Assembly (NCBI RefSeq): GCF_014202505.1
Contig: NZ_JACHGW010000003.1
Location: 62,001 to 126,000 of the forward strand
Length of the DNA stretch: 64,000 nt
Reading direction: 5' to 3'
Origin: Armatimonas rosea
GTDB lineage: Bacteria; Armatimonadota; Armatimonadia; Armatimonadales; Armatimonadaceae
The notes under the pieces are model-generated. The model was not told where the DNA came from. It searched no databases and was given only the letters and a program-made list of their open reading frames with translations. Each line of letters begins with the position of its first letter. Positions within the stretch are counted from its first letter, which is position 1. Both the position numbers and the translations under genes were made by a program. Shown here piece after piece: positions 1 to 64,000 of the stretch.

Positions 1-1
1 G

Positions 2-508
2 GTGCAGAAGCTCCTCACACCGCAGGGCTTCTTCCTCTCCCACGATGAGCTGCGCACCGCGGGCTGGAGCGCCGACTCTCAGGCCACGGGCAAGACTCCC
101 GGAGCACTGCTCGCCGAGAATGTCAAGACCTGTATCGCCTACGCCCGCCAGACCGCACCCCGCGCCGAGCTGGTCGCCTGGTCGGATATGTTCGATCCGT
201 TCCACAACGCCGTGGACAACTACTACCTCGTGCGCGGCAGCCTCGCGGGAAGCTGGGAAGGCTTGGCCAAAGACGTGCAGATCATGAACTGGAACTCGGG
301 GAAGGCCAAGGAGAGCCTGGACTTCTTCGCCAAGCGCGGCCACTCGCAGATTTTAGCGGGCTACTACGACAGCAACCCCAGCGCGATCAAGGGCTGGCTC
401 GCCACCGCCAAGGCCCTGGGCGGCGCACGGGTCACGGGGGTGATGTACACGACCTGGGCCAATAACTACAGCCAGCTAGAGGCATTCGCAAAAGCGGCGT
501 GGGGTTAA
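2..508 (+). CDS. C-terminal part of a GH20-like glycoside hydrolase (5' end outside window)
   Basis: The reading frame is open at the window edge, so only the last 168 or so residues are visible and the real start lies upstream. An SHDELR segment near visible residue 13 resembles the Asp-Glu catalytic pair of family 20 hexosaminidase-type (beta/alpha)8 barrels. The later MNWN and AGYYD segments, and a TTWANNY segment close to the C-terminus, would fit late barrel strands of such enzymes. No membrane segment or C-terminal sorting tail is seen. The GH20 assignment rests on motif resemblance only; another glycosidase barrel family is possible. The next gene follows after a 189-base gap that holds a structured repeat. 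Confidence 0.5.
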   Translation: MQKLLTPQGFFLSHDELRTAGWSADSQATGKTPGALLAENVKTCIAYARQTAPRAELVAWSDMFDPFHNAVDNYYLVRGSLAGSWEGLAKDVQIMNWNSGKAKESLDFFAKRGHSQILAGYYDSNPSAIKGWLATAKALGGARVTGVMYTTWANNYSQLEAFAKAAWG

Positions 509-514
509 AAAACC

Positions 515-630
515 AGACAACGAGTGTCCGGGCTTGAGAGGGCTACGGCTGCCTTCGCAGCCAACCGAGCTTAGTGCTCGCGAAGGCGAGCGTCGCCCTT
601 TTAAGCCCAAGGACTCGTTCCTGGGGCAAC
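515..630. repeat. Structured intergenic palindrome, copy R1
   Basis: The arms at 530-543 and 595-608 pair over 14 bp with two G-U pairs, and outer arms AACGAGT (519-525) and ACTCGTT (613-619) extend the stem. Inside are a 6-bp hairpin at 547-562 with loop CTTC and a 5-bp hairpin at 566-580. The right half (about 596-626) is nearly the same as 14505-14538 (copy R2), which makes this a dispersed element and not just a local terminator. Confidence 0.7.
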
Positions 631-685
631 TCGTGGTTCCGGCAACGTGTTCCTCGGGCTAATCTCGGGCCATTTCCTGAGCAGG

Positions 686-691
686 TATAAT
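686..691 (+). promoter_or_regulatory. Leaderless-type -10 box of the M1 peptidase gene
   Basis: TATAAT lies six bases before the ATG at 698. No Shine-Dalgarno sequence fits between them, so the transcript probably starts at or next to the start codon. This also decides the start against the upstream in-frame GTG at 647. Confidence 0.65.
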
Positions 692-697
692 GCCCGC

Positions 698-2836
698 ATG
701 TATCGTCACCGCCTTTTCTTAACCCTTCTTGCCCTCGGAATCGCCGCCGTGCCCACCCTGGCACAGCGAGGTGGGGGGAATCCCTTTGCACCGCCCGCGG
801 CCAAGCTCCAGTACGCCCCCGACCGGGACTTTGACCTTCAGCACCTGAAGGTGGAGCTCGATATCGACTGGCCCAATCGCAAGTTCACGGGGGCGTCCAC
901 CAACACAGTCGCGCCCTTGCGAGCGGGGCTCACGGTGCTGCACTTTCACGCAGGGAAGAATATCGAGGTGGCGACCGCCGATACTGAGGGAAAGCCACTG
1001 ACCTTTAAGCGCGACGGCGAGCTTCTCGCCGTGACCTTTCCGGCGCCTTTGGCAAAGGACAAGCCGCTCCTCGTGCGTTTTACGTATAAAGGCGGCGGGA
1101 TTCAGGGCGGGGGATTTGGTCAGGGCGATGGCTTCCACTGGATGAACCCCACCGAGAACAACAAGGACAAACAGGGCTTCTGGACCCAGGGGGAGACGTC
1201 GGGGAACCGCGAGTGGGCGGTGACCTGGGACTACCCCAACGACTTCACCACCACCGAGACCATCACGACGGTTCCGGCGGAGTGGAGTGTCGTGGGCAAT
1301 GGCCTCCCCCTGAGCGACACGGTCAAGAACGGCCGCCGGACGGTGCGCTGGAAGATGACCCAGCCCCATGCCACCTACCTCATGGCACTGGTCGCGGGGC
1401 CCTTTGACATTAAGAAAGACAAGTGGCGCGATGTGCCACTGTGGTATGTCGTTCCCAAGGGCTACGGCGACATGATCGATGCCAGCTTTGGCGACACCCC
1501 GGACATGCTGGAGTTCTTCTCCACCATCACCGGAGTCAAGTACGCCTGGCCCAAGTACGCCCAGAACGCCATGTACGACTTCGGCGGTGGCATGGAGAAT
1601 GTCTCGTCCACGACCCTAGGAATGGGCGCCCTCACCGACTTCCGCTCCGGCTTCCGAGGCATGGCCAGCCTCAACTCCCACGAGCTGGCCCACCAGTGGT
1701 TTGGGGATCTGGTGACCTGTAAGGACTGGGGCGAGGCCTGGCTCAACGAGAGCTTTGCGACTTTCTTCGAGACACTCTACATGGAGCATAGCCGGGGCAA
1801 GCACGCCTACGACCGGGAGATCGAGGGCAACATGCGCGCCTACTTTGGCGAGTCCCGCCGCTACAAGCGCCCCGTCTCCACCAACCTCTACCGCGACCCC
1901 GATGTGATGTTCGATAGCCACACCTACCCCAAGGGCGGCGTCATCCTCCACACCCTGCGGCGTCAGCTCGGGGATGCAGTGTTCTTTGGGGGGATCAAGA
2001 AATACCTCACCGAGCACCGCCACACCCCGGTGGAGTGGGAGGACCTCTGCCGCGCCTTTACGGACTACAGTGGGATCAACTGCGAGCCGTTCTTCCAGCA
2101 GTGGCTCCTCAAGCCCGGCCACCCCGTGCTGGAGTACGACTGGAAGTGGGACGAGGCCACGAGCGAGGTGGTGCTCTCGGTCAAGCAGACCCAGGACACC
2201 GCCGATGGCACCCCGATCTACACGATTCCTACCAAGGTGGGGCTGATCCGAGATAGTCTCAACCGCGTCCCGGTAACCCTCAGTGCCGCTGAGCAGGTCT
2301 TTCGGATCAAGGCCACCTCGAAGCCTGCCGCGGTGATCCTCGACCCGGATCATGACTTCCTCCGTGAGCTCAAGCACGACTTCGCCCCCGACGAGCTGCT
2401 ACCGATCCTCAAGTACGCACCGGTTGGGCTGGATAAGACCATCGCGATGCAGGGCCTCCTCACCGACACCCCATCGGAGGCCGCCGTCGCCGCGATCGCA
2501 GCCCTCGGCAAGGCAGATGCAGAGCGCTTCCCCGCACTGGCGAGCCTGGACGGTCTCGGTCGGCTGGAGCGTGAGGACCTTCGTCCCTTGTGGCGTGGCC
2601 TGCTCACCCACGTCAGCGATGCCCGGCGCGGCGATGCCATCCGTGCCCTCGGCAAGCTCAAGCACGACCCAGCCGATGCCAAGCTCTTGATCGGGCTGCT
2701 CACGGAGAAGGAGACCTACTCCAACTGCGCCGCGATCGCCACGGTTCTGGATGTATGGGACGATAAAGCCTACGCGACGGAGATCGCGAAGGCGAAGAAG
2801 CTCGCCCAGCGGCCCCGTCGCGGCGGGGGACGGTAG
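698..2836 (+). CDS. Secreted M1-family (gluzincin) metallopeptidase
   Basis: The product has 712 residues and begins with a signal peptide (MYRHRLFLTLLALGIAAVP, cleavage near the TLAQ segment). It has the M1 signature: the exopeptidase motif GGGMEN, then HELAH at 328-332, with the third zinc ligand Glu351 in WLNES. M1 enzymes are zinc aminopeptidases; with a signal peptide this one should act in the periplasm or outside the cell on peptides. A helical region of about 150 residues follows the catalytic domain. The ATG at 698 is preferred because the -10 box and signal peptide both fit it. The stop is two bases before the next gene, suggesting cotranscription with the oxidoreductase and P450. 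Confidence 0.9.
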   Translation: MYRHRLFLTLLALGIAAVPTLAQRGGGNPFAPPAAKLQYAPDRDFDLQHLKVELDIDWPNRKFTGASTNTVAPLRAGLTVLHFHAGKNIEVATADTEGKPLTFKRDGELLAVTFPAPLAKDKPLLVRFTYKGGGIQGGGFGQGDGFHWMNPTENNKDKQGFWTQGETSGNREWAVTWDYPNDFTTTETITTVPAEWSVVGNGLPLSDTVKNGRRTVRWKMTQPHATYLMALVAGPFDIKKDKWRDVPLWYVVPKGYGDMIDASFGDTPDMLEFFSTITGVKYAWPKYAQNAMYDFGGGMENVSSTTLGMGALTDFRSGFRGMASLNSHELAHQWFGDLVTCKDWGEAWLNESFATFFETLYMEHSRGKHAYDREIEGNMRAYFGESRRYKRPVSTNLYRDPDVMFDSHTYPKGGVILHTLRRQLGDAVFFGGIKKYLTEHRHTPVEWEDLCRAFTDYSGINCEPFFQQWLLKPGHPVLEYDWKWDEATSEVVLSVKQTQDTADGTPIYTIPTKVGLIRDSLNRVPVTLSAAEQVFRIKATSKPAAVILDPDHDFLRELKHDFAPDELLPILKYAPVGLDKTIAMQGLLTDTPSEAAVAAIAALGKADAERFPALASLDGLGRLEREDLRPLWRGLLTHVSDARRGDAIRALGKLKHDPADAKLLIGLLTEKETYSNCAAIATVLDVWDDKAYATEIAKAKKLAQRPRRGGGR

Positions 2837-2838
2837 CG

Positions 2839-3813
2839 ATGGAAGCCGTTCGGTTTGGGGTTTTAGGGTGTGCCCGCGTGTTTGAGCGCCGCATGGCACC
2901 GGCGCTGAAGCGTGCGGGAAATGCGGTGCTCCATGCGGTCGCCTCACGCTCCCCGGAGAAAGCGACTGCCACAGCCCAGAGACACGGTGCGGCCAAGGCC
3001 TACGGTAGCTACGAGGCCCTCCTCGCCGATTCGGAGATCGAGGCGGTCTACATTCCCCTGCCCAACGACCAGCACGCGGAGTGGACCGTAAAAGCCTTGG
3101 CGGCAGGAAAGCATGTCCTGTGCGACAAGCCCCTCGCGCTCTCGGTTGCGGAGGCGGAGTGGATGGCGGGTGCGGCATCGGCATCGGGGCTGCGGCTGAT
3201 GGAGGGCTTTATGTACCGTCACCACCCCCAGCACCAGAAGGTCTTCGAGGTCCTGCGGAGCGGTGCGATTGGCGAGCCCGTGCACTTCCGTGGAGTCTTC
3301 ACCTACCCTGCCACAGCGGACCACGCCGGTATCCGCTGGAACCCCGCGCAGGGTGGCGGGGCGTTTTTGGATGTCGGGGTCTACCCGCTCAACGCCGCCC
3401 GCTGGCTCTTTGGCAACGAGCCCACTGAGGCCAAGGCGCTGGCCGTCCGCGATACCGCCACGGGCGTAGACATCCACACCGCGGCGCTCCTCGCCTTCCC
3501 CGGAGGGCGCACGGCGAGCCTGGTTGCCGGCTTCGACCAAGCCTTCACCAGTCGCTACGAGCTCATCGGGCGGGAAGGGAGCATCGTCGCCGAGCGCGCC
3601 TTTCAAGTTGGGGAGAGCGGCGTCCGGGTGATCGTCAAGGCCAACAACTCCGACACAGAAGAGGTCTTCTTCTTCGAGCATGTCGATCAGTTCCAGCTCG
3701 AAGTGGAGCACTTCGCCGCCTGTGTGCGTGACCCTCAGCTCTCTTTAGAGCCCGGCGAGGATGGTGTTTTGCAAGCCCGAGCGCAAGAGCTTGTCCGAAG
3801 CGCAGCGCAATGA
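2839..3813 (+). CDS. Gfo/Idh/MocA-family NAD(P)-dependent oxidoreductase
   Basis: The 324-residue product starts with a Rossmann fold (FGVLGCARVF), has the family's Lys-Pro segment as VLCDKPLAL near residue 95, and the GFMYRHHPQ segment typical of this family. The members oxidise or reduce sugars, inositols and related polyols in the cytoplasm; the substrate cannot be read from sequence. It starts two bases after the M1 peptidase and its TGA stop overlaps the ATG of the P450 gene (ATGA), so the three genes are probably one operon. A second, only distantly similar family member is at 60663-61790. Confidence 0.88.
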   Translation: MEAVRFGVLGCARVFERRMAPALKRAGNAVLHAVASRSPEKATATAQRHGAAKAYGSYEALLADSEIEAVYIPLPNDQHAEWTVKALAAGKHVLCDKPLALSVAEAEWMAGAASASGLRLMEGFMYRHHPQHQKVFEVLRSGAIGEPVHFRGVFTYPATADHAGIRWNPAQGGGAFLDVGVYPLNAARWLFGNEPTEAKALAVRDTATGVDIHTAALLAFPGGRTASLVAGFDQAFTSRYELIGREGSIVAERAFQVGESGVRVIVKANNSDTEEVFFFEHVDQFQLEVEHFAACVRDPQLSLEPGEDGVLQARAQELVRSAAQ

Positions 3814-4892
3814 GCGAGCTGGTCTTTCGCACCCACGCCGCCTGCAGCGAGGCGCTTCGCCATCCGGGGCTCTCGGCGGCGCGGTTTCAGGGCTGGTCGC
3901 CGCAGGGAGCCAATGCCTTGGAGCGGGCCTATGCACTCCTTGGGCTCCAGATGGTCTTCACCGATCCGCCCGCGCATACGCGGCTCCGGGGACTGGTGAC
4001 TAAGGCATTTACCCCACGGGTGATCGAGGGCCTGCGTGAGACCATCGAGGGGATCACGGGGAGCCTGCTCGATACGGTCACACCTGGGCAACCTTGGGAT
4101 GCGGTCGCGACAGTGGCGTACCCTCTGCCCGTGAGTGTCATCGCGGAGATGCTCGGGATTCCCGCGAGCGACCGGGCACAGTTCAAGCGCTGGTCCGACG
4201 ACTTCTTCACGCTCCTCGATGGGGGGCTACCGAACTTAGGCGAGGTCGGGCTGGCACGGAGCTTGGCGGAGTTTACGGCCTATATTCGTGCTCGGATCGA
4301 GCCTCTGCGCCGTCAGCCACGCCTAGACCTGCTCTCCGCGCTGGTCCGCGCCCGCCACGAAGACGACCGCCTCAGCGACGACGAGCTCCTGGCCAACACG
4401 CTACTCTTGCTCGCGGCGGGCCACGAGACCACGACGAGCCTGATCGGAAGTGGGCTGTGGCTCTTGCTTACCCACCCCGAGCAGCGTGAGAAACTCGTGG
4501 CTTACCCAAGCCTCTGGCCTCTAGCGGTTGAGGAGTTTCTGCGCTACGAGCCCCCTGTGCAGTGGACCAGCCGGATCGCCAAGGAGCCCCTGATACTAGC
4601 CGGCGAGAGTGTTGCAACGGGCGACTGGGTCTTGCTCGAGCTCGCGGCCGCCAATCGCGACTCCCTGATGTTTCCTGCCCCCGAGCTACTCGACATCACA
4701 CGCCCCGACAACAAGCACCTCGCCTTTGGTTACGGGCCACACTACTGCTTGGGGGCCGCACTGGCACGGCTGGAGGCACAGCTCGCGCTCTCGGCGGTTC
4801 TGAGCCGCTTTCCCGCACTTCGGCTTGCCGGCGAGCCTGTCTGGAAGCCAAGCTTCACGTTTCGCGGCTTGGAGCGGCTCCAGGTACAATAG
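3810..4892 (+). CDS. Bacterial cytochrome P450
   Basis: The 360-residue product carries the three P450 hallmarks: the I-helix oxygen-binding motif AGHETTTS (from residue 203), an ExxR-type EEFLRYEPP segment, and the heme loop FGYGPHYCLG with the proximal ligand Cys313. It is soluble, class I-like, and slightly shorter than the usual 400 residues because the N-terminus is short. Substrate and redox partner are unknown; no ferredoxin or ferredoxin reductase gene is nearby. Translation is coupled to the upstream oxidoreductase by a four-base ATGA overlap. Confidence 0.92.
   Translation: MSELVFRTHAACSEALRHPGLSAARFQGWSPQGANALERAYALLGLQMVFTDPPAHTRLRGLVTKAFTPRVIEGLRETIEGITGSLLDTVTPGQPWDAVATVAYPLPVSVIAEMLGIPASDRAQFKRWSDDFFTLLDGGLPNLGEVGLARSLAEFTAYIRARIEPLRRQPRLDLLSALVRARHEDDRLSDDELLANTLLLLAAGHETTTSLIGSGLWLLLTHPEQREKLVAYPSLWPLAVEEFLRYEPPVQWTSRIAKEPLILAGESVATGDWVLLELAAANRDSLMFPAPELLDITRPDNKHLAFGYGPHYCLGAALARLEAQLALSAVLSRFPALRLAGEPVWKPSFTFRGLERLQVQ
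4885..4890 (+). promoter_or_regulatory. Leaderless-type -10 box inside the P450 3' end
   Basis: TACAAT lies seven bases before the ATG at 4898 and overlaps the last codons of the P450 gene. It would give the following small gene its own promoter inside the operon. Confidence 0.5.
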
Positions 4893-4897
4893 GCAGT

Positions 4898-5530
4898 ATG
4901 GAAGTCGTACTGCCGGTTGTGCTCCTGCTGGTTCTTGGTGGCTTCGGTGCCCTTGTGGCACGGAGTGTCAAGCGCCGTAAGGACTTTCTGACGTCGCCGC
5001 TGCTGGGCGAGGCAGAGCTACCTGATCTGGTAACCGACCAGCGCGTGACGGGGACACTCCGGCGGCTCTGGCGCGATCCCAAGCAAGGGCTTCCCTTGGC
5101 AGAGCTGGGGCTGGCGGGGAGAAACCTGCCGTTCTGCGCCACCGACCTTGCCACCGAGGGAGAGCGCTACAAGACCGCGGTTGGCAAGCCTACCACCCTT
5201 GCGCTCTATGGCCTGGCGACCCTGGCTCCGGGGGGTATCGAGGCCATGAAGGAGCAGATTCGCGATGCCGATAAAGTCCCCGCCGATAGCGTCCTCCTGG
5301 TGCGCGAGGGCGAGCTGGAGAACGACTATGTCGTGATCTGCCGCCTCCTGAGCCAGCGCGAGGCGCTCTGGGGAGAGCTCCCCTTGGTGGTCTACCGAGC
5401 GCAGGTGCTCCGCTCCCCTGAGCTCAGCCTGGAGCTAGAGCTCGCGGTCGTGCGGCAAGACGGCGACACAACGCTTCCCGATAACTCCCTGGCCCACGGC
5501 TCCGTGCGCCTCTTTGGATACTTACCCTGA
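4898..5530 (+). CDS. Membrane-anchored protein of unknown function
   Basis: The 210-residue product has one N-terminal membrane helix (about residues 3-21, rich in V and L) followed by RSVKRRKD, which predicts a cytoplasmic soluble domain of about 180 residues. I do not recognise the domain. The gene begins six bases after the P450 stop, with a TACAAT box seven bases upstream of the ATG. Base composition matches the neighbours. Confidence 0.65.
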   Translation: MEVVLPVVLLLVLGGFGALVARSVKRRKDFLTSPLLGEAELPDLVTDQRVTGTLRRLWRDPKQGLPLAELGLAGRNLPFCATDLATEGERYKTAVGKPTTLALYGLATLAPGGIEAMKEQIRDADKVPADSVLLVREGELENDYVVICRLLSQREALWGELPLVVYRAQVLRSPELSLELELAVVRQDGDTTLPDNSLAHGSVRLFGYLP

Positions 5531-5556
5531 CACACGAAACAAACGGAGGTCTAGAG

Positions 5557-6003
5557 ATGGGGAGTCGCAACTTAGCGGTAAATTATGCAAACATTCTTCG
5601 CGCAAACAAGATCGTTGGCGAGCTGCTCAGGAAATGTCATGTTGAGAGCGATCTACGGAGCTCTGACATTCAGAGTACCCTAAATAAAGAAAATGACTAC
5701 AGATGCCTGACGTTGATCTACATGAATCTCAGGAATGCAGAATCGGGTATGGGCTTCAACGAAGAGCTGCACCGTCCTGATATCGATTTCACTTGTCGCA
5801 ATATCGATGTTGTGATGATGAGCTGCTTGCGCCGTATTGTCTCGATAGATAAGAGCCCTTTTGAGAAGACAAAACTGCTTCTGGCAGTAGACCACCGAGA
5901 AGAAACTATAGAGGCGATTTGTGAGTACGTGAGCCAGACTCACGGTAAGAAAAGCCACGATTATATACTGAGTTATGCCGCCAAACAATACTTCGATCGC
6001 TAA
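5557..6003 (+). CDS. Small AT-rich hypothetical protein
   Basis: The 148-residue product is charged and apparently soluble, has five cysteines and no recognised domain. It has a strong Shine-Dalgarno site, GGAGGT at 5545-5550, six bases before the ATG. The gene is visibly richer in A and T than its neighbours and uses AT-ending codons that they avoid, suggesting recent acquisition. A predominantly helical fold with a C-terminal YILSYAAKQYF segment is likely. No function is proposed. Confidence 0.6.
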   Translation: MGSRNLAVNYANILRANKIVGELLRKCHVESDLRSSDIQSTLNKENDYRCLTLIYMNLRNAESGMGFNEELHRPDIDFTCRNIDVVMMSCLRRIVSIDKSPFEKTKLLLAVDHREETIEAICEYVSQTHGKKSHDYILSYAAKQYFDR

Positions 6004-6012
6004 AGGAAAACG

Positions 6013-6450
6013 ATGAACCCGCTCCCTGAGAACCACCCACTCCACGCCCCTGCCGCCGTCTTGCTCGCCCGCGCCGAGGCACCACTCTGCCCGAAAGCGC
6101 CCTGGCAGCCCGGCTTGCTGACAGGCATGACCGCCGGCTCGTACAATCTCCGGGCACTGCTGCACCTCCTCAACGATGACCTGGAGGCGGCACACAAGCT
6201 GGTCCAGGTGCACGAGGAGGACAGCACGGCCAACTACATCCACCAGCTGGTCCACCGGCGTGAGGGCGACTGGGGCAATACCCGCTACTGGGTGGGGATG
6301 ACTGGCGCGCACCCGTTCTACGCCGAGTTTGGCAACGGCACCGCCCGCGAGCGCGTGGACCTCTGCCAGCGCAATGCACCGGGCGCGGCGGCTCTCGCCT
6401 GGGACGAGCTAGTAGGGCTCCTGGCTTGGGTCGTCCGCGAGGGGCGCTAG
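6013..6450 (+). CDS. Conserved-type hypothetical protein with HRxEGD motif
   Basis: The 145-residue soluble product contains ANYIHQLVHRREGDWGNTRY, a pattern I associate with uncharacterised proteins of several environmental phyla in which a helix bearing His residues precedes an EGD..N..YW segment. It begins nine bases after the previous gene, with an AAAGGAAAA site upstream. Its last 42 bases overlap the end of the convergent gene at 6409-6987. Function unknown. Confidence 0.65.
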   Translation: MNPLPENHPLHAPAAVLLARAEAPLCPKAPWQPGLLTGMTAGSYNLRALLHLLNDDLEAAHKLVQVHEEDSTANYIHQLVHRREGDWGNTRYWVGMTGAHPFYAEFGNGTARERVDLCQRNAPGAAALAWDELVGLLAWVVREGR

Positions 6451-6987
6451 GCTATCGCGGTAGGCAAGTATCTGGGCGGCAAGCGAGACGCCCTTCTGCT
6501 GAAATGGGACCGCATTGAGCCCGATCCCGCCCGGAATCCACGCCAGCCAGAGAAGCCGACCTTGCTTGCCCAGACCCCGCCGGATGCGGCGAAAGTCGCC
6601 TTCGATCTTGAGGATGGGAATCCCCAGAAAGTGGGTGTCTTGGAGCGCGCGAATCTCACTCCAGGGGATGGGGCCGAAGGTGGGGGTGCCGACAATGGTG
6701 AGGCCCTCTTCGCTTAGGTAGTACGCAGGGCGCGCCACCGCCTCCGTGGCGCTTCCCAGCTGGCGCTTTTTCCCCTGTTGCTTAAACCACCAGAGCAACC
6801 CCACCATCAGGAACATGTCCGCTAGCATGGCGTAGGCAATGACAGCAACCCCTTGCTTCCAGGCGACACAGGCAGTCAGCCCCAGAAAGCCAATCACCAG
6901 AAAGAGTACCCAGCTGTAGCCCCGGCGAAAGCGCAGGTTACCTGCGGTGGGCGCGATGACGAGAGGGGCGTGCCGCTGTTGTTGCAT
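6409..6987 (-). CDS. Two-helix membrane protein, PH-like, paralogue of 58109-58600
   Basis: The 192-residue product has two membrane helices (about residues 25-43 and 47-67), then a soluble domain with LSEEGLTIVG, IPWSEIRAL and LGIPILKI. The same architecture and order of motifs occur in the product of 58109-58600 (LSHEGL, IPWETIAEI, LGLPFLKL), so they are paralogues. The pattern resembles small bacterial membrane proteins with a PH-like beta domain; this is inference. The ATG has a TATAAT box six bases upstream and no Shine-Dalgarno site. Confidence 0.65.
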   Translation of the reverse strand: MQQQRHAPLVIAPTAGNLRFRRGYSWVLFLVIGFLGLTACVAWKQGVAVIAYAMLADMFLMVGLLWWFKQQGKKRQLGSATEAVARPAYYLSEEGLTIVGTPTFGPIPWSEIRALQDTHFLGIPILKIEGDFRRIRRGLGKQGRLLWLAWIPGGIGLNAVPFQQKGVSLAAQILAYRDSLAPLADDPSQEPY

Positions 6988-6992
6988 GGCTG

Positions 6993-6999
6993 TATTATA
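6993..6999. promoter_or_regulatory. Overlapping divergent -10 boxes
   Basis: The seven bases TATTATA read TATTAT on the plus strand (6993-6998) and TATAAT on the minus strand (6994-6999). The minus-strand box is six bases from the ATG at 6987 (leaderless). The plus-strand box is 21 bases from the ATG at 7020, which has a GAGGAG ribosome site. Two polymerases could not use both boxes at the same time. Confidence 0.55.
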
Positions 7000-7019
7000 G
7001 GCCAGAGGAGACAGAGGCG

Positions 7020-7997
7020 ATGCCGCAGGTTTTTAAAGATGCAATCGATAGCTTTGTGGAGCAGGAGCGTGCCAACCAGCGCATTCCCGGGCTCTCCATC
7101 GCGCTGGTGAGTGGGGGAAAGCTACGCAAGGCCGCGGGCTACGGCCAGCTCAATGTGGAGACCGGAACCCCCGCGACCGCGGAGACGGTCTACCAGCTCG
7201 CCTCGGTGACCAAGCAGGTGATCGCGGCGGCGGTCGTTCTTCTGGAGCAGGAGGGGCAGCTCACGCTCACCGATCCGGTCGCCAAGCACCTGCCCGGCAC
7301 CCCCGCCAGCTGGGAGAAGATCACCCTCCTGAACCTGCTCACGCACACGTCGGGGCTGGTCACCGATGAGCCGCTGGACCTCGCCAAGAGCTACACCGAG
7401 GCCGATGCGGTGGCGGCAGTCAAGCCCCTGCCCCTGCGCTTTGCCCCCGGCGAGCGCCATAGCTACTGCAACTTCGGCTTTGTGCTCCTGGGCGAGGTGA
7501 TCCGTCAGCGAACCGGGCAGCGCTGGGACGAGTTCCTGCAGACGCGCTTCTTTCGCCCCCTCAACATGAGCACCACCCGGCGTCACAACCTGCGCACCGT
7601 GGTCACCGGGCGCGCCGCCGGCTACGCACTGGAGGGGGAGGCATTGGTCAATGTGCCGTCGTGGACCCGGGACTTTGCCAGTGGCGGCTTGCTAACCACC
7701 GTGGGGGACCTAGCCAAGTGGGACGAGATGCTCCGCCAGGGGACGATCCTCAAGCCCGAGTCCCGGGCGCGGCTCTTTGAGCCCGTGGTGCTCAACAACA
7801 AAAAGACCTACCCCTATGGCCTCGGCTGGAACCTTGTCGGAGAGCCAGGAAAGCGCATCGCGGAGCACGGCGGGAGCCGGCCCGGCTTTGCGACCCACTT
7901 CTGGCGTGAGCTCGATGGTGACCGCTCGGTGATTGTCCTGGCGAACCGTGGCGCCGATGTGGGACGGATCGCCCAGGGGATTGTCCAGCGCGCCTAG
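7020..7997 (+). CDS. Serine hydrolase of the beta-lactamase class C/esterase fold
   Basis: The 325-residue product has the three active-site elements of this superfamily: SVTK at 62-65 (nucleophile Ser62, Lys65), the YxN-type motif Tyr149-Cys-Asn151, and HGG in EHGGSRPG in place of KTG. Such proteins are usually esterases or peptidases acting on D-amino-acid-containing or ester substrates and are only rarely true beta-lactamases. There is no signal peptide, so it is probably cytoplasmic. Its TAG stop and the stop of the convergent gene lie in the same CTAG at 7994-7997. Confidence 0.88.
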   Translation: MPQVFKDAIDSFVEQERANQRIPGLSIALVSGGKLRKAAGYGQLNVETGTPATAETVYQLASVTKQVIAAAVVLLEQEGQLTLTDPVAKHLPGTPASWEKITLLNLLTHTSGLVTDEPLDLAKSYTEADAVAAVKPLPLRFAPGERHSYCNFGFVLLGEVIRQRTGQRWDEFLQTRFFRPLNMSTTRRHNLRTVVTGRAAGYALEGEALVNVPSWTRDFASGGLLTTVGDLAKWDEMLRQGTILKPESRARLFEPVVLNNKKTYPYGLGWNLVGEPGKRIAEHGGSRPGFATHFWRELDGDRSVIVLANRGADVGRIAQGIVQRA

Positions 7998-10012
7998 CCC
8001 CTACGACTCAGGGCGGTCTCCAAGGCCTTGAGGGCTGCCTCTAGCTGGTCTAGGGGGACCGTCTGACCACCAAAGCGAGCCTGCTGGTAGAGCGCGATAA
8101 ATGCCTTAGCGGCGGGCTGCGCGGTGTCGGGGAGGGCGCTAAGGCGCTCCGACCAAGGCTCCGTGGGCCCGAGGGAGGGAACCTGTGCCTCGAAGCGCTT
8201 GGCAAGTGCGGCCAGCTCTGGGGGCGGGAGAAGAGCCGTCAGAGGGGAGACCGTAGCGCGTTGACGACGTCGCTGCCAGAGCAGGGTGAGCGCAATCCCC
8301 ACAAAAGGAACCATCAGGAGCATCCCAAGCTGGAGGGGCTCGCGCAACGCAAGCCAGAGAACGAGCCCCTGCCACTGATCCTCCAGCCACTCCCAGGCCT
8401 TGCGCCAAGGCTCGATCCCCTCTTTGATTTGATCCGGCATGCCACTGGGGGGAGTTGCCTCGACCGTGACCCAACCCTTACCCTCCACCCAGGCCTCACA
8501 CCAGGCATGGGCATCGCGCTGGCGGACGATGATCGTATCGGGGCCCTCTTCCTCATGGGCAAAGTAGCCAGTGACATAGCGGGTAGGCACCCCGATGCTC
8601 CGCAGCAGGAGCGCCGCCGACGATGCAAAAAACTCACAGTGTGCGCCTTGACGGGGCTGGGCATACAGGAAGCGTAGGACCATGTCGGTGCGCTTGGCAT
8701 CCATGAGGCGGCGGACGGGCTCAGCGCCGGTGTCTCCCTCTCTACGGAGCTGGAGGTCGGGGAGAAAGCTGGCGTTGAAGGTCAGGCTATAGGTGTAGTT
8801 GTCGAGGAGGTAGCTGGTGATCGCCGCGACTTTCTCCGCGGAGGTCTTGCAGTCTTGTGTGACGGAGCGTGCAAGGGGGGTGAGGGCATCGCGCAGCTCA
8901 TCGGGGAGCTGCAGGTGGCGCTTGCGCTCGGGACCGCTACCTGCCTTGGGAAAGGCCATGAGTCCCTGAAAGTGCTCCGGGCCTTCCTGGTAGTGGTAGG
9001 TATAGGGAGCTGCGGCCGTGACCTTGAGCGGCCCACTGGAGTCTGTCGCCCACTCGACTGCCTCGACCTCACCGGGCTCCAAGTTATAGGTCTCAAGTGG
9101 CGAAAAGAGGAGGGGGTTGCCGCTCTGAATGCGGGTGACCTGGACACGGGCCGATGGCTCACCGGGGGGGGGAGTGAGCGCAAGCTCGTGCGGCTCTAGG
9201 ATATGAAAAGAGCGGCCCGTGAGTGGGGGCCACCAGCGGTTCTCATTGTAGGTCTCGAAGGCCGCGCCTCGCAGGTGCTGGGAGTGTAGCCGCCCCGAGA
9301 GCCGCAGAATACGGGCGTTGGAGCCACGGGCGTTGAACATCGGCCCCAGAACCGGCTGCTGGGACATCCCCAGGAGGTCGTTTTGGGGTTTCTCATTCAT
9401 GAAGCGGTTTCCCCACTCCGTGAGGCGCTCTCGGTAGGTCTGGACCGTCTTGATCCCCAGCCAGCCACTGCCTAGGGCAAGGCACAGAGCGAGTCCAACT
9501 AGCAGGGGAAGTGCTCTTTGCGCGCGTGTCCGGGGCCGCATGGTGCGCAGCGCCAGCCCGAGTGTCAGAGCCGCGGCGGGGATGATCTCCCGCAAGAGCC
9601 GCTCCTCCAGGGCGTTGCACGACGTGGCGAGGGTGAGAAAGCCTCCCAGGAGCGCAAGGAGGCTCGCACGCTTGGGGTCATGGGGGGTCGGGCGGTAGAA
9701 CTGGATGGTCATAAAAATGGCCATCGTCTGACCAAAGAGGTACATCCCGCGCGCCGGACCAATCATGGTCGAGGTCGTTGTGGGCTCGTTGGGAGTGCTG
9801 AGGATCGCAAGCCCAAGAAGCGTCCCGCCAAAGAGCAGGCTGGGGAGCCAAACCGTGGGCAGGCGTAGCCGAAGGACATACGAGGCCAGGATGAGAAGCC
9901 CCAGCGCGACCAAGATCCAGAGACTCCCCCCCGAGATTAGGAAGAGGCTTAGCAGGCTCACCAAGGCAAAGAGGAGCACAAAGGGAGGGAGCGTGATCGA
10001 CGACGGGGTCAT
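7994..10012 (-). CDS. TgpA-like membrane transglutaminase
   Basis: The 672-residue product has a block of N-terminal membrane helices (roughly residues 5-190), a transglutaminase core with the Cys-His-acid order (GAHCEFFASS, then DAHAW, then VTVEATPP), and one more helix (about 570-590, LGMLLMVPFVGIALTLLW) before a C-terminal DUF4129-like tail. TgpA-type proteins sit in the inner membrane with the catalytic domain outside. The ATG at 10012 is chosen because it overlaps the stop of the upstream DUF58 gene (ATGA) and starts just before the first helix. Confidence 0.88.
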   Translation of the reverse strand: MTPSSITLPPFVLLFALVSLLSLFLISGGSLWILVALGLLILASYVLRLRLPTVWLPSLLFGGTLLGLAILSTPNEPTTTSTMIGPARGMYLFGQTMAIFMTIQFYRPTPHDPKRASLLALLGGFLTLATSCNALEERLLREIIPAAALTLGLALRTMRPRTRAQRALPLLVGLALCLALGSGWLGIKTVQTYRERLTEWGNRFMNEKPQNDLLGMSQQPVLGPMFNARGSNARILRLSGRLHSQHLRGAAFETYNENRWWPPLTGRSFHILEPHELALTPPPGEPSARVQVTRIQSGNPLLFSPLETYNLEPGEVEAVEWATDSSGPLKVTAAAPYTYHYQEGPEHFQGLMAFPKAGSGPERKRHLQLPDELRDALTPLARSVTQDCKTSAEKVAAITSYLLDNYTYSLTFNASFLPDLQLRREGDTGAEPVRRLMDAKRTDMVLRFLYAQPRQGAHCEFFASSAALLLRSIGVPTRYVTGYFAHEEEGPDTIIVRQRDAHAWCEAWVEGKGWVTVEATPPSGMPDQIKEGIEPWRKAWEWLEDQWQGLVLWLALREPLQLGMLLMVPFVGIALTLLWQRRRQRATVSPLTALLPPPELAALAKRFEAQVPSLGPTEPWSERLSALPDTAQPAAKAFIALYQQARFGGQTVPLDQLEAALKALETALSRRG

Positions 10013-11364
10013 AGGATATCCACTCCTCCCGAAGCAAATGCGGAGGGCGGCAGGACCTGCATGTCCCCCTCGGTCTCTTGCGCCTCCTCCGTCTCCGAGA
10101 CCCAGAGCACCTTCACCCCCACGCCACTCTGACGCAGAGTCTCCACAAAGCTCCGCCGGGCTTCGTCCCAATCAAGGACGATGCAGATCACCGTCGTGAG
10201 CCGATCGAGCTCTAGAGTTAGGCGTGGGGCGATCTGCGAGAGAGGCTCCTCGGGTGAGCCCTCGACACAGGCAAGGATATCCAGGATCTGCTCACGGTAG
10301 GCTAGGCTCCGACCCGCCATGAGGTGGTAGACATTCGGCCCCGCTGCAAACAGATCGACAATGTACTCCTGACGCGCAAGCGCATCGCTGACCGCGGCAC
10401 AAAGCGAGACCGCCCGCTCCAGCGCTGCCTGACGTCCTGCGCGCGACGGCTGACCGGGGAGGCGCTCCTGCATCTCACGTAGAAAGAGGCGTGCCGAGCG
10501 CGCGGGCTCTGCGGGGACATGGGTGTCCAGAACTACCCCGACTCGCAGAAAGTACTCCTCCCGCCACTCTCGCACCACGAGCGGTGAGTTTGCTGCCCCT
10601 GCGAGACGCGCGGTCGCCCGCCAGTCGATATCCCGTGGACTGTCTCCATCGCGCCACTCCCGGTTACCCAGATACTCAAAAGAATCGCCGACTTGGGAGG
10701 CCATCGCGATTCCACCCGGCTGAAAACGCCGTCCACTGGGAAGGTTAAAGCGCGAGAGGGGGCGGAAGGCAGGATGGACAATCAGCCGTGTGGGCTGCTG
10801 CACGATGCGATAGGCCTGGAGCAGCCCGAAAGGAAAGTCGGTGAGAAGACGGCACCCGCCTAAAACAAAGGCACCTCGTCCCCAGCAGTGCAGGGGAAGC
10901 TCCACCTGAACGCTCTCCCCCGAGCGCAGATAGCCCACTGAGATGCCTTCTTCAGGCTGGGCATCGACCACCAAGGGCAGGCCCCAGCCCTGCACCAGGA
11001 GATCTGGAATCGGGAGCCTGCCTCTATTTTGAATCGTGACCTCGGCTCGAAGTGTCTCGCCCGCCGTGATTCGCTCCGCATGGCGTAGCTGGGCATGGGC
11101 GCGGAGGGGGAGAAACGCAACACTGGAGACAAGCCAGAGTCCCACCACATAGAGGGTCAAGGGGACGGTCTGCGTGTCGAGGTTCCAGAAGAGAGCAATG
11201 GTAAAAAAAACGACCGCCGACAGCCCGAGAAACCAGCGCCCAGTGCGGGTAAAGCGAAAGTGGTAGAAGCGCCAGACCCACTGGCCAGCCTTCCCCTGGT
11301 AGTACGGGTGCTGATTGATGTCCTTGGAGGCCGGGTAGCCCACCATGATCTCACGAAGCGTCAT
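10009..11364 (-). CDS. DUF58 domain protein
   Basis: The 451-residue product has two adjacent membrane helices (about residues 40-80), then a beta-rich domain and the DUF58 signature GDSPRDIDWRATARLAG with PLVVREW, followed by a vWA-like C-terminal part. DUF58 proteins are nearly always encoded with a MoxR AAA ATPase and a TgpA-like transglutaminase; the transglutaminase follows here by four-base overlap, but no MoxR gene is next to them. The start at 11364 lies 11 bases after a TACAAT box. Confidence 0.87.
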   Translation of the reverse strand: MTLREIMVGYPASKDINQHPYYQGKAGQWVWRFYHFRFTRTGRWFLGLSAVVFFTIALFWNLDTQTVPLTLYVVGLWLVSSVAFLPLRAHAQLRHAERITAGETLRAEVTIQNRGRLPIPDLLVQGWGLPLVVDAQPEEGISVGYLRSGESVQVELPLHCWGRGAFVLGGCRLLTDFPFGLLQAYRIVQQPTRLIVHPAFRPLSRFNLPSGRRFQPGGIAMASQVGDSFEYLGNREWRDGDSPRDIDWRATARLAGAANSPLVVREWREEYFLRVGVVLDTHVPAEPARSARLFLREMQERLPGQPSRAGRQAALERAVSLCAAVSDALARQEYIVDLFAAGPNVYHLMAGRSLAYREQILDILACVEGSPEEPLSQIAPRLTLELDRLTTVICIVLDWDEARRSFVETLRQSGVGVKVLWVSETEEAQETEGDMQVLPPSAFASGGVDIL

Positions 11365-11375
11365 TCGGTAGCCCC

Positions 11376-11381
11376 ATTGTA
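11376..11381 (-). promoter_or_regulatory. -10 box of the DUF58-TgpA operon
   Basis: TACAAT on the minus strand, 11 bases before the ATG at 11364. It lies immediately downstream of the terminator of the preceding gene, so the operon is insulated from read-through. Confidence 0.55.
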
Positions 11382-11387
11382 CCGTGC

Positions 11388-11425
11388 AAAAGAAAACCCC
11401 CTGCAAGCGTGGCGCTCACAGGGGG
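11388..11425 (-). terminator. Intrinsic terminator of the NHL-repeat gene
   Basis: On the minus strand CCCCCTG (11419-11425) pairs with CAGGGGG (11397-11403), followed by TTTTCTTTT (11388-11396). It ends transcription of the PEP-CTERM gene 38 bases after its stop. Confidence 0.8.
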
Positions 11426-11462
11426 GAAGATTTAGTGTAGAAATTGTTTAGACGATGGAGGA

Positions 11463-12368
11463 CTACTTACGCCGCCGCCGCACCACGGCTCCACCGGCCA
11501 GCCCAAGGCAAAGAAGGGCCAGCGTCCCCGGTTCTGGGATAAGGATCGTCGGAGCGACCACTACCCCCACAGGCCCATTGAGCCCAGAGGCAAATGTGCT
11601 GACGGTTCCCCCGGAGGTAATCTTTTTAATGGTGTTGTCGCCAAAGTTACCAACGAAAAGGTTGTTACTAGTGTCGATACCTAGGCCAAAGGGTGAAGAG
11701 AAACCGGATGCAAAGGTACTGACGACGCCACCCGAAGTAATTTTCTTAATCGCGTTATTTGCTGTATCGACAACGAAGAGGTTGCCACTGCTATCAAATG
11801 CAAGGTCATTAATATTGTTAGACAGGCCGCTATTGACAAATGTAGTTACTACCCCACCAGTATCTACTTTCTTAATCGAGCTAGTACCTTGACTTGAAAC
11901 ATATAAATTGCCACTGCTGTCAAACGCGAGTCCTGTAGGATTAGTAATACCTGTTGCAAAGTCAGATTTGACGCCACCAGGGGTGATCTTTATAATCTTA
12001 TCTGTACTTTGGCTAGAAGCATAGAGGTTACCACTGGTATCAAACGCAATTGCATAGCCTGATGATACACTTGTAGCGAAAGTGCTTACTACACCTGCTG
12101 GTGTAATCTTGCTAATTGTGTCTAAACCTTGGTTTGGCGTGTAAAGGTTGCCGGCCAAATCAAACGCAAGACCTACCGGACTACTGAGACCACTACTAAC
12201 GAAGTTGGTAACGACACCCGACGATGAAACTCTTTTAATGGAATCATCGAAAAAGTTGGTGACGTACAGAGTCTGGGCGAGAGCTTGACCCTGGGCAACA
12301 CTAAGTAGCCCGACTAGGATGGCGACTTTAATTTTTCCTTGGAATCCTAAAACCTGGGACATTTTCAT
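11463..12368 (-). CDS. Secreted NHL/SMP-30-type beta-propeller protein with PEP-CTERM tail
   Basis: The 301-residue product has a signal peptide (about residues 1-32, ending QALAQ). About six repeats of roughly 42 residues follow, with the pattern GNLYVSSQGTSSIKK and TGGVVTTFV, as expected for a beta-propeller. The tail PEPGTLALLCLGLAGGAVV followed by RRRRK is a PEP-CTERM exosortase signal. The protein should be exported, cleaved by an exosortase and delivered to the surface. The ATG at 12368 has GGAAGG about eight bases upstream; the repeat-coding part is poorer in G and C than the neighbours. Its ligand is unknown. Confidence 0.85.
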   Translation of the reverse strand: MKMSQVLGFQGKIKVAILVGLLSVAQGQALAQTLYVTNFFDDSIKRVSSSGVVTNFVSSGLSSPVGLAFDLAGNLYTPNQGLDTISKITPAGVVSTFATSVSSGYAIAFDTSGNLYASSQSTDKIIKITPGGVKSDFATGITNPTGLAFDSSGNLYVSSQGTSSIKKVDTGGVVTTFVNSGLSNNINDLAFDSSGNLFVVDTANNAIKKITSGGVVSTFASGFSSPFGLGIDTSNNLFVGNFGDNTIKKITSGGTVSTFASGLNGPVGVVVAPTILIPEPGTLALLCLGLAGGAVVRRRRK

Positions 12369-12430
12369 ACACTTAAACCTTCCGTATCTCCTCACAAAGT
12401 CACGAACGTTACGAGGGCACTCTTGCATAC

Positions 12431-12436
12431 AGTATA
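12431..12436 (-). promoter_or_regulatory. Probable -10 box of the NHL-repeat gene
   Basis: TATACT on the minus strand gives a leader of about 55 bases before the ATG at 12368. The -35 region is not clear. The rest of the gap (12437-12560) shows nothing recognisable. Confidence 0.4.
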
Positions 12437-12564
12437 CCCGTTTGGCACAAAATGTGCAGTTATTTGGCGATCAATTTATGGTGAATGATTTAGAGGGAGT
12501 TATCTCAGCGCACGGATGAGACGAACCCGAGATCTATGGTGTGTGAAAATGTGGTGAGAATTTT

Positions 12565-12614
12565 TTGACACTCTTGCCGATAATACTGCTAGGTAGCCCT
12601 GAAGAGGTTATAAT
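12565..12614 (+). promoter_or_regulatory. Promoter region of the MBL-fold gene
   Basis: A consensus -35 TTGACA (12565-12570) is followed by AT-rich sequence, and a perfect TATAAT lies at 12609-12614, 18 bases before the GTG at 12633. The two are too far apart to act together, so the TATAAT box probably works with a weak -35 or there are two start sites. Confidence 0.45.
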
Positions 12615-12632
12615 CGAGAGTGGGAGCGGTGG

Positions 12633-13442
12633 GTGAGAATTTTTTTTCTTGGCACAGGGGCCGCTGAAGGATTTCCTGCGGTCTTCAGCCGAACCCCCAT
12701 TAATTTAGAAGCGCTACGCCGTGGAGGAAAGAATCTCCGGCTACGCTCGGGGATCTTGTTGGACGAGGTGGTTCGGGTTGATCTTTGTCCTGATGCTCTG
12801 GCACAGGTGCATAAGTACCCCCACCTTGATCTCGCGGCGATTGAGCACCTTCTTTTTACACACTCCCACGACGATCACTTTGCGGTGCGGGAGCTGCAGT
12901 ATCTCTCCCGAAACTTCGCTCCGGATCGGGAGCTGCCACTGGATATCTGGGGGAGCCACCAAGTGCTTGTCAAGCTCTGTGGGGAGACACCGCACTTTTT
13001 TGAGGAGCCCCCTCTGCGCTATCGTGCGCTGGAGCCTTTTCGTGAGATCGCAGTAGGGCACTTGTGGGTGACACCGCTAGTGGCGAACCACAAGGTCGAT
13101 GAGCTGTGCTTTAACTTTCTCTTCCGTGACGGGGATACTCGCCTGCTCTATGCCTCGGATACAGGCTGGTACTCAGCGGAGACCTGGGATTTTTTGGCTG
13201 ATATCTCTCTGAATGCGGTGATTGTGGAGTGCGGCAAGGGAATCTCGACAAATGGCTACACAGGCCACCTAACCCTAGAGGAGTGTATTGCCTTTAAGGA
13301 GAAGCTTGCACTAAAGCCGGGCGCTCCGGTCTACCTGACACATCTCTGTCACACGGGCCTTCTGCTCCACGAGGAACTAGAAGAGCACTGCGCCCCGCAC
13401 GGAATCTCGGTCGCCTACGATGGCTTAGAGTTTGTACTCTGA
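12633..13442 (+). CDS. Metallo-beta-lactamase-fold hydrolase
   Basis: The 269-residue product starts with the strand motif MRIFFLGTGAAEG and has the metal motif His77-Ser-His79-Asp-Asp81-His82 in THSHDDHF; a later DTGWYS segment supplies the bridging Asp. It resembles the PqqB/PhnP branch of the superfamily (phosphodiesterase or hydrolase) but has no zinc-ribbon cysteines. It is cytoplasmic and probably binds two metal ions. The GTG start fits the first beta strand. Its last 28 bases overlap the end of the convergent glycosyltransferase gene. Substrate unknown. Confidence 0.82.
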   Translation: MRIFFLGTGAAEGFPAVFSRTPINLEALRRGGKNLRLRSGILLDEVVRVDLCPDALAQVHKYPHLDLAAIEHLLFTHSHDDHFAVRELQYLSRNFAPDRELPLDIWGSHQVLVKLCGETPHFFEEPPLRYRALEPFREIAVGHLWVTPLVANHKVDELCFNFLFRDGDTRLLYASDTGWYSAETWDFLADISLNAVIVECGKGISTNGYTGHLTLEECIAFKEKLALKPGAPVYLTHLCHTGLLLHEELEEHCAPHGISVAYDGLEFVL

Positions 13443-14392
13443 GCGTCGTTCTGAAAGCCTAGTTTTTCCGAGAGAAGATAGAGCGGTCGGCCTTTTACTT
13501 CGTCGTAGATGCGCCCGATGTACTCCCCAATGAGTCCCAGGGTCACCAGCTGTACCCCGGAGAGCAGGGAGAGCACGACGATAATACTAGTCCAGCCGGG
13601 CTCGAAGCTGCGGGGGGCCAGAGCATAGCGCACGGCCTGGATTACGCCATAGACAATCGCGCCCAGAGCGATAAAGGCCCCCAGATCGCGGGAGAGCTTG
13701 AGGGGCGCGTAGGAAAATCCCGTCACGGCATCCATGGCGAGCTTGAACATCTTCCGAAATGGGTACTTGGTCTCTCCTGCGGCGCGGGCGGGGCGGTCGT
13801 ACTCTAAGGCGTATTGCTTGAAGCCCACCCAGGCCGCCATACCCCGTAGAAACCGGTGCTGCTCGCCCATGGCGTTGAGTGCATCCACCACTTTCCGGTC
13901 CATCAGGCGAAAGTCCCCCGTGTTCTCCGGGATGGCGACACTGGTGAGCCGGTGGAGGAGCTTGTAGAAAAGCGACGCCGTGAGCAGCTTAAAGGCTGTC
14001 TCCCCCTCGCGCGAGCGGCGCTTGCCGTAGACCACCTCCCAGCCGTCGTCGCGCCAGAGGCGGATCATCTCCGGGAGGAGCTCGGGGGGGTCTTGCAGGT
14101 CAGCATCGAGGAGGACAACGGCATCCCCTGTTGCGTGGTGCATCCCTGCGGTGACCGCGATCTGGTGCCCAAAGTTACGCGAGAGCGAGAGCACACGCGC
14201 CCAGGAGTGCTTCTGCGCCAGCTCCCGTAGTTGCAAGAGCGAGCTGTCGCGCGAGCCATCGTTGACAAAGAGTACCTCGACCGTGTCGCCGTCTTTTTCT
14301 AGGATAGGCAGGAGTGCCTCCAGCCGCGCCACCAGCACGGGGAGAACTGCCTCTTCATTGAAGATCGGAAAGACAAGCGAGATCAGGGCCAT
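13415..14392 (-). CDS. Polyprenyl-phosphate glycosyltransferase (GT2, DPM1/GtrB-like)
   Basis: The 325-residue product has a GT-A domain with the nucleotide-sugar motif LLDADLQDPPE and NFGHQIAVTAG, a KRRSREGE loop, and two C-terminal membrane helices (about 240-260 and 275-298). This is the layout of enzymes that transfer a sugar to undecaprenyl or dolichyl phosphate, feeding lipid-linked sugars to envelope glycosylation. A GtrA-type membrane protein that could act with it is encoded far away at 40264-40758. The ATG is six bases from a TAGAAT box. Confidence 0.87.
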   Translation of the reverse strand: MALISLVFPIFNEEAVLPVLVARLEALLPILEKDGDTVEVLFVNDGSRDSSLLQLRELAQKHSWARVLSLSRNFGHQIAVTAGMHHATGDAVVLLDADLQDPPELLPEMIRLWRDDGWEVVYGKRRSREGETAFKLLTASLFYKLLHRLTSVAIPENTGDFRLMDRKVVDALNAMGEQHRFLRGMAAWVGFKQYALEYDRPARAAGETKYPFRKMFKLAMDAVTGFSYAPLKLSRDLGAFIALGAIVYGVIQAVRYALAPRSFEPGWTSIIVVLSLLSGVQLVTLGLIGEYIGRIYDEVKGRPLYLLSEKLGFQNDAQSTNSKPS

Positions 14393-14398
14393 GGGAAT

Positions 14399-14404
14399 AT
14401 TCTA
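14399..14404 (-). promoter_or_regulatory. Leaderless-type -10 box of the GT2 gene
   Basis: TAGAAT on the minus strand, six bases before the ATG at 14392. No ribosome-binding site is present in between. Confidence 0.55.
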
Positions 14405-14538
14405 CCGGAAGCACGAGGCTTCCGGCTTAAGAGGGCGACGGGCACCTGCGTGCCCATAGATCCTCTTGGCTGCGAAGGCCGGGTACCCGCTTGTGGGTGG
14501 ATCACCCTCTTAAGCCCGAAGACTCGTTCCTAGGGGCG
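14405..14538. repeat. Structured intergenic palindrome, copy R2
   Basis: GGCTTAAGAGGG (14424-14435) and CCCTCTTAAGCC (14505-14516) form a perfect 12-bp stem; an inner hairpin GGGCAC/GTGCCC is at 14440-14455. The right arm and its continuation (14505-14538) match copy R1 closely, including GACTCGTTCCT. It sits just after the ligA stop, so it may also act as its terminator. Confidence 0.7.
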
Positions 14539-16575
<2,037 letters not shown>

Positions 16576-16589
16576 CTATGGTGTACGGG

Positions 16590-16700
16590 GGGAAACCGGA
16601 AGCTCCCCCCGATCAGAACGGGGGGACTGGAGAGCGCTTCGTGCTGCGAAGGCCGTTCCGGCCATGGGGCGATCTAAACGGGAGCGGTGTGGCCATGCGG
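16590..16700. repeat. Structured intergenic element, copy R3
   Basis: It consists of successive hairpins: CCCCCC/GGGGGG around 16605-16625, CTTCG/CGAAG around 16637-16651, and GGCC/GGCC around 16651-16663. The stretch 16666-16686 is the same as 59678-59698 (copy R4) at 19 of 21 positions, and CTGCGAAGGCC also occurs in R2 and, inverted, in R1. It lies between the divergent ligA and 16718 genes. Confidence 0.55.
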
Positions 16701-16706
16701 ATCGGA

Positions 16707-16712
16707 TAGAAT
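16707..16712 (+). promoter_or_regulatory. Leaderless-type -10 box of the 16718 gene
   Basis: TAGAAT, five bases before the ATG at 16718. This picks the ATG at 16718 as start over in-frame upstream codons that run back into the ligA promoter. Confidence 0.55.
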
Positions 16713-16717
16713 CAGCC

Positions 16718-17182
16718 ATGAGCAACCTACACCAGGCGTTTGTTTTCGATGAGGCCGCCTTTCGCCGCGACCTCGCCCCGATTTTGGATCGCCAAGACAC
16801 CACCGCCCTGGAGAGCTTTCTCCACGACCATCGCGCGCAGCTCTCCGCCCCAGAGCCCGATAAAGAGCACTTCGCTGCACGCGCCGCGTGGGCACTGTCT
16901 GCTTACTACGATGCGACCAAGAACATTGGCCTAGGCAGCGCCGCCTCAAAGTGCCGCTTTGGGCTGATCGACCTCTACCCCGAGGGGCGTGTCTTTGTGG
17001 GCGGCGGGGCCCTTCCGGTCGTGCCAGGCGCATTTCAGTCCGCCAGCTATGTCGCCGAGAGCGCCGTGATCCTAGAGCAGCTCCGCGCCGACTTCCCGCT
17101 CAAAGCCGCTATCATCGACCCCGTTCTCGCCATGCTCCACGCCGCCACCGCCGAGGGCAAGGGGCTCTACTTGCTTCTCTGA
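16718..17182 (+). CDS. Hypothetical protein, 154 residues
   Basis: This soluble protein has no recognised domain. The first half is helical and rich in Asp, Glu and Ala (FDEAAFRRDLAPILDRQD); the second half has a glycine-rich FVGGGALPVVPGAF segment. It could be an enzyme-associated or modulator protein; I propose nothing more. The last 16 bases overlap the end of the convergent gene 17167-17715. Confidence 0.6.
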   Translation: MSNLHQAFVFDEAAFRRDLAPILDRQDTTALESFLHDHRAQLSAPEPDKEHFAARAAWALSAYYDATKNIGLGSAASKCRFGLIDLYPEGRVFVGGGALPVVPGAFQSASYVAESAVILEQLRADFPLKAAIIDPVLAMLHAATAEGKGLYLLL

Positions 17183-17715
17183 GTCTTGCGTTTGGGAGCC
17201 TTGCGGCGCTGCTGGTACTCCTCCCACGCCGCATCTAGCTCGTCTGTATGTTGCTCGGTGTTGAGAGCCGCCTCAATCGTGTACATCACGGCGGAGACCA
17301 GCTTTTGTGCGCGGCAAAAGCAGTAGGTTTCGTCGTGCTGGACATACCAACCCTGCCTGGATTGGTGCCGGAAGAAGAGTATCTCGGTGGACGTGACGAG
17401 CTCCAGTTCCACCCAAGCGCCAAAGCACATAGGCCCCGGGTGGGGTGGCCGGTAGTCTAGCGGGTGCATCGCGACACTGGCCAGCGCTTGCAGGCAGGTG
17501 GTACTGAAGACTTCCGAGATGCGAACCGGCCAGGTAAGCTCGACTTCTGGCCCACCTAGGTGCTGCGAACCGATCGCCACGCCCACAAAGTCGCCTTGCC
17601 ACTCCAGAGTCGCCACATATTCTGTCAGAGGCCCGTGGTGACCAAACGACTCACGAAAGCAGAGGCGCTCGACATCGGTGGGATCGAAAAGCGGGGGTTG
17701 CCAGGCCATGGACAT
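17167..17715 (-). CDS. Hypothetical protein, 182 residues
   Basis: This is a soluble protein with aromatic-rich N-terminus (MAWQPPLFDP) and a strongly basic tail (QQRRKAPKRKTQRSK). No domain is recognised. The ATG at 17715 directly follows the T-tract of the upstream odh terminator; a second ATG at 17709 is an equally good start. GGAAGGGGGG, the descending arm of that terminator, would serve as its ribosome site, so expression may depend on read-through of the odh transcript. Confidence 0.55.
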   Translation of the reverse strand: MSMAWQPPLFDPTDVERLCFRESFGHHGPLTEYVATLEWQGDFVGVAIGSQHLGGPEVELTWPVRISEVFSTTCLQALASVAMHPLDYRPPHPGPMCFGAWVELELVTSTEILFFRHQSRQGWYVQHDETYCFCRAQKLVSAVMYTIEAALNTEQHTDELDAAWEEYQQRRKAPKRKTQRSK

Positions 17716-17752
17716 AAAAACAAAGCCCCCCTTCCTGGTGCGGAAGAGGGGC
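17716..17752 (-). terminator. Intrinsic terminator of the odh operon
   Basis: On the minus strand GCCCCTCTTCC (17742-17752) pairs with GGAAGGGGGGC (17725-17735) with one mismatch, followed by TTTGTTTTT (17716-17724). The T-tract touches the next start codon. Confidence 0.78.
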
Positions 17753-17765
17753 CAAGGTCGGGAGA

Positions 17766-18971
17766 CTAGCCTTCCAGGAGAAGGGTCTCTGGGTCCTCGA
17801 TCAGCTCTTTGATCTTCACCAGGAACCGGACCGCGGTGCTGCCGTCGATGATGCGGTGGTCGTAGCTGAGCGCCAGATACATGATCGGGCGGATGACGAT
17901 CTCATCGCCGACCACGACGGGGCGCTTGACGATATTGTGCATCCCCAGAATCCCGACCTGCGGGTAGTTTAGGATCGGGGTGGAGAGCATGGAGCCGAAG
18001 GTTCCGCCGTTGGTGATCGAGAACGAGCCACCGGTCAGGTCGGAGAGGCCAAGCTTGCCCTCTTTTGCCTTGCCCGCCAATTCTTTAATTTTCTTCTCAA
18101 TTGCGGCGAAGCTGAGCTTGTCGGCATCGCGGATGATCGGGACGACGAGGCCATCTTCCAGCCCGACCGCGATCCCGATATCGTAGTACTTCTTGAGGAT
18201 AATCTCTCCGCGGGCATCGTCGATCTCGGCGTTGACCATCGGGAACTGCTTCAGAGCGCCGATAGTCGCCTTGGTGAAGAAGCTCATGAAGCCCAGCCCC
18301 ACGCCAAAGCGGCCCTCGAAGTCGGTCTTGCGGCGTGCGCGTAGCTCCATGACCTTGCTCATGTCCACTTCGTTGAAGGTCGTGAGAATAGCGGCGGTGT
18401 TCTGAGCGTGCTTCAGGTTGGCCGCGATGGTCTTGCGCTTGCGTGCCATCGGGATACGCTCGATCGGGCGGCCCCCCCCGCCCCCGTCCGACGGGGGAGC
18501 TGGAGCGGGAGCGGCAACGGGCGGCGCGACTGCCTTGGGCGTCGCAATCTTCGCCTCGACATCGGCCTTGCCAATCTTGCCTGCAGGGCCAGTGCCTGCG
18601 ACACCGTCGAGGGGGACATTGTTGGCCGCTGCCATCGCTGCCGCAACCGGTGTGGCGTCTGCTCCCGCACTTGGAGGAGCAGGGCTAGCTACGGCTGAGG
18701 CTCCCCCACTTGTGGGGGCGGGGGCGGCGGTCGCGCCGGCTTCCAGAACGCCGATTGCTTGGCCCACGGCGACCGTGGCTCCGACCTCGGCGAGGATCTG
18801 GGTCAGGACCCCGTCGGCGTCGGCCTCGATCACCTGGTTGACTTTATCCGTCTCCAGCTCAACCAGTGCCTCGCGCGCCTTCACGGCCTCACCCGGCTTC
18901 TTCAGCCACTGTGCCACCGTCGCCTCGACGATAGACTCGCCCATCTGGGGGACCACTATTTCAAGCGGCAT
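17766..18971 (-). CDS. sucB: Dihydrolipoyllysine succinyltransferase, E2 of 2-oxoglutarate dehydrogenase
   Basis: The 401-residue product has an N-terminal lipoyl domain ([14 protein letters not shown]; lipoylated Lys43 in ETDKVNQV), an Ala/Pro linker, a peripheral-subunit-binding domain ([20 protein letters not shown]) and the catalytic acyltransferase domain with His372 and Asp376 in SYDHRIIDG. It moves the succinyl group from E1 to CoA in the TCA cycle. The ATG at 18971 is one base after the E1 stop, giving the usual sucA-sucB order. No E3 (lipoamide dehydrogenase) gene is in the window. Confidence 0.95.
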
Positions 18972-18972
18972 T

Positions 18973-21816
18973 CTACTTTGCTCTCTTTCTTGCAGGGACA
19001 TTGAGGAACGCCTCAGTGGCGATCCGGTGCTGTTCGGTGTTGTGGGTGGTCTGGGAGCCCTCGGCGGGGCTCGCTTCCTCAGGCCGCCCGATGTAGCGTG
19101 GCTTGAAGCCCAGGAGCTTCTCCAGGCGAGGCGCGACAAAGGTCCAGGCGCCCATGTTCTGCGGCTCCTCTTGCAGCCAGACCACTTCCTGCACCGACGG
19201 GTAGCTGGCGACAAGTGCCTCTAGGTCTTCGCTGGGGAAGGGGTAGAGCTGCTCCACACGGGCAATCGCCACGCCCTCCGCCGCGAGATAGTCCGGCCGC
19301 TCGGTGTACTGCGGGGCCGCACCATAGACCAGGTCGTAGTAGACCTTCCCTGAGCAGAGCACCAGGCGTGTCACGTTTTTCTTGCGCCCTGGGTCCCGGG
19401 TATCGTCGAGGACCGCCTGGAAGCCGCCCTCGGCAAGCTCGGTGACGGTCGCGGCGGCGCGGGCGTGGCGCAGGAGGCTCTTGGGGGTCATCACCACGAG
19501 GGGGCGCGGGTCGGTCTTGAGGGTCGCGGCCTGGCGGCGGAGCAGGTGGAAGTACTGCGCGGCGGTCGAGCAGTTCGCCACCCGCAGGTTGTCGCCCGCA
19601 CACTGGAGCAGGAAGCGCTCCAGGCGCGCCGATGAGTGCTCGGGGCCGGCGCCTTCGTAGCCGTGGGGCAGGAGCAGGACCACGGTCGGGTTTTGTTCCC
19701 ACTTGGCCTTGCCGCTGACAATGAACTGGTCGATAATCACCTGCGCGCCATTGACAAAGTCGCCAAACTGCGCCTCCCAGAGCACGAGGGTCCCCTCGGC
19801 GTGCACGGAGTAGCCGTACTCAAAGCCCAGTGCCGCGGTCTCAGAGAGGGGTGAGTTGTAGACCGCCAGGGATGCTGTCGCGCCGGGAAGGTGCTGGTGG
19901 GCGCAGTAGGTCTTGCCGCTTTGGATATCGTGCCAGACAAGCTGGCGCTGGGTGAAGGTACCGCGCTGCGTGTCCTGGCCGGTCAGGCGGATCGGCGTGC
20001 CTTCTTCCAGAATTGATGCGTAGGCCAGCGCCTCGGCGTGGGCCCAGACAATCTTACGCTCGCCATCCAGGGCCGTGCGCCGGCCGCCCAAAAATGCCTT
20101 CTCCAGCTTGCTGTCGATCGTGAAGCTCTCGGGGACCGCATTCAGGAAGGCATTGGTTGCGGCGAGGCGCTCGGCGGGAACCGCCGTGGCCACCTGCCAG
20201 GGATCGCCCTCGGTGTGGGGGTGGTCCTCGTGCTTGGGGTAGCCGGTCTCCAGCGCGATCGCCTTGGCCTCTTCCAGCCGCTGCCACGCCGCATCGCTGA
20301 GCGCCTTGACCTCCGCCTCGGTGAGCAGACCACGCTTCACCAGCTCCTGGCCCCACTTGGCGTAGAGGCGCGAGAACGAGCGAATCTTCTCGTACATCCG
20401 GGGCTGGGTGAAGGCGGGCTCTTCCTGCTCGTTATGCCCGAGCCGCCGGTAGCCGACCAGGTCGATCAGGAAGTCTTTTCCGAACTTCTGCCGGTACGCC
20501 ACGGCCAGTCGGGTCACCGCCAGACACGCCTCGGGATCGTCGGCGTTCACGTGGATAATGGGGATCTCAAAGCCCTTGGCCAGGTCGCTGGCGTACATGG
20601 TCGAGCGGCCATCGGTGGGGTTGGTGGTGAAGCCGATCTGGTTGTTGGCGATGATATGGATCGTCCCCCCCACCCGGTAGCCCGAGAGCTGGGAGAGGTT
20701 CAGGGTCTCGGCGACCACGCCCTGGCCGGGGAAGGCCGCATCGCCATGGACCTGTACGGCAAGCGATGCCAGGATATCGCGCTTGGGCTGACCGGCACTG
20801 TCGCGGCTCTCTTGCGCCGCACGCGCCCGCCCGACCACGGCGGGGTTGACAAACTCCAGGTGGCTGGGGTTGGGAGCCAGTGTCACGGGCATCGAGACCG
20901 AGCCGCCGTTCTTGTAGGTCAGCCGGAAGCCCTTGTGGTACTTCACATCGCCCGTGTAGGCATGGGTCTCGCCGCCGGAGCCCTCGAGCGCATCGATGGC
21001 GCGGGGGTCGGTGGGGAACTCGGCCAGGATCTGGGCGTAGGGCTTGCCCAGCACATGGGTGAGGACATTGAGACGCCCGCGGTGCGCCATGCCCATCACC
21101 AGCTCACGGGTTCCCGCCTTCGCGGCCTCGTGGATGAGGGTGTTGAGCACGGGAACCAGCATGTCGATCCCCTCGATGGAGAAGCGCTTCTGTCCCTTGT
21201 AGGGCTGGACGCGCTCCAGAAACTGCTCGAAGCTATCGACCGCCGTGAGCTGCTCCAGAAGCGTCTTACGGTCCTCGTCGGTGATGGTCGCAAAGTAGCG
21301 CTGGCTCTCGACCGCCTCGCGGAACCAGTTGCGCTCCTCCGGGATCTGGATGTGGTCGTCTTCGTAGCCCACCGTGCCGGAGTAGACTGCCCGGAGCCGG
21401 TTGAGCGCTTCGAGCGCGTTGGCCGCGCCCTCCGCACAAGGACCACCGACCACGCTGGCCGGTAGGGACGCGATATCGGCCTCGGTGAGCCCGTGGTAGC
21501 TCAGGGAGAGCTCGGGGTCGCCGGGGGGAGGGTGGATGCCGAGCGGGTCGAGGGTCGCTTCGGAGTGGCCCATCTCTCGGACGAGCCGTGCGATCCTACC
21601 CACCCGGACGATCACCTCGACCTGGTTGGCAGTCAGGGGCTCGGGGGCGGGGCTCCCCGTGCTTGGTGGCGCACTCGGGGGGCTATCCGGGGAGAAACCC
21701 TGGCTAAAGAAAGCGCGTGTCTCTGCATCGACGGAGGCAGGGTCGCGCTGATATTGTTCGTACAGATCAAGGGCGTACCCGGCGTTGGGGCCATGGAAAT
21801 CCAGCAGTGTCTTCAT
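18973..21816 (-). CDS. sucA: 2-oxoglutarate dehydrogenase E1 component
   Basis: The 947-residue product matches the family in length and order: an N-terminal segment for E2 docking ([21 protein letters not shown] region), the thiamine-diphosphate region with [19 protein letters not shown] and [10 protein letters not shown], and the C-terminal transketolase-like domain with [19 protein letters not shown]. It decarboxylates 2-oxoglutarate and transfers succinyl to the E2 lipoyl group. It is the first gene of the operon; a TACAAT box lies 17 bases before the ATG. Confidence 0.96.
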
Positions 21817-21833
21817 TCGTTTACCGATTTATT

Positions 21834-21839
21834 ATTGTA
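21834..21839 (-). promoter_or_regulatory. -10 box of the sucAB operon
   Basis: TACAAT on the minus strand, 17 bases upstream of the sucA ATG at 21816; this would give a leader of only about 10 bases. Confidence 0.5.
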
Positions 21840-21867
21840 CCGCGTCGATGTTCTCGATAGATACAGG

Positions 21868-23826
21868 TCAAGGGAAGAACTTCTCTAAGCGTGCCAGAGT
21901 TTCTGTTTTTTCTTGGCTGCGCTCGGGAAGATGGCTCATCGCGGTCTCAAAAAGGGCGAGCAAGCTGGCGTGCCGCGTGCGCCCCCGCTCCAAGGCTTTG
22001 GCCGGATCGGTCTCCACGACATTGTATGCCTGGAGCTGGTAGATTGGTTCCGTGTAGGAGTGGGCGACAATAATATCGGCGCACTTGCCCCAGTCTCCCA
22101 GAGCGGCGTAGGCGTAGGCCGGAGCGAGCTCGGTGATCTCGCTGATGGCGCGGTACTTCCCCGCCGGCCCCTCGGAGACCGCGATGAGCTGCTGCCAGGT
22201 GGTCTTGGCACCCTCATTATCGCCCGCTTTCTCTTTGGTCTCGGCGAGGGCGCGTAGGGTCGATAGGTCGTTGGGATCGGCTTGACGTGCGCGCTCAAAC
22301 TCGGCGACCGCTTTTGCGAGATCCCCTTGCTGCTCGGCGATGCGGGCCATGCGGAAGTGCCAGCGCGGAGTCGGCTCCAGCTCCGCCGCCTCGGCGAGCT
22401 TCCCCGCGGCCGCCAACGGCCCCGGTGTAGGCGGGTAGATGCTGGCTTGGTTGAGGAGCGCAAAGAGCAGGCCTAGGGCGGCAGGAACCCGAATGCCAGC
22501 CCGCTGCGCGCCATCTCCCCGCGCCTTAGAGCGCTGCCCCTCTTCCCCTGTTTGCGCCTTCGTCGCGGGAAGAGGGGCTTGGGCAATGATAAGGCCGAGG
22601 ACGGTCCAGAACGGGAGGGCGTTGCCGAGGATGCTCCACTCGGAGTCGAAGAAGCCACGGAGGAGTGCGGCGATAACACCGCCGAGCAGGGCACCAGTGA
22701 GCAGCCTCTCACGAGCTCCTCGAAGGGCGGCCAGAATCGTGAGAAGTACCGTGGCGAGGGCTCCAAGTAGAGCGGGGATGCCGCTCTCAGCGGCGAGCTG
22801 CAGGTAGGACTGGTGGGCATGGCCGGTGAGCTTGACCTCGGCGTAGCGTGGGTAGACCGCGGAGAACGTCCCCGGGCCGGTGCCAAAGACCGGGTTCGCC
22901 AGCGCCATTTTTCCCGTTCCTCGCCATGTCCACGTGCGGAAGGGATCGTCGAGCGGGGACTTGCGTGCCGTGTCGGTCTGCCCGCCGGTCTTGGTGGCGC
23001 GCGAGGTCAGCGCCCCCTTGAACCCAAAGCCCAGCACGAGACAGGCGAGCAGGAGCACGCCCAAGCGGGGGAGATTTCCCCGCTGGGCAGGGGCAAGCGG
23101 GTTGGCGATAATCAACGCGATGACAAGCCCCAGGAGAGCCGCCACTATTCCCACACGGCTGCCGCTGGCGATCAGGGCGCCAAAGCCTAGCACACTGGCG
23201 ACTCCGAAGCCGAGTGCGGCGAGCCGGTGCGTGGCACGTAGGCAGAGCGCAAAGGCGAGCGGGAGGAGCAGAGCCAGAAAGCCCGCCGAGAAGTTCGCGG
23301 AGAAAAACAGCCCTGTGGCGCGGAACCAGTCCTCACCGACCCTCTTATGGTCTCCGTACTGCTGCGCCGCCATCAGGGAGTGAATCCCCAGCCCTATCAC
23401 CAGCGCAATGCCAAGCTTCTGCCGCTGGCCCTCGTCGGACTTTGCGGCCAGCGAGAAGACCAGCGCGCCGCAGAGCAGGTCCAGCACCGCCGGAATCTGC
23501 GCAAAGAGGAGCGTCTGCGAGGTGAAAAACTTGGAGTGCACCAGCAGCGACAGCGCCGCCCAGCCCACCGCCAGCCACAAACCCAAGCCCCCCTTCGCGA
23601 AGCCGGAGGGGGTGGCGAGCCTAAGCGAGCCGGGGGAGGTAGAGCGGTCGGGGGAGGTCGTCGTGGGGCTAGGGGATGGGGCCAAAAGCGCCGCGATCAG
23701 CACCAGAATCCGTAGCGCCCCGAGGCCCGCATCGCTGCCATACTGCTCGCCGGCAGGGTTGCCTCCTAGAAAAGGGGCGAGCGCCAAGGCGAGCAGGAGG
23801 GCGTAGAGTCCGACTTTCTGGATCAC
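21868..23826 (-). CDS. O-antigen ligase-like (Wzy_C) membrane protein with TPR tail
   Basis: The 652-residue product has about ten membrane helices and the ligase/polymerase loop FGTGPGTFSAVYPRYAE followed by GHAHQSYLQLAAESG, the conserved His-rich segment of Wzy_C-type ligases. The C-terminal 200 or so residues (from about 440) are soluble and contain tetratricopeptide repeats (DLAKAVAEFERARQADPND). Such proteins join lipid-linked glycans to acceptors at the outer face of the inner membrane, including protein O-glycosylation; the acceptor is unknown. The GTG start overlaps the upstream GT2 stop by four bases (GTGA). Confidence 0.82.
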   Translation of the reverse strand: MIQKVGLYALLLALALAPFLGGNPAGEQYGSDAGLGALRILVLIAALLAPSPSPTTTSPDRSTSPGSLRLATPSGFAKGGLGLWLAVGWAALSLLVHSKFFTSQTLLFAQIPAVLDLLCGALVFSLAAKSDEGQRQKLGIALVIGLGIHSLMAAQQYGDHKRVGEDWFRATGLFFSANFSAGFLALLLPLAFALCLRATHRLAALGFGVASVLGFGALIASGSRVGIVAALLGLVIALIIANPLAPAQRGNLPRLGVLLLACLVLGFGFKGALTSRATKTGGQTDTARKSPLDDPFRTWTWRGTGKMALANPVFGTGPGTFSAVYPRYAEVKLTGHAHQSYLQLAAESGIPALLGALATVLLTILAALRGARERLLTGALLGGVIAALLRGFFDSEWSILGNALPFWTVLGLIIAQAPLPATKAQTGEEGQRSKARGDGAQRAGIRVPAALGLLFALLNQASIYPPTPGPLAAAGKLAEAAELEPTPRWHFRMARIAEQQGDLAKAVAEFERARQADPNDLSTLRALAETKEKAGDNEGAKTTWQQLIAVSEGPAGKYRAISEITELAPAYAYAALGDWGKCADIIVAHSYTEPIYQLQAYNVVETDPAKALERGRTRHASLLALFETAMSHLPERSQEKTETLARLEKFFP

Positions 23827-24725
23827 TTCTTGGGTCTCCAGTCTCGCTTGCCCACCCCGGTCAGGCGGCGCTTGGCGATGCGGACGTAGGCACGGAGCCA
23901 GATCCCCGACCAGACAAAGGGCTGTAGGAGCGCGGGGACTTTATCGGCGAAGAAGGCACGGTGCTTTTTCCAGAAGCGCCACATCGAGCGGGAGTGCTCG
24001 CGGATCATGCGCTCGGCGGCGTTGTCCGAGGACTTCCCGATGGCGTGCGTGACGACGCAGCCAGGGAAAAAGACGACGCGCCAGTTGCCTTGGTGCGCGC
24101 GGAGAGACCAGTCCATGTCCTCACAGTACATGAAGAATGTCTCGGCATCAAGCAGGCCGATCTGCTCCAGGCAGGTTTTTCGGATGAGCAGGGCACACCC
24201 CGAGACCCAGTTGACATCGCGGACACTGGCATGGTCGAAGTCCTGCATCAGGTAGTCCGACGCGGGCTTATTGCCCGGAAAGAGCCGCCCGAGCCAGACA
24301 TTGCGGAACATCCCCGCAGCAAACGTGGGCCAGCGGCGACAGGAGTACTGGATCGAGCCATCAGGGTTGATGACCTTGGGGCCGATAATGCCCGCATCGG
24401 GCGTGGCATCGGCGAAGGCTAAAAGCCGCTCCAGCCCGCCCGGCTCGACTGTCGCATCGGAGTTGAGGAGTAGGGCGTAGTCGGCATCGAGGCCCTCCAG
24501 CGCGAGATTGTTGCCGCCCGAGAAGCCGGTGTTCTCGGAGAGCGCGATAAGCTTGACCTCGGGGAACTCGCTCGCGACCATTTCGGCACTGCCATCGCCC
24601 GACGCGTTGTCCACCACGACGGTCTCCCAGCCGCGGACACTTTTTAGGCACTCACGAAGGTCGTCCTTCGCTCTCCAGCTCACGACGCAGACTCTCAGGC
24701 GTGGTCTCGCCCCCGTTCTTTCCAA
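23823..24725 (-). CDS. GT2 glycosyltransferase, rhamnosyltransferase-like
   Basis: The product is about 300 residues with GT-A motifs VVVDNASGDGSAEMV, ENTGFSGGNNLAL and LLLNSDATVEPGG. The sequence DADYALLLNSDA is the nucleotide-sugar site of dTDP-rhamnose-type family 2 enzymes. The start is uncertain: a TTG at 24725 preceded by GGGGGAA keeps the first beta strand (LRVCVVSW), whereas the GTG further in would cut it. This choice overlaps the upstream GT2 gene by 74 bases. It probably acts with its neighbours in surface glycan assembly. Confidence 0.78.
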   Translation of the reverse strand: MERTGARPRLRVCVVSWRAKDDLRECLKSVRGWETVVVDNASGDGSAEMVASEFPEVKLIALSENTGFSGGNNLALEGLDADYALLLNSDATVEPGGLERLLAFADATPDAGIIGPKVINPDGSIQYSCRRWPTFAAGMFRNVWLGRLFPGNKPASDYLMQDFDHASVRDVNWVSGCALLIRKTCLEQIGLLDAETFFMYCEDMDWSLRAHQGNWRVVFFPGCVVTHAIGKSSDNAAERMIREHSRSMWRFWKKHRAFFADKVPALLQPFVWSGIWLRAYVRIAKRRLTGVGKRDWRPKK

Positions 24726-25512
24726 GCGATTTCCCCCAGCGCCCGGTTCGTCGCCAGGCGTCCAGCGTGACCGCCACTGTCGCCAGAGGCCGTAGCGGGT
24801 CACGCGCAAAGTGTTTATGTAAGAAACGCAGCCAGGCCCGCCGCGACTCCCAGACAGCAGACCGCCGAACGCGCTTGGTAGTTCCCCCGTGCCCGTGCCG
24901 CACCACTGCCTCCGGGATATACCACGTTTCCAGCCCCGCCCGTTCCGTCCGTAGGCTCCAGTCCACATCGTTGAAGAACAGCGGAAAGCGCTCATCCAGC
25001 CCCCCGAGCTTCTCGTAGACCGCTCGCGTGAACAGCAAGCACGACATCATCGGCTGTGGCGCAGGCCCCGCCTTCTCATAGTCAAACGCCAGCCGCGTCC
25101 AGCTTCCCGTGATCGTCGCCAGCGGTGTCGGAAACGCCCGCACGGACTTCTGCACCGAGCCATCATCCGAAACTAATTTCGCTGCCACAATCGCCTTTTG
25201 CGCCCCGATTAGTTTGTCAATCGCGCCTTCTGTGACACACGCATCGGGATTCAGCAACAGAAAATAATCGCCCGTCGCCGCACGAAGCGCCTGGTTCGTC
25301 GCCGCGGCATAGATCAGATTTTCTGCGTTTGCGATCACCCGCACCTCGGGAAACTCCGCCGCCAGCATCGCCACCGCGCCATCGCGCGACGCATTGTCCA
25401 CGACAACAATCTCCGTCTCCCCGCCACGCCACGAAAACTCCCGAAGCGCCGTCAAACACTCCCGCAGATCAGGAGCTGTGTTCCAGTGGACAATAATCAC
25501 CGAGAGACGCAT
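24652..25512 (-). CDS. GT2 glycosyltransferase
   Basis: The 286-residue product starts MRLSVIIVHWNTAPDLRECL and has VVVDNASRDGAV and YFLLLNPDACVTEG, the standard family 2 GT-A motifs. It is similar to the next gene in the cluster, so the two may add successive sugars to the same glycan. The second of two adjacent ATG codons (25512) is preferred because it lies six bases from the TATAAT box, the usual spacing in this window. Confidence 0.83.
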   Translation of the reverse strand: MRLSVIIVHWNTAPDLRECLTALREFSWRGGETEIVVVDNASRDGAVAMLAAEFPEVRVIANAENLIYAAATNQALRAATGDYFLLLNPDACVTEGAIDKLIGAQKAIVAAKLVSDDGSVQKSVRAFPTPLATITGSWTRLAFDYEKAGPAPQPMMSCLLFTRAVYEKLGGLDERFPLFFNDVDWSLRTERAGLETWYIPEAVVRHGHGGTTKRVRRSAVWESRRAWLRFLHKHFARDPLRPLATVAVTLDAWRRTGRWGKSLGKNGGETTPESLRRELESEGRPS

Positions 25513-25518
25513 CATGCC

Positions 25519-25524
25519 ATTATA
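25519..25524 (-). promoter_or_regulatory. Leaderless-type -10 box of the polysaccharide cluster
   Basis: TATAAT on the minus strand, three bases from the first and six bases from the second of two tandem ATG codons. Confidence 0.6.
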
Positions 25525-25565
25525 GCCCCCGTAACCAAGCGGGCTGGTTTTGCGTTGAGAGTGCC

Positions 25566-26042
25566 ATGAAGCGTCGCTTTTTGCTCGGAGTGGTCGCCCT
25601 CCCGCTGATCTTTATTGGGGGCTCGCTGGTTTTCTTCACCATCAAGAATGGCAAGACCCCTTTTGAGACCGCCCGCGCCGCCCAGTTTGCCGCCGCAGGA
25701 ATGCTCTCCGAGAGCGAGGTCGCGGCGCGGCTGGCGAAAGACCCCGGCGATCCCATCGCCCACTACAACCTCGCCGAGAAAGCCAGCCAGCGCAAGGACT
25801 TTACTAAGGCAATTGAGGAGCGCAAGCTCGCCCTGCTCCGCGAGCCCGAGAACCCTCAGCTTCTCCTCGACACCGCATTGGATCTACGGTTTGCTCAGCG
25901 CAACGACGAAGCCCGGGTCTATGCGGAGCGCGTGATCGCCACCAAAGACCCCAACCTCACCCCCAATGCGCAGAAGCTCTTGGAGAAACTCAACACGCTC
26001 CGCAAGGACTCAGACCAAGCCAAAACGCTCCGGCTCCAATAG
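25566..26042 (+). CDS. Membrane-anchored TPR protein
   Basis: The 158-residue product has an N-terminal membrane helix or uncleaved signal (residues 5-25, LLGVVALPLIFIGGSLVFF) and about two tetratricopeptide repeats (DPIAHYNLAEKASQRKDFTK and the following segment). The soluble part should face the periplasm. TPRs suggest a protein-protein adaptor; the partner is unknown. It is divergent from the glycan cluster, and its 3' end overlaps the convergent gene by 33 bases. Confidence 0.7.
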   Translation: MKRRFLLGVVALPLIFIGGSLVFFTIKNGKTPFETARAAQFAAAGMLSESEVAARLAKDPGDPIAHYNLAEKASQRKDFTKAIEERKLALLREPENPQLLLDTALDLRFAQRNDEARVYAERVIATKDPNLTPNAQKLLEKLNTLRKDSDQAKTLRLQ

Positions 26043-27200
26043 CCGATTCGCGTTCTCTCTCCGCCCCCCAAACTTCACCACCGGGAAACGCTCAGGGCGC
26101 AGAGCGTGGAGGGCGCGGGCAGTAAGCTGGAGGGCTGAACTGATACGCTCCTCGTTTTTGCTTTCTTCATAGAGGCGTTTGAGTAGTGAGTAAAGTCTTT
26201 CGATGGTGGTCTCATCAATGTTTTGCTGTTGCTCTGGATAGCCTTCGTGACCGAAGAACTCCATCATGAGATATTCAGCAAGGTCTTGCTCAGAAGAGGG
26301 TTCTGGTGTGTACAAGATAGTGAGGTGTCGCTCTGCTTGTGACACAAGTCGCTCGGCTAGCGAACTCGCTACGGGGCCATTCCAATCGGGGTGCAACCCG
26401 ATAAACCCTGCTGCCTGTGCTTGCTCCCACTCAGTGGTTGTTTCTTTGCCCTGCATCCAGCCTCGTAGCCCACGCAGAGCCTCAAACCACCACTGAGCCT
26501 GCTCTTCCACGGGACGTGTACGGAGCGCAGTACGAAATGCAGCCTCACCCTCAATCTGTTCGTAGGTCTTGCCAAGCATGAACTCTTCCATACCTTTGGA
26601 GAGTCTGTCGGGATTGTTATCCCTTGTGGCAGGCAAGGCGATTGTCTCGTTGACATCATTACTAAAGCTGATTCCGACAGGGACAGGCTGTCCAAAAAGG
26701 TTTTCCAGTATGCCGTCGCTATGCAGCCGCCGGATGAGTGTCCCACAGATTTCTAGAAAGCTGGTAAGCTCTGGATTTCCCATCTGTGCCCCTGCATCTG
26801 AGATTGGTACATAATCGGGTTGCGCACGTCGCCAGACGAAGAACTGCTCACGGAGTTGGAGTCCGTCGGGATCGCCATCGTGGAACCCATCCTCGTCATA
26901 ATAGTGCTCCCGTTCATTCAAGGGGGGCCAAGGATCGGCACACAGTTCAAGGGAGGCACTTACTGTGTAGTCTGCGACACCAGGCGCATAGGGAAAGCCA
27001 AAATAAGACTCTATGCGCTCAGGAGTCGCGACGGAGTGCCGAAGCGGCATCAGGTGAGACAACGAAGGTTTTGCTGGATCGTCTTCATAGAGAGCAAGGA
27101 TGATCCAGATTCCGTAGATGTCGTCAAAGCCTTTCCAGGTCTGGAGGGCCTCGACGAGGCGCGGGTAGAGGTAGGCGAGGAGGGCGTCTTCGGGAGTCAT
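26010..27200 (-). CDS. Unknown 396-residue protein coupled to a VapC-like gene
   Basis: This soluble, acidic protein has no recognised domain. The N-terminal half is rich in aromatic residues (FGFPYAPGVADY; EHYYDEDGFHDGDPDG), and the C-terminal half is helical with many Glu and Arg. Its ATG overlaps the stop of the PIN-domain gene by ATGA, so it is made from the same messenger as that toxin-like protein. G+C is slightly lower than the neighbours. It may be a third member of a toxin-antitoxin operon or an unrelated passenger. Confidence 0.65.
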   Translation of the reverse strand: MTPEDALLAYLYPRLVEALQTWKGFDDIYGIWIILALYEDDPAKPSLSHLMPLRHSVATPERIESYFGFPYAPGVADYTVSASLELCADPWPPLNEREHYYDEDGFHDGDPDGLQLREQFFVWRRAQPDYVPISDAGAQMGNPELTSFLEICGTLIRRLHSDGILENLFGQPVPVGISFSNDVNETIALPATRDNNPDRLSKGMEEFMLGKTYEQIEGEAAFRTALRTRPVEEQAQWWFEALRGLRGWMQGKETTTEWEQAQAAGFIGLHPDWNGPVASSLAERLVSQAERHLTILYTPEPSSEQDLAEYLMMEFFGHEGYPEQQQNIDETTIERLYSLLKRLYEESKNEERISSALQLTARALHALRPERFPVVKFGGRRENANRLLEPERFGLV

Positions 27201-27640
27201 GGGGTGCTTATGGGAAGAGAAGGATCAATCCAGATGCGCTGGAGAAACTTGCCGTCGAGGTGGTTGAAGTCTTTATCGGTGGTGAGGAGGACGGCCCCGG
27301 TGACGTGTGCGGTGGCGGCGATCCAGACATCGTTCTTGCCCAGCTCGAAGCCTTGTGCCACGCTGTAGGCATCTATCTCGGCGTAGGCTTCCAGTATCTG
27401 AGGTTCCTCAATCGGGATGCGGCGGAAAGTGCCCAGGAGATAAGAAAGCTGCGTGCGCTTGGCCGGCCCCCAGCCAAACTGGATCGCGAGGGAGCGTAGC
27501 TCAGCCTCGGTGACGTAGCTGATGAGCGGCACTTCCGGTGTGAGGTAGAGCTGGTAGGACTGCTCAATCTGCTGCTGGAGTGCGCCCCCTCGGACATAGT
27601 GGACAAGGATGTTGGTGTCCAGCAGGTAGAGCGCAGCCAT
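27197..27640 (-). CDS. vapC: PIN-domain ribonuclease, VapC-like toxin
   Basis: The 147-residue product starts ALYLLDTNILVHYVRGG, with the first PIN aspartate in LDTN, a Glu in VTEAELR, and later acidic residues in GKNDVWIAATAH and TTDKDFNHL. These four acidic positions bind the metal of PIN nucleases; VapC toxins typically cut tRNA or rRNA. Its ATG directly abuts the TGA of the gene upstream (TGAATG), the usual antitoxin-toxin coupling. Confidence 0.85.
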   Translation of the reverse strand: MAALYLLDTNILVHYVRGGALQQQIEQSYQLYLTPEVPLISYVTEAELRSLAIQFGWGPAKRTQLSYLLGTFRRIPIEEPQILEAYAEIDAYSVAQGFELGKNDVWIAATAHVTGAVLLTTDKDFNHLDGKFLQRIWIDPSLPISTP

Positions 27641-27955
27641 TCAGGAGAGACGCTCCAGAGCCTGGGAGATTTCCTCGTCGGTTTCGTCACCTGGCCACCG
27701 CCCCACAGCGGCTTCTACCCCGTCTGCGTTTTCCGGTTTGATCGTCTCAAGCCAGCTAGGGGGTGAGGCAGGCGGGTTGTAGACAGGTGTATTCTCAATC
27801 CAGACGGTATGGGGAGCAAGTCGTTTTTGGGGGAGCTGGAGCGCCGTGGCGAAACGCTCACTGGCGTAGTCATCGGCTGCACGACCGGCGGCCTTCGCCT
27901 CGGTCTCAAGCTGGCGAATGATCTCTTCCGAAACCGTCAAAGTAAGCGTTGGCAC
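27641..27955 (-). CDS. vapB: VapB-like antitoxin
   Basis: The 104-residue product has a short beta strand then helices (MPTLTLTVSEEIIRQLETEAKAAG), like ribbon-helix-helix DNA-binding antitoxins, and a Pro/Trp-rich C-terminal half (WIENTPVYNPPASPPSW) that would wrap the toxin. It precedes vapC without a gap. The GTG start has a GAGGAG site about ten bases upstream. Antitoxins of this kind repress their own promoter together with the toxin. Confidence 0.7.
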   Translation of the reverse strand: MPTLTLTVSEEIIRQLETEAKAAGRAADDYASERFATALQLPQKRLAPHTVWIENTPVYNPPASPPSWLETIKPENADGVEAAVGRWPGDETDEEISQALERLS

Positions 27956-27977
27956 AGTCGTTTGCTCCTCAGGAAAG

Positions 27978-27983
27978 ATTATA
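27978..27983 (-). promoter_or_regulatory. -10 box of the vapBC-like operon
   Basis: TATAAT on the minus strand, 22 bases before the GTG at 27955. The leader contains the ribosome-binding site. The rest of the gap up to 28098 shows nothing recognisable. Confidence 0.55.
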
Positions 27984-28098
27984 CCGTGGCTGTTTTAATT
28001 GTGCTGTCCAAACACCAGGGGGCCATTTTCGTAAAAGTGTTGCTGGTGTGGCTTAGATGCAGTGTGGGTAGAGGTAGGCGAGGACGGATTCGCACGTG

Positions 28099-28271
28099 CT
28101 GATCGCGCTCCCGCACGTGCTGATCTACTAGCCGCGCTGTCTGATGTGCTATCCGCAGACGCTGATCTTGAGTTTCCATAGTCTGATTCACGTTTCACAT
28201 ACGCTGATATGCTTTATCCACCGTCTGATTTTCCTGTGGTACGCTCTGATCTTCCTCCGACACGCGCTGAT
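28099..28271. repeat. Nine CTGAT cores spaced exactly 21 bp
   Basis: The pentamer CTGAT occurs at 28099, 28120, 28141, 28162, 28183, 28204, 28225, 28246 and 28267, every step being 21 bases. The 16 bases between cores vary, and the base before each core is always G or T. On the minus strand the core reads ATCAG, and one frame gives heptads of (Asn/Asp/His/Tyr)-Gln-x-(Val/Met/Leu/Ala); that frame has a TGA at 28195-28197. The plus-strand frame gives (Ala/Ser)-Asp heptads with a TAG at 28178-28180. The array fills the gap between the Uma2 stop and the vapBC promoter. Confidence 0.85.
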
Positions 28272-28883
28272 TTACCCCGCACGCGGGTCAGGGGGCTCGG
28301 GGGCGGGGACGCGGCGGTAGAGGGCGGCGACGGAGAGGGTGATGCCGAGGCAGTGGAGCGGGAAGTGGTCGTCTTTGCGGGAGAAGCTGCGGTAGGTCCA
28401 GTCGGTCTCGGGGTTGGGGCGCTCAAAGACCTCGACGAGTATCTGATCTTGTGCGATGAGAATATAGGCGCGGAGGGAGGCAAGCTGCTGGTAGTGAAGC
28501 CATTTTTCGACGCGATCTTTATGTTCTGTAGAGTCTGAGAGTACCTCGACAACCACCAAGGGGTTGCGGAGGCTCCCATCGTCGTCGAAGTGCGCGTCCT
28601 CGCATACCACGCTGGCGTCGGGGTAGAAAATGCGGCCTGCGTCAAACACTCGGACTTTCTGATCTGAGTTATAAGACTGGCACTCGGTTTCTAGAAGCTG
28701 GCGGCCCGTCTCAATAAGAAAGTTACTGGCGAGGGTATTGTGGGCGGGCGAGGCACCCGCCATGGCGACGATGCGATCTCCGAAGAACTCACTTTTGTGC
28801 TCTGCGTCTTTCTCACGGGCGAGGTACTCTTCGAGGGTCGCGGGCTCAGCGGCTGGCTCGGGGAGCTTGAGGGCGTAGGACAT
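28272..28883 (-). CDS. Uma2-family (DUF820) putative endonuclease
   Basis: The 203-residue product has the family's PD-(D/E)xK-like core: IFYPDASVVCEDA, NPLVVVEVLSDSTEHKDRV (catalytic Glu-x-Leu) and KWLHYQQLASLRAYILI. Uma2 proteins are abundant in cyanobacteria, Planctomycetota and similar genomes and are thought to be restriction-like nucleases, but their role is not established. The ATG has GATAAT eight bases upstream. The C-terminus is a Pro-rich tail that ends exactly where the 21-bp array begins. Confidence 0.88.
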   Translation of the reverse strand: MSYALKLPEPAAEPATLEEYLAREKDAEHKSEFFGDRIVAMAGASPAHNTLASNFLIETGRQLLETECQSYNSDQKVRVFDAGRIFYPDASVVCEDAHFDDDGSLRNPLVVVEVLSDSTEHKDRVEKWLHYQQLASLRAYILIAQDQILVEVFERPNPETDWTYRSFSRKDDHFPLHCLGITLSVAALYRRVPAPEPPDPRAG

Positions 28884-28891
28884 GGCGCTTT

Positions 28892-28897
28892 ATTATC
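28892..28897 (-). promoter_or_regulatory. Leaderless-type -10 box of the Uma2 gene
   Basis: GATAAT on the minus strand, eight bases before the ATG at 28883; it overlaps the end of the upstream thioredoxin-fold gene. Confidence 0.5.
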
Positions 28898-29378
28898 CGC
28901 CAGGTTTGCTTGCCTTGTCCAGAAACTCGCGGAGGCTCTTCTCGCCGCTCTCGGTGCGGGGGCCTTCGGTCTGCCAGAGAATCTCGCCTTTGGGGGTGAC
29001 AAGGAAGGCGTAGATTTTCTTCTGGTCTTTGAGGCCAAGAGGCCGCATGAACGCGCCCTTGTCGGAGTAGATCGTGATGGTGGTCGCGCGGGTGGCAGGG
29101 TCGGGGATGCCGCGGCGCATGCCATTGTTGACAAAGCTGCGCATCATGCCGATCATTTTGCCGATCACGGGGAACTCGTAGGTGCGCAGGGTGGGGTGCT
29201 TCCGCATCAGCTCCTTGGCGAGGGGGACCCAGGTGTCGACCTCGCGCTGCTGGTTGCGCTGGAAGGCCACAAAGACCAGGTTGTGTGTCCCCGCAAAGTC
29301 CTGGGGGAAGCGCAGGGTCTTGCCCTCCAGGTTGTCGGCTTGGACCGTGGGGAAAGTCAGAGGTGTCGGGGTTTGCAT
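28893..29378 (-). CDS. Thioredoxin-fold protein without CxxC
   Basis: The 161-residue product resembles AhpC/TSA or Atp10-like proteins (THNLVFVAFQRNQQREVDTW, then ATTITIYSDKGAFMRPLGL and FLVTPKGEILWQTEG), but the redox cysteines are absent: there is no cysteine at the place of the peroxidatic or CxxC site. It is probably a structural or assembly factor, not a peroxidase. No signal peptide is seen. The ATG has GGGAGAG seven bases upstream and lies ten bases after the aat stop, so the two genes are likely cotranscribed. Confidence 0.65.
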   Translation of the reverse strand: MQTPTPLTFPTVQADNLEGKTLRFPQDFAGTHNLVFVAFQRNQQREVDTWVPLAKELMRKHPTLRTYEFPVIGKMIGMMRSFVNNGMRRGIPDPATRATTITIYSDKGAFMRPLGLKDQKKIYAFLVTPKGEILWQTEGPRTESGEKSLREFLDKASKPGG

Positions 29379-29388
29379 GGTGCTCTCC

Positions 29389-30081
29389 CTAACGCTCGAT
29401 GGGGGGCTTTGGTTCCTTATCAAAGAGCACCAGCGGCGCGGCTTGGGCGGCGGCGAGGCGTGCTAGGTAGTCATCGCGGGAGATCTCCTTAGCACCGAGC
29501 ATCTCAAAGTGAGGGGTCATGGTCTGGATATCGATCCAGGTGGCGCCGCGCTCCTTGAGGTACTCCACCAGAAACAAGACACAGAGCTTGGAGGCATCGC
29601 TGACCGTGTGGAACATGCTCTCGCCCGAGAAGACACCGCCCGCGGTCACGCCGTAGAGACCCGCCACCAAGTTTCCTTCGGTGTCCCAGGCCTCGACACT
29701 GTGGGCATCGCCGACCTCGTGTAGGGCCAGGAACGCGGCGACCATCTTGGGGGTGATCCAGGTTCCCTCCTGGCCGGGGCGGGGCGCGGTGCGGCAGGAG
29801 GCGATGATCGTCGCGAAGGCCGTGTCTACCGTGAAGTGCAGGGGGAGCTTCTTGCGGCGGCGGGCGAGGCGCTCAGGGATGTGGAGGTCGTCGAAGTCCA
29901 GGACCGCGCGGGGGTCGGGGTTGAACCAGAGCAGGGGCAGGCCCGTGTGCGGCCACGGAAAGATTCCTTGGCGGTAGGCGCACTGGAGGGTCGGCACATC
30001 GAGCGGTCCACCAATGCCGACAATTCCCTCGGCAGTGGCTTTCTCTGGTGGGCTAAACCCGAAACGACGGCGAAAGAGCAC
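29389..30081 (-). CDS. aat: Leucyl/phenylalanyl-tRNA-protein transferase
   Basis: The 230-residue product has the family signature set: YRQGIFPWPHTGLPLLWF and NPDPRAVLDF near the N-terminus, then VEAWDTEGNLVAGLYGV, FSGESMFHTVSDASK and WIDIQTMTPHFEMLGA. It attaches Leu or Phe to N-terminal Arg or Lys of proteins, marking them for ClpAP in the N-degron pathway. The GTG at 30081, seven bases from TACAAT, is preferred to a TTG six codons upstream that lies within the promoter. Confidence 0.95.
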   Translation of the reverse strand: MLFRRRFGFSPPEKATAEGIVGIGGPLDVPTLQCAYRQGIFPWPHTGLPLLWFNPDPRAVLDFDDLHIPERLARRRKKLPLHFTVDTAFATIIASCRTAPRPGQEGTWITPKMVAAFLALHEVGDAHSVEAWDTEGNLVAGLYGVTAGGVFSGESMFHTVSDASKLCVLFLVEYLKERGATWIDIQTMTPHFEMLGAKEISRDDYLARLAAAQAAPLVLFDKEPKPPIER

Positions 30082-30088
30082 GAGCCCG

Positions 30089-30094
30089 ATTGTA
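30089..30094 (-). promoter_or_regulatory. Leaderless-type -10 box of aat
   Basis: TACAAT on the minus strand, seven bases before the GTG start at 30081; it lies in the 35-base gap after the ABC ATPase gene. Confidence 0.6.
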
Positions 30095-30116
30095 CCCAAT
30101 CATCTCGGAATCGCGT

Positions 30117-30776
30117 CTAGACCAGCTTGCCATCTTTCAGCGCCAGCGCGCGGCCCGCAGCGGCGGCGAGGGTGTCGTTGTGGGTGACCACGACCAGGGT
30201 GATTCCCTCTTGCTGGTTGAGCTCTTGCAGCAGCTCGAGGATCCGTGCGCCGCTCGCGGAGTCGAGGTTGCCCGTGGGCTCGTCGGCCAGGAGAATCTTT
30301 GGGCGACGGACCAGCGCTCGGGCAATCGCCACCCGCTGCATCTCCCCACCCGAGAGCTGGTGGGGGCGGTGGTTCTTGCGGTGGCTCAGCCCGACCCGCT
30401 CTAGCAAGGAGTCTACCGACGGTGCCTGGGAGACCTTGCCGAGGCCCGCCGGGAGCGCGATGTTCTCCGCGACGGTCAGCACGGGCAGGAGCCCAAAGTC
30501 CTGGAAGACAAACCCGAGCGTGTCCCGGCGGAGTGTCGTGCGCTCGGTGTCGGAGAGGCGGGAGAGCTCCTTGCCCGCGATGGTCAGGCTCCCCGACGAC
30601 GGCAGGTCCATGCCCCCGAGGAGCTGGAGAAGCGTGGACTTGCCCGAGCCGCTTGGGCCGACCACCGCCACAAACTCGCCGGGGTGGATCGTGAAGGTGA
30701 CGCTATCGAGGGCGCGGACGGTCTCCGTGCCACGGGTGTAGAGGCGGGTGAGCTCCCGTGCCTCGATCAGGCTCAT
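30117..30776 (-). CDS. ABC transporter ATPase, LolD/MacB type
   Basis: The 219-residue product has Walker A GPSGSGKST, a Q-loop (FVFQDFGLLP), the signature LSGGEMQR, Walker B ILLADEPTGNLD and a switch His in VVVTHND. It belongs to the group of ATPases that drive FtsX-type permeases (LolD, MacB, FtsE). Its ATG overlaps the stop of the upstream permease gene (ATGA), so it powers the two permeases encoded before it. Confidence 0.93.
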   Translation of the reverse strand: MSLIEARELTRLYTRGTETVRALDSVTFTIHPGEFVAVVGPSGSGKSTLLQLLGGMDLPSSGSLTIAGKELSRLSDTERTTLRRDTLGFVFQDFGLLPVLTVAENIALPAGLGKVSQAPSVDSLLERVGLSHRKNHRPHQLSGGEMQRVAIARALVRRPKILLADEPTGNLDSASGARILELLQELNQQEGITLVVVTHNDTLAAAAGRALALKDGKLV

Positions 30777-31945
30777 ACAACCTCCTTCAGGGCCAGTGCG
30801 GGGGAGAGCGCCGCGGCGCGCAGGGCGGGCAGGAGCGCCGCGAGGCTCCCTAGGACCGGTCCAACCGCAAGGCAGAGTAGCCCTGTCCCAAGCTCGGGGG
30901 CGATCAGGCGGTCGGTGGGGACATAGGGCAAGAGGCCGCGGAGCCAGCTCTCGGTCGCTGTGGCCGCGAGCAGGGCGAGCCCGATTCCCAGGACACTCCC
31001 GGCGAGGCAGAGAGCGAGTGTCTCCACCCAGATCATGCCAAAGACCGCCTGCTTCGAAACCCCCACAGCACGCAGGACCCCGATCTCGCGGGTGCGCTCC
31101 GAGACCGCCATCAGGATCGTGTTGGCGACCCCGGCGCCTGCGGAGAGCAGAGCCGCCAGCGCGATACAACCCAGCAGGAGCCGCGTCGCCCGCACCAGCC
31201 CCTGAATCGTCTCAAAGAGATGCGCCAGCGGGACGACCGTCATCTCCAGCCCCGCCTCACAGCCCCGGAGCGCCGAGACCACGGAGTCGAGGGTATCCGG
31301 GTTGTCGAGGCGGACGAGGATATGGGTCAGTGCGCCCGGGCGGCCAAAGAGCCGCTGGGCATCGGGGAGGGGCAGGTAGACAAAGAGATCGTCGGGGCCT
31401 TGTGTTGGCTCCAGGATTCCGGCAACCGTTCCCGATCCCTTGTCGATCCCGGGGAGCGCGACACGCTGCCCGAGCCACCAGCCCCGTGTCTTGGCCAGCT
31501 CCGAGCCAATCAGCAGCCCGCCCGGCGCTTTGGGAAAGCCTCCCGCCGCAAAGCGCCAGCCAGGGCGCAGGGCCAGAATCCGCTCGGTGACCCCGCAGTA
31601 GACACTCTGCCCACCGGTCTTGGGGTCGAAGAAGGCGTTCATCAGCACGGGAGCGGCCACACGGACCCCCGGCGTGTGCTCGACCTCGGTCAGGTAGGCC
31701 GACTTGAGGTAGCAGGGCCAGCTCGCCCCATGGAGCGCGATGGAGGCAGAGTCGTAGGGGCAGCCCTTGGGGACGACAATCAGGTGGGCTCCCAGCCGGT
31801 CGAGCTCGGTGCGCAGGCCGCTCTGGTAGCCACGCTGGAAGGCCAGGAGCAAGAAGAGCATCCCAACCGCCACCGCCACCCCAAGCGCCGTCACCAGGGA
31901 GCGCACCCGCTGACGCAGGAGGTTGATCAGAGCCAGGTGGATCAT
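30773..31945 (-). CDS. FtsX/MacB-type ABC permease
   Basis: The 390-residue product has an N-terminal helix (TALGVAVAVGMLFLLLAFQ), a large periplasmic MacB_PCD-like domain and three C-terminal helices (LLLGCIALAALLSAGAGVANTIL and two more). The periplasmic domain opens with IVVPKGCPYDSAS, which has a GCP motif shared with the next permease. Family members move lipids, lipoproteins or peptides out of the inner membrane mechanically. The start is set by ATGA overlap with the upstream gene. Confidence 0.87.
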   Translation of the reverse strand: MIHLALINLLRQRVRSLVTALGVAVAVGMLFLLLAFQRGYQSGLRTELDRLGAHLIVVPKGCPYDSASIALHGASWPCYLKSAYLTEVEHTPGVRVAAPVLMNAFFDPKTGGQSVYCGVTERILALRPGWRFAAGGFPKAPGGLLIGSELAKTRGWWLGQRVALPGIDKGSGTVAGILEPTQGPDDLFVYLPLPDAQRLFGRPGALTHILVRLDNPDTLDSVVSALRGCEAGLEMTVVPLAHLFETIQGLVRATRLLLGCIALAALLSAGAGVANTILMAVSERTREIGVLRAVGVSKQAVFGMIWVETLALCLAGSVLGIGLALLAATATESWLRGLLPYVPTDRLIAPELGTGLLCLAVGPVLGSLAALLPALRAAALSPALALKEVV

Positions 31946-33099
31946 CGCTGCCTCAGTGCCTCCGCGGGCGGGACACGGCAGGCGCGCCACGCCGGAAAGA
32001 GCCCCGCGAGCAGCCCCACGCCGAGCATGAGCGCCAAGCACTGCGCCACGGTGGTGGGGGTGAGCGCGGGCAGGGGAGTCGTGGGGGAGAGAGGGAGGAA
32101 CGGACGGACAAGGCGCTCGATTGCCGGCCCAAGCAGAGTGGCGAGGGCAAAACCCGCGAGTGTCCCCAGGAGAGCCAAAAGCAGGGCCTCTTGGGCGACC
32201 AGGCCAAAGACTGCGCCGCGCGAGACCCCAAGCGCACGAAGGACACCGAGCTCGCGGGTACGCTCCAGGGTCGAGGCCAGGAGCGTGTTGAAGACCGTGA
32301 GCGCCCCAATGGCCACCGCGACCAGCGCCACCCCGAGCATCAGGGCACGAGCCGCTCCCATGAGGTTGAGAAAGGTCCCCATCATCTCGGTGAGGGTGAC
32401 TACTTGTGCACCGGGAATCTCTTGGAGGCGCTTGGACGCCGCCCCGAGCTGTGCGGGATCGGTGAGGCGCACGGCGACTGCGGTGAGGCGCTCCGGCTGG
32501 TGGAACATCGCCTGCGCCGTCGCCAGAGGCACAAAGAACTGGCTATCGTCGCTGGTGCCGCTTCGGGTGAGGACCCCACAGACCGTGAAGGTGCGCCCGG
32601 TCTCGGGGCTGTAGAGACGGTCGCCGGGCTCACGCAGCTCGGTCTGGGCTGCCTCCGCCCCGAGCAGGACATCGTCGGGCTTCTCGGGCCAGCGCCCCCC
32701 GGCGAGCCTCCACCAGGAGCGCAGCTGCCGCGCGGTATCGTCCACACCCACCCAGAGATCGGTGCGGCCCAGAGTCGGGCGGGGAAGGGCGGCGGCAAAG
32801 ACCGGGGACGCCAGCGCCACGGCGGGGTCGCGGCGGGCCTGGGTGAGTGCGCTCTGGGGAAGCGATGTCTCCAGGGCGCGACCCTTGAGGACCTGGGCTG
32901 CGGCATCGAAGGGGCAGCCCAGGGGAACCAGCATGAGCTGCATCCCCATGCCATCGAGCTCCCGCCGTAGCCCGCTCCGGTAGCTCTCGGAGAACGCCAG
33001 CAGGCAGACAAGAAAAGCGACCGCACTGGCGAGCCCGCTGAGGGTCAGCAGCGAGCGCACGGGGCGGCGTGTCAGGTTCTTAAGAGCGAGTGCCAGCAT
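31942..33099 (-). CDS. FtsX/MacB-type ABC permease
   Basis: The 385-residue product is a paralogue of 30773-31945 with the same layout: helix at about 15-35 (LLTLSGLASAVAFLVCLLAF), a periplasmic domain starting LMLVPLGCPFDAAAQVLKG, and three C-terminal helices. Two different permeases with one ATPase suggest a heterodimeric complex. The 5' end overlaps the upstream gene by 20 bases. Confidence 0.87.
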   Translation of the reverse strand: MLALALKNLTRRPVRSLLTLSGLASAVAFLVCLLAFSESYRSGLRRELDGMGMQLMLVPLGCPFDAAAQVLKGRALETSLPQSALTQARRDPAVALASPVFAAALPRPTLGRTDLWVGVDDTARQLRSWWRLAGGRWPEKPDDVLLGAEAAQTELREPGDRLYSPETGRTFTVCGVLTRSGTSDDSQFFVPLATAQAMFHQPERLTAVAVRLTDPAQLGAASKRLQEIPGAQVVTLTEMMGTFLNLMGAARALMLGVALVAVAIGALTVFNTLLASTLERTRELGVLRALGVSRGAVFGLVAQEALLLALLGTLAGFALATLLGPAIERLVRPFLPLSPTTPLPALTPTTVAQCLALMLGVGLLAGLFPAWRACRVPPAEALRQR

Positions 33100-33697
33100 C
33101 GTATTCGATCAAGAGCGCTCGGACCGCGCTCTGAACCGCCCGCGCCGATTTTTGGGCGGCGGGGGGGGTGGCGGCGGGGAGGGAGAAGTCGCTCTGGGCC
33201 GTTTTACCCACAAAGCCCCCCAGAAAGCTAGGTGCGGCCAGGACGCGCTCGATCTCGGGGGGCTCACGGTGGCGCTGGAGCCGCACCCCGACCACCGCGC
33301 CGGTCTTCCCGATACCCACCACGATCTCGATACCGCCAAACTCGCCTGCGGTGCGCCGCAGAAGAACCGCGCCGTGGCCGGGCACGGGGTAGACATAGAG
33401 CGCATTGGAGTCGAGCGGGGTCTCTTTCCCGAGGCGCTGGATGATCTCAGCGCGGCGTGCGGCGAGGGAGACAACCTTGGGGGCGGCGGAGTCGGGGAGG
33501 GGCGCACCGGGGAAGAAGGCTGCCATGTCGGCCTGGGGCGTGCGCCAGGGCACCATCGCTTGGCCCTTCTGGGAGAACGCATCGGCGCGGGCGTAGGTGG
33601 TCTTCACCGAGCCGCTATCGTCGTGGAGGAGGTAGGCCAGGCCCAGTGCGGTGCCCAGCAGGCCAATCACGACAATACCAACGACACTCTTTTTCAC
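33080..33697 (-). CDS. Membrane-anchored FMN-binding-like periplasmic protein
   Basis: The 205-residue product has one N-terminal helix (SVVGIVVIGLLGTALGLAYLL) and a periplasmic domain with GIGKTGAVVGVRLQRHREPPEI and FLGGFVGKTAQSDF. That order resembles FMN-binding domains of RnfG/NosR proteins, but the flavin-linking Thr motif is not evident, so flavin binding is uncertain. The GTG at 33697 overlaps the stop of the upstream lipoprotein gene (GTGA), and the gene overlaps the permease downstream. Confidence 0.55.
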   Translation of the reverse strand: MKKSVVGIVVIGLLGTALGLAYLLHDDSGSVKTTYARADAFSQKGQAMVPWRTPQADMAAFFPGAPLPDSAAPKVVSLAARRAEIIQRLGKETPLDSNALYVYPVPGHGAVLLRRTAGEFGGIEIVVGIGKTGAVVGVRLQRHREPPEIERVLAAPSFLGGFVGKTAQSDFSLPAATPPAAQKSARAVQSAVRALLIEYDAGTRS

Positions 33698-34041
33698 CAG
33701 CGGACGCCGGTGGCCTCGACCTCGTCGGTCTCTTTGTTGTAGCGCCCGGAGACCTGAAGGGCCGCGCCATTGGGGATCTCGGTCACCGTGAAGCCTGCTG
33801 CCTTGACATCGACCTTGACCACCCCGGTGGCGTCTTTGAGGTGGAACCAGCACGCCGCTGTGGGGCACTTATCGGTCATGGTTCCCTTGAGGGCGATGGG
33901 GGCGGTGGCGGTCTTGAGCGCCGCTACCGTCGACGGCTTGGCCTCCGCCTGCTTGCTTCCGAGCAGGCGGGAGCCCGCTTGCTGACAGCCCTGCACCAGC
34001 GCGCCCAAGAGCACGAGTGCGGCCAGCGACTTAGGGAACAA
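33694..34041 (-). CDS. OB-fold lipoprotein, DUF4920-like
   Basis: The product is about 115 residues. It starts at a TTG (34041) with CGGAG six bases upstream and has a lipoprotein signal, [20 protein letters not shown], with the lipidated Cys in VQGC. The mature domain has [14 protein letters not shown], like the C..(G/A)CW motif of DUF4920-type OB folds, and ends [19 protein letters not shown]. It overlaps the prepilin gene by 11 bases. The two close cysteines could bind a metal or form a disulfide. Confidence 0.6.
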
Positions 34042-34711
34042 GACCGACTCCGGGGGCTGCAGGAGGAGCACACTGCTTGGCGATAAATGCCTCACCCACC
34101 GTCCGGGCATGGCCATCGACAAAGTACGCGACCCGGTTGGGATGGCCCGTTGCCGTCGACCAGCGCTTGGCGGCATCGTCCCCGTGCCAGCCATAAATCT
34201 CGGCGCCCATGTAGGTGTCGGCGGGCTCGGGGATCGCAGCCAGGGTCCCGAGGCGGTTGACCACGGTGTTCAGGCAGTAGCTGGAGCCCTCGGACTTCCA
34301 GACCGGCTGGCCCTTGCTGGGCTCGTCCACGATACTGGTGGGGATGCCCACATCGCTGGGGCAGCGGAACATCTGGTCGTTCTTGACATAGGGCATGGCA
34401 AAGACACGGGGATCGTAGGGCTTGCCGGTGACCTTATTGATCGGGCGGCACGGCTTGCAGGGGAACGCTCCACCGGGTCGAAGAGCCCACTCGGAGTTGG
34501 CGGCGGCGGGGGAGTTATTGGGCGGAAAGGTCTCGTCGTAGTCCTGGACATACATCATCCAGGCGGTTCCCATCTGGCGGACATTGGAGACGCAGCTGGT
34601 CTGGCGGGCTTTCTCGCGGGCCTTGCCAAAGACGGGGAAGAGAATGGCGGCGAGAATCGCGATAATGGCGATCACTACCAAGAGCTCAATGAGCGTAAAT
34701 GCTTTTTTCAT
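34031..34711 (-). CDS. Prepilin-like secreted protein (type IV/type II pseudopilin N-terminus)
   Basis: The 226-residue product begins [20 protein letters not shown], the class III signal cleaved and methylated by prepilin peptidase, followed by [19 protein letters not shown], a form very common in Armatimonadota. The C-terminal domain ends with [11 protein letters not shown], the H-x-DG-like tail of DUF1559-type proteins. Genomes of this kind hold dozens of these; their role is unknown. AGGAA lies about ten bases before the ATG. It heads the ABC exporter operon but may simply be adjacent. Confidence 0.88.
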
Positions 34712-34816
34712 CAAAGAAAGATTCCTAAGGTAAACGTGACGCATGATACCGGCTCGTGACTTCCCACTCCAGTGCTGGGAGGGCGAAGGCAGGGGAAGCA
34801 ACGGGCGAGGGCAGGG

Positions 34817-34822
34817 TATCCT
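34817..34822 (+). promoter_or_regulatory. Leaderless-type -10 box of the pyrimidine phosphorylase gene
   Basis: TATCCT, a TANNNT match, seven bases before the ATG at 34830. The GAGGG between the two is too close to the ATG to be a ribosome site. Confidence 0.45.
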
Positions 34823-34829
34823 TGAGGGC

Positions 34830-36113
34830 ATGAACATCCTAGAGATCCTGGCCAAGAAGCGCGATGGTGCCGCACTGAGCGAGGCGGAGATCGGGTTCTT
34901 TATCGACGCCTACACCCACGGCACGATCCCCGACTACCAGGCCGCCGCGCTCCTGATGGCGATCTACCTGCGTGGCATGAACACCGATGAGACCGTAGCC
35001 CTGACCCTGGCGATGGCACGCTCCGGCCAGCAGCTCGACCTCTCAGGGTTTCCCGGGGCGCTGGACAAGCACTCCACGGGTGGGGTGGGGGACAAGACCA
35101 GCCTGATTGTCGTGCCGATTCTGGCTGCGGCGGGCGTCCCGGTCTGCAAGATGAGCGGGCGGGGGCTAGGTCATACGGGGGGAACCCTCGACAAGCTGGA
35201 GGCAATTCCAGGGCTCTCCGTGGAGCGCAGTGTCGAGCAGATGCTGGCGCAGGTGCGCGCGGTCGGAGCCTGCATCGTCGGGCAGACCACGCAGCTCGCC
35301 CCCGCCGACAAGAAGCTCTATGCCCTGCGCGATGCCACGGCGACTGTCGCCTGCCTCCCGCTGATTGTCGCCTCGATCCTCTCCAAGAAGCTGGCGGGAG
35401 GCGCGCCCGCGTTTCTCTTCGATGTCAAGGTGGGAAGCGGTGCCCTGATGAAGACCCAGAGCGAGGCTGTCGCACTGGCGGAGGCTCTGGTCGCGGGTGC
35501 CGAGGCCAGTGGACGGCGCGCACGGGCGCTGGTGACCGACATGAGCCAGCCGCTCGGTCGGACGATTGGCAATGCGCTGGAGGTTGCGGAGGCGGTCGCG
35601 CTCCTGACGAGCCCGGGGGATGCCGAGCCTCGGCTCAAGGCACTCTGCCTGGAGCTCGCGGGGCAGGGGATCGCGCTGGCGCAGGGGGGCGCTCTGGACG
35701 ACGGTCGGCGGCGCGCACAGAAAGCTCTGGAGTCTGGGGCGGGGCGACGGGCCTGGGACGGGCTGGTGCGGGCACAGGGCGGCGACCCCGAGGCCACTCT
35801 GCCCCAGGCTCTCATGGTCGAGGAGCTCACCCTCACGGAGACCGGCTACCTCCAGCGGATCGACACCCAGGCGCTCGGTGAGGTGGTTGTGCGGCTGGGC
35901 GGCGGGCGCGTCCGCAAAGACGACACGATCAACCCCGCCGTGGGGCTGGAGCTCCTCGTGCGCCTGGGAGAATTTGTCGAGGGCCAGCCGGTCGTGCGGG
36001 TCCATGCCGAGACCCAAGAGGCGGCGCGCCTTGCTCAAGACGCGGTGCGTGGGGCGCTGGAAGTGGGGGGCGAGCCACGAGACGAGCCAGCTCTCGTGCA
36101 CCAGGTTCTGTAG
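34830..36113 (+). CDS. Pyrimidine-nucleoside (thymidine) phosphorylase
   Basis: The 427-residue product has the family signature [20 protein letters not shown] and the phosphate-binding segment [15 protein letters not shown]. It splits thymidine, deoxyuridine or uridine with phosphate into base and sugar 1-phosphate for nucleoside salvage. Sequence alone does not separate DeoA (thymidine) from the broader Pdp type, so no symbol is given. The product ends with the C-terminal alpha/beta domain of the family. The upstream in-frame ATG at 34743 is rejected because it would add a low-complexity, non-family leader. Confidence 0.93.
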
Positions 36114-36225
36114 CTTCAGTGTTAAAAATACGGGTTTGGCTTAGTACAAATACTGGTTTTGGGGTTTAGATAATTTTGTGGCAGGCTTTTTGTGATACTC
36201 TCCAGCAGCAACGGAAGAAAACGAG

Positions 36226-37173
36226 ATGAAAACTCCAACTAAAACCTGCACTATTCTAACTTTAGCAACTTTGGTGGGCACCGGTCTGATAAATACTGCC
36301 CATGCACAGCAGTCAGACCTCTCGCCGGCAGGTATCGTCCTACCCGCCTTTCAGCCGCAGCGTGTTGCCCCCGGCCGCGATCGCTTCCTCAACGACCCCG
36401 CTCTGACAACCGATGCGCTCGTGGAGTCGCTCAAGACCAACCGGACCTTCCGTGTCAATATCGCCAAGCACTTCGGCCTGCCCGAGGAGCGCGTGGTGGA
36501 GTTTGTTCAGGATGCCCTGGTGCCCTATATCCTGCCCAAGGACACCCCCGTGACCAACTTTGGGGTGACAAAGACAGGGCTGATCTACGGCAAGAAGATG
36601 AGCCTCAAGAAGGGAACCCGTGTCTGGGCCACCCGTGAGGGAAGCCCGATCCTCAAGTGGATCTGCTCTAACCCGCTCCTGACCAAGATCCCTGTCCTGC
36701 CCAAGAAGCCCACGGCGAGCATTCCCAAGCCCCTGGCCTCCCCGAGCGGGCTGCAGCAAGTGGCCTCGAATATTGTCGCGCCCGCCGGCCTAGAGGCGAT
36801 CGAGGGCGGCGAGCTCGACCTCGCTACCCCCAAGACCCCCATCAAGGTCGCGAAGGTCCCTGAGCCGGAGAAGCCAATCACGAACATTATCGAGCCCAAG
36901 CCGACTCCGCCTCCGGTGAAGCCATTGAGCTCCATCGCGCGGACCGGGCTTCCTCTGCTCCCCCTCGCCGGGGTGGCGGGTGCGATTGTCCGCTCGGTCA
37001 AGCAGCCGGAGTCCCCCGCGGATCTGAAGCTAATCGACCCCAATGCCCCGGTTGCCACCGGAACCGCAACCCAGCGCAGTGGCTCGCTCCCGAACTCCGT
37101 CCCGGAGCCAGGAACTCTCGCCTTGGCCGCGCTCGGACTGGCGGGGCTGGCGCTACGACGGCGCAAGCACTAG
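36226..37173 (+). CDS. PEP-CTERM protein of unknown function
   Basis: The 315-residue product has a signal peptide (cleavage after AHA near residue 27), a body with a LPEERVVEFVQDALVPYIL helix, a Pro/Lys-rich middle (PKPTPPPVKPLSS), and the tail SVPEPGTLALAALGLAGLAL followed by RRRKH. The tail is the PEP-CTERM/exosortase signal. The body is not recognised. The 112-base gap before it (36114-36225) is AT-rich, with a GATACT box about 28 bases before the ATG; nothing else is seen there. Four bases separate its stop from the convergent VanZ stop. Confidence 0.8.
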   Translation: MKTPTKTCTILTLATLVGTGLINTAHAQQSDLSPAGIVLPAFQPQRVAPGRDRFLNDPALTTDALVESLKTNRTFRVNIAKHFGLPEERVVEFVQDALVPYILPKDTPVTNFGVTKTGLIYGKKMSLKKGTRVWATREGSPILKWICSNPLLTKIPVLPKKPTASIPKPLASPSGLQQVASNIVAPAGLEAIEGGELDLATPKTPIKVAKVPEPEKPITNIIEPKPTPPPVKPLSSIARTGLPLLPLAGVAGAIVRSVKQPESPADLKLIDPNAPVATGTATQRSGSLPNSVPEPGTLALAALGLAGLALRRRKH

Positions 37174-37177
37174 CTGC

Positions 37178-37678
37178 CTAGACCTCTGGTCGCTCGACAG
37201 GCTCCACTCCCTGAGGGTGGGGCCTGTTTTGTTTCAGCAGCTGGAGCTGGGAGCGCCACTGGCACAGCACACTGCCGATCATCACGCCCAGGCTATCGTA
37301 GAGAATGTCCTCCACCGAGCTGGTGCGCGACGGCACAAAGCTCTGGTGCCACTCATCGCCCGCAGCGTAGCCCACGCCAAGAAGAATCGGAAAGAGGATC
37401 TGGCGGCTCTTGAACTGCAGGCTATCGCGACGAACGGCACGGTAGGCCAGCACGGCGAGGAGGCAGTACTCCGTGACATGGGCGGTCTTGCGGATATCGT
37501 AGTCGATACGATTGACCTGCTCGGGGTGGAGCCGGGCGGCTAGGGCGGGGGCGACTCGCCAGAGGATGCTTCGGAGGGCGGGGCGTGTGTGCTTGGTGGA
37601 GCCCCAGTCTCCCGAGACATAGAACATCATTCCCAGCATCAAAAGGAGCGGAAGCGTGAAGCGAACAAAACGACGCAT
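37178..37678 (-). CDS. VanZ-like membrane protein
   Basis: The 166-residue product has the VanZ signature: DIRKTAHVTEYCLLAVLAYR and YAAGDEWHQSFVPSRTSSVEDILYDSLGV, with about four membrane helices. VanZ gives low-level teicoplanin resistance in enterococci, but chromosomal members have no proven role. The ATG has TATACT seven bases upstream. Confidence 0.88.
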   Translation of the reverse strand: MRRFVRFTLPLLLMLGMMFYVSGDWGSTKHTRPALRSILWRVAPALAARLHPEQVNRIDYDIRKTAHVTEYCLLAVLAYRAVRRDSLQFKSRQILFPILLGVGYAAGDEWHQSFVPSRTSSVEDILYDSLGVMIGSVLCQWRSQLQLLKQNRPHPQGVEPVERPEV

Positions 37679-37685
37679 TCTTTAC

Positions 37686-37691
37686 AGTATA
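37686..37691 (-). promoter_or_regulatory. Leaderless-type -10 box of the VanZ gene
   Basis: TATACT on the minus strand, seven bases before the ATG at 37678. Confidence 0.55.
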
Positions 37692-37745
37692 TGCTAAACT
37701 AGTTTGGCTAGGCAAACAGAGGGGCATACTTAAGACGACGTCGTG

Positions 37746-39095
37746 ATGGATCTCTTTACCGAAAAACTACCCTCCCCGGAGAATCAGTCTCAAGCTCCCT
37801 CCCCCGATGCACCCCTTGCGGCACGGATGCGCCCTGTGGTGCTGGAGGAGCTTGCCGGACAGCAGCACCTCCTCGCAACGGGAAAGGCTCTACGCCAGGC
37901 TATCGAGCGCGATGAGCTGCGCTCGGTGATCTTCTGGGGGCCGCCCGGCTGTGGGAAGTCCACCCTTGCGTCGCTGATCGCGCGCTCCACACGCTGTCAC
38001 TTTGAGAGCTTCTCCGCGGTCACGGGGGGCGTGGCGGAGGTGCGCAAGCTGATCGAGGCGGCTCGGGAGCGGCGCAAGGCCTACCGCCAGCGCACCCTGC
38101 TCTTTGTCGATGAGATCCACCGCTTCAATAAGTCACAGCAAGATGCCTTCCTGCCCCATGTCGAGGATGGGACCATTGTCCTGATCGGGGCGACCACGGA
38201 GAATCCCTACTTCTCGGTCAATGCGCCGCTGCTCTCTCGGGCACGGCTCTACCCGTTTCAAGCCCTCGGCGAGGAGGATCTGGCGGGCTTGCTCCGGCGT
38301 GCCTTAACCGACACTGAACGCGGGCTCGGTGCTCGCTCACTGACGATTGAGCCCCAAGCGCTTGGGTATCTGGCGGCGGCGGCCAGTGGAGATGCACGGG
38401 CCGCGCTGGGCGCACTAGAGCTGGCCGCCGCGCTGGCAGAGGGCACGGAGATCACCCTCGCCGATGCGGAGGAGGCAGTCGGGCAGCGCGCGATTGGCTA
38501 CGATAAGTCGGGGGATGCCCACTACGACATGGCCTCGGCCCTGATCAAGAGTATCCGCGGCTCGGACCCCGATGCGGCGATCTACTACCTAGCACGGATG
38601 CTCGAGGCCGGCGAGGACCCACGGTTTCTGGCGCGCCGCCTCGTGGTGCTGGCGTCGGAGGACATCGGGTGCGCCGACCCCAGTGCCCTCCCTCTCGCGA
38701 TGGCGGGCTTTCAAGCGGTCGAGACGATTGGTCTGCCCGAGTGTCGCCTGAACCTGGCGCATGTCACGCTCTACCTGGCGGCGGCCCCCAAGTCGAATGC
38801 CTGCACCAAGGCACTAGGGCGCGCCCAAGACGATGTCCGAAACGCGCCGTTCTCGGGGATTCCCAAGCCGCTGCGCGATAGCCATGCCAAGGGAGTGAAG
38901 GCACTGGGACACGGGGTGGGCTATCTCTACCCCCACGACTACCCGGGGGGATTTGTGCACCAGCACTACCTCCCCGAGGGGCTGCCCTCGGACGGGGAGC
39001 ACTACTACCAGCCGACGGAAAATGGGGTTGAGGCAAAGATCAAGGCACGGCTGGCTCGGCTCTGGGACGACGAAAAAATAGAGGAGAACGCGTAA
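37746..39095 (+). CDS. rarA: Replication-associated recombination protein A (AAA+ ATPase)
   Basis: The 449-residue product has Walker [10 protein letters not shown], Walker [19 protein letters not shown], sensor [12 protein letters not shown] and the C-terminal MgsA tetramerisation region ([22 protein letters not shown] and [12 protein letters not shown]). RarA/MgsA acts at stalled replication forks. The ATG at 37746 is chosen over the adjacent GTG at 37743. Its TAA stop shares one base with the ATG of the next gene (TAATG). Confidence 0.93.
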
Positions 39096-40246
39096 TGTTG
39101 GAGGCGTTGGAGCAAAAGTGGAAGGAGGCGGCGACACCCAAGGAGCGGGTCGATGCCGCCAATCAGCTCGCGGAGTACCTGGTGCAGGCGGACATGACAC
39201 GCTGTCTCGCGCTTGCGGAGCAGGCCTGCGACGAAGCCCGGGCTATTGGCTATGTGGCTGGCGAGGCCGGCGCGCTCCGGCACCGTGCCGTCTGCCGGCT
39301 GGTGCAGGCGGATCTTGAGGGGGCTGACGAGGACTACCAAGATGCGCTGGAGCTGAGCCGCCGCGCTGGGCTGGTCGATATCGAGGCGGCGTCGCTGCTG
39401 GGCCTGAGCACGCTCCGTCGCAAGGCCACCGACTACACCGAGGCGATGCGACTGCTCCTTCAGGCACGTCAGCTACGGCGCCAGCAGGGCGAGTTTCGGG
39501 GCGAGGTCGCGGCCCTCAATAACCTGGGGGCGCTCTGTGTGGAGCTCGGCACCTACGATCAGGCGATGGCCTTTCTGCTGGAGGGGCTGACCATTGCGCG
39601 CCAGCACCAGTTCCAGGAGTACGAGGTCTTCTGCCTCTCCAATATCGCCGGGATCAAGCGCGAGGCGGGAGACCTAGAGGGGGCGATCGCCGATCTGGGG
39701 ACCTGCCTTGCTCTGGCGGAGGCGCTGGGGAATCGCTACGTGCGGCCCCACTTGCTCGCCGCGCTCTGCGAGGCCTATCTCAAGCAGGGGAGGATCGAGG
39801 AGGCGCTTCGGGTCAATGAGGAGGCTCTGGCGCTGGCGAGCGCCGGGACGGATCGTCAGGTCGAGCTCTCGCTTTTAGTGCACCTGGGGACGATCTGTGA
39901 TGAGCTGGGGATGCCCGAGGCGGCGGAGGCGGCCTTCACCCGTGCTCTGGAGCGTACCGAGCGTCTGGGCGACCTGGAGCGACGCCTGGAGACTCTCTGC
40001 CAGGCCGCAGCCTTCTACCAGCGCCAGGACCGTCCCGCCGAGGCTCGGGCGACCTTCGAGGAGGCGCTAGCCCGGGCGACCGCGGCGGGGGCACGGCGTC
40101 ATCTACCGCGCATTCTCCACGGCCTCGCCGCCCTCCACCCCGAGGGGGCCAGTGCCTACCGCCAGCAAGAAGAGGCAATCGAGACCGAGCTGCGCCTCCA
40201 GGCCGAGCAGAGCCGAAAACTCGCACTGGAGGCAGTGGGGGGCTAG
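39095..40246 (+). CDS. Tetratricopeptide-repeat protein
   Basis: The 383-residue soluble product consists of about eight TPR-like helical pairs, for example QGEFRGEVAALNNLGALCVE and GRIEEALRVNEEALALA. It resembles the TPR part of LuxR/AfsR-type regulators, but no DNA-binding or output domain is present. It is translationally coupled to rarA by a one-base overlap. A scaffold role is plausible; partners are unknown. Confidence 0.75.
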   Translation: MLEALEQKWKEAATPKERVDAANQLAEYLVQADMTRCLALAEQACDEARAIGYVAGEAGALRHRAVCRLVQADLEGADEDYQDALELSRRAGLVDIEAASLLGLSTLRRKATDYTEAMRLLLQARQLRRQQGEFRGEVAALNNLGALCVELGTYDQAMAFLLEGLTIARQHQFQEYEVFCLSNIAGIKREAGDLEGAIADLGTCLALAEALGNRYVRPHLLAALCEAYLKQGRIEEALRVNEEALALASAGTDRQVELSLLVHLGTICDELGMPEAAEAAFTRALERTERLGDLERRLETLCQAAAFYQRQDRPAEARATFEEALARATAAGARRHLPRILHGLAALHPEGASAYRQQEEAIETELRLQAEQSRKLALEAVGG

Positions 40247-40252
40247 CCGTGT

Positions 40253-40258
40253 TATAAT
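40253..40258 (+). promoter_or_regulatory. Leaderless-type -10 box of the GtrA gene
   Basis: TATAAT lies five bases before the GTG at 40264. The box comes right after the TPR gene stop and supports the GTG as start. Confidence 0.65.
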
Positions 40259-40263
40259 GGCCT

Positions 40264-40758
40264 GTGCGACAGCTACTGCAGAGGCCAGGCTTCCGACAGC
40301 TTATCAAGTTTTGTTTGGTGGGGGTCTCTTCCTTCATAATTGATGCGAGCTTACTGAGCTTGCTTCACTTTCGTGTGGGAATGCCTGTAGCGGTCGCCGG
40401 GACTATCTCTTTTCTCTGTGCGGTAACCAATGGATATATCTGGAATAGTCGCTGGACATTCCAAGACCGCCAAGGAGATAGTAAGAAGCAATACCCCAAG
40501 TTTCTCGCAACGAATGTGGTCGGCTGGGTGCTCAACCTGACCATCATGACCCTGACCATCCTACTGGCGATGCGTCTTGGCGTGATGCATACCCAGCGAA
40601 CGACCAGCGAGATTCTCCAGCTAATCGCGACAGGCCAAGGCAAGAGTGAGTTTAGCTGGCCCGTGTTGATGGGGGCAAAAGTGGTGGCCACCGTGATTGT
40701 GGTTGCCTGGAATTTTACGGCGGCACGTCTGTGGACATTCCGCAGCGTTGATAAGTAA
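40264..40758 (+). CDS. GtrA-family membrane protein
   Basis: The 164-residue product has the GtrA pattern: FRQLIKFCLVGVSSFIID, then AVTNGYIWNSRWTFQD, and a C-terminal WNFTAARLWTFRS, with four membrane helices. GtrA proteins are thought to help move lipid-linked sugars across the membrane and often work with DPM1-type glycosyltransferases such as the one at 13415-14392. A GTG start with TATAAT five bases upstream means a leaderless transcript. Confidence 0.85.
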   Translation: MRQLLQRPGFRQLIKFCLVGVSSFIIDASLLSLLHFRVGMPVAVAGTISFLCAVTNGYIWNSRWTFQDRQGDSKKQYPKFLATNVVGWVLNLTIMTLTILLAMRLGVMHTQRTTSEILQLIATGQGKSEFSWPVLMGAKVVATVIVVAWNFTAARLWTFRSVDK

Positions 40759-40819
40759 GAAAAAGTGACGGGGTTTGCCAGGAGCAAGGACGCTTTGTGT
40801 CAGCCCCGGGAGTTGTGTT

Positions 40820-42697
40820 TTGAAAGAAATTATCGTTAATAGCGATGCGCGGGAAACCCGCATTGCTGTCCGCGAAGACGGACAGCTGATCGAGTTGCAT
40901 ATCGAGCGCGATGAGCGCGTCGTGGGGAGCATCTACAAGGGCCGGGTGGACAATATCGTGGCCGGGATCGATGCTGCCTTTGTGGATATCGGGCTGGATC
41001 GCAACGCGTTTTTGTACGCGGGCGATATCATCCCCGCCGGGGACGACCTCGACGACGATGGTAACTTCGACCGCCGCGGGCGCCGACCGCGCTCCCATAC
41101 CCCCATTCGCGATCTCGTGCGCCGTGGGCAGGAAGTGCTGGTGCAGGTCACCAAGGGCGCACGGAGCACCAAGGGAAGCCGAGTCAGCACGCGCATCTCG
41201 CTACCAGGCCGCTACCTGGTCTTCATGCCCGAGGAAAACTCCACCGGGGTCTCGCGCAAGATCGACGATCCCCGGGAGCGGGACCGGCTCAAGAAGATTA
41301 TCGAGGGCATCCGCAAGCCGGGCTATGGCCTGATTGTCCGCACTGAGGCCGAGGGCAAGACCGAGCGCGAGCTGCGCCAGGACCTGGAGTTTCTCGAGCG
41401 CACTTGGGCGGAGATCAAGGGCAAGGCCAGTAAAACCCCCGCCCCGAACCTGGTTCACGCCGACCTCACTCTTCTGCTGCGCATCCTGCGCGATACGTTC
41501 GGCTCCGATGTGGAGAAGATGTACCTCGACTCCGCCGCCGAGTACCGCAAGGCCCACGAGCTCCTCGACTTCTTTGGCCCGAGCCTCAAGGACCGGGTCG
41601 TGCTCTATGATGGCGATAAGGCGATCTTTGAGAACTTCGGGATCGAGAACGAGATCGAGCGCTTCCTCAAGCGGCGTGTCCCGCTCAAGTCCGGTGGCTA
41701 CCTCGTGATCGACCAGGCTGAGGCGCTGACCGCCATCGATGTCAACTCCGGCAAGTTTGGTGGCAAGACTGAGGGCCTCAACGACACGATTGTCCAGACG
41801 AACCTGGAGGCGGTCAATGAGATCGCCCGCCAGCTCCGGCTACGCGATATGGGCGGCATTCTTGTCCTCGACCTGATCGACATGAACAACCAGGCCGACC
41901 GCCGCAAGGTGGAGATGGCCTTTGAGAGCGCGCTCAAGACCGATAAGAACCGCTGTAAAGTCAGCCATATCTCCCCGCTGGGCCTGATCGAGATGACCCG
42001 TAAGCGCACGGGGGAGACGGTCAATGAGCAGATGGACGAGATGTGTCCCTACTGCGCCGGCACCGGCCGGGTCTCGTCGCCGCAGAGCGTGGCCATGAAG
42101 ATCGAGCGCGACCTGCGCCGTAGCGCCCGCAACGAGAAGGGGGAGGCGTTCCTGGTGAGCTGCCACCCGCTGGTCGCGGCCGCACTGGTGGGAGAAGACG
42201 GCTCGGAGCTCGAGGAGCTGGAGCACGCACTGGAGCGGGGAATCTACATCCGCGCCACCGATGTGGGCCACCACGAGAAGTACGAGCTGACCACGGGCCG
42301 CCTCGACGACTTCGACCGCCGCTACGGCACCCTCAAGCGCGGGCAGATGGTCGAGGCCCGTGTGCTGACCATCAGCGACAGCACGCCGCCCGTCGCCTCA
42401 GGCCTGACCGAGGGCGGGATGATTGTCTTCGTGCCCCCGACCGGTCGCCAGCCCGGACACGGCGTGCGGGTTCGCCTTGCTGCGGTCAGTCGCTCGTTTG
42501 CGATTGGCGAGGTGCAGGGCAAGCCGGGTGGAGGCGGCGGAGGCGATATTCCGCCGGCTGCACCACGCCCCGAGCCGCCGCGCTCCGCGCCCAAGGAGCG
42601 GGAGAAAGAGCCCGTGAGCACCGCCGCCAGCAGCGAGGAGAGCCGGGGCCGCCGCCGCCGCCGCCGTGGTGGCCAGCGCACCGGGGCCGCCGCGTAG
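40820..42697 (+). CDS. rng: Ribonuclease E/G family endoribonuclease
   Basis: The 625-residue product begins with the RNase G leader (KEIIVNSDARETRIAVREDG), an S1 domain with an acidic insert (about 65-95), the catalytic DNase I-like domain with Asp307 in AIDVNSGKF and Asp351 in LVLDLIDMN, and the zinc-link CPYC (Cys409, Cys412). A TRAM-like domain (about 515-575) and a Gly/Pro/Arg-rich tail follow. It cuts single-stranded RNA in rRNA maturation and mRNA decay. The TTG at 40820, with GGGAG eight bases upstream, is the only start that fits the conserved N-terminus. Confidence 0.94.
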   Translation: MKEIIVNSDARETRIAVREDGQLIELHIERDERVVGSIYKGRVDNIVAGIDAAFVDIGLDRNAFLYAGDIIPAGDDLDDDGNFDRRGRRPRSHTPIRDLVRRGQEVLVQVTKGARSTKGSRVSTRISLPGRYLVFMPEENSTGVSRKIDDPRERDRLKKIIEGIRKPGYGLIVRTEAEGKTERELRQDLEFLERTWAEIKGKASKTPAPNLVHADLTLLLRILRDTFGSDVEKMYLDSAAEYRKAHELLDFFGPSLKDRVVLYDGDKAIFENFGIENEIERFLKRRVPLKSGGYLVIDQAEALTAIDVNSGKFGGKTEGLNDTIVQTNLEAVNEIARQLRLRDMGGILVLDLIDMNNQADRRKVEMAFESALKTDKNRCKVSHISPLGLIEMTRKRTGETVNEQMDEMCPYCAGTGRVSSPQSVAMKIERDLRRSARNEKGEAFLVSCHPLVAAALVGEDGSELEELEHALERGIYIRATDVGHHEKYELTTGRLDDFDRRYGTLKRGQMVEARVLTISDSTPPVASGLTEGGMIVFVPPTGRQPGHGVRVRLAAVSRSFAIGEVQGKPGGGGGGDIPPAAPRPEPPRSAPKEREKEPVSTAASSEESRGRRRRRRGGQRTGAAA

Positions 42698-42708
42698 TCG
42701 GTAGACAA

Positions 42709-42828
42709 GAGGCGGGCATTGAAATACCCGCCTCGGAGTTTGGGGAGCGTCCCGTGGACGCAGAGCGTTTTCAACTCTGCGTCCCCGGGACGCTCCTTAT
42801 TTTTTATGCCGGGTATTTCAATGCCCGG
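42709..42828. terminator. Bidirectional terminator bracketed by an inverted repeat
   Basis: The gap of two convergent genes is filled by a hairpin with arms 42744-42765 and 42775-42796 (11 + 10 bp), followed by TTATTTTTTA (42797-42806), a strong terminator for rng. On each side is an 18-base inverted repeat (42713-42730 and 42810-42827), each also able to fold alone. The right copy contains the stop codon (42818-42820) of the minus-strand gene. Confidence 0.8.
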
Positions 42829-45800
42829 AGGAGGGTGGCAGGTAGGCGTTTAGGAAGCGCTCCGGGGTGACCCAGCGGGTGTGGTAGGTCGCAAAGTCGT
42901 CCGGGTGCTTCTGGTAGGCGGGATCATCGGTGAGGCTGGCGTAGCTCTTGGGGTAGTCCTTGAGCGCGTGGAGCGGGTAGGGGCCGACCGTCTTGCCGTG
43001 GGTGGTGTTGATATTGCCATCTTTCTCCCAGCCATCGCTGATCACCACAAAGTCGCGCTTGTAGCCCGCGGGTGGCACGGTCTTGGCGGGGAAGCGGAAG
43101 AAGAGCTCATCGCCCGCATTGAGGATGGCGTAGCGGTCATCGACTCCCGTGAGCAGCGGCTTGACATCCCCAAAGCGTGTCACATAGCCCGTTAGGTCGC
43201 GCCAGCGGGGCGTGAGACCGGCGAGCTCGCGGTAGGATTGAGGGAGCTCGGGCGACGACGCATCGGCGGCCTGCACGGCGGAGAAGCCGCGGTAGCGCAG
43301 GGTCACCTCGGAGGCGCTCAGGCGCTGGACCTTCAGGAGATTATCCGGGCGCGCCTCGGCCCACTGGAGCTGGTCCCAGAAGACCTCAAGGTTGGTACGA
43401 AGGCGCAGGCGGCGCGGCGAGCCCGGCGCAAAGACATCGTCGAGGCGCAGCACCACGGTCTTGAGCTTGCCCGCGGGGAAGCCGAGGGCATCGCGGCGCT
43501 TGGCCCAGCCCCCCTTGCTATCGGGCGTCCAGAGCGAGAGACCCTGCGGTGGCCCCTGGCTCTTGTCCTGGCTCATGGCGACATTGAGCGATGTGTTGGT
43601 GGGGTGGAGCCAGCCGTAGGCGATCAGATAGAGCGGCTTGCCCTTAGGGGCGCTCTCGGGCAGGGCGAGCTCGACCCAGTGGTCTCCCGCGATTCCCTGG
43701 TACTTGCCGCGCCCAAAGTCATCGAGGTAGTGCGTGTCCCGCTCCGCGACCACCTCACTGACATCCTGACCCTTGAAGCCCAGCACCTGCGCGAAGGGTT
43801 GAGTCGGCCCGGTGGGGATGACTTTTAAGAGCGGCGGCTGGGTCGGGTTGAAGCGCTCGTCGATAAAGATCTCCGTGTTTTCGGGGTGATCGACCGTCAG
43901 GAGCGAGAGATGGTCAAAGTAGTGGGTCTCGTTGAGTTCGGCGGTGATCGAGAGCTCGTAGGTCCCGTTGCGGGCGGCGAGCTGGTCGCCGCGTACCTTT
44001 ACCCAGTCCTCGGTCTGGGTCGCGCCGGCGGTGTCTTGGGCATTGATCTTCAGCCCCAGCGGCGAGCGCCAGATACAGTCCGTCACAAAGACAAACTCCT
44101 TGCCGTTCCAGGTGAAGAGAAACGGGCACGAGCCCCCGAGCGCCTGATCCGCGACAATCGGCTTGCTGGGCTTGATATTCTCCCCAAACTCACTCTGGGC
44201 GCGCCCGTTGGTCCAGAGCATCCGCACGACATCGGGCTTCTCGTAGGTGCCGAGTCCGAGGTGCATCTGCGGCCCGGTCACGGGGACAATCTGGTAGAGC
44301 AAGCCCGCCCGTGCCTCAAACGCGCCGCCCAGACAGAACGTGTTGATCTTATCTCCCACATTGTCAGGGGAGTCTGCCATGAGAGTGAGCGTGAGGTAGT
44401 GGTACTTCTCCTTGCCCTGCGCCAGGCTCTGCACCGGCTTGCCATCTTTGGTGCCCACCAGATCGAGCAGGCCATCGTCGTTGAGATCCGCGCTACTCGT
44501 CACGGCAAAGGGGATGGCGATGGGCTCTTTGACAAACTTGCCTGGGCCGTCACTGAGCCAGAGCTCACTCTCGTTCTTGCCCACGATCAGCAGATCGGTC
44601 GCGCCGTTGTTGTCAAAATCCGCGACCAGGAGCTGCTGGGGGCTGGTGAGCTTTGCGCTGAGGAGTGGCAGGCGCTGGTTATTGACAAAAGCGACTACCT
44701 GGCCACCTTTCTCTAGGCCGAGCAGGTCGAGGGTAGTGTCCCCCGTCACCTCGGCCACCGCGACTGCGACCAGGTTCTCTGCCTTGGTGCTCGTGTCGAG
44801 CTTAAAGGCTCCCGAGCGCTCGTTGGTGTAGCGGATCAGCTTGCCATTGGCGTCCACAAACGCGAGGTCGTTATCGCCATCGCCGTCGAAGTCCGCCCAG
44901 GCGAGCGAGCGGATCGGGGCCGCTACTGCATCGAACTTGGGGGGCGTGACCGTAAACGTCCGGTCGCCGTTGTTCTGGAGGACATAGGGCTTGCCTTGGG
45001 CGGGCGAGACAATCAGGTCGAGGTCTCCATCCACCTCAATATCCACAGCCCACACTCCCGTACACGGGCCGGGGGGGAGCTTGGTTGCCAGAGGAGTCCC
45101 ATTTTCGTAGATCTTTAGCCCACTCGGACCCGCCGCAGCGAGCTCCAGCCGAAAGTTACGGTCTTTTCCCTTGCCAGGATGCTTTGCCCCCACCGCATTG
45201 CTCTCCCAGGCACCCTTGATATCGTCGAAGTCGAAGGGAGCGACTGCGGTGGCTCCGGCAGGCAGGGGGAGGACAACGGGCTTACTCTCCGCGCTGAGTG
45301 CCAGTGCCAGGGTCCCTGTGGCGGGGGTGGGGGCCAAGTAGGTCAGGCCTGTGTCTGGTTTGGCGGGGGTGGCAGGTGGTGTGGGGAGCTTCAGCAAGTG
45401 CTGGAGAGGCTCACCGGTAAGAACCTCTGAGGTCTGTAGCTCAGAGAGTCCCGCTTTATAGTCTAGGCTAGGCAGTAGGATCTTCTCTAGCTGCGCGAGC
45501 TGGATAAACTGATCCATTCCCACCTTGGTCTTTGCGATGGCGAGCTTGGCCTGCGCGGCTGCATTCCAGCGGCTCTTGCGTGCCTCAAATGCCGTCAGTA
45601 GCGAGGCAAGCCCTGCGGTATCACGGGCGCGTGCTAGCTGCTGGGCAAGCTTGAGCTGTGTGGGTAGGTTGTCGGGTCGCGTGGCAAGAATCCCCTCGAG
45701 TGCTTTCTTCCGAACAGCATCTCCATCGGGCCCGCTGAGCTGTTGCCCGAGCTCCGCGAGTCGAAAGAGCACCTTGATATTGGTGGGATCTTTCACGATC

Positions 45801-46213
45801 ACCCGCTGGTAGGCCGCGATAGCTTCGGCATACTTTCCCTGGTTCTTTAGAATCAGGGCCTCGATAGCGACGATTCCGGTGTCATCCGGGGCACCTTTCT
45901 TCGCGAGTGCTAGGAACTCGTTTGCCTTGACCTGATCATTTTTCCGTGTGTAGGCGAGTGCGAGATTGGCGGCAATGGCGGGCTCATCGGGGGCGAGCTT
46001 CAGCGCTCGCTCCAGGCTGGGAACGGGGTGGTTCTGCTCACCTGTCTGAAGGGCCAGGGTGCCGATATAGAACGCAGAGATCGCGGCACCAGGATCGCTG
46101 GAGGAGCCCCCTCCCTGGCCATTGTTACAGCCCGAGCCGAGCACGAGGAGCGGGAGGGCAAGGAGACTAAGAAATGATCGCTTCACCAGGCTTGATACGG
46201 TACAGCTCTCCAA
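42818..46213 (-). CDS. Large TPR/FG-GAP lipoprotein, CRTAC1-like
   Basis: The 1131-residue product has a lipoprotein signal (SFLSLLALPLLVLGSGCNN, lipidated Cys near 29), tetratricopeptide repeats (about 40-190), a region of FG-GAP/VCBS calcium-binding-type repeats (about 400-610, with DFDGDGDNDLAFVD, DIEVDGDLDLIV, DFDNNGATDLLIV), an ASPIC/UnbV-like segment (DVVRMLWTNGRAQSEFGENI) and a long beta-rich C-terminal part starting GGSCPFLFTWNGKEFVFVTD. It should be an outer-membrane or periplasmic lipoprotein. The TTG at 46213 has AGGAGG four bases upstream; a GTG nine codons later is the alternative. Binding partners unknown. Confidence 0.85.
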   Translation of the reverse strand: MESCTVSSLVKRSFLSLLALPLLVLGSGCNNGQGGGSSSDPGAAISAFYIGTLALQTGEQNHPVPSLERALKLAPDEPAIAANLALAYTRKNDQVKANEFLALAKKGAPDDTGIVAIEALILKNQGKYAEAIAAYQRVIVKDPTNIKVLFRLAELGQQLSGPDGDAVRKKALEGILATRPDNLPTQLKLAQQLARARDTAGLASLLTAFEARKSRWNAAAQAKLAIAKTKVGMDQFIQLAQLEKILLPSLDYKAGLSELQTSEVLTGEPLQHLLKLPTPPATPAKPDTGLTYLAPTPATGTLALALSAESKPVVLPLPAGATAVAPFDFDDIKGAWESNAVGAKHPGKGKDRNFRLELAAAGPSGLKIYENGTPLATKLPPGPCTGVWAVDIEVDGDLDLIVSPAQGKPYVLQNNGDRTFTVTPPKFDAVAAPIRSLAWADFDGDGDNDLAFVDANGKLIRYTNERSGAFKLDTSTKAENLVAVAVAEVTGDTTLDLLGLEKGGQVVAFVNNQRLPLLSAKLTSPQQLLVADFDNNGATDLLIVGKNESELWLSDGPGKFVKEPIAIPFAVTSSADLNDDGLLDLVGTKDGKPVQSLAQGKEKYHYLTLTLMADSPDNVGDKINTFCLGGAFEARAGLLYQIVPVTGPQMHLGLGTYEKPDVVRMLWTNGRAQSEFGENIKPSKPIVADQALGGSCPFLFTWNGKEFVFVTDCIWRSPLGLKINAQDTAGATQTEDWVKVRGDQLAARNGTYELSITAELNETHYFDHLSLLTVDHPENTEIFIDERFNPTQPPLLKVIPTGPTQPFAQVLGFKGQDVSEVVAERDTHYLDDFGRGKYQGIAGDHWVELALPESAPKGKPLYLIAYGWLHPTNTSLNVAMSQDKSQGPPQGLSLWTPDSKGGWAKRRDALGFPAGKLKTVVLRLDDVFAPGSPRRLRLRTNLEVFWDQLQWAEARPDNLLKVQRLSASEVTLRYRGFSAVQAADASSPELPQSYRELAGLTPRWRDLTGYVTRFGDVKPLLTGVDDRYAILNAGDELFFRFPAKTVPPAGYKRDFVVISDGWEKDGNINTTHGKTVGPYPLHALKDYPKSYASLTDDPAYQKHPDDFATYHTRWVTPERFLNAYLPPSSGH

Positions 46214-46352
46214 GATTCCTCCTGTCGCCTTTTTCAGGGGTGAGCCATGGACAAAATTGCAAAACGATATAGTTTTTTTGAGACCTCCTATACCTTATAA
46301 GAGGGTTCTAGGGAGATTTTTAAAAAGTGAGTTCTGTCAAGATTTAAGGGCA

Positions 46353-46380
46353 TTGACAGCGGTTTTAAGCTTGATAAAAT
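46353..46380 (+). promoter_or_regulatory. Sigma-70-type promoter of the C39/RHS locus
   Basis: TTGACA (46353-46358) and TAAAAT (46375-46380) are separated by 16 bases. Transcription should begin near 46387, which excludes the ATG at 46379 as start of the next gene. The rest of the gap (46214-46352) is AT-rich with no other clear feature. Confidence 0.65.
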
Positions 46381-46426
46381 GCGCGAAAGTTGGGTTCTCA
46401 TTATGGATAGGGAAAGGCAGATTGGT

Positions 46427-47158
46427 ATGATTTCTAAAAACAAGATGTTTGCTCATGAAATAGTCGTAGCAATAATTTGTTGCTTTATTTCATGGGGGTG
46501 TTTGCCAAACTCTGTGAGGCCCAAGGCTGCTGCAAGCTCTGTTGCTCAAGTGCAAAAGCTACGCCTCTTGCCTGAGTATCAGGAGGCCAGGATATTTTTT
46601 GCCCGAGGAGATAAAACGGCCGCAAAGAATCGCCTTGAGGGACTTCTTCGCCGTCCCGAGCTCTCCACGGGGGAGCGGGAGTATCTTGCAGGGCAAGTGG
46701 CTCTCTGTGGTGTGAGGCGACCTCTGGACGTTTCGGGGGTGGGAGCGGAGAGAGAACTCGCTCTGTCGTCGCCGCGCAGTGGTGCCTGTGGACCACGGGC
46801 GCTGCAGCTCGCGGCGCGTGCACTGGGCAAAAATGGCTCTCTTGTGCAGCTCAGCCGAGCGGCACATGCCACTGCCGCGGGAACAAGCCTTGCGGGGCTC
46901 CGTACCGCGGCGGAGAGCCTGGGGCTCCGTGCCCGCGGGGTACAGCTGGATCGCGAGGCGCTGGCGCAGCTCCGTACGCCTGCCGTGGCCTGGTGGCAGG
47001 GCAATCACTTTGTCGCGGTGCTCACGGTGCAGGAGAGTGCCTGGGACGCTGCCCAGACTGCGACCATCCACGATCCCAATGAGAAGGAGGCGCGCACCGT
47101 GCCTCTGGACACACTGCTCGCCCAGTCGGGCGGCATCCTGCTGGTGCTCATGCGGTAG
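46427..47158 (+). CDS. C39-like papain-fold peptidase, exported
   Basis: The product is about 243 residues: an N-terminal membrane or lipoprotein-type signal (FAHEIVVAIICCFISWGC), a short helical region, then a C39-type domain with Cys121 in SGACGPRAL, His194 in GNHFVAVL and Asp216 in IHDPNE. C39 peptidases cut double-glycine leaders of secreted peptides; as a free periplasmic form its target is unknown. The ATG at 46427 has GGAAAGG nine bases upstream; ATG 46403 is the alternative. It precedes the RHS gene by 146 bases on the same strand. Confidence 0.72.
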   Translation: MISKNKMFAHEIVVAIICCFISWGCLPNSVRPKAAASSVAQVQKLRLLPEYQEARIFFARGDKTAAKNRLEGLLRRPELSTGEREYLAGQVALCGVRRPLDVSGVGAERELALSSPRSGACGPRALQLAARALGKNGSLVQLSRAAHATAAGTSLAGLRTAAESLGLRARGVQLDREALAQLRTPAVAWWQGNHFVAVLTVQESAWDAAQTATIHDPNEKEARTVPLDTLLAQSGGILLVLMR

Positions 47159-47173
47159 CCCCAGCAGAGAGAC

Positions 47174-47242
47174 GGCCCGCCTCTCCCTCGTTCTTGGCGG
47201 AATCAAGAGAGGCGAGCCGTAGTCGTCAACCCGGAGTCCGGG
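47174..47242 (+). other. Structured leader between the C39 and RHS genes
   Basis: GGC..GCCTCTC (47174-47185) pairs with GAGAGGC..GCC (47207-47218), and a second hairpin CCCGG/CCGGG lies at 47230-47242. There is no T-tract, so it is more likely a leader structure or partial attenuator than a terminator. No known riboswitch class is recognised. Confidence 0.4.
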
Positions 47243-47304
47243 CTGGGTCTTTGTACCGCGGCACGTGGCTCCCTGTCAATAAATGTAGAGAGGGAACTCT
47301 AGTC

Positions 47305-50300
47305 ATGAGTTGGTTTCACCAGAGCGCACTGCGACGCCTTGCGCTCACGACGACGCTATCCACGGCGTGGCTGACGGTCGGCCCTAGTGTGGGGAGCGCC
47401 GCAGCACTCGGGCGTGCACAGGCAGGTAAGAAAGGGCACCAGCGGGCCTTGACACCACTGGAGCTTCAGCGCATTCAAGGCACCCAAGGCCCTGGTCTCG
47501 GACCCGGCGCGGGCGTCTCACAAGGCGCTGCCGTAGATCGGAATGTCGAAGGCCAGACTGGCACGACTTTCCCTTGGGAAGGGGGCATGGAGGGGCTCAA
47601 CACAGTCAATGGCAACAAGCTCACCGAGCTCTATCTGACCGGCTGGCGGGTGCAAGGGGGGATGCATGTCTCCCTGACGCTCTACCACAACAGCCTGGGA
47701 GACCTTGCCAGCCCACTCGGTTCGCACTGGGGACATAGCTACCTGATCGCAGGCACCGTCCACCCGCTCCTCGGCGACTTCACTGTCCGCTGGGGCGATG
47801 GGCTGGGCTACACGTTTACCCGCAACATCGACGGAAGCTTTGCCACGCCTCAGGGAATCGACGATACCTTGGCTCAGGAGGGGACGGGCTACACCCTCAC
47901 CACCCGCGACCAGGTGCGCTACCACTTTGAGAACGGACAGGCTGTCTGGATCAAGGACCGCAGCGATAACCAGATTACGATTGCCCATGGAGCAGATGGC
48001 CAGGTAAGTAGTGTCACCGACCCAAGTGGCCGCTCCCTGACATTTACCTACAGTGGAGGAAAGCTCATGAGCGTGAGTGATCCTGCCGGACGGGTCTTTA
48101 CCTTCACTCAAGATGCCAACGAGGACCTTGTTGCTATCGGCTTTCCCCTGAGTAGCAGTATGGCCTACGGCTACGATAGCCAGCACCGGATCGTCAGTAT
48201 CACCGATGCCCGTGGCAAGGTCTGGACCCGTGGCTACACCGCGCTTGGCAATGCACTGGCCTGGGAGAAAGACCCCATGAACCACCAGCGCATCTACAGC
48301 TACGGCCCCGACTACACCGAGGTCACGGATGCTCTAGGCCATGTCACACGCCACAACTACAATCCCAGCGGGCAGCTTATCTCGCTGGTCGCTCCGGGCA
48401 ACCGCACGACTACCCTGGCCTACACGGGCTATCGCCTGGCCAGTGTCACCTCGCCCTCCGGCGCGACATCGTCGGTGACCTACGATGCGACAGGCAATGT
48501 CCTCTCCAGCACCGACCCCCTTGGGAATACCACGAGCTATGCCTACGATAGCCGTCATGATCTGATCAGCTTGGTCACGCCCATGGGCAAGCTCGTGACC
48601 ATGAGCTACGATAGCAGGGGGCGACTGATTGGCGGGAGCGATCCCTTGGGGCACTCGAGTAGCTACACGCTGAATAGCTACGGTCAACCGATCAGCTTCA
48701 CCAATGCTCGGGGCAAGACGCGGACGGTAACCTACGACCTCTACGGCAATCCCACGAGCACCACCGATGCCCTCGGTCACACGACCAGCACGACCTACAA
48801 TATCCTGGGCATGCCCCTGACCACCACCGACCCGACCGGTAAGGCAGTGAGCACGAGCTACGATAGCCTGGGGCGTGTGGTAAGCGTGACAGCCCCCGGG
48901 AACCGAACCACCAGCTTTGCTTACGACGGCGAGGGGCACTTGGTCTCTGAGACCAATGCACTGGGCCAGGTAAGCAACTTTAGCTACAACGACTCCGGGG
49001 CGCTCGTTCAGAAAGTGGACTCGCTCGGACGAGCTGTCACCTACAGCTACAATGCAATCGGTCAGAGAACTGGTGTGACAGATGGACGAGAGAAACTCAC
49101 GACCTACAGCTACAACAGTGAGGGAGAGCTGGCCAGTATCGCCTTCCCCGACAACACCAGCCTGAGCGCGACCTACAACGCCGAGGGGCGGGTCGCAACC
49201 CGCACGGATGGCCGGGGAGTTGTGGTGAGCAATAGCTACGATTTGGCGGGGAAACTCACCCAGGTTACCTACAGCGATGGCACCCCCAGTGTGAGCTTCA
49301 GCTACAACGCCGATAGTCTGCGCACGAGCATGGGCGATGGCACAGGCACCACCACCTATAGCTACGATGGCGCGGGGAACCTCACAAACCGCACCAGCCC
49401 TCAAGGAGCCGTGAGCTACAGCTACGATGCCACCAACGAGATTATTGGCAAGGTGGGAGGGGGGACAACGGTCTTCTACAACTTCGACGATGCCGGGCGC
49501 ATGAGCGCCTTAGTCGCGGGGGGAACCCAGACCACCAGCTATAGCTACGATAACGCCAACCGCCTGACAGGCATCACACGCCCCGATGGCAGTGGTGAGA
49601 CCCGAAGCTACGACACGACAACGGGCGAGCTGAAAAGCATTGTCTCAAAGAAATCGGCTCTGGTGATCGCCAGTAGCCTCTATTCCTATGATGCCCTAGG
49701 ACGAAAGCTCAGTGAGGCTACTCCTGACTATCAAGTTTCCTATGGCTACGATAGTGCAGGACAGCTGACAAGCGAAGTGCGAGTGGGGACAGGTGCCTAC
49801 AGCATCAGCTATGGCTATGACGGTGCTGGAAACCGGCTGACAAAGACACAAGCGGGAGTAACAGAGAGCTACCTCTACGACAATGCCAATAAGCTCTTGT
49901 CTGCAGGTGGGAAATCCTATACCTACGACGCCACAGGGAATATGACGAGTGTTTCTTGGAGTGGTGGGAGCATAAACCTGACTTGGGACGGAGAATCACG
50001 GCTAAAGTCTTCCGTTTTGGGAAACTCTATTGTAAACTATACCTACAATGGTCTTGGGCAGAGAGTGGCTAAGTCTGGAGGCACCAGTGCGAGCTACCTT
50101 CTCTCCGATGATTCTATTGACAGTAATGTGGTCAGCGACGGAGCCGCAAGCTTTGTGCGTGGAGCCGCAGGGTTACTCTCGGAGAAGCGAAGCGGCGTGC
50201 AGAAGTTCTATCATACCGATGCTCTAGGTAGTGTCCGTGCCCTTACCAACAGTAGTGGCACTGTCACCGATACCCGTAGCACCGATGCCTTTGGCATGAC

Positions 50301-51027
50301 AGCCACGAGCTCCGGCACAACCGCTACACCCTTTGGTCTGGCAGGAAACTACAACTACCACGACGATCCTGAGACCGGCCTAAAGCGCCTCGGCCACCGC
50401 ATGTACGATGCGAGCACAGGCCGCTTTATCAGCCGCGATCCCATTCTCGCTGGCGATAACTGGTACACCTACGCCGCCAACGACCCCATCAACGGTGTCG
50501 ATCCCGAGGGGCTAGATTACCTTAAGGTGGAGCTTGGCCCGATAAAACCAGGAACGGGTGGTGATGGAGTTGGCTACCGCGAAGGTCGAATCACCTGGGT
50601 TCGTGAGTGGGATCAGTACAATTGGTACGATAGATCGTGGCCCATTCGCTCTGGCGGTTATAGAGATAGTGATACTTTAGTTCCTCCGGGTAAAACAACA
50701 AGTATTCCGCCAGGCGATTATACGGTAAATCATCCTTGGCCTGGAAGAAGCGGAGGGTATAGACGTGGAGATATTGGCTTTACATTTGATGTTTCCGATC
50801 CACCGAGAAGATCTGATATACGAATCCATCCTGATGGAGGAAAACCTGGGACTGAAGGTTGTATAGGTATCGTTTGTGATGGGAAAGATCTCCGTGACTT
50901 CTATGATAGGGTTAGGGATTATATTAAAGATCATGGACGTATAAACATGAAGGTTACTATTACGCCAGATATGAATCTGAAGAAAAATAATACGATTGGA
51001 GATGAATCAGATTGTAGTATTAAATAA
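47305..51027 (+). CDS. RHS/YD-repeat polymorphic toxin-like protein with L,D-transpeptidase-like tip
   Basis: The 1240-residue product has a signal-like N-terminus (LALTTTLSTAWLTVGPSVGSAAALG), about 25 YD repeats (for example DPLGNTTSYAYDSRHDL) that form the RHS shell, and the RHS core end, YTYAANDPINGVDPEGL (to residue 1070). The last 170 residues differ sharply: they are AT-rich and contain IRIHPDGGKPGTEGCIGI with His1175 and Cys1186. This resembles the His/Cys site of Tlde1/DUF2778 effectors, which cut or exchange peptidoglycan peptides. The ATG at 47305 follows GAGAGGGA; upstream in-frame codons fall in the structured leader. The next gene is a candidate immunity gene. Confidence 0.85.
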   Translation: MSWFHQSALRRLALTTTLSTAWLTVGPSVGSAAALGRAQAGKKGHQRALTPLELQRIQGTQGPGLGPGAGVSQGAAVDRNVEGQTGTTFPWEGGMEGLNTVNGNKLTELYLTGWRVQGGMHVSLTLYHNSLGDLASPLGSHWGHSYLIAGTVHPLLGDFTVRWGDGLGYTFTRNIDGSFATPQGIDDTLAQEGTGYTLTTRDQVRYHFENGQAVWIKDRSDNQITIAHGADGQVSSVTDPSGRSLTFTYSGGKLMSVSDPAGRVFTFTQDANEDLVAIGFPLSSSMAYGYDSQHRIVSITDARGKVWTRGYTALGNALAWEKDPMNHQRIYSYGPDYTEVTDALGHVTRHNYNPSGQLISLVAPGNRTTTLAYTGYRLASVTSPSGATSSVTYDATGNVLSSTDPLGNTTSYAYDSRHDLISLVTPMGKLVTMSYDSRGRLIGGSDPLGHSSSYTLNSYGQPISFTNARGKTRTVTYDLYGNPTSTTDALGHTTSTTYNILGMPLTTTDPTGKAVSTSYDSLGRVVSVTAPGNRTTSFAYDGEGHLVSETNALGQVSNFSYNDSGALVQKVDSLGRAVTYSYNAIGQRTGVTDGREKLTTYSYNSEGELASIAFPDNTSLSATYNAEGRVATRTDGRGVVVSNSYDLAGKLTQVTYSDGTPSVSFSYNADSLRTSMGDGTGTTTYSYDGAGNLTNRTSPQGAVSYSYDATNEIIGKVGGGTTVFYNFDDAGRMSALVAGGTQTTSYSYDNANRLTGITRPDGSGETRSYDTTTGELKSIVSKKSALVIASSLYSYDALGRKLSEATPDYQVSYGYDSAGQLTSEVRVGTGAYSISYGYDGAGNRLTKTQAGVTESYLYDNANKLLSAGGKSYTYDATGNMTSVSWSGGSINLTWDGESRLKSSVLGNSIVNYTYNGLGQRVAKSGGTSASYLLSDDSIDSNVVSDGAASFVRGAAGLLSEKRSGVQKFYHTDALGSVRALTNSSGTVTDTRSTDAFGMTATSSGTTATPFGLAGNYNYHDDPETGLKRLGHRMYDASTGRFISRDPILAGDNWYTYAANDPINGVDPEGLDYLKVELGPIKPGTGGDGVGYREGRITWVREWDQYNWYDRSWPIRSGGYRDSDTLVPPGKTTSIPPGDYTVNHPWPGRSGGYRRGDIGFTFDVSDPPRRSDIRIHPDGGKPGTEGCIGIVCDGKDLRDFYDRVRDYIKDHGRINMKVTITPDMNLKKNNTIGDESDCSIK

Positions 51028-51045
51028 GAATTTGGTGTGATGTTT

Positions 51046-51072
51046 CCGGGTAGGTGTTGAACACCTGCCCGG
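51046..51072 (+). other. Hairpin between the RHS gene and its candidate immunity gene
   Basis: CCGGG-T-AGGTGT pairs with ACACCT-G-CCCGG, 12 bp with a three-base loop. No T-tract follows; the ribosome site of the next gene (AAGGAG) begins five bases later. It could protect the downstream message from decay or partly attenuate transcription. Confidence 0.6.
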
Positions 51073-51087
51073 TTTGAAGGAGTAAGT

Positions 51088-51543
51088 ATGGAATTAAATC
51101 AAAGATTTAAAGTGGGAAAATCTAGTGTTCAGTTAATTATTAAAACTGGGCATATCGATGTGCGTAAGCATAAGTTTAGTCATGTTGACGGTGAAGTTGT
51201 GATGGACGGGTTGGCTACGATGGGGATTGACAATACACCTAATGAGGTAAAAGACCTTCGTCGCTTTGAGGAATATGTTACAGTGTTCCAAGTCAAATGG
51301 GATGGGAAAACAGTACCTATTCGAAAAGAAGACTACGGCAATATATTCAATCCTTCATTCAAAATGGCTGTGGACAGTGAATCGAGACTGGCCTCAGGGG
51401 AAAGCGTCCTGATCATGCCTTCTGTGAAAGGCGATGCCTTCCTGTTAAGTATTAGGGGTGGTCAAGGAGGTGGGCATTTCACAGCCTGGTGGATGATTCG
51501 TAAAGAGGGGGTCGTTGGTCTTTGTAAGGAGGGACCGCCCTAG
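51088..51543 (+). CDS. Unknown 151-residue protein, candidate immunity protein
   Basis: It lies 60 bases after the RHS gene on the same strand and shares the low G+C of the RHS tip, as cognate immunity genes usually do. The product starts MELNQRFKVGKSSVQLII and has a charged middle (NEVKDLRRFEEYVTVFQVKW) and a Gly-rich tail (GGQGGGHFTAWW). No domain is recognised and no signal peptide is seen, although a periplasmic toxin would need a periplasmic inhibitor. AAGGAG lies five bases before the ATG. Confidence 0.6.
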   Translation: MELNQRFKVGKSSVQLIIKTGHIDVRKHKFSHVDGEVVMDGLATMGIDNTPNEVKDLRRFEEYVTVFQVKWDGKTVPIRKEDYGNIFNPSFKMAVDSESRLASGESVLIMPSVKGDAFLLSIRGGQGGGHFTAWWMIRKEGVVGLCKEGPP

Positions 51544-51566
51544 ATGTGGCGAGTATTGTTGACCAT

Positions 51567-51605
51567 CCCCTGCCTTCGGGTGGCGAAGTCTCGGTGAGGC
51601 AGGGG
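51567..51605 (+). other. Hairpin upstream of the ABC importer genes
   Basis: CCCCTGCCT (51567-51575) pairs with AGGCAGGGG (51597-51605) around a 21-base loop. It lies before the TATACT box of the next gene and after the candidate immunity gene, so it probably ends or stabilises the upstream transcript. There is no T-tract. Confidence 0.5.
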
Positions 51606-51613
51606 GAGGGCGA

Positions 51614-51619
51614 TATACT
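51614..51619 (+). promoter_or_regulatory. Leaderless-type -10 box of the ABC importer operon
   Basis: TATACT, eight bases before the ATG at 51628. Confidence 0.5.
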
Positions 51620-51627
51620 TTCCCGGC

Positions 51628-52392
51628 ATGCAAAACTCGTCTTGGATCACACGGCTACGGGCAGTGGTGTTACCCGTCGTGACTGCAGGAGTGCTCTATG
51701 CGATCTTGGCAACCATCACGCGGCGGCTCCCCGGGGGGGCGACTTTCCCGACCCCTCTGGAGGTTGGGCAAGCATTTGTGAAGAGTGTTCAGCAGGGGGA
51801 GCTTCTCAAAGAAACATGGACATCGCTCTGGCGGGTGGTGATTGCCTATGGGCTGGCTGCTCTGCTGGGGATGCCGCTGGGGGTGGCGCTGGGGCGGGTG
51901 ACACCGCTACGCGAGGCGCTCTTGCCCGTGGTGAACTTCCTGCGAGCGGTCTCTCCGCTGAGCTGGATTCCCTTTGCCATTCTGTGGTTTGGTCTGGGGG
52001 ATCCTCCGGTGATCTTCTTGGTCTTTGGGGCGACCTTTCCGCCGTTGGTACTAGGGACGATGGCAGCGACGCTTGCCGTACCGCAGATCTACTTTCGCGT
52101 GGGGCGAGACTATGGGCTCAGTACCTTCGCTATCACGCTTCCTGCTATCCTGCCCCAGGTTTTTACAACCCTGCGCGTGACCGCGGGGCTAGCGTGGGTC
52201 GTGATCGTCGCGGCGGAGATGGTCTCGCGTGAGGGAGGGCTGGGATTCTTGATCCACGATGCCCGCAATGGCCAGATGCTCGACCTGGCGATCGTGGGGA
52301 TTATCGCCATTGGAGCACTGGGGATCTTGACGGATCGACTCCTGGGGCTCTTGGGGCGCCTCCCTGTGGTGCGCTGGGGGTACGAGCGATGA
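51628..52392 (+). CDS. ABC importer permease, SsuC/TauC (NitT/TauT) type
   Basis: The 254-residue product has about six membrane helices and the binding-protein-dependent transport EAA-like loop (YGLSTFAITLPAILPQVFTTLR). The pattern FLRAVSPLSWIPFAILWFGLGD is typical of permeases for nitrate, sulfonates, taurine or pyrimidine precursors. The ATGA overlap couples it to the ATPase gene. No substrate-binding protein gene is nearby, so the substrate cannot be inferred. Confidence 0.88.
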   Translation: MQNSSWITRLRAVVLPVVTAGVLYAILATITRRLPGGATFPTPLEVGQAFVKSVQQGELLKETWTSLWRVVIAYGLAALLGMPLGVALGRVTPLREALLPVVNFLRAVSPLSWIPFAILWFGLGDPPVIFLVFGATFPPLVLGTMAATLAVPQIYFRVGRDYGLSTFAITLPAILPQVFTTLRVTAGLAWVVIVAAEMVSREGGLGFLIHDARNGQMLDLAIVGIIAIGALGILTDRLLGLLGRLPVVRWGYER

Positions 52393-53087
52393 TCCGGCTA
52401 GAGCGTGTGACACTGCGGTATGGGACAACAGAGGTTCTCTCGGAGGTCTCGCTTGAGGTGACGAAGGGAGAGTTTGTTGCCATTGTCGGCCCTAGTGGGG
52501 CGGGAAAGACCACCCTGCTCAACCTGTTCTCGGGGGCGATTGAACCGAGTGGCGGCAGTATCCGTCGTGCGGGAAAGACGCGGATGGTCTACCAGGCCGA
52601 CGGGCTCCTGCCTTGGTTGACCGTGCAGAAAAATATCGCCTTGGGAGTGCGGGAGCTGCCTGTGGAGGAGCGTGGGCCGCGTGTGACAGCACTTCTGAGC
52701 CTCGTAGGGCTGACCGAGTTTGCAAGCCACTTCCCGCGCCAGCTCTCCGGCGGGATGCGGCAGCGCGCGGAGCTGGCTCGTGCCTTGGCGGGAGAGACCG
52801 ATGTGCTCTTGCTTGATGAGCCCTTCTCGGCACTGGACTACCTGACACGACTCAAGCTCCGTGCGGAGCTGGCCCGACTACTCTCGGAGAGGCCCTGCAC
52901 CACGATCCTGGTCACGCACGATATCGAAGAGGCCGCCCAGCTTGCCGATCGTGTCTTAGTCCTCTCCGAGCGCCCGGCTACGATTCAGCAAGAGCTGGTG
53001 CTGACAACCCCGCGACCACGTGAGGTTACCCAGCCCGAGGTTGTGGAGGCGATTCACACGATCCTGGCAGCACTTGGGGTAGAATAG
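52389..53087 (+). CDS. ABC importer ATPase, SsuB/TauB type
   Basis: The 232-residue product has Walker A GPSGAGKTT, Q-loop VYQADGLLPWLTV, signature LSGGMRQR, Walker B VLLLDEPFSALD and the switch His in LVTHDIEEAAQLADRV. It powers the permease encoded immediately upstream, with which it overlaps by four bases. Confidence 0.92.
   Translation: MIRLERVTLRYGTTEVLSEVSLEVTKGEFVAIVGPSGAGKTTLLNLFSGAIEPSGGSIRRAGKTRMVYQADGLLPWLTVQKNIALGVRELPVEERGPRVTALLSLVGLTEFASHFPRQLSGGMRQRAELARALAGETDVLLLDEPFSALDYLTRLKLRAELARLLSERPCTTILVTHDIEEAAQLADRVLVLSERPATIQQELVLTTPRPREVTQPEVVEAIHTILAALGVE
53080..53085 (+). promoter_or_regulatory. Leaderless-type -10 box of the M42 peptidase gene
   Basis: TAGAAT, eight bases before the ATG at 53094, overlapping the last codons of the ABC ATPase gene. 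Confidence 0.5.
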
Positions 53088-53093
53088 TCCGTC

Positions 53094-54158
53094 ATGATAA
53101 CTGAAGCTGCGCTCGCGTTTTTAGAGCGAATGATTACCACCGCCTCGCCCTCAGGGTTTGAGGAACCCAATGCAAAGAACTTCCGCGACTATGTCTCCAC
53201 GTTTGCGGATGAAGTGACAACCGATCCGCTAGGAAGTGTCATCGCAGCAGTCAATCCAACCGGTAGCCCGCGGATTATGCTGGCAGGGCATATCGATGAG
53301 ATCGGGTTCCTGATCCACTACATCAACGATGAGGGGTTTTGCTACTTCCGACCGATCGGCGGACACGATAATGTCGTCATCGTGGGGCAGCGTGTTGTGG
53401 TGCAGACCCGAAAGGGGCCGGTGCACGGCGTGATCGGTAAGAAGCCGGTTCACTTGCTTACCGCGGAGGAGCGGGGCAAGAAGTTTGAGCTGGAAGATCT
53501 CTGGATCGATCTGGGCGTGACCAACAAGCAAGAGGCGCTGGAGGCGGGGGTGCAGATTGGGGATCCTGCTGTTTATGCCGATGGCTGGCAGCCCCTCATT
53601 GGAGATCGTGTGGCAGGCCGCGCGATGGACAACCGTGTCGGAGCGTGGGTCGTGGCCGAGGCGCTCCGGCGCGTGAAGGCGCTCCACCCCAAGGCTGCGA
53701 TCTTTGCCGTCGCGACTGTGCAGGAAGAGATTGGCCTACGTGGGGCGCATGCCGCAACCCATGGAGTCAAGCCCGACATCGGGATCGCGGTCGATGTGAC
53801 CTTTGCCACCGACTTTCCGTCGATGGACAAGCGCAAGGTGAGCCCGATGAAGCTCGGCGGTGGCCCCGGTGTCCTACGTGGTGCTAATGCGAACCGTAAG
53901 CTCGCAGACCGTATCGTCGAGGTTGCGGAGCAGGCTAAGATTCCCGTGCAGATCCAGGCTACACCGGGGGGGACAGGAACCGATGCCAATGCGATGCAGG
54001 TCTCTCTGGCGGGGGTCTGCACAGGGCTCGTGGAGGTGCCACTGCGCTACATGCACACTCCCTGTGAGGTGATCTCCCTCGCGGATGCCGATGCCTGTGC
54101 CGAGCTCCTGGCTCAGGTCTGCGCCTCGATCACCCCCGACGAGAGCTGGACACCCTAG
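53094..54158 (+). CDS. M42-family aminopeptidase
   Basis: The 354-residue product has the co-catalytic metal motifs in order: AGHIDEIG, GRAMDNRVG, TVQEEIGLRGA, VDVTFATD and MHTPCEVIS near the end. M42 enzymes are cytoplasmic dinuclear metal aminopeptidases that form tetrahedral dodecamers (TET) and trim short peptides; some were once called endoglucanases. It follows the ABC ATPase by six bases but has its own promoter box. Confidence 0.93.
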   Translation: MITEAALAFLERMITTASPSGFEEPNAKNFRDYVSTFADEVTTDPLGSVIAAVNPTGSPRIMLAGHIDEIGFLIHYINDEGFCYFRPIGGHDNVVIVGQRVVVQTRKGPVHGVIGKKPVHLLTAEERGKKFELEDLWIDLGVTNKQEALEAGVQIGDPAVYADGWQPLIGDRVAGRAMDNRVGAWVVAEALRRVKALHPKAAIFAVATVQEEIGLRGAHAATHGVKPDIGIAVDVTFATDFPSMDKRKVSPMKLGGGPGVLRGANANRKLADRIVEVAEQAKIPVQIQATPGGTGTDANAMQVSLAGVCTGLVEVPLRYMHTPCEVISLADADACAELLAQVCASITPDESWTP

Positions 54159-54172
54159 CGCGACGGGCAGAC

Positions 54173-54211
54173 AAAAAAAGGCCCGGTCAACGGGCTTTCG
54201 CCGTGCCGGGC
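54173..54211 (-). terminator. Intrinsic terminator of the oligoendopeptidase gene
   Basis: On the minus strand GCCCGG (54206-54211) pairs with CCGGGC (54181-54186), and seven T follow (54173-54179). It lies about 80 bases after the pepF stop. A second hairpin, GCCCCGTGC/GCACGGGGC at 54252-54280, lies in between without a T-tract. Confidence 0.75.
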
Positions 54212-54293
54212 AATCTCAAGGTGTTTCTCGTGCAGTGAGGTAGACTCGCAAGCCCCGTGCCAGAGTGATCCGCACGGGGCAAAACTCGCAAAC

Positions 54294-56042
54294 CTAGCAG
54301 GTGGCCTCGAACTCCGTGACCCAGTCCTCAAGTAGCAGGAGGGCACCTTGCCAGAACTCGGGGTCACTCAGGTCGACTCCCAGCGGTGCGACAAGCTCGG
54401 CAGGGAACTGTGAGCCGCCCTGGGAGAGCATCGCGACATACTTTTTGGCGAAGGGAGCGCCCTCTTGTCGGTAGCGGAAGTAGAGGGCCAGCGCGAGCAT
54501 CTTCCCAAAACTATAGGCATAGACATAGAACGGGGTGGCGATAAAGTGGGGGATGTAGCTCCACCAGAGGCTATGGCCCTCGCCTAAGGTCACTGCCCCG
54601 GCAAACATCGCCCCTACTTTTTCCTGCCAGAGTGCGCTCAGCCGCTCGACCGAGAGCTCACCCTGCTTGCGCTCGGCGTGGACGGCCTGCTCAAAACGAT
54701 ACATCGCGGTCTGGCGGTGGATTGTGGAGAAAGAGTCCTCGAGGACCCGCCCAAAGAGTGCGCGGCGTGCCTCCCCCGTGACCTGGGCTTGCTCCCGCTC
54801 AAAGACCAAAAGCTCCGCAAAGGTCGAGGCTACCTCGGCCATGGGGAGGGTGCCGTGGAAGTTGAGGTAGCTCTGGCCGCGTGAGAGAAACGAGTGGATG
54901 CCATGGCCCAACTCGTGGGCGAGGGTGTTCTTATCCGTGGCGCGGTCTAGGTAGCTCTGGAAGATATAGGGATGCAGGTCTGGGGTGACATAGGAGCAGA
55001 AGGCCCCGCCTTGCTTACCCGGCCGGGGAGCGGCATCGATCCAGCCGCCCTCAAAAAACGCCTTGCCCGCAGCGGCGTAGCCCGCATCAAAGTCCGCAAA
55101 GGCAGAGAGAATCTCATCGCGCGCCGCCTCAAAGGGGACGGAGGGCTGGTCTGTGCTGAGGGGAGCGTAGCGGTCGTAGTGGGTGAGGGAGTCGAGCCCG
55201 AGGAGCCGCTGCTTGGCGCGGTAGTAGCGCCCGACCGTCGGATAGCCTGCCTCAGCGGTGTCGGTGACCGCCGCGACAATCTCGGGAGTGAGCTCGTTGT
55301 GGAGGTGGCGTGCCTGCTCCGGGTAGGTGTAGCCACGGAGTCGGTCCTCAACGGCCTTGTCCTGCACGAGGGTGTTGTACAGGTAGGCGAGGGTGCGCAC
55401 GTGGGGGCGAAGCCCCTCGGTGAGGGTCTCGGCACTCTTGCGGCGTGTCTCCCGATCCGAGTCGTACTGGAGCACCGAGAGCTCCGAGAGGCTGAGGTCC
55501 TTACCCTCGTAGGCAAAGCGCAGGCTGGAGGTGAGCTCTTGAAAGAGGCGCACCCAGGCCCGGCTGCCTGTATTCGCCTTCTGCGCTAGGATCTTCTCCT
55601 CCGCCTCGGTGAGGGTATGCGAGGCGGTGCGTGCCGCCTGAAGCAGGTAGCGACGCCAGTTTGCCAGCTCCGGTGCTGCTGCATGTGCCTCGAGCTGTTT
55701 ACCATCCAGGCGTGCCAGTTCGATAGGGAAGAAGAGGGTGGGCAAGAGCGCGGTGGTGGTCTTCTCGCGTAGCTGCTGGACATGGGCTCCGTTTTCCGGG
55801 GCGGTGTCGGCGGCGAAGCGGAGGCTGGCATAGCTTGCGGGCTTGCTTCCTTCTTGTTGCAGGCGCTCGTAGGTGGCCAAGGCCTCCGCGAGGCCAGCGG
55901 CATCGAGTGTGGCAATCTTGCCTTGGTAGCGGGTCGAGAAGTCTTGTGCGGCCTGCGCGATCCGGGTGAGGGTATCCAGGAGCCTCGGATCGTCCGGGCT
56001 CTGGAACAGGTCGGTGAGGTTCCAGGAGGGAATTGCAGTCAT
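54294..56042 (-). CDS. pepF: Oligoendopeptidase F (M3 family)
   Basis: The 582-residue product has the M3 zinc motif HELGHGIHSF, with the third ligand Glu in VASTFAELLV. The N-terminal all-helical domain is of usual length. It degrades peptides of roughly 7-17 residues in the cytoplasm. The ATG at 56042 is taken because it lies six bases from a GATAAT box; an in-frame start 12 codons upstream would be inside the promoter. It is divergent from the probable RNA at 56095. Confidence 0.92.
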   Translation of the reverse strand: MTAIPSWNLTDLFQSPDDPRLLDTLTRIAQAAQDFSTRYQGKIATLDAAGLAEALATYERLQQEGSKPASYASLRFAADTAPENGAHVQQLREKTTTALLPTLFFPIELARLDGKQLEAHAAAPELANWRRYLLQAARTASHTLTEAEEKILAQKANTGSRAWVRLFQELTSSLRFAYEGKDLSLSELSVLQYDSDRETRRKSAETLTEGLRPHVRTLAYLYNTLVQDKAVEDRLRGYTYPEQARHLHNELTPEIVAAVTDTAEAGYPTVGRYYRAKQRLLGLDSLTHYDRYAPLSTDQPSVPFEAARDEILSAFADFDAGYAAAGKAFFEGGWIDAAPRPGKQGGAFCSYVTPDLHPYIFQSYLDRATDKNTLAHELGHGIHSFLSRGQSYLNFHGTLPMAEVASTFAELLVFEREQAQVTGEARRALFGRVLEDSFSTIHRQTAMYRFEQAVHAERKQGELSVERLSALWQEKVGAMFAGAVTLGEGHSLWWSYIPHFIATPFYVYAYSFGKMLALALYFRYRQEGAPFAKKYVAMLSQGGSQFPAELVAPLGVDLSDPEFWQGALLLLEDWVTEFEATC

Positions 56043-56048
56043 GGCGTT

Positions 56049-56054
56049 ATTATC
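56049..56054 (-). promoter_or_regulatory. Leaderless-type -10 box of pepF
   Basis: GATAAT on the minus strand, six bases before the ATG at 56042. Confidence 0.5.
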
Positions 56055-56059
56055 TGTCC

Positions 56060-56088
56060 TTGACGGATTAATCGTCACACGCTATCAT
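56060..56088 (+). promoter_or_regulatory. Sigma-70-type promoter of a probable RNA gene
   Basis: TTGACG (56060-56065) and TATCAT (56083-56088) are 17 bases apart, the optimal spacing. It is among the few promoters in the window with both elements near consensus. Transcription should begin near 56095. Confidence 0.7.
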
Positions 56089-56094
56089 ACCCTT

Positions 56095-56256
56095 ACATGT
56101 ATCTTTATCGACAGTTTGAGGTCGGCTTTGAGAGGCTGCTGAGGAGGCGCGTCGGAGAGCTTTGTCTACATAGGCAAATGGTCTACACGTGCCCCGGTTT
56201 CTGCTGTCTCTAAGCCCGCCTGCTTCTTCGTGAGCAAGCGGGTTTTTTGTTTGCAC
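56095..56256 (+). ncRNA. Putative structured RNA or long leader
   Basis: The segment lies between a near-consensus promoter and an intrinsic terminator and has no convincing open frame. GACAG and TCGG in the 5' part (about 56114-56131) can pair with CCGG and CTGTC in the 3' part (about 56194-56209), separated by an internal bubble, so the RNA can fold as one long interrupted hairpin. That shape and the length of about 155 bases recall 6S RNA, but no sequence signature proves this. It could also be an attenuated leader of the HNH gene that follows. Confidence 0.45.
56215..56248 (+). terminator. Intrinsic terminator before the HNH gene
   Basis: CCCGC..TGCT pairs with AGCA..GCGGG (56215-56242), followed by TTTTTT (56243-56248). 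It ends the RNA that starts near 56095. Confidence 0.85.
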
Positions 56257-56275
56257 GAGAGGAGTTTCTACCGAG

Positions 56276-56833
56276 ATGGGTCAAGAGGTTCTGGTCTTAA
56301 ATAGCGATTACGAGCCGCTGAATGTCTGTAACATTCGTCGCGCAATCGTGCTTGTCTACCTGGGAAAGGCAGATATTCTGCACGCGCATGGTGAGGACGA
56401 AAAGCGCGAGGCCGAGGCCTGGTTTACCGCTGAGGGTCAGAGTATCGCGCGTCCCTCGGTAGTCAAGCTTCGCCAGCACGTGCGTCGCCCGCTCCCTGAG
56501 CTCAAGCTCTCTCGTCGGAGTATCTTCGCCCGTGACAACTACACGTGTCAGTACTGTGGGCAGGTCGGCAAGGAGCTCACGATCGACCATGTCGTGCCCA
56601 AGCACAACGGCGGCCCGATGAGCTGGGAGAACCTGGTGACCTGCTGCAAGCGCTGCAATACCCGCAAGGGCGACAAGCCGCTGGAGAAGTGTGGCATGAA
56701 GCTGAACCGCCAGCCGCGCCGTCCGCGCTACACGCCCTACATCGCGCTGAATAAGTATGTTTCTGGCACCCGCCACGCCGTCTGGCGCGACTACCTGCCC
56801 ATCTTCACCGATGTGGGCGGCGTGGTGCAGTAA
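56276..56833 (+). CDS. HNH endonuclease
   Basis: The 185-residue product has the HNH domain in its middle: CQYCGQVG (zinc-binding), LTIDHVVPKHNGG (catalytic His), NLVTCCKRCNTRKGDK (Asn and second Cys pair). The N-terminal part (VLNSDYEPLNVCNIRRAIVL) is typical of a widespread housekeeping-like HNH family of unknown role. GAGAGGAG lies about nine bases before the ATG. It has its own strong terminator. Confidence 0.9.
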   Translation: MGQEVLVLNSDYEPLNVCNIRRAIVLVYLGKADILHAHGEDEKREAEAWFTAEGQSIARPSVVKLRQHVRRPLPELKLSRRSIFARDNYTCQYCGQVGKELTIDHVVPKHNGGPMSWENLVTCCKRCNTRKGDKPLEKCGMKLNRQPRRPRYTPYIALNKYVSGTRHAVWRDYLPIFTDVGGVVQ

Positions 56834-56840
56834 ATAAAAT

Positions 56841-56873
56841 AAACCCCTAGGGCGTCTGCCCTAGGGGTTTTGT
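56841..56873 (+). terminator. Intrinsic terminator of the HNH gene
   Basis: AAACCCCTAGGGC (56841-56853) pairs perfectly with GCCCTAGGGGTTT (56858-56870) around a four-base loop and runs into TTTTGTT. The A-tract before it makes it work in both directions. Confidence 0.9.
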
Positions 56874-57022
56874 TCTGTAAAGGCAATGCGCCGATAGAGC
56901 TCCGCAAGCAGAAGCGCCAGGGAGAGAGGCTCGGCAACGGGCATGCAATAGTGTATCAGGCTGTAGAGGGAGGCACGCTCTGACCGATACCTATACGGTA
57001 CTATACAAAAAGAGGTTAACTT

Positions 57023-58090
57023 ATGACGATTCGCGAGCGGACAGAGCAGTGGGAGCGGGAGTTTCTTTCGGAGTTTGCGACACGGTCATCCGAGTCGCGT
57101 GGGCGGCTGCGGCCTGAGGACCCCGATCCGATCCGAACGGTGTTCCAGCGCGACCGCGATCGCGTGCTCCACTCCAAGGCATTCCGCCGGCTGAAGCACA
57201 AGACCCAGGTCTTTCTCGACCCCGAAGAGGACCACTACCGCACGCGCCTGACCCATACCCTGGAGGTGGCCCAGATCAGCCGCACGGTCGCACGGGCGCT
57301 CCGGCTCAATGAGGACCTTGCGGAGGCGATCGCGCTGGCCCACGATCTCGGGCACCCGCCCTTTGGTCATGAAGGCGAGCAGGCACTCGATGAGGTGGTG
57401 AGGGAGTACGCGCCGGAGATGCACTTTCGGCACTACGAGCAGAGCCTGCGCGTGGTCGATGTCCTGGAGAAGAACGGGCAAGGGCTCAACCTCACCCACG
57501 AGGTGCGGATGGGGATTGTCAAGCACTCCAAGGGGCGCGCCGATCTCTTTGACAACACCGCGCCCGAGCCGCCCGGTGAAGACGATCCGCCGCTGGAGGC
57601 GATGTGTGTGCGTATCTGTGACCGGGTCGCCTACATCAACGCCGATATCGACGATGCCTTCCGCGCGGGGGTGCTTCGTCCCCAAGACCTGCCCAGCGAG
57701 GTCTACGAGGTGCTGGGGCGGACACACGGAGAGCGTATCACGACCATGGTGCAGAACGTGGTCGAGTGCTCGCTGGACAAGCCCTATGTCACGATGGGCG
57801 AGCCCTTTCTCTCGGTGACCAACCGGCTCAAGGACTTTATGTTCTCCAATGTCTATGTCCATAAGAACGCCGCCAAGGCCGAGCTCTCCAAGGGGACCGC
57901 GCTCCTGAAGCAGCTCTTTCGGCTCTACATGGAGTTCCCCGAGCAGATGCCCGAGAACCGTGCGAACAACTCCATGGACGCGTCCACGCGTGCGCTGATC
58001 GTCATGGACTATATCGCTGGAATGACCGACCGCTACGCCGGGGAGCAGTTCATCAAGCACTTCTTCCCCCGCGACTGGCGCCGCGAGTAG
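57023..58090 (+). CDS. dgt: Deoxyguanosinetriphosphate triphosphohydrolase-like HD protein
   Basis: The 355-residue product has the dNTPase signature HSKAFRRLKHKTQVF and the HD motif pair, RTRLTHTLEVAQISR and ALAHDLGHPPFGHEGE. It splits dNTPs to deoxynucleosides and triphosphate, adjusting nucleotide pools. Length fits the shorter type 2 proteins of the family. AAAGAGG lies seven bases before the ATG. The 189-base gap upstream contains only the HNH terminator and an AT-rich promoter-like stretch near 56990-57010. Confidence 0.92.
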   Translation: MTIRERTEQWEREFLSEFATRSSESRGRLRPEDPDPIRTVFQRDRDRVLHSKAFRRLKHKTQVFLDPEEDHYRTRLTHTLEVAQISRTVARALRLNEDLAEAIALAHDLGHPPFGHEGEQALDEVVREYAPEMHFRHYEQSLRVVDVLEKNGQGLNLTHEVRMGIVKHSKGRADLFDNTAPEPPGEDDPPLEAMCVRICDRVAYINADIDDAFRAGVLRPQDLPSEVYEVLGRTHGERITTMVQNVVECSLDKPYVTMGEPFLSVTNRLKDFMFSNVYVHKNAAKAELSKGTALLKQLFRLYMEFPEQMPENRANNSMDASTRALIVMDYIAGMTDRYAGEQFIKHFFPRDWRRE

Positions 58091-58108
58091 GCGGTAAGAG
58101 CTCCCTTC

Positions 58109-58600
58109 ATGCAAGGCCAGGGCACGAGAGTTCTCCGCACGGAACAGGTGTACCAAGGGGACTGGCGCACGAAAGCGCGGCGCTACCGGCGGATGCTGGT
58201 TCTTGTCACCTGGCTGGGGCTTATGGGGGGAGCGTCCTTTATGGCTCTAGTTTGGAAGATCCCCGTGACCTCCTTTACCATCAAGCTTTTTGTCATCCAG
58301 GTGCTTGGGATGTTGCTTTTTGGAACTGTATTCTCTTCTGTGTTCTTCCGATATGATCGACAGGCTCAGCTAATCTTGAGTCATGAGGGGCTTCGTAGCG
58401 AAGGATGTAGCCGACATACCCCCGCCTTGATCCCATGGGAAACGATCGCGGAGATTCGTCCGGTGACAATTCTGGGGCTTCCTTTCCTGAAGCTGATCTT
58501 TCAGGGCGGACGCCCTCCGGTCTTGATCAACTGCATGGCGCTCCCCCTCACGGCAAAACGGCTTGTCGAGGAAATCGCTACATTTCGGAAGGCCCTATGA
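58109..58600 (+). CDS. Two-helix membrane protein, paralogue of 6409-6987
   Basis: The 163-residue product has two membrane helices (about 29-47 and 55-77) and a C-terminal domain with LSHEGLRSEG, IPWETIAEI and LGLPFLKLIF, in the same order as in the protein of 6409-6987. The C-terminal domain is probably a PH-like beta fold on the cytoplasmic face. Its stop overlaps the ATG of the EEP gene (ATGA), so the two are coupled. Function unknown. Confidence 0.65.
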   Translation: MQGQGTRVLRTEQVYQGDWRTKARRYRRMLVLVTWLGLMGGASFMALVWKIPVTSFTIKLFVIQVLGMLLFGTVFSSVFFRYDRQAQLILSHEGLRSEGCSRHTPALIPWETIAEIRPVTILGLPFLKLIFQGGRPPVLINCMALPLTAKRLVEEIATFRKAL

Positions 58601-59535
58601 CTAAAAATAAACGTCTGCGTGGGCTCCTACCCGTACTCTGCATCGGCCTGTGTACGGCGACTCTCTTTGGTTTCTTAGGGCGCTGGAGCTGGCTACTCGA
58701 TCTCTTCTCCCACTTTCGAGTCGTCTATGCCTGGGGCCTGGTGCTGCTGGCGGCGTGGTTTCGTGGGCGCAAGCAGCGCATCTGGGCAGGCGTGGCGCTG
58801 TTCTTCTTCGTGGTCAACCTGGCGACTCTCTGGCCGTATCTCGTGCGCTCGCAATCCGCGCCGCCGCCTGCCGAGTCTCTACGACTGAAGGTCTTTCATG
58901 CCAACTTGCTGGTGCTCAACACGGAGTATGCTGCCGTGCAGAGGCAGATCGCCGACGAAAACCCGGATATTGTGGCGCTGGCGGAGCTGACTCCGGGCTG
59001 GTTTGCGGCGCTGGAGCCGCTGAAGAAGACCTATCCCTACTTTGTGCGAAACCATATCGGGGATCGGTTTGGGCTGGGAGTCTGGAGCAAGTACCCGATG
59101 ACCGGCGAGGCGATCTACCTGGGCGCAGGGGCACGCTGCTCGGTGCTGGCACGGGTGAACCTGCCCACACAGCAGAGTTTGACCGTGCTCTACACCCACC
59201 CCTGGCCACCGTCGAAGAGCCAGTGGGTTGCGGAGCAAAAGCGCCAGCTCGCCGCGGTGGCTGAGCGGATTCAGACCGAGCCGGGACCGAAGCTGGTACT
59301 GGGCGATCTCAATGCGACTCCCTGGAGCTATCTCTTCCGAAAACTCGAGCACGACTCTGGGTTGCGGGACACGGAGCGCGACGGTGGAATCGCCTTCACC
59401 TGGCCGGAGCAGCTCCCGATCCGCATTCCCATCGACCACTGCCTGGTCTCGAAAGAAATCCACGTTCTGGGCCGCCGTGCGGGGCGCGCAACCGGCTCGG
59501 ACCACCTGCCCCTCGTGCTAGAGCTGGCGTTCTAG
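58597..59535 (+). CDS. Membrane-anchored endonuclease/exonuclease/phosphatase (EEP) family protein
   Basis: The 312-residue product has three N-terminal membrane helices (about 8-80) and a periplasmic or cytoplasmic EEP domain: VFHANLLVLN, IVALAELTPGWF (metal-binding Glu), LVLGDLNATPWS and IDHCLVSK, ending GSDHLPLVLELAF. Such proteins are phosphodiesterases; YafD and other membrane-attached members act in the envelope. The start is fixed by ATGA overlap with the upstream gene. Confidence 0.87.
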   Translation: MTKNKRLRGLLPVLCIGLCTATLFGFLGRWSWLLDLFSHFRVVYAWGLVLLAAWFRGRKQRIWAGVALFFFVVNLATLWPYLVRSQSAPPPAESLRLKVFHANLLVLNTEYAAVQRQIADENPDIVALAELTPGWFAALEPLKKTYPYFVRNHIGDRFGLGVWSKYPMTGEAIYLGAGARCSVLARVNLPTQQSLTVLYTHPWPPSKSQWVAEQKRQLAAVAERIQTEPGPKLVLGDLNATPWSYLFRKLEHDSGLRDTERDGGIAFTWPEQLPIRIPIDHCLVSKEIHVLGRRAGRATGSDHLPLVLELAF

Positions 59536-59699
59536 AGCGGCGTCTTTTTTGATCGCCCCCGTGGGAGGGGGGCGTCTTGCTATCCTCGTGCCTCGGACAC
59601 AAAGGCCTTCGGCCATATGGGCGCGTAGCGCCCTTCGTGTCGGAGCTTGCGACGACAGCAAGACGCCCCGGTTTATCGGGGCGGTCTCAACGGGAGCGA
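59536..59699. repeat. Structured intergenic element, copy R4, flanked by 17-base direct repeats
   Basis: GGCGTCTTGCT (59571-59581) pairs with AGCAAGACGCC (59657-59667). Inside, 59592-59604 pairs with 59633-59645, enclosing the hairpins GGCC/GGCC (59604-59614) and GGGCGC/GCGCCC (59619-59633): a cloverleaf-like fold. The segment 59678-59698 matches copy R3 at 19 of 21 bases. The sequence at 59530-59546 is repeated exactly at 59700-59716; each copy contains the stop codon of one of the two convergent genes. Confidence 0.7.
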
Positions 59700-59701
59700 T
59701 T

Positions 59702-60670
59702 CTAGAGCGGCGTCTTCTTGGCCTCGGCGAACTCGAAGTAGAGCCCGAGGGTCTCGCGAGCGTCGAAGTAGGCCATCTGGCTCCCGTTGGCACCATCGCC
59801 GCGGAAGACGAGAGGGATTCCGGCGGCGGCGAGGGCATCGCGGGTAGCGGCCATGTTCTTGGTGCGAAACGCGAGGTGGTGGACGCCTTCGGGCGCGTTG
59901 TCCCAGACACTGGGGCCACTGCCGACGACCGGCTCGATCAGCTCGATCTGCACCTGGCCGAGGTTGAAGAAGGCGAGCTTTGCCTGCGCACCGGTCGGCT
60001 TTCCTAGATAAGTAAGGTCGCGCTCGTGGCCGGGGATGGTCAGGCGTGTCTCGGGGATGGGGACATTTAGCGCCTTTGCCCAGGCCTCGCGAGCGAGATC
60101 CATGTCCTTGACAACAAAAGCGACTTGTGTGACGGGCTGCTTGCCAAGTGGCGGGCTCAAGATCGCCTCCCACCGCGCGGCGTGGGTATCGTCGTCGTGC
60201 TCCGGCTCAAAGCCTAGCTTGAGGTAGGTCTGGAGTGCGGGAAGGCGAAAGTCCTGCGTCTCCAAGACCGCACTTGTGCAGCCCATTTCTCGGAACCGAT
60301 GGAGCACCGCCAGGGTGACAAGCCGCCCGAGGCCCTTGCCCTGGAAGGTTTTGTGCGCCCCGACCCAGTGGAGGTAGCCCGCCTCGGGGAAGCGCTCGGG
60401 GAGCAGGCGTGCGGAGGCGGTGGCGACCAGGTTGCCAGTACTCTCCTCTACCAGTGCCAGGGTTTCCTTGACGCTCAGGTCGGCAAAGAGGGCCTCGTGG
60501 GTCTTTTTCGGTGTCCAGACCATCTCGGGGAAGGCAGCGGAGAGCAGGCACGCCAGCTCAGGAAGCTCGGCGGCGGTCAGCGAGCGCAGGGCAAAGCCCT
60601 CGGGGAGCACGAGCGCTGGGAGGTTGTCGAGGCGGGAGCGGCGCATACGCAGGTGGGAGAGGTCAGGCAT
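59702..60670 (-). CDS. GNAT acetyltransferase fused to a VOC/glyoxalase domain
   Basis: The 322-residue product has a GNAT domain at the N-terminus (acetyl-CoA motif GAHKTFQGKGLGRLVTLAVL) and a vicinal-oxygen-chelate domain from about residue 180 (TQVAFVVKDMDLAREAW, then GVHHLAFRTKNMAATRDAL), similar to methylmalonyl-CoA epimerase or lactoylglutathione lyase. Fusion of the two folds is uncommon and may join acetylation to a second step on one substrate. The ATG at 60670 overlaps the upstream gene by eight bases. Confidence 0.82.
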   Translation of the reverse strand: MPDLSHLRMRRSRLDNLPALVLPEGFALRSLTAAELPELACLLSAAFPEMVWTPKKTHEALFADLSVKETLALVEESTGNLVATASARLLPERFPEAGYLHWVGAHKTFQGKGLGRLVTLAVLHRFREMGCTSAVLETQDFRLPALQTYLKLGFEPEHDDDTHAARWEAILSPPLGKQPVTQVAFVVKDMDLAREAWAKALNVPIPETRLTIPGHERDLTYLGKPTGAQAKLAFFNLGQVQIELIEPVVGSGPSVWDNAPEGVHHLAFRTKNMAATRDALAAAGIPLVFRGDGANGSQMAYFDARETLGLYFEFAEAKKTPL

Positions 60671-61790
60671 GGCGAATGGGTTTCTCTTTCGGGTTGCGGA
60701 AGTTAGGGACGAGCAGGGGGATGCCGCCGTTGGTGATGGAGGTCTCGGAGAGGATATCGCAGGCGGTCCAGGCGAGGGCATCGTGGATGCCGCAGTTAGG
60801 GGGCGCCTCGCCGCGGCAGGCGCGCACAAAGTCCCGGGCGACAAAGTAGTCCCCGCCACCGTGGCCTGCGGCAAGCGCCTCCGGGGGCGGGTTGCGCCAG
60901 TCGGCAGGGAGGTGCGTGTCGTAGAGCTCGGGGAGGGGCTGCCACTTTCGGTCGGCACCGTCCTCGCTGGCGCCCAGCCAGATCTGCCCTGGCTGACCGG
61001 GAAAGCGTGCGCCTTCATAAACCCCAAGCGTTCCCTGTAAGGCGTAGTAGGCGGGAAGATGGGGGCGGTTGGAGAGCATGTCGAGACGAATCTTGATGAG
61101 CTTCCCACTGGCAAGCTGGACCAGCATCAAGCAGGTGTCGTCGTGTGGGTGCCCTGGGTCGGTGTGAACTCCGGTGCCGTGGCAGCTGATTGTCGCGATC
61201 CGCTCGCTTGGGTCGGCGGCGGCAAACCACTGCATCACCGGGCCGAGGGAGTGCGTCCCGTAGGTGCACCCGCGCCGCCCCACCTGGTAGACCGCCCGCC
61301 AGGTCGGGGAGCCCTCTGGAGTGTGGTGGTAGTGGCGGATCTCGTGGAGGTACTCGCCCTCGCCAAAGTAGGGAGTTCCAAAGAGCCCTTCGCGCACGAG
61401 CTCCTTGATCAGCACGACATCCTTGCGGTAGCAGTAGTTCTCCGCCATCGCATAGACCGCATTGCTTCTCTCCGCCGCGTCCAGGAGCTGCCAGCACTCG
61501 TCGAGCGTGGTGCAGGCGGTTACCTCGGAGAGGACATGCTTTCCGGCGGCCAGTGCCTCGCTACTCTGCGCCGCGTGGCACTGCATCGGGGTCGCGACCA
61601 CGACTGCATCGACATGCTCTAGTAGCTGTGAGAACTCCGTAAAGCGCCCGACAATCCCGTGCTCGCTCGCCTTTTGCTCCAGAGTGGTTGGGTTGATGTC
61701 GCAAAACGCCGTAACCTCGACTCCGGGGAGGGCGCGAAATGCCTTTAGAAACGCCAGTCCGCGCTGTCCGGCAATTCCAATCTTCAACAT
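60663..61790 (-). CDS. Gfo/Idh/MocA-family oxidoreductase
   Basis: The 375-residue product begins MLKIGIAGQRGLAFLKAF (Rossmann fold) and has VEVTAFCDINP and GKHVLSEVTACTTLDEC in place of the EKP motif: SEVTA lacks the catalytic lysine of the classic motif. It then has AENYCYRKD and YGEG-type sugar-domain segments. The loss of the EKP lysine suggests altered or non-redox chemistry, as in some family members that act as hydratases or glycosidases. The ATG is six bases from TAAACT. Confidence 0.83.
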   Translation of the reverse strand: MLKIGIAGQRGLAFLKAFRALPGVEVTAFCDINPTTLEQKASEHGIVGRFTEFSQLLEHVDAVVVATPMQCHAAQSSEALAAGKHVLSEVTACTTLDECWQLLDAAERSNAVYAMAENYCYRKDVVLIKELVREGLFGTPYFGEGEYLHEIRHYHHTPEGSPTWRAVYQVGRRGCTYGTHSLGPVMQWFAAADPSERIATISCHGTGVHTDPGHPHDDTCLMLVQLASGKLIKIRLDMLSNRPHLPAYYALQGTLGVYEGARFPGQPGQIWLGASEDGADRKWQPLPELYDTHLPADWRNPPPEALAAGHGGGDYFVARDFVRACRGEAPPNCGIHDALAWTACDILSETSITNGGIPLLVPNFRNPKEKPIRHA

Positions 61791-61796
61791 GGATAG

Positions 61797-61802
61797 AGTT
61801 TA
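61797..61802 (-). promoter_or_regulatory. Leaderless-type -10 box of the second Gfo/Idh gene
   Basis: TAAACT on the minus strand, six bases before the ATG at 61790; it separates this gene from the sigma/anti-sigma operon. Confidence 0.45.
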
Positions 61803-61806
61803 CCCG

Positions 61807-62070
61807 TTATTTGTTAGGGGGGGGCTTGTGGCGCTGGATAAGCTCGCTAAACGCTGCGTTGATTTGCTCTTGGCGCTCTGGAGTGAGTGGTGTGCTAGGC
61901 GCATTGCGTAGGGCGAGCAGGCGGGTGCGTAAGGCAATCAGCGACTCTAGGGCCGCGCGGCACTGGGCGCACTGTGAGAGATGCAGCTCGACATAGCGCT
62001 TAACAACACCAGAGAGCCTCTGGTCGGCGCGTGCGGTGAGTAGCGCTTTCATGTGCCAGCAAGGGCTCAT
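61807..62070 (-). CDS. Anti-sigma factor with zinc-finger (ZAS-like) domain
   Basis: The 87-residue product has the zinc-binding pattern HLSQCAQC (HxxxCxxC) preceded by the helix CWHMKALLTARADQRLSG, as in cytoplasmic anti-sigma factors of ECF sigma factors. No membrane helix is present, so it would be a soluble regulator, possibly sensing redox state by zinc release. Its ATG overlaps the stop of the sigma gene (ATGA), the normal arrangement of a cognate pair. Confidence 0.82.
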   Translation of the reverse strand: MSPCWHMKALLTARADQRLSGVVKRYVELHLSQCAQCRAALESLIALRTRLLALRNAPSTPLTPERQEQINAAFSELIQRHKPPPNK

Positions 62071-62657
62071 GATAATTCCTCTTTCACTGGCATCCACCTC
62101 TTTGCTATCGCACAAGGGAGGAGCGTTTGGTGTAGCATCTGCCGTGCTCGAAACAGGCGCGAGCGCACAGTGCCGAGGGGGATTCCTAAGGCAAGAGCTG
62201 CTTCACTATACTCCAGCCCCTCAATGTCTACCAATAAAATCGCTGCCCGGAGCCCGTCGGGGAGGTCGGCGAGAGCACGCTCCAGTGGCTCATCGAGTAC
62301 TCCAACAAGGAGCAAGTCTTCCGAGGAGCCGGAGAGGGCAAGGGGAAGGGTATCGATATCCACACCTGCATCCCAGCGATCCTGCCGTCTCTGACTTAGA
62401 AAACGGTTTGTTAAGATACGCATGAGGTAGGCTCGCAGGTTGCCGCGATCGTCATAGCCGTCCCGAAGATATGCCTCAAAGGCACGGATGAGAGTGTCTT
62501 GGACAAGATCTTGAGCAGGATCTTCATTACCACGAGTCAGGCGTCGGGCGAGTCGGAGCAAGTTTGAGGTTTGCTCATGGCAGCACTGAGCAAAGTCCTC
62601 GGGGGGGAGGGCATGTTTTGTACGACGCTTCGTTAGGCGTGAAAAGAGTGCTCTCAC
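62067..62657 (-). CDS. ECF-type RNA polymerase sigma factor
   Basis: The 196-residue product has region 2 (LLRLARRLTRGNEDPAQDLV and DTLIRAFEAY) and region 4 (LPDGLRAAILLVDIEGLEYS, then IPLGTVRSRLFRAR), as in RpoE-like ECF factors. The spacing of the regions and total length are typical. The GTG start lies nine bases after a GGGTTT element of a probable self-recognised promoter. The anti-sigma gene follows by overlap. Confidence 0.92.
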   Translation of the reverse strand: MRALFSRLTKRRTKHALPPEDFAQCCHEQTSNLLRLARRLTRGNEDPAQDLVQDTLIRAFEAYLRDGYDDRGNLRAYLMRILTNRFLSQRRQDRWDAGVDIDTLPLALSGSSEDLLLVGVLDEPLERALADLPDGLRAAILLVDIEGLEYSEAALALGIPLGTVRSRLFRARQMLHQTLLPCAIAKRWMPVKEELS

Positions 62658-62659
62658 TA

Positions 62660-62693
62660 CAGTAGTAAACCCTTGAGGGGAGTGAAAAGTTCA
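62660..62693 (-). promoter_or_regulatory. Probable ECF promoter of the sigma gene, with 15-bp palindrome
   Basis: On the minus strand TGAACTTTTC (62684-62693) is followed after 16 bases from GAAC by GGGTTT, and the GTG comes nine bases after that. The same motif stands before the PEP-CTERM gene at 63620-63653. It overlaps a hairpin with 15-bp arms at 62672-62686 and 62690-62704, which may be an operator or the terminator of the upstream gene. Confidence 0.55.
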
Positions 62694-62732
62694 CTCCTCT
62701 CAAGAGATTTGTAATCGAGACAAAAATGTATC

Positions 62733-63557
62733 TTAGGATTTTTTTCTCAGGCGGGTAAGTCTACGGTGGATTCCCAATAATCCTAGTGCTGTGCTTGCCA
62801 AAAGAAGAGTGCCAGGCTCAGGAGCACTGCTTGCTGTCGATGAGAAAGAGATCCGGTAGATATTTTGCGAGCTGCTTGGTAACAGCGTGCTGTCGAAGGT
62901 ATATCCGGCGGCAGTTTGCAAGCCATTGTAGATGTCCAGCTCACTCCTGTCGAAGCCGATCAGACCATTCTCGGCAACTCTGAGATCGTTGTTCCCTCCG
63001 ACTAGAAATGCGGCATTTGCTGCAATCGCCACTTCGGAGTTGGCATCCCAAATCTGTCCGGCCGTTTGGGTGATACTGGTAATTGCCAGGCTCCCATCCG
63101 GGTTAAAAAGCTGAAATGCGTTAGGGCTGTCGTTTCCTAAAAATAAATCGTTGCTAGGAATCACCATGTTGGCAAACGTAAAAAAACGGGTATTGGCAGA
63201 CATCGTGTCAAAAGTGAAGACTGCAGAGGCTGTTGCTCCTGGTAGTAGTGCTCCTCCAACAGAGCCACGGACTGAGTTTGGTTCTGCGGCTGCGAAAGCA
63301 GGAAACCAGGCTGAACCACTACCGCCTTCGGCGACGGAAATAATTGCTGCACTTGCTGCTTGTCCATTGTTGAACGAATCGAAAGTTCCATTGCCAAAAC
63401 CAATGCGTAGAGGTGCAAAACTAATGCTATTCGTGGGAGCAAGATTTTCAATGGTTATTGTGATATCCATTATTCCAGCCTGGGCTGTAGATGGGGTCGT
63501 GAATATCACAAACAGGGCAGAAAATGCGGAGATAGTTAGTGTTTTTGTTGGGTTCAT
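62733..63557 (-). CDS. Secreted spondin-domain protein with PEP-CTERM tail
   Basis: The 274-residue product has a signal peptide (ending near TAQAG, residue 28), a Spondin_N-like domain (ITITIENLAPTNSISFAPLR, then ASAAIISVAEGG, FFTFANMVIPSNDLFLGN) and the tail APEPGTLLLASTALGLLGI followed by basic residues. Spondin_N domains bind matrix or calcium in extracellular proteins; with a PEP-CTERM tail it should be placed at the cell surface by an exosortase. AAGGA lies about eight bases before the ATG. It is upstream of the ECF sigma gene on the same strand. Confidence 0.83.
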   Translation of the reverse strand: MNPTKTLTISAFSALFVIFTTPSTAQAGIMDITITIENLAPTNSISFAPLRIGFGNGTFDSFNNGQAASAAIISVAEGGSGSAWFPAFAAAEPNSVRGSVGGALLPGATASAVFTFDTMSANTRFFTFANMVIPSNDLFLGNDSPNAFQLFNPDGSLAITSITQTAGQIWDANSEVAIAANAAFLVGGNNDLRVAENGLIGFDRSELDIYNGLQTAAGYTFDSTLLPSSSQNIYRISFSSTASSAPEPGTLLLASTALGLLGIHRRLTRLRKKS

Positions 63558-63595
63558 CTTGTTTTCCTTGACTTCAGACGTGTTAGTAGGGATGG

Positions 63596-63617
63596 AGTCG
63601 CAATCCTGATTGCGACT
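63596..63617 (-). other. 5'-UTR hairpin of the spondin-domain gene
   Basis: AGTCGCAAT (63596-63604) and ATTGCGACT (63609-63617) form a perfect 9-bp stem with a four-base loop. It should lie at the very 5' end of a transcript from the ECF-like promoter and may stabilise it. Confidence 0.55.
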
Positions 63618-63619
63618 TG

Positions 63620-63653
63620 TAAGGAAAACTCTTGGGGGGCGAGGAAAAGTTCA
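63620..63653 (-). promoter_or_regulatory. Probable ECF promoter of the spondin-domain gene
   Basis: On the minus strand TGAACTTTTC (63644-63653) is followed, 17 bases after GAAC, by GAGTTT. The intervening C-rich tract and CAAG also match the sequence before the sigma gene, 16 of 19 positions with one gap. Confidence 0.55.
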
Positions 63654-63702
63654 GTCTAGGCAAAAAAAGATTTTTGAGTCGTAACCTTGATGCGCTTTAG
63701 AG

Positions 63703-63718
63703 TATCCTTTTCAGGAGG
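63703..63718 (+). promoter_or_regulatory. -10 box and ribosome site of the last gene
   Basis: TATCCT (63703-63708) is followed by a strong AGGAGG (63713-63718), eight bases before the ATG at 63727. The two are so close that the transcript would have to begin inside the ribosome site, so the TATCCT box may not be the real promoter. Confidence 0.4.
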
Positions 63719-63726
63719 ACTAGCGA

Positions 63727-64000
63727 ATGAGCCAAATTACCATCCGATCCATTGATATTCGAAACATCTCCGATGACGACGCGAGGGCATCGCACGAGCT
63801 ACGTGTGGCCATGGCGGCGGAGCGCACGCCCGACGATCCCGCGCCCAAGTGGGAGGAGACCGAGGCGCAGCTGAGGACCATTCCGCCCTTTGTGGATGTC
63901 TGGGTGTGGTCGGTGGAGCAAGACGGCAAGGCCCTGGGAACCGCCGATCTGGGCGTCATGCGCACCGATGAGAACCAGCACCTGGCGCAGTTCTCCATCA
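63727..64000 (+). CDS. N-terminal part of a GNAT-like acetyltransferase (3' end outside window)
   Basis: The first 91 residues are visible. The beginning ITIRSIDIRNISDDDARASHELR and the beta strand VWSVEQDGKALGTADLGVM resemble the first strands of a GNAT domain, in which the acetyl-CoA site would lie beyond the window. The family is therefore tentative. AGGAGG lies eight bases before the ATG. It is divergent from the spondin-domain gene. Confidence 0.5.
   Translation, partial: MSQITIRSIDIRNISDDDARASHELRVAMAAERTPDDPAPKWEETEAQLRTIPPFVDVWVWSVEQDGKALGTADLGVMRTDENQHLAQFSI

Follow-up and report, generated by a model that had tools for sequence, protein, structure and literature searches.

The DNA between a Uma2 family gene and a toxin-antitoxin pair of Armatimonas rosea, in a window of 64,000 nucleotides, carries a real array of 21-bp units; it belongs to a family of such arrays, has persisted at the orthologous place in a congener, combines a constrained core with the gain and loss of whole units, and lacks coding constraint in the window copy. 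It may well be a DNA-level element, one of a dispersed 21-bp array family in this genus, and this reading is better supported than that of a decayed coding repeat. The nine exact CTGAT cores and the exact 21-bp period of the original prediction were confirmed, with all nine start positions recovered (28099, 28120, 28141, 28162, 28183, 28204, 28225, 28246, and 28267; Table 1). The array contains seven overlapping exact core triples, compared to 0.00 expected from dinucleotide shuffles, which did not produce even one triple; elsewhere in the same genome, the only further exact triple lies within a near-perfect repeat on another contig. Outside the core, the pairwise identity of the window units is 0.39, and five contiguous columns are invariant where a uniform-divergence model predicts 0.9 (P ~0.0015). 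A structured RNA was rejected, with no Rfam match for the array up to E 1 and fold z values near 0 (-0.65 and +0.70), as was a phage origin, since blastn against phages gave no match.

Table 1. Features of the window and positions of related 21-bp arrays in the same genome.
Feature	Position	Strand	Evidence or remark
PIN-domain toxin (VapC-like)	27197..27640	-	PF01850, E 2e-15
Antitoxin-like ORF beside PIN toxin	27641..27955	-	Without Pfam or NCBIfam match
Degenerate flanking unit GCGAGGACGGATTCGCACGTG	28078..28098	+	Without core; 3' part GCACGTG retained
Intergenic window array, nine CTGAT cores every 21 bp, unit CTGAT.T.C.t..c.CAc..g	28099..28271	+	Core and unit analysis
Uma2 family gene	28272..28883	-	Pfam PF05685, E 3e-26; missing at the corresponding place in congener G001
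Redox-type gene	28893..29423	-	Weak ATP10 match, under Pfam cut-off; synteny anchor, directly before the array in the relative
Arrays at gene starts or immediately ahead of them	C3:362115, C2:535790, C2:1112012		
Array without open frame	C2:768542		
Arrays in post-membrane linkers of anti-sigma-like proteins	C2:185407, C2:451763		Proteins assigned from gene order and blast similarity, not Pfam matches
Arrays in loops of M56/BlaR1-like proteins	C3:397217, C2:925926		Proteins assigned on the same basis

The stop codon of the Uma2 gene (TAA, minus strand, 28272-28274) directly abuts the array, and the position between this stop and the antitoxin-like gene would suit an operator of the neighboring VapBC or Uma2 genes. 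Such a role is very improbable; synteny shows that the congener G001 retains the array but lacks Uma2 there and has another toxin-antitoxin pair, and the window-type unit is also found at many unrelated genes. The connection to VapBC or Uma2 that had been considered is thus unsupported. As a separate observation, Uma2 and two unrelated toxin-antitoxin pairs lie beside the array in the two species (window 27197-28883 and L050:2833-3557); the edge of the array may be prone to insertions.

Among 101 genomes, only this congener has arrays comparable in number. Its orthologous array, on contig C128, lies in the corresponding neighborhood and shares 80% identity with the window array; the synteny anchors, at ~80-86% identity, are the redox-type gene on one side and a 396-aa gene (26010-27200) farther away on the other. 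When eight aligned units were compared with this one relative among the genomes, 1 of 40 core positions but 30 of 128 spacer positions had been substituted (Fisher P 0.002, with corrected pairing of the last two units), and the sole indel was one whole 21-bp unit, giving about 9 units in A. rosea and 10 in G001. The pN/pS ratios for the same pair, from an alignment that was shifted by one unit at its last two units, were 0.88 in the NQ frame, 0.89 in the KSD frame, and 1.24 in the AD frame. The core is therefore constrained while the candidate frames are unconstrained in the window copy; the purifying selection in one frame that characterizes a coding heptad repeat was not found within this range of 0.88-1.24, and the A. 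rosea copy contains stops.

These stops bear on a possible but doubtful origin from a heptad-encoding repeat, decayed or captured, that read NQxVxxx on the minus strand or, on the plus strand, ADLxxAL, and that is now a pseudogene piece. In the orthologous array of G001, which is spanned by a 71-codon open frame, the NQ frame on the minus strand and the AD frame on the plus strand are both open; in A. rosea both are broken, by a minus-strand TGA that had been placed correctly at 28195-28197, and by a plus-strand TAG that is real but sits at 28179-28181, one base off from the 28178-28180 first given. Window units also resemble the units of an intact gene (L051:2934-3596), and intact in-frame arrays occur in anti-sigma-like and M56 genes and in the N-terminal tails of a paralogue family. 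The intact coding versions that the original prediction named as evidence against a DNA element are thus present, as the G001 open frame and as paralogous arrays in frame inside real genes; they indicate that coding is possible where an array lands, yet the conservation is still not explained by coding. A coding origin also has to contend with pN/pS near 1 alongside a slowly changing core, with invariant rare wobble bases, with CTGAT units in differing frames and both orientations, and with the lack of any gene remnant beyond the array, since tblastn matched the array alone with E not below 0.028; on the same best E of 0.028, a remnant of the ~220-aa paralogue family described below was rejected as a candidate. 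The earlier remark on the would-be wobble position holds: T occurs there in every unit, although the genome uses T-ending codons sparingly (codon shares: GAT 40%, AAT 28%, CAT 22%, TAT 18%, GCT 7%, TCT 5%). Within the C2:185407 array, the Lys codon AAA is used 15:1, compared to 14:39 in the remainder of the gene, and the Ser codon TCA 6/8, compared to 1/46; that in-gene arrays are rich in codons avoided by the genome suggests that the arrays arose at the DNA level and that their translation is tolerated.

Across 2.05 Mb of the A. rosea genome, a composition-controlled scan that used a periodicity score with a local, codon-phase background identified 21 as the dominant period among degenerate arrays, with 12 peaks compared to none in codon-block shuffles; other tested periods below 42 returned zero to four arrays, and period 42, a multiple of 21, returned nine. 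Three of the 12 are ordinary coding coiled coils (C2:329094, C3:168825, C3:169228). The CTGAT(TTT) unit is common to four of the other nine (the window array, C2:185407, C2:451763, and C3:362115), and five carry other cores. Members of the CTGAT group match each other in register in columns outside the core as well; since a shared core is built into any search by the CTGAT pattern, full weight is given only to these four. About half of the arrays in this genus sit inside genes, where they are read in differing frames and in both orientations (KSDVAx, SSSDFxA). It counts against a DNA element that several arrays are in-frame coding sequence, and that repeats of seven residues are nothing unusual in proteins. 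Among further observations, 21-bp arrays of AT-rich, rare-codon sequence occupy the loop after an early membrane helix in M56/BlaR1-like proteins (L077:11020-14115, G000:C2:925704-926684); genes beside ECF sigma-like genes carry 21-bp arrays (KKSDVAx or Ser-rich) straight after a membrane helix (L056:4144-6546, L054:2044-2631, L055:4507-5133); and an array with an 18-bp period and the core CCCCAGATCG lies at G000:C3:152355-152480.

A second setting for such arrays is a family of ~220-aa helical paralogues, NCBIfam NF052641 'PQLLE', together with a sister group; among 291 genomes of the phylum, only two, both of this genus, pass the NF052641 cut-off. Eleven of 12 members tested have a 21-bp array at or beside the start codon (z at least 4.8, a level reached by 0.4% of random 350-bp windows); the exception, L462, has its array deeper within the gene. 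The leader-array cores are private to each locus; among the PQLLE or sister members at L451, L452, L453, L455, L456, L457, L459, L461, L463, L465, L466, and L474, nearly every one has such a private-core array at its gene start. Leader arrays are not simply coding, because stops lie upstream of several start codons. Searches for relatives of the family in plasmids and phages gave no match. Its predicted structure is a confident all-helical bundle (pLDDT 93); binding of these proteins to their own leader arrays was rejected as a candidate, since the best structural matches to the predicted model were generic helical bundles with Z of 8-10, values common for helical proteins, and DNA binding is thus without support from the model. 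One orthologous leader-array pair has ~3 units in A. rosea and ~6 in G001. Such differences in unit number between species, here and at the window array, together with private cores and the occurrence of arrays in linkers, leaders, and intergenic DNA, are compatible with a neutral minisatellite, in which local 21-bp slippage or unequal exchange acts, without function, where constraint is low and the core is a relic or pairing seed; this is unlikely, as uniform divergence fails to give five invariant columns or a 10-fold slower core, and as dozens of loci in Bacillales have one core in common.

Intergenic arrays with variable spacers were also found in Lysinibacillus, Neobacillus, Bacillus, Paenibacillus, and Sporolactobacillus when GTDB contigs were scanned with five cores; many perfect or coding repeats were returned as well. 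Eight Bacillales genomes have 6-108 triple-core matches each, compared to none for the reversed control. Nearly all of 21 Bacillales arrays placed against ORFs are intergenic, two of them between divergent genes, by a simple ORF calling that puts spurious ORFs over some arrays. The cores are spaced by 21 (114 cases), 20 (14), or 18 bp (3), and never by 19 or 22, which does not resemble a coding repeat. The units of four Bacillales groups consist of aaATTCGCTGATAAA followed by ~6 columns with almost no information, in other words a constrained half CG-CTGAT-AAA and about 6 free bases; the free columns of the Armatimonas units stand at the same register, a likeness to be read with the caveat that CTGAT was chosen by the search itself. 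Period 21 was again dominant in an unbiased scan of 400 kb of Bacillus sp. PAMC26568, which also yielded a second core family, TGGCCGAATT, whose arrays are dispersed in both orientations (for example, G105:C1:3084799 and G105:C1:3328698). In the Lysinibacillus arrays L106 and L151, two unit types alternate and produce a higher order period of 42 bp. Of the two readings originally offered, the DNA element with cores two helical turns apart on one face is favored, and the decayed coding repeat is less supported, given the constrained core, the unconstrained frames, the atypical codons, the varied frames and orientations, and the intergenic 20/21-bp arrays of Bacillales.

No description of such phased 21-bp arrays was found in the open-access literature, and known repeat classes share some of their properties. 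REP/BIME elements, the intergenic interspersed repeats of enterobacteria, are imperfect palindromes able to form a hairpin; like these, the Bacillales arrays are dispersed, multi-copy, and mostly intergenic, in either orientation and with few in divergent promoter regions, but the 21-bp arrays are non-palindromic, without hairpin, and built of strict head-to-tail units, one half of which is free. Direct repeats of ~20 bp phased on one helix face also make up iterons and the centromere-like arrays known from plasmid origins and from parC of par systems, whereas the 21-bp arrays are chromosomal, in many dispersed copies. No rep or par gene lies beside the window array; its neighbors are the Uma2 gene, the PIN toxin-antitoxin pair, and the redox-type gene. 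As in minisatellites (VNTRs), whole units are gained or lost between relatives (one extra in G001), but VNTR copies are near-identical as a rule, and the window units are 39% alike outside the invariant core. The cyanobacterial STRR, which are heptanucleotide repeats, are also short, tandem, and intergenic and contain CTGAT-like words, as in some matches of the GTDB contig scan, yet their period is 7 and every position is repeated. Heptad coding repeats share the 7-codon period, and some arrays of the family are in frame; the window copy differs in that both strands contain stops and coding constraint is absent. CRISPR arrays combine near-identical repeats of about 21 bp or more with unique spacers, whereas here only five columns per 21-bp unit are invariant.

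Each unit would consist of a constrained part (CTGAT, or ~14 bp in better-preserved arrays, for example CGACGT-CTGATTTT) alongside roughly 6-7 bases that are free. With two helical turns between them, the cores would present themselves on one face of the DNA, which could allow side-by-side binding by a putative protein of architectural or regulatory function, iteron- or BIME-like; the copies would expand and contract in whole units. Arrays are probably tolerated in protein linkers and N-terminal tails because 21 bp equal seven codons. The main difficulty for a single binding protein is that cores differ between loci; private cores favor more than one binding protein, or a mutational process that proceeds in steps of 21 bp. 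We suggest, tentatively, that helically phased 21-bp arrays, with one half of the unit constrained and centered on CTGAT and the other half free, form a class of chromosomal element not described so far. A putative protein dedicated to binding them would maintain these arrays in this genus and in Bacillales, which belong to unrelated phyla, and in linkers and N-terminal tails they could be domesticated as repeats of seven residues. Arrays bound in phase would represent a widespread chromosome-organizing or regulatory element, one that escapes repeat finders since conservation covers no more than a quarter to two thirds of each unit; since 21 bp are both two helical turns and seven codons, the in-frame arrays would show a route from DNA repeat to protein sequence.
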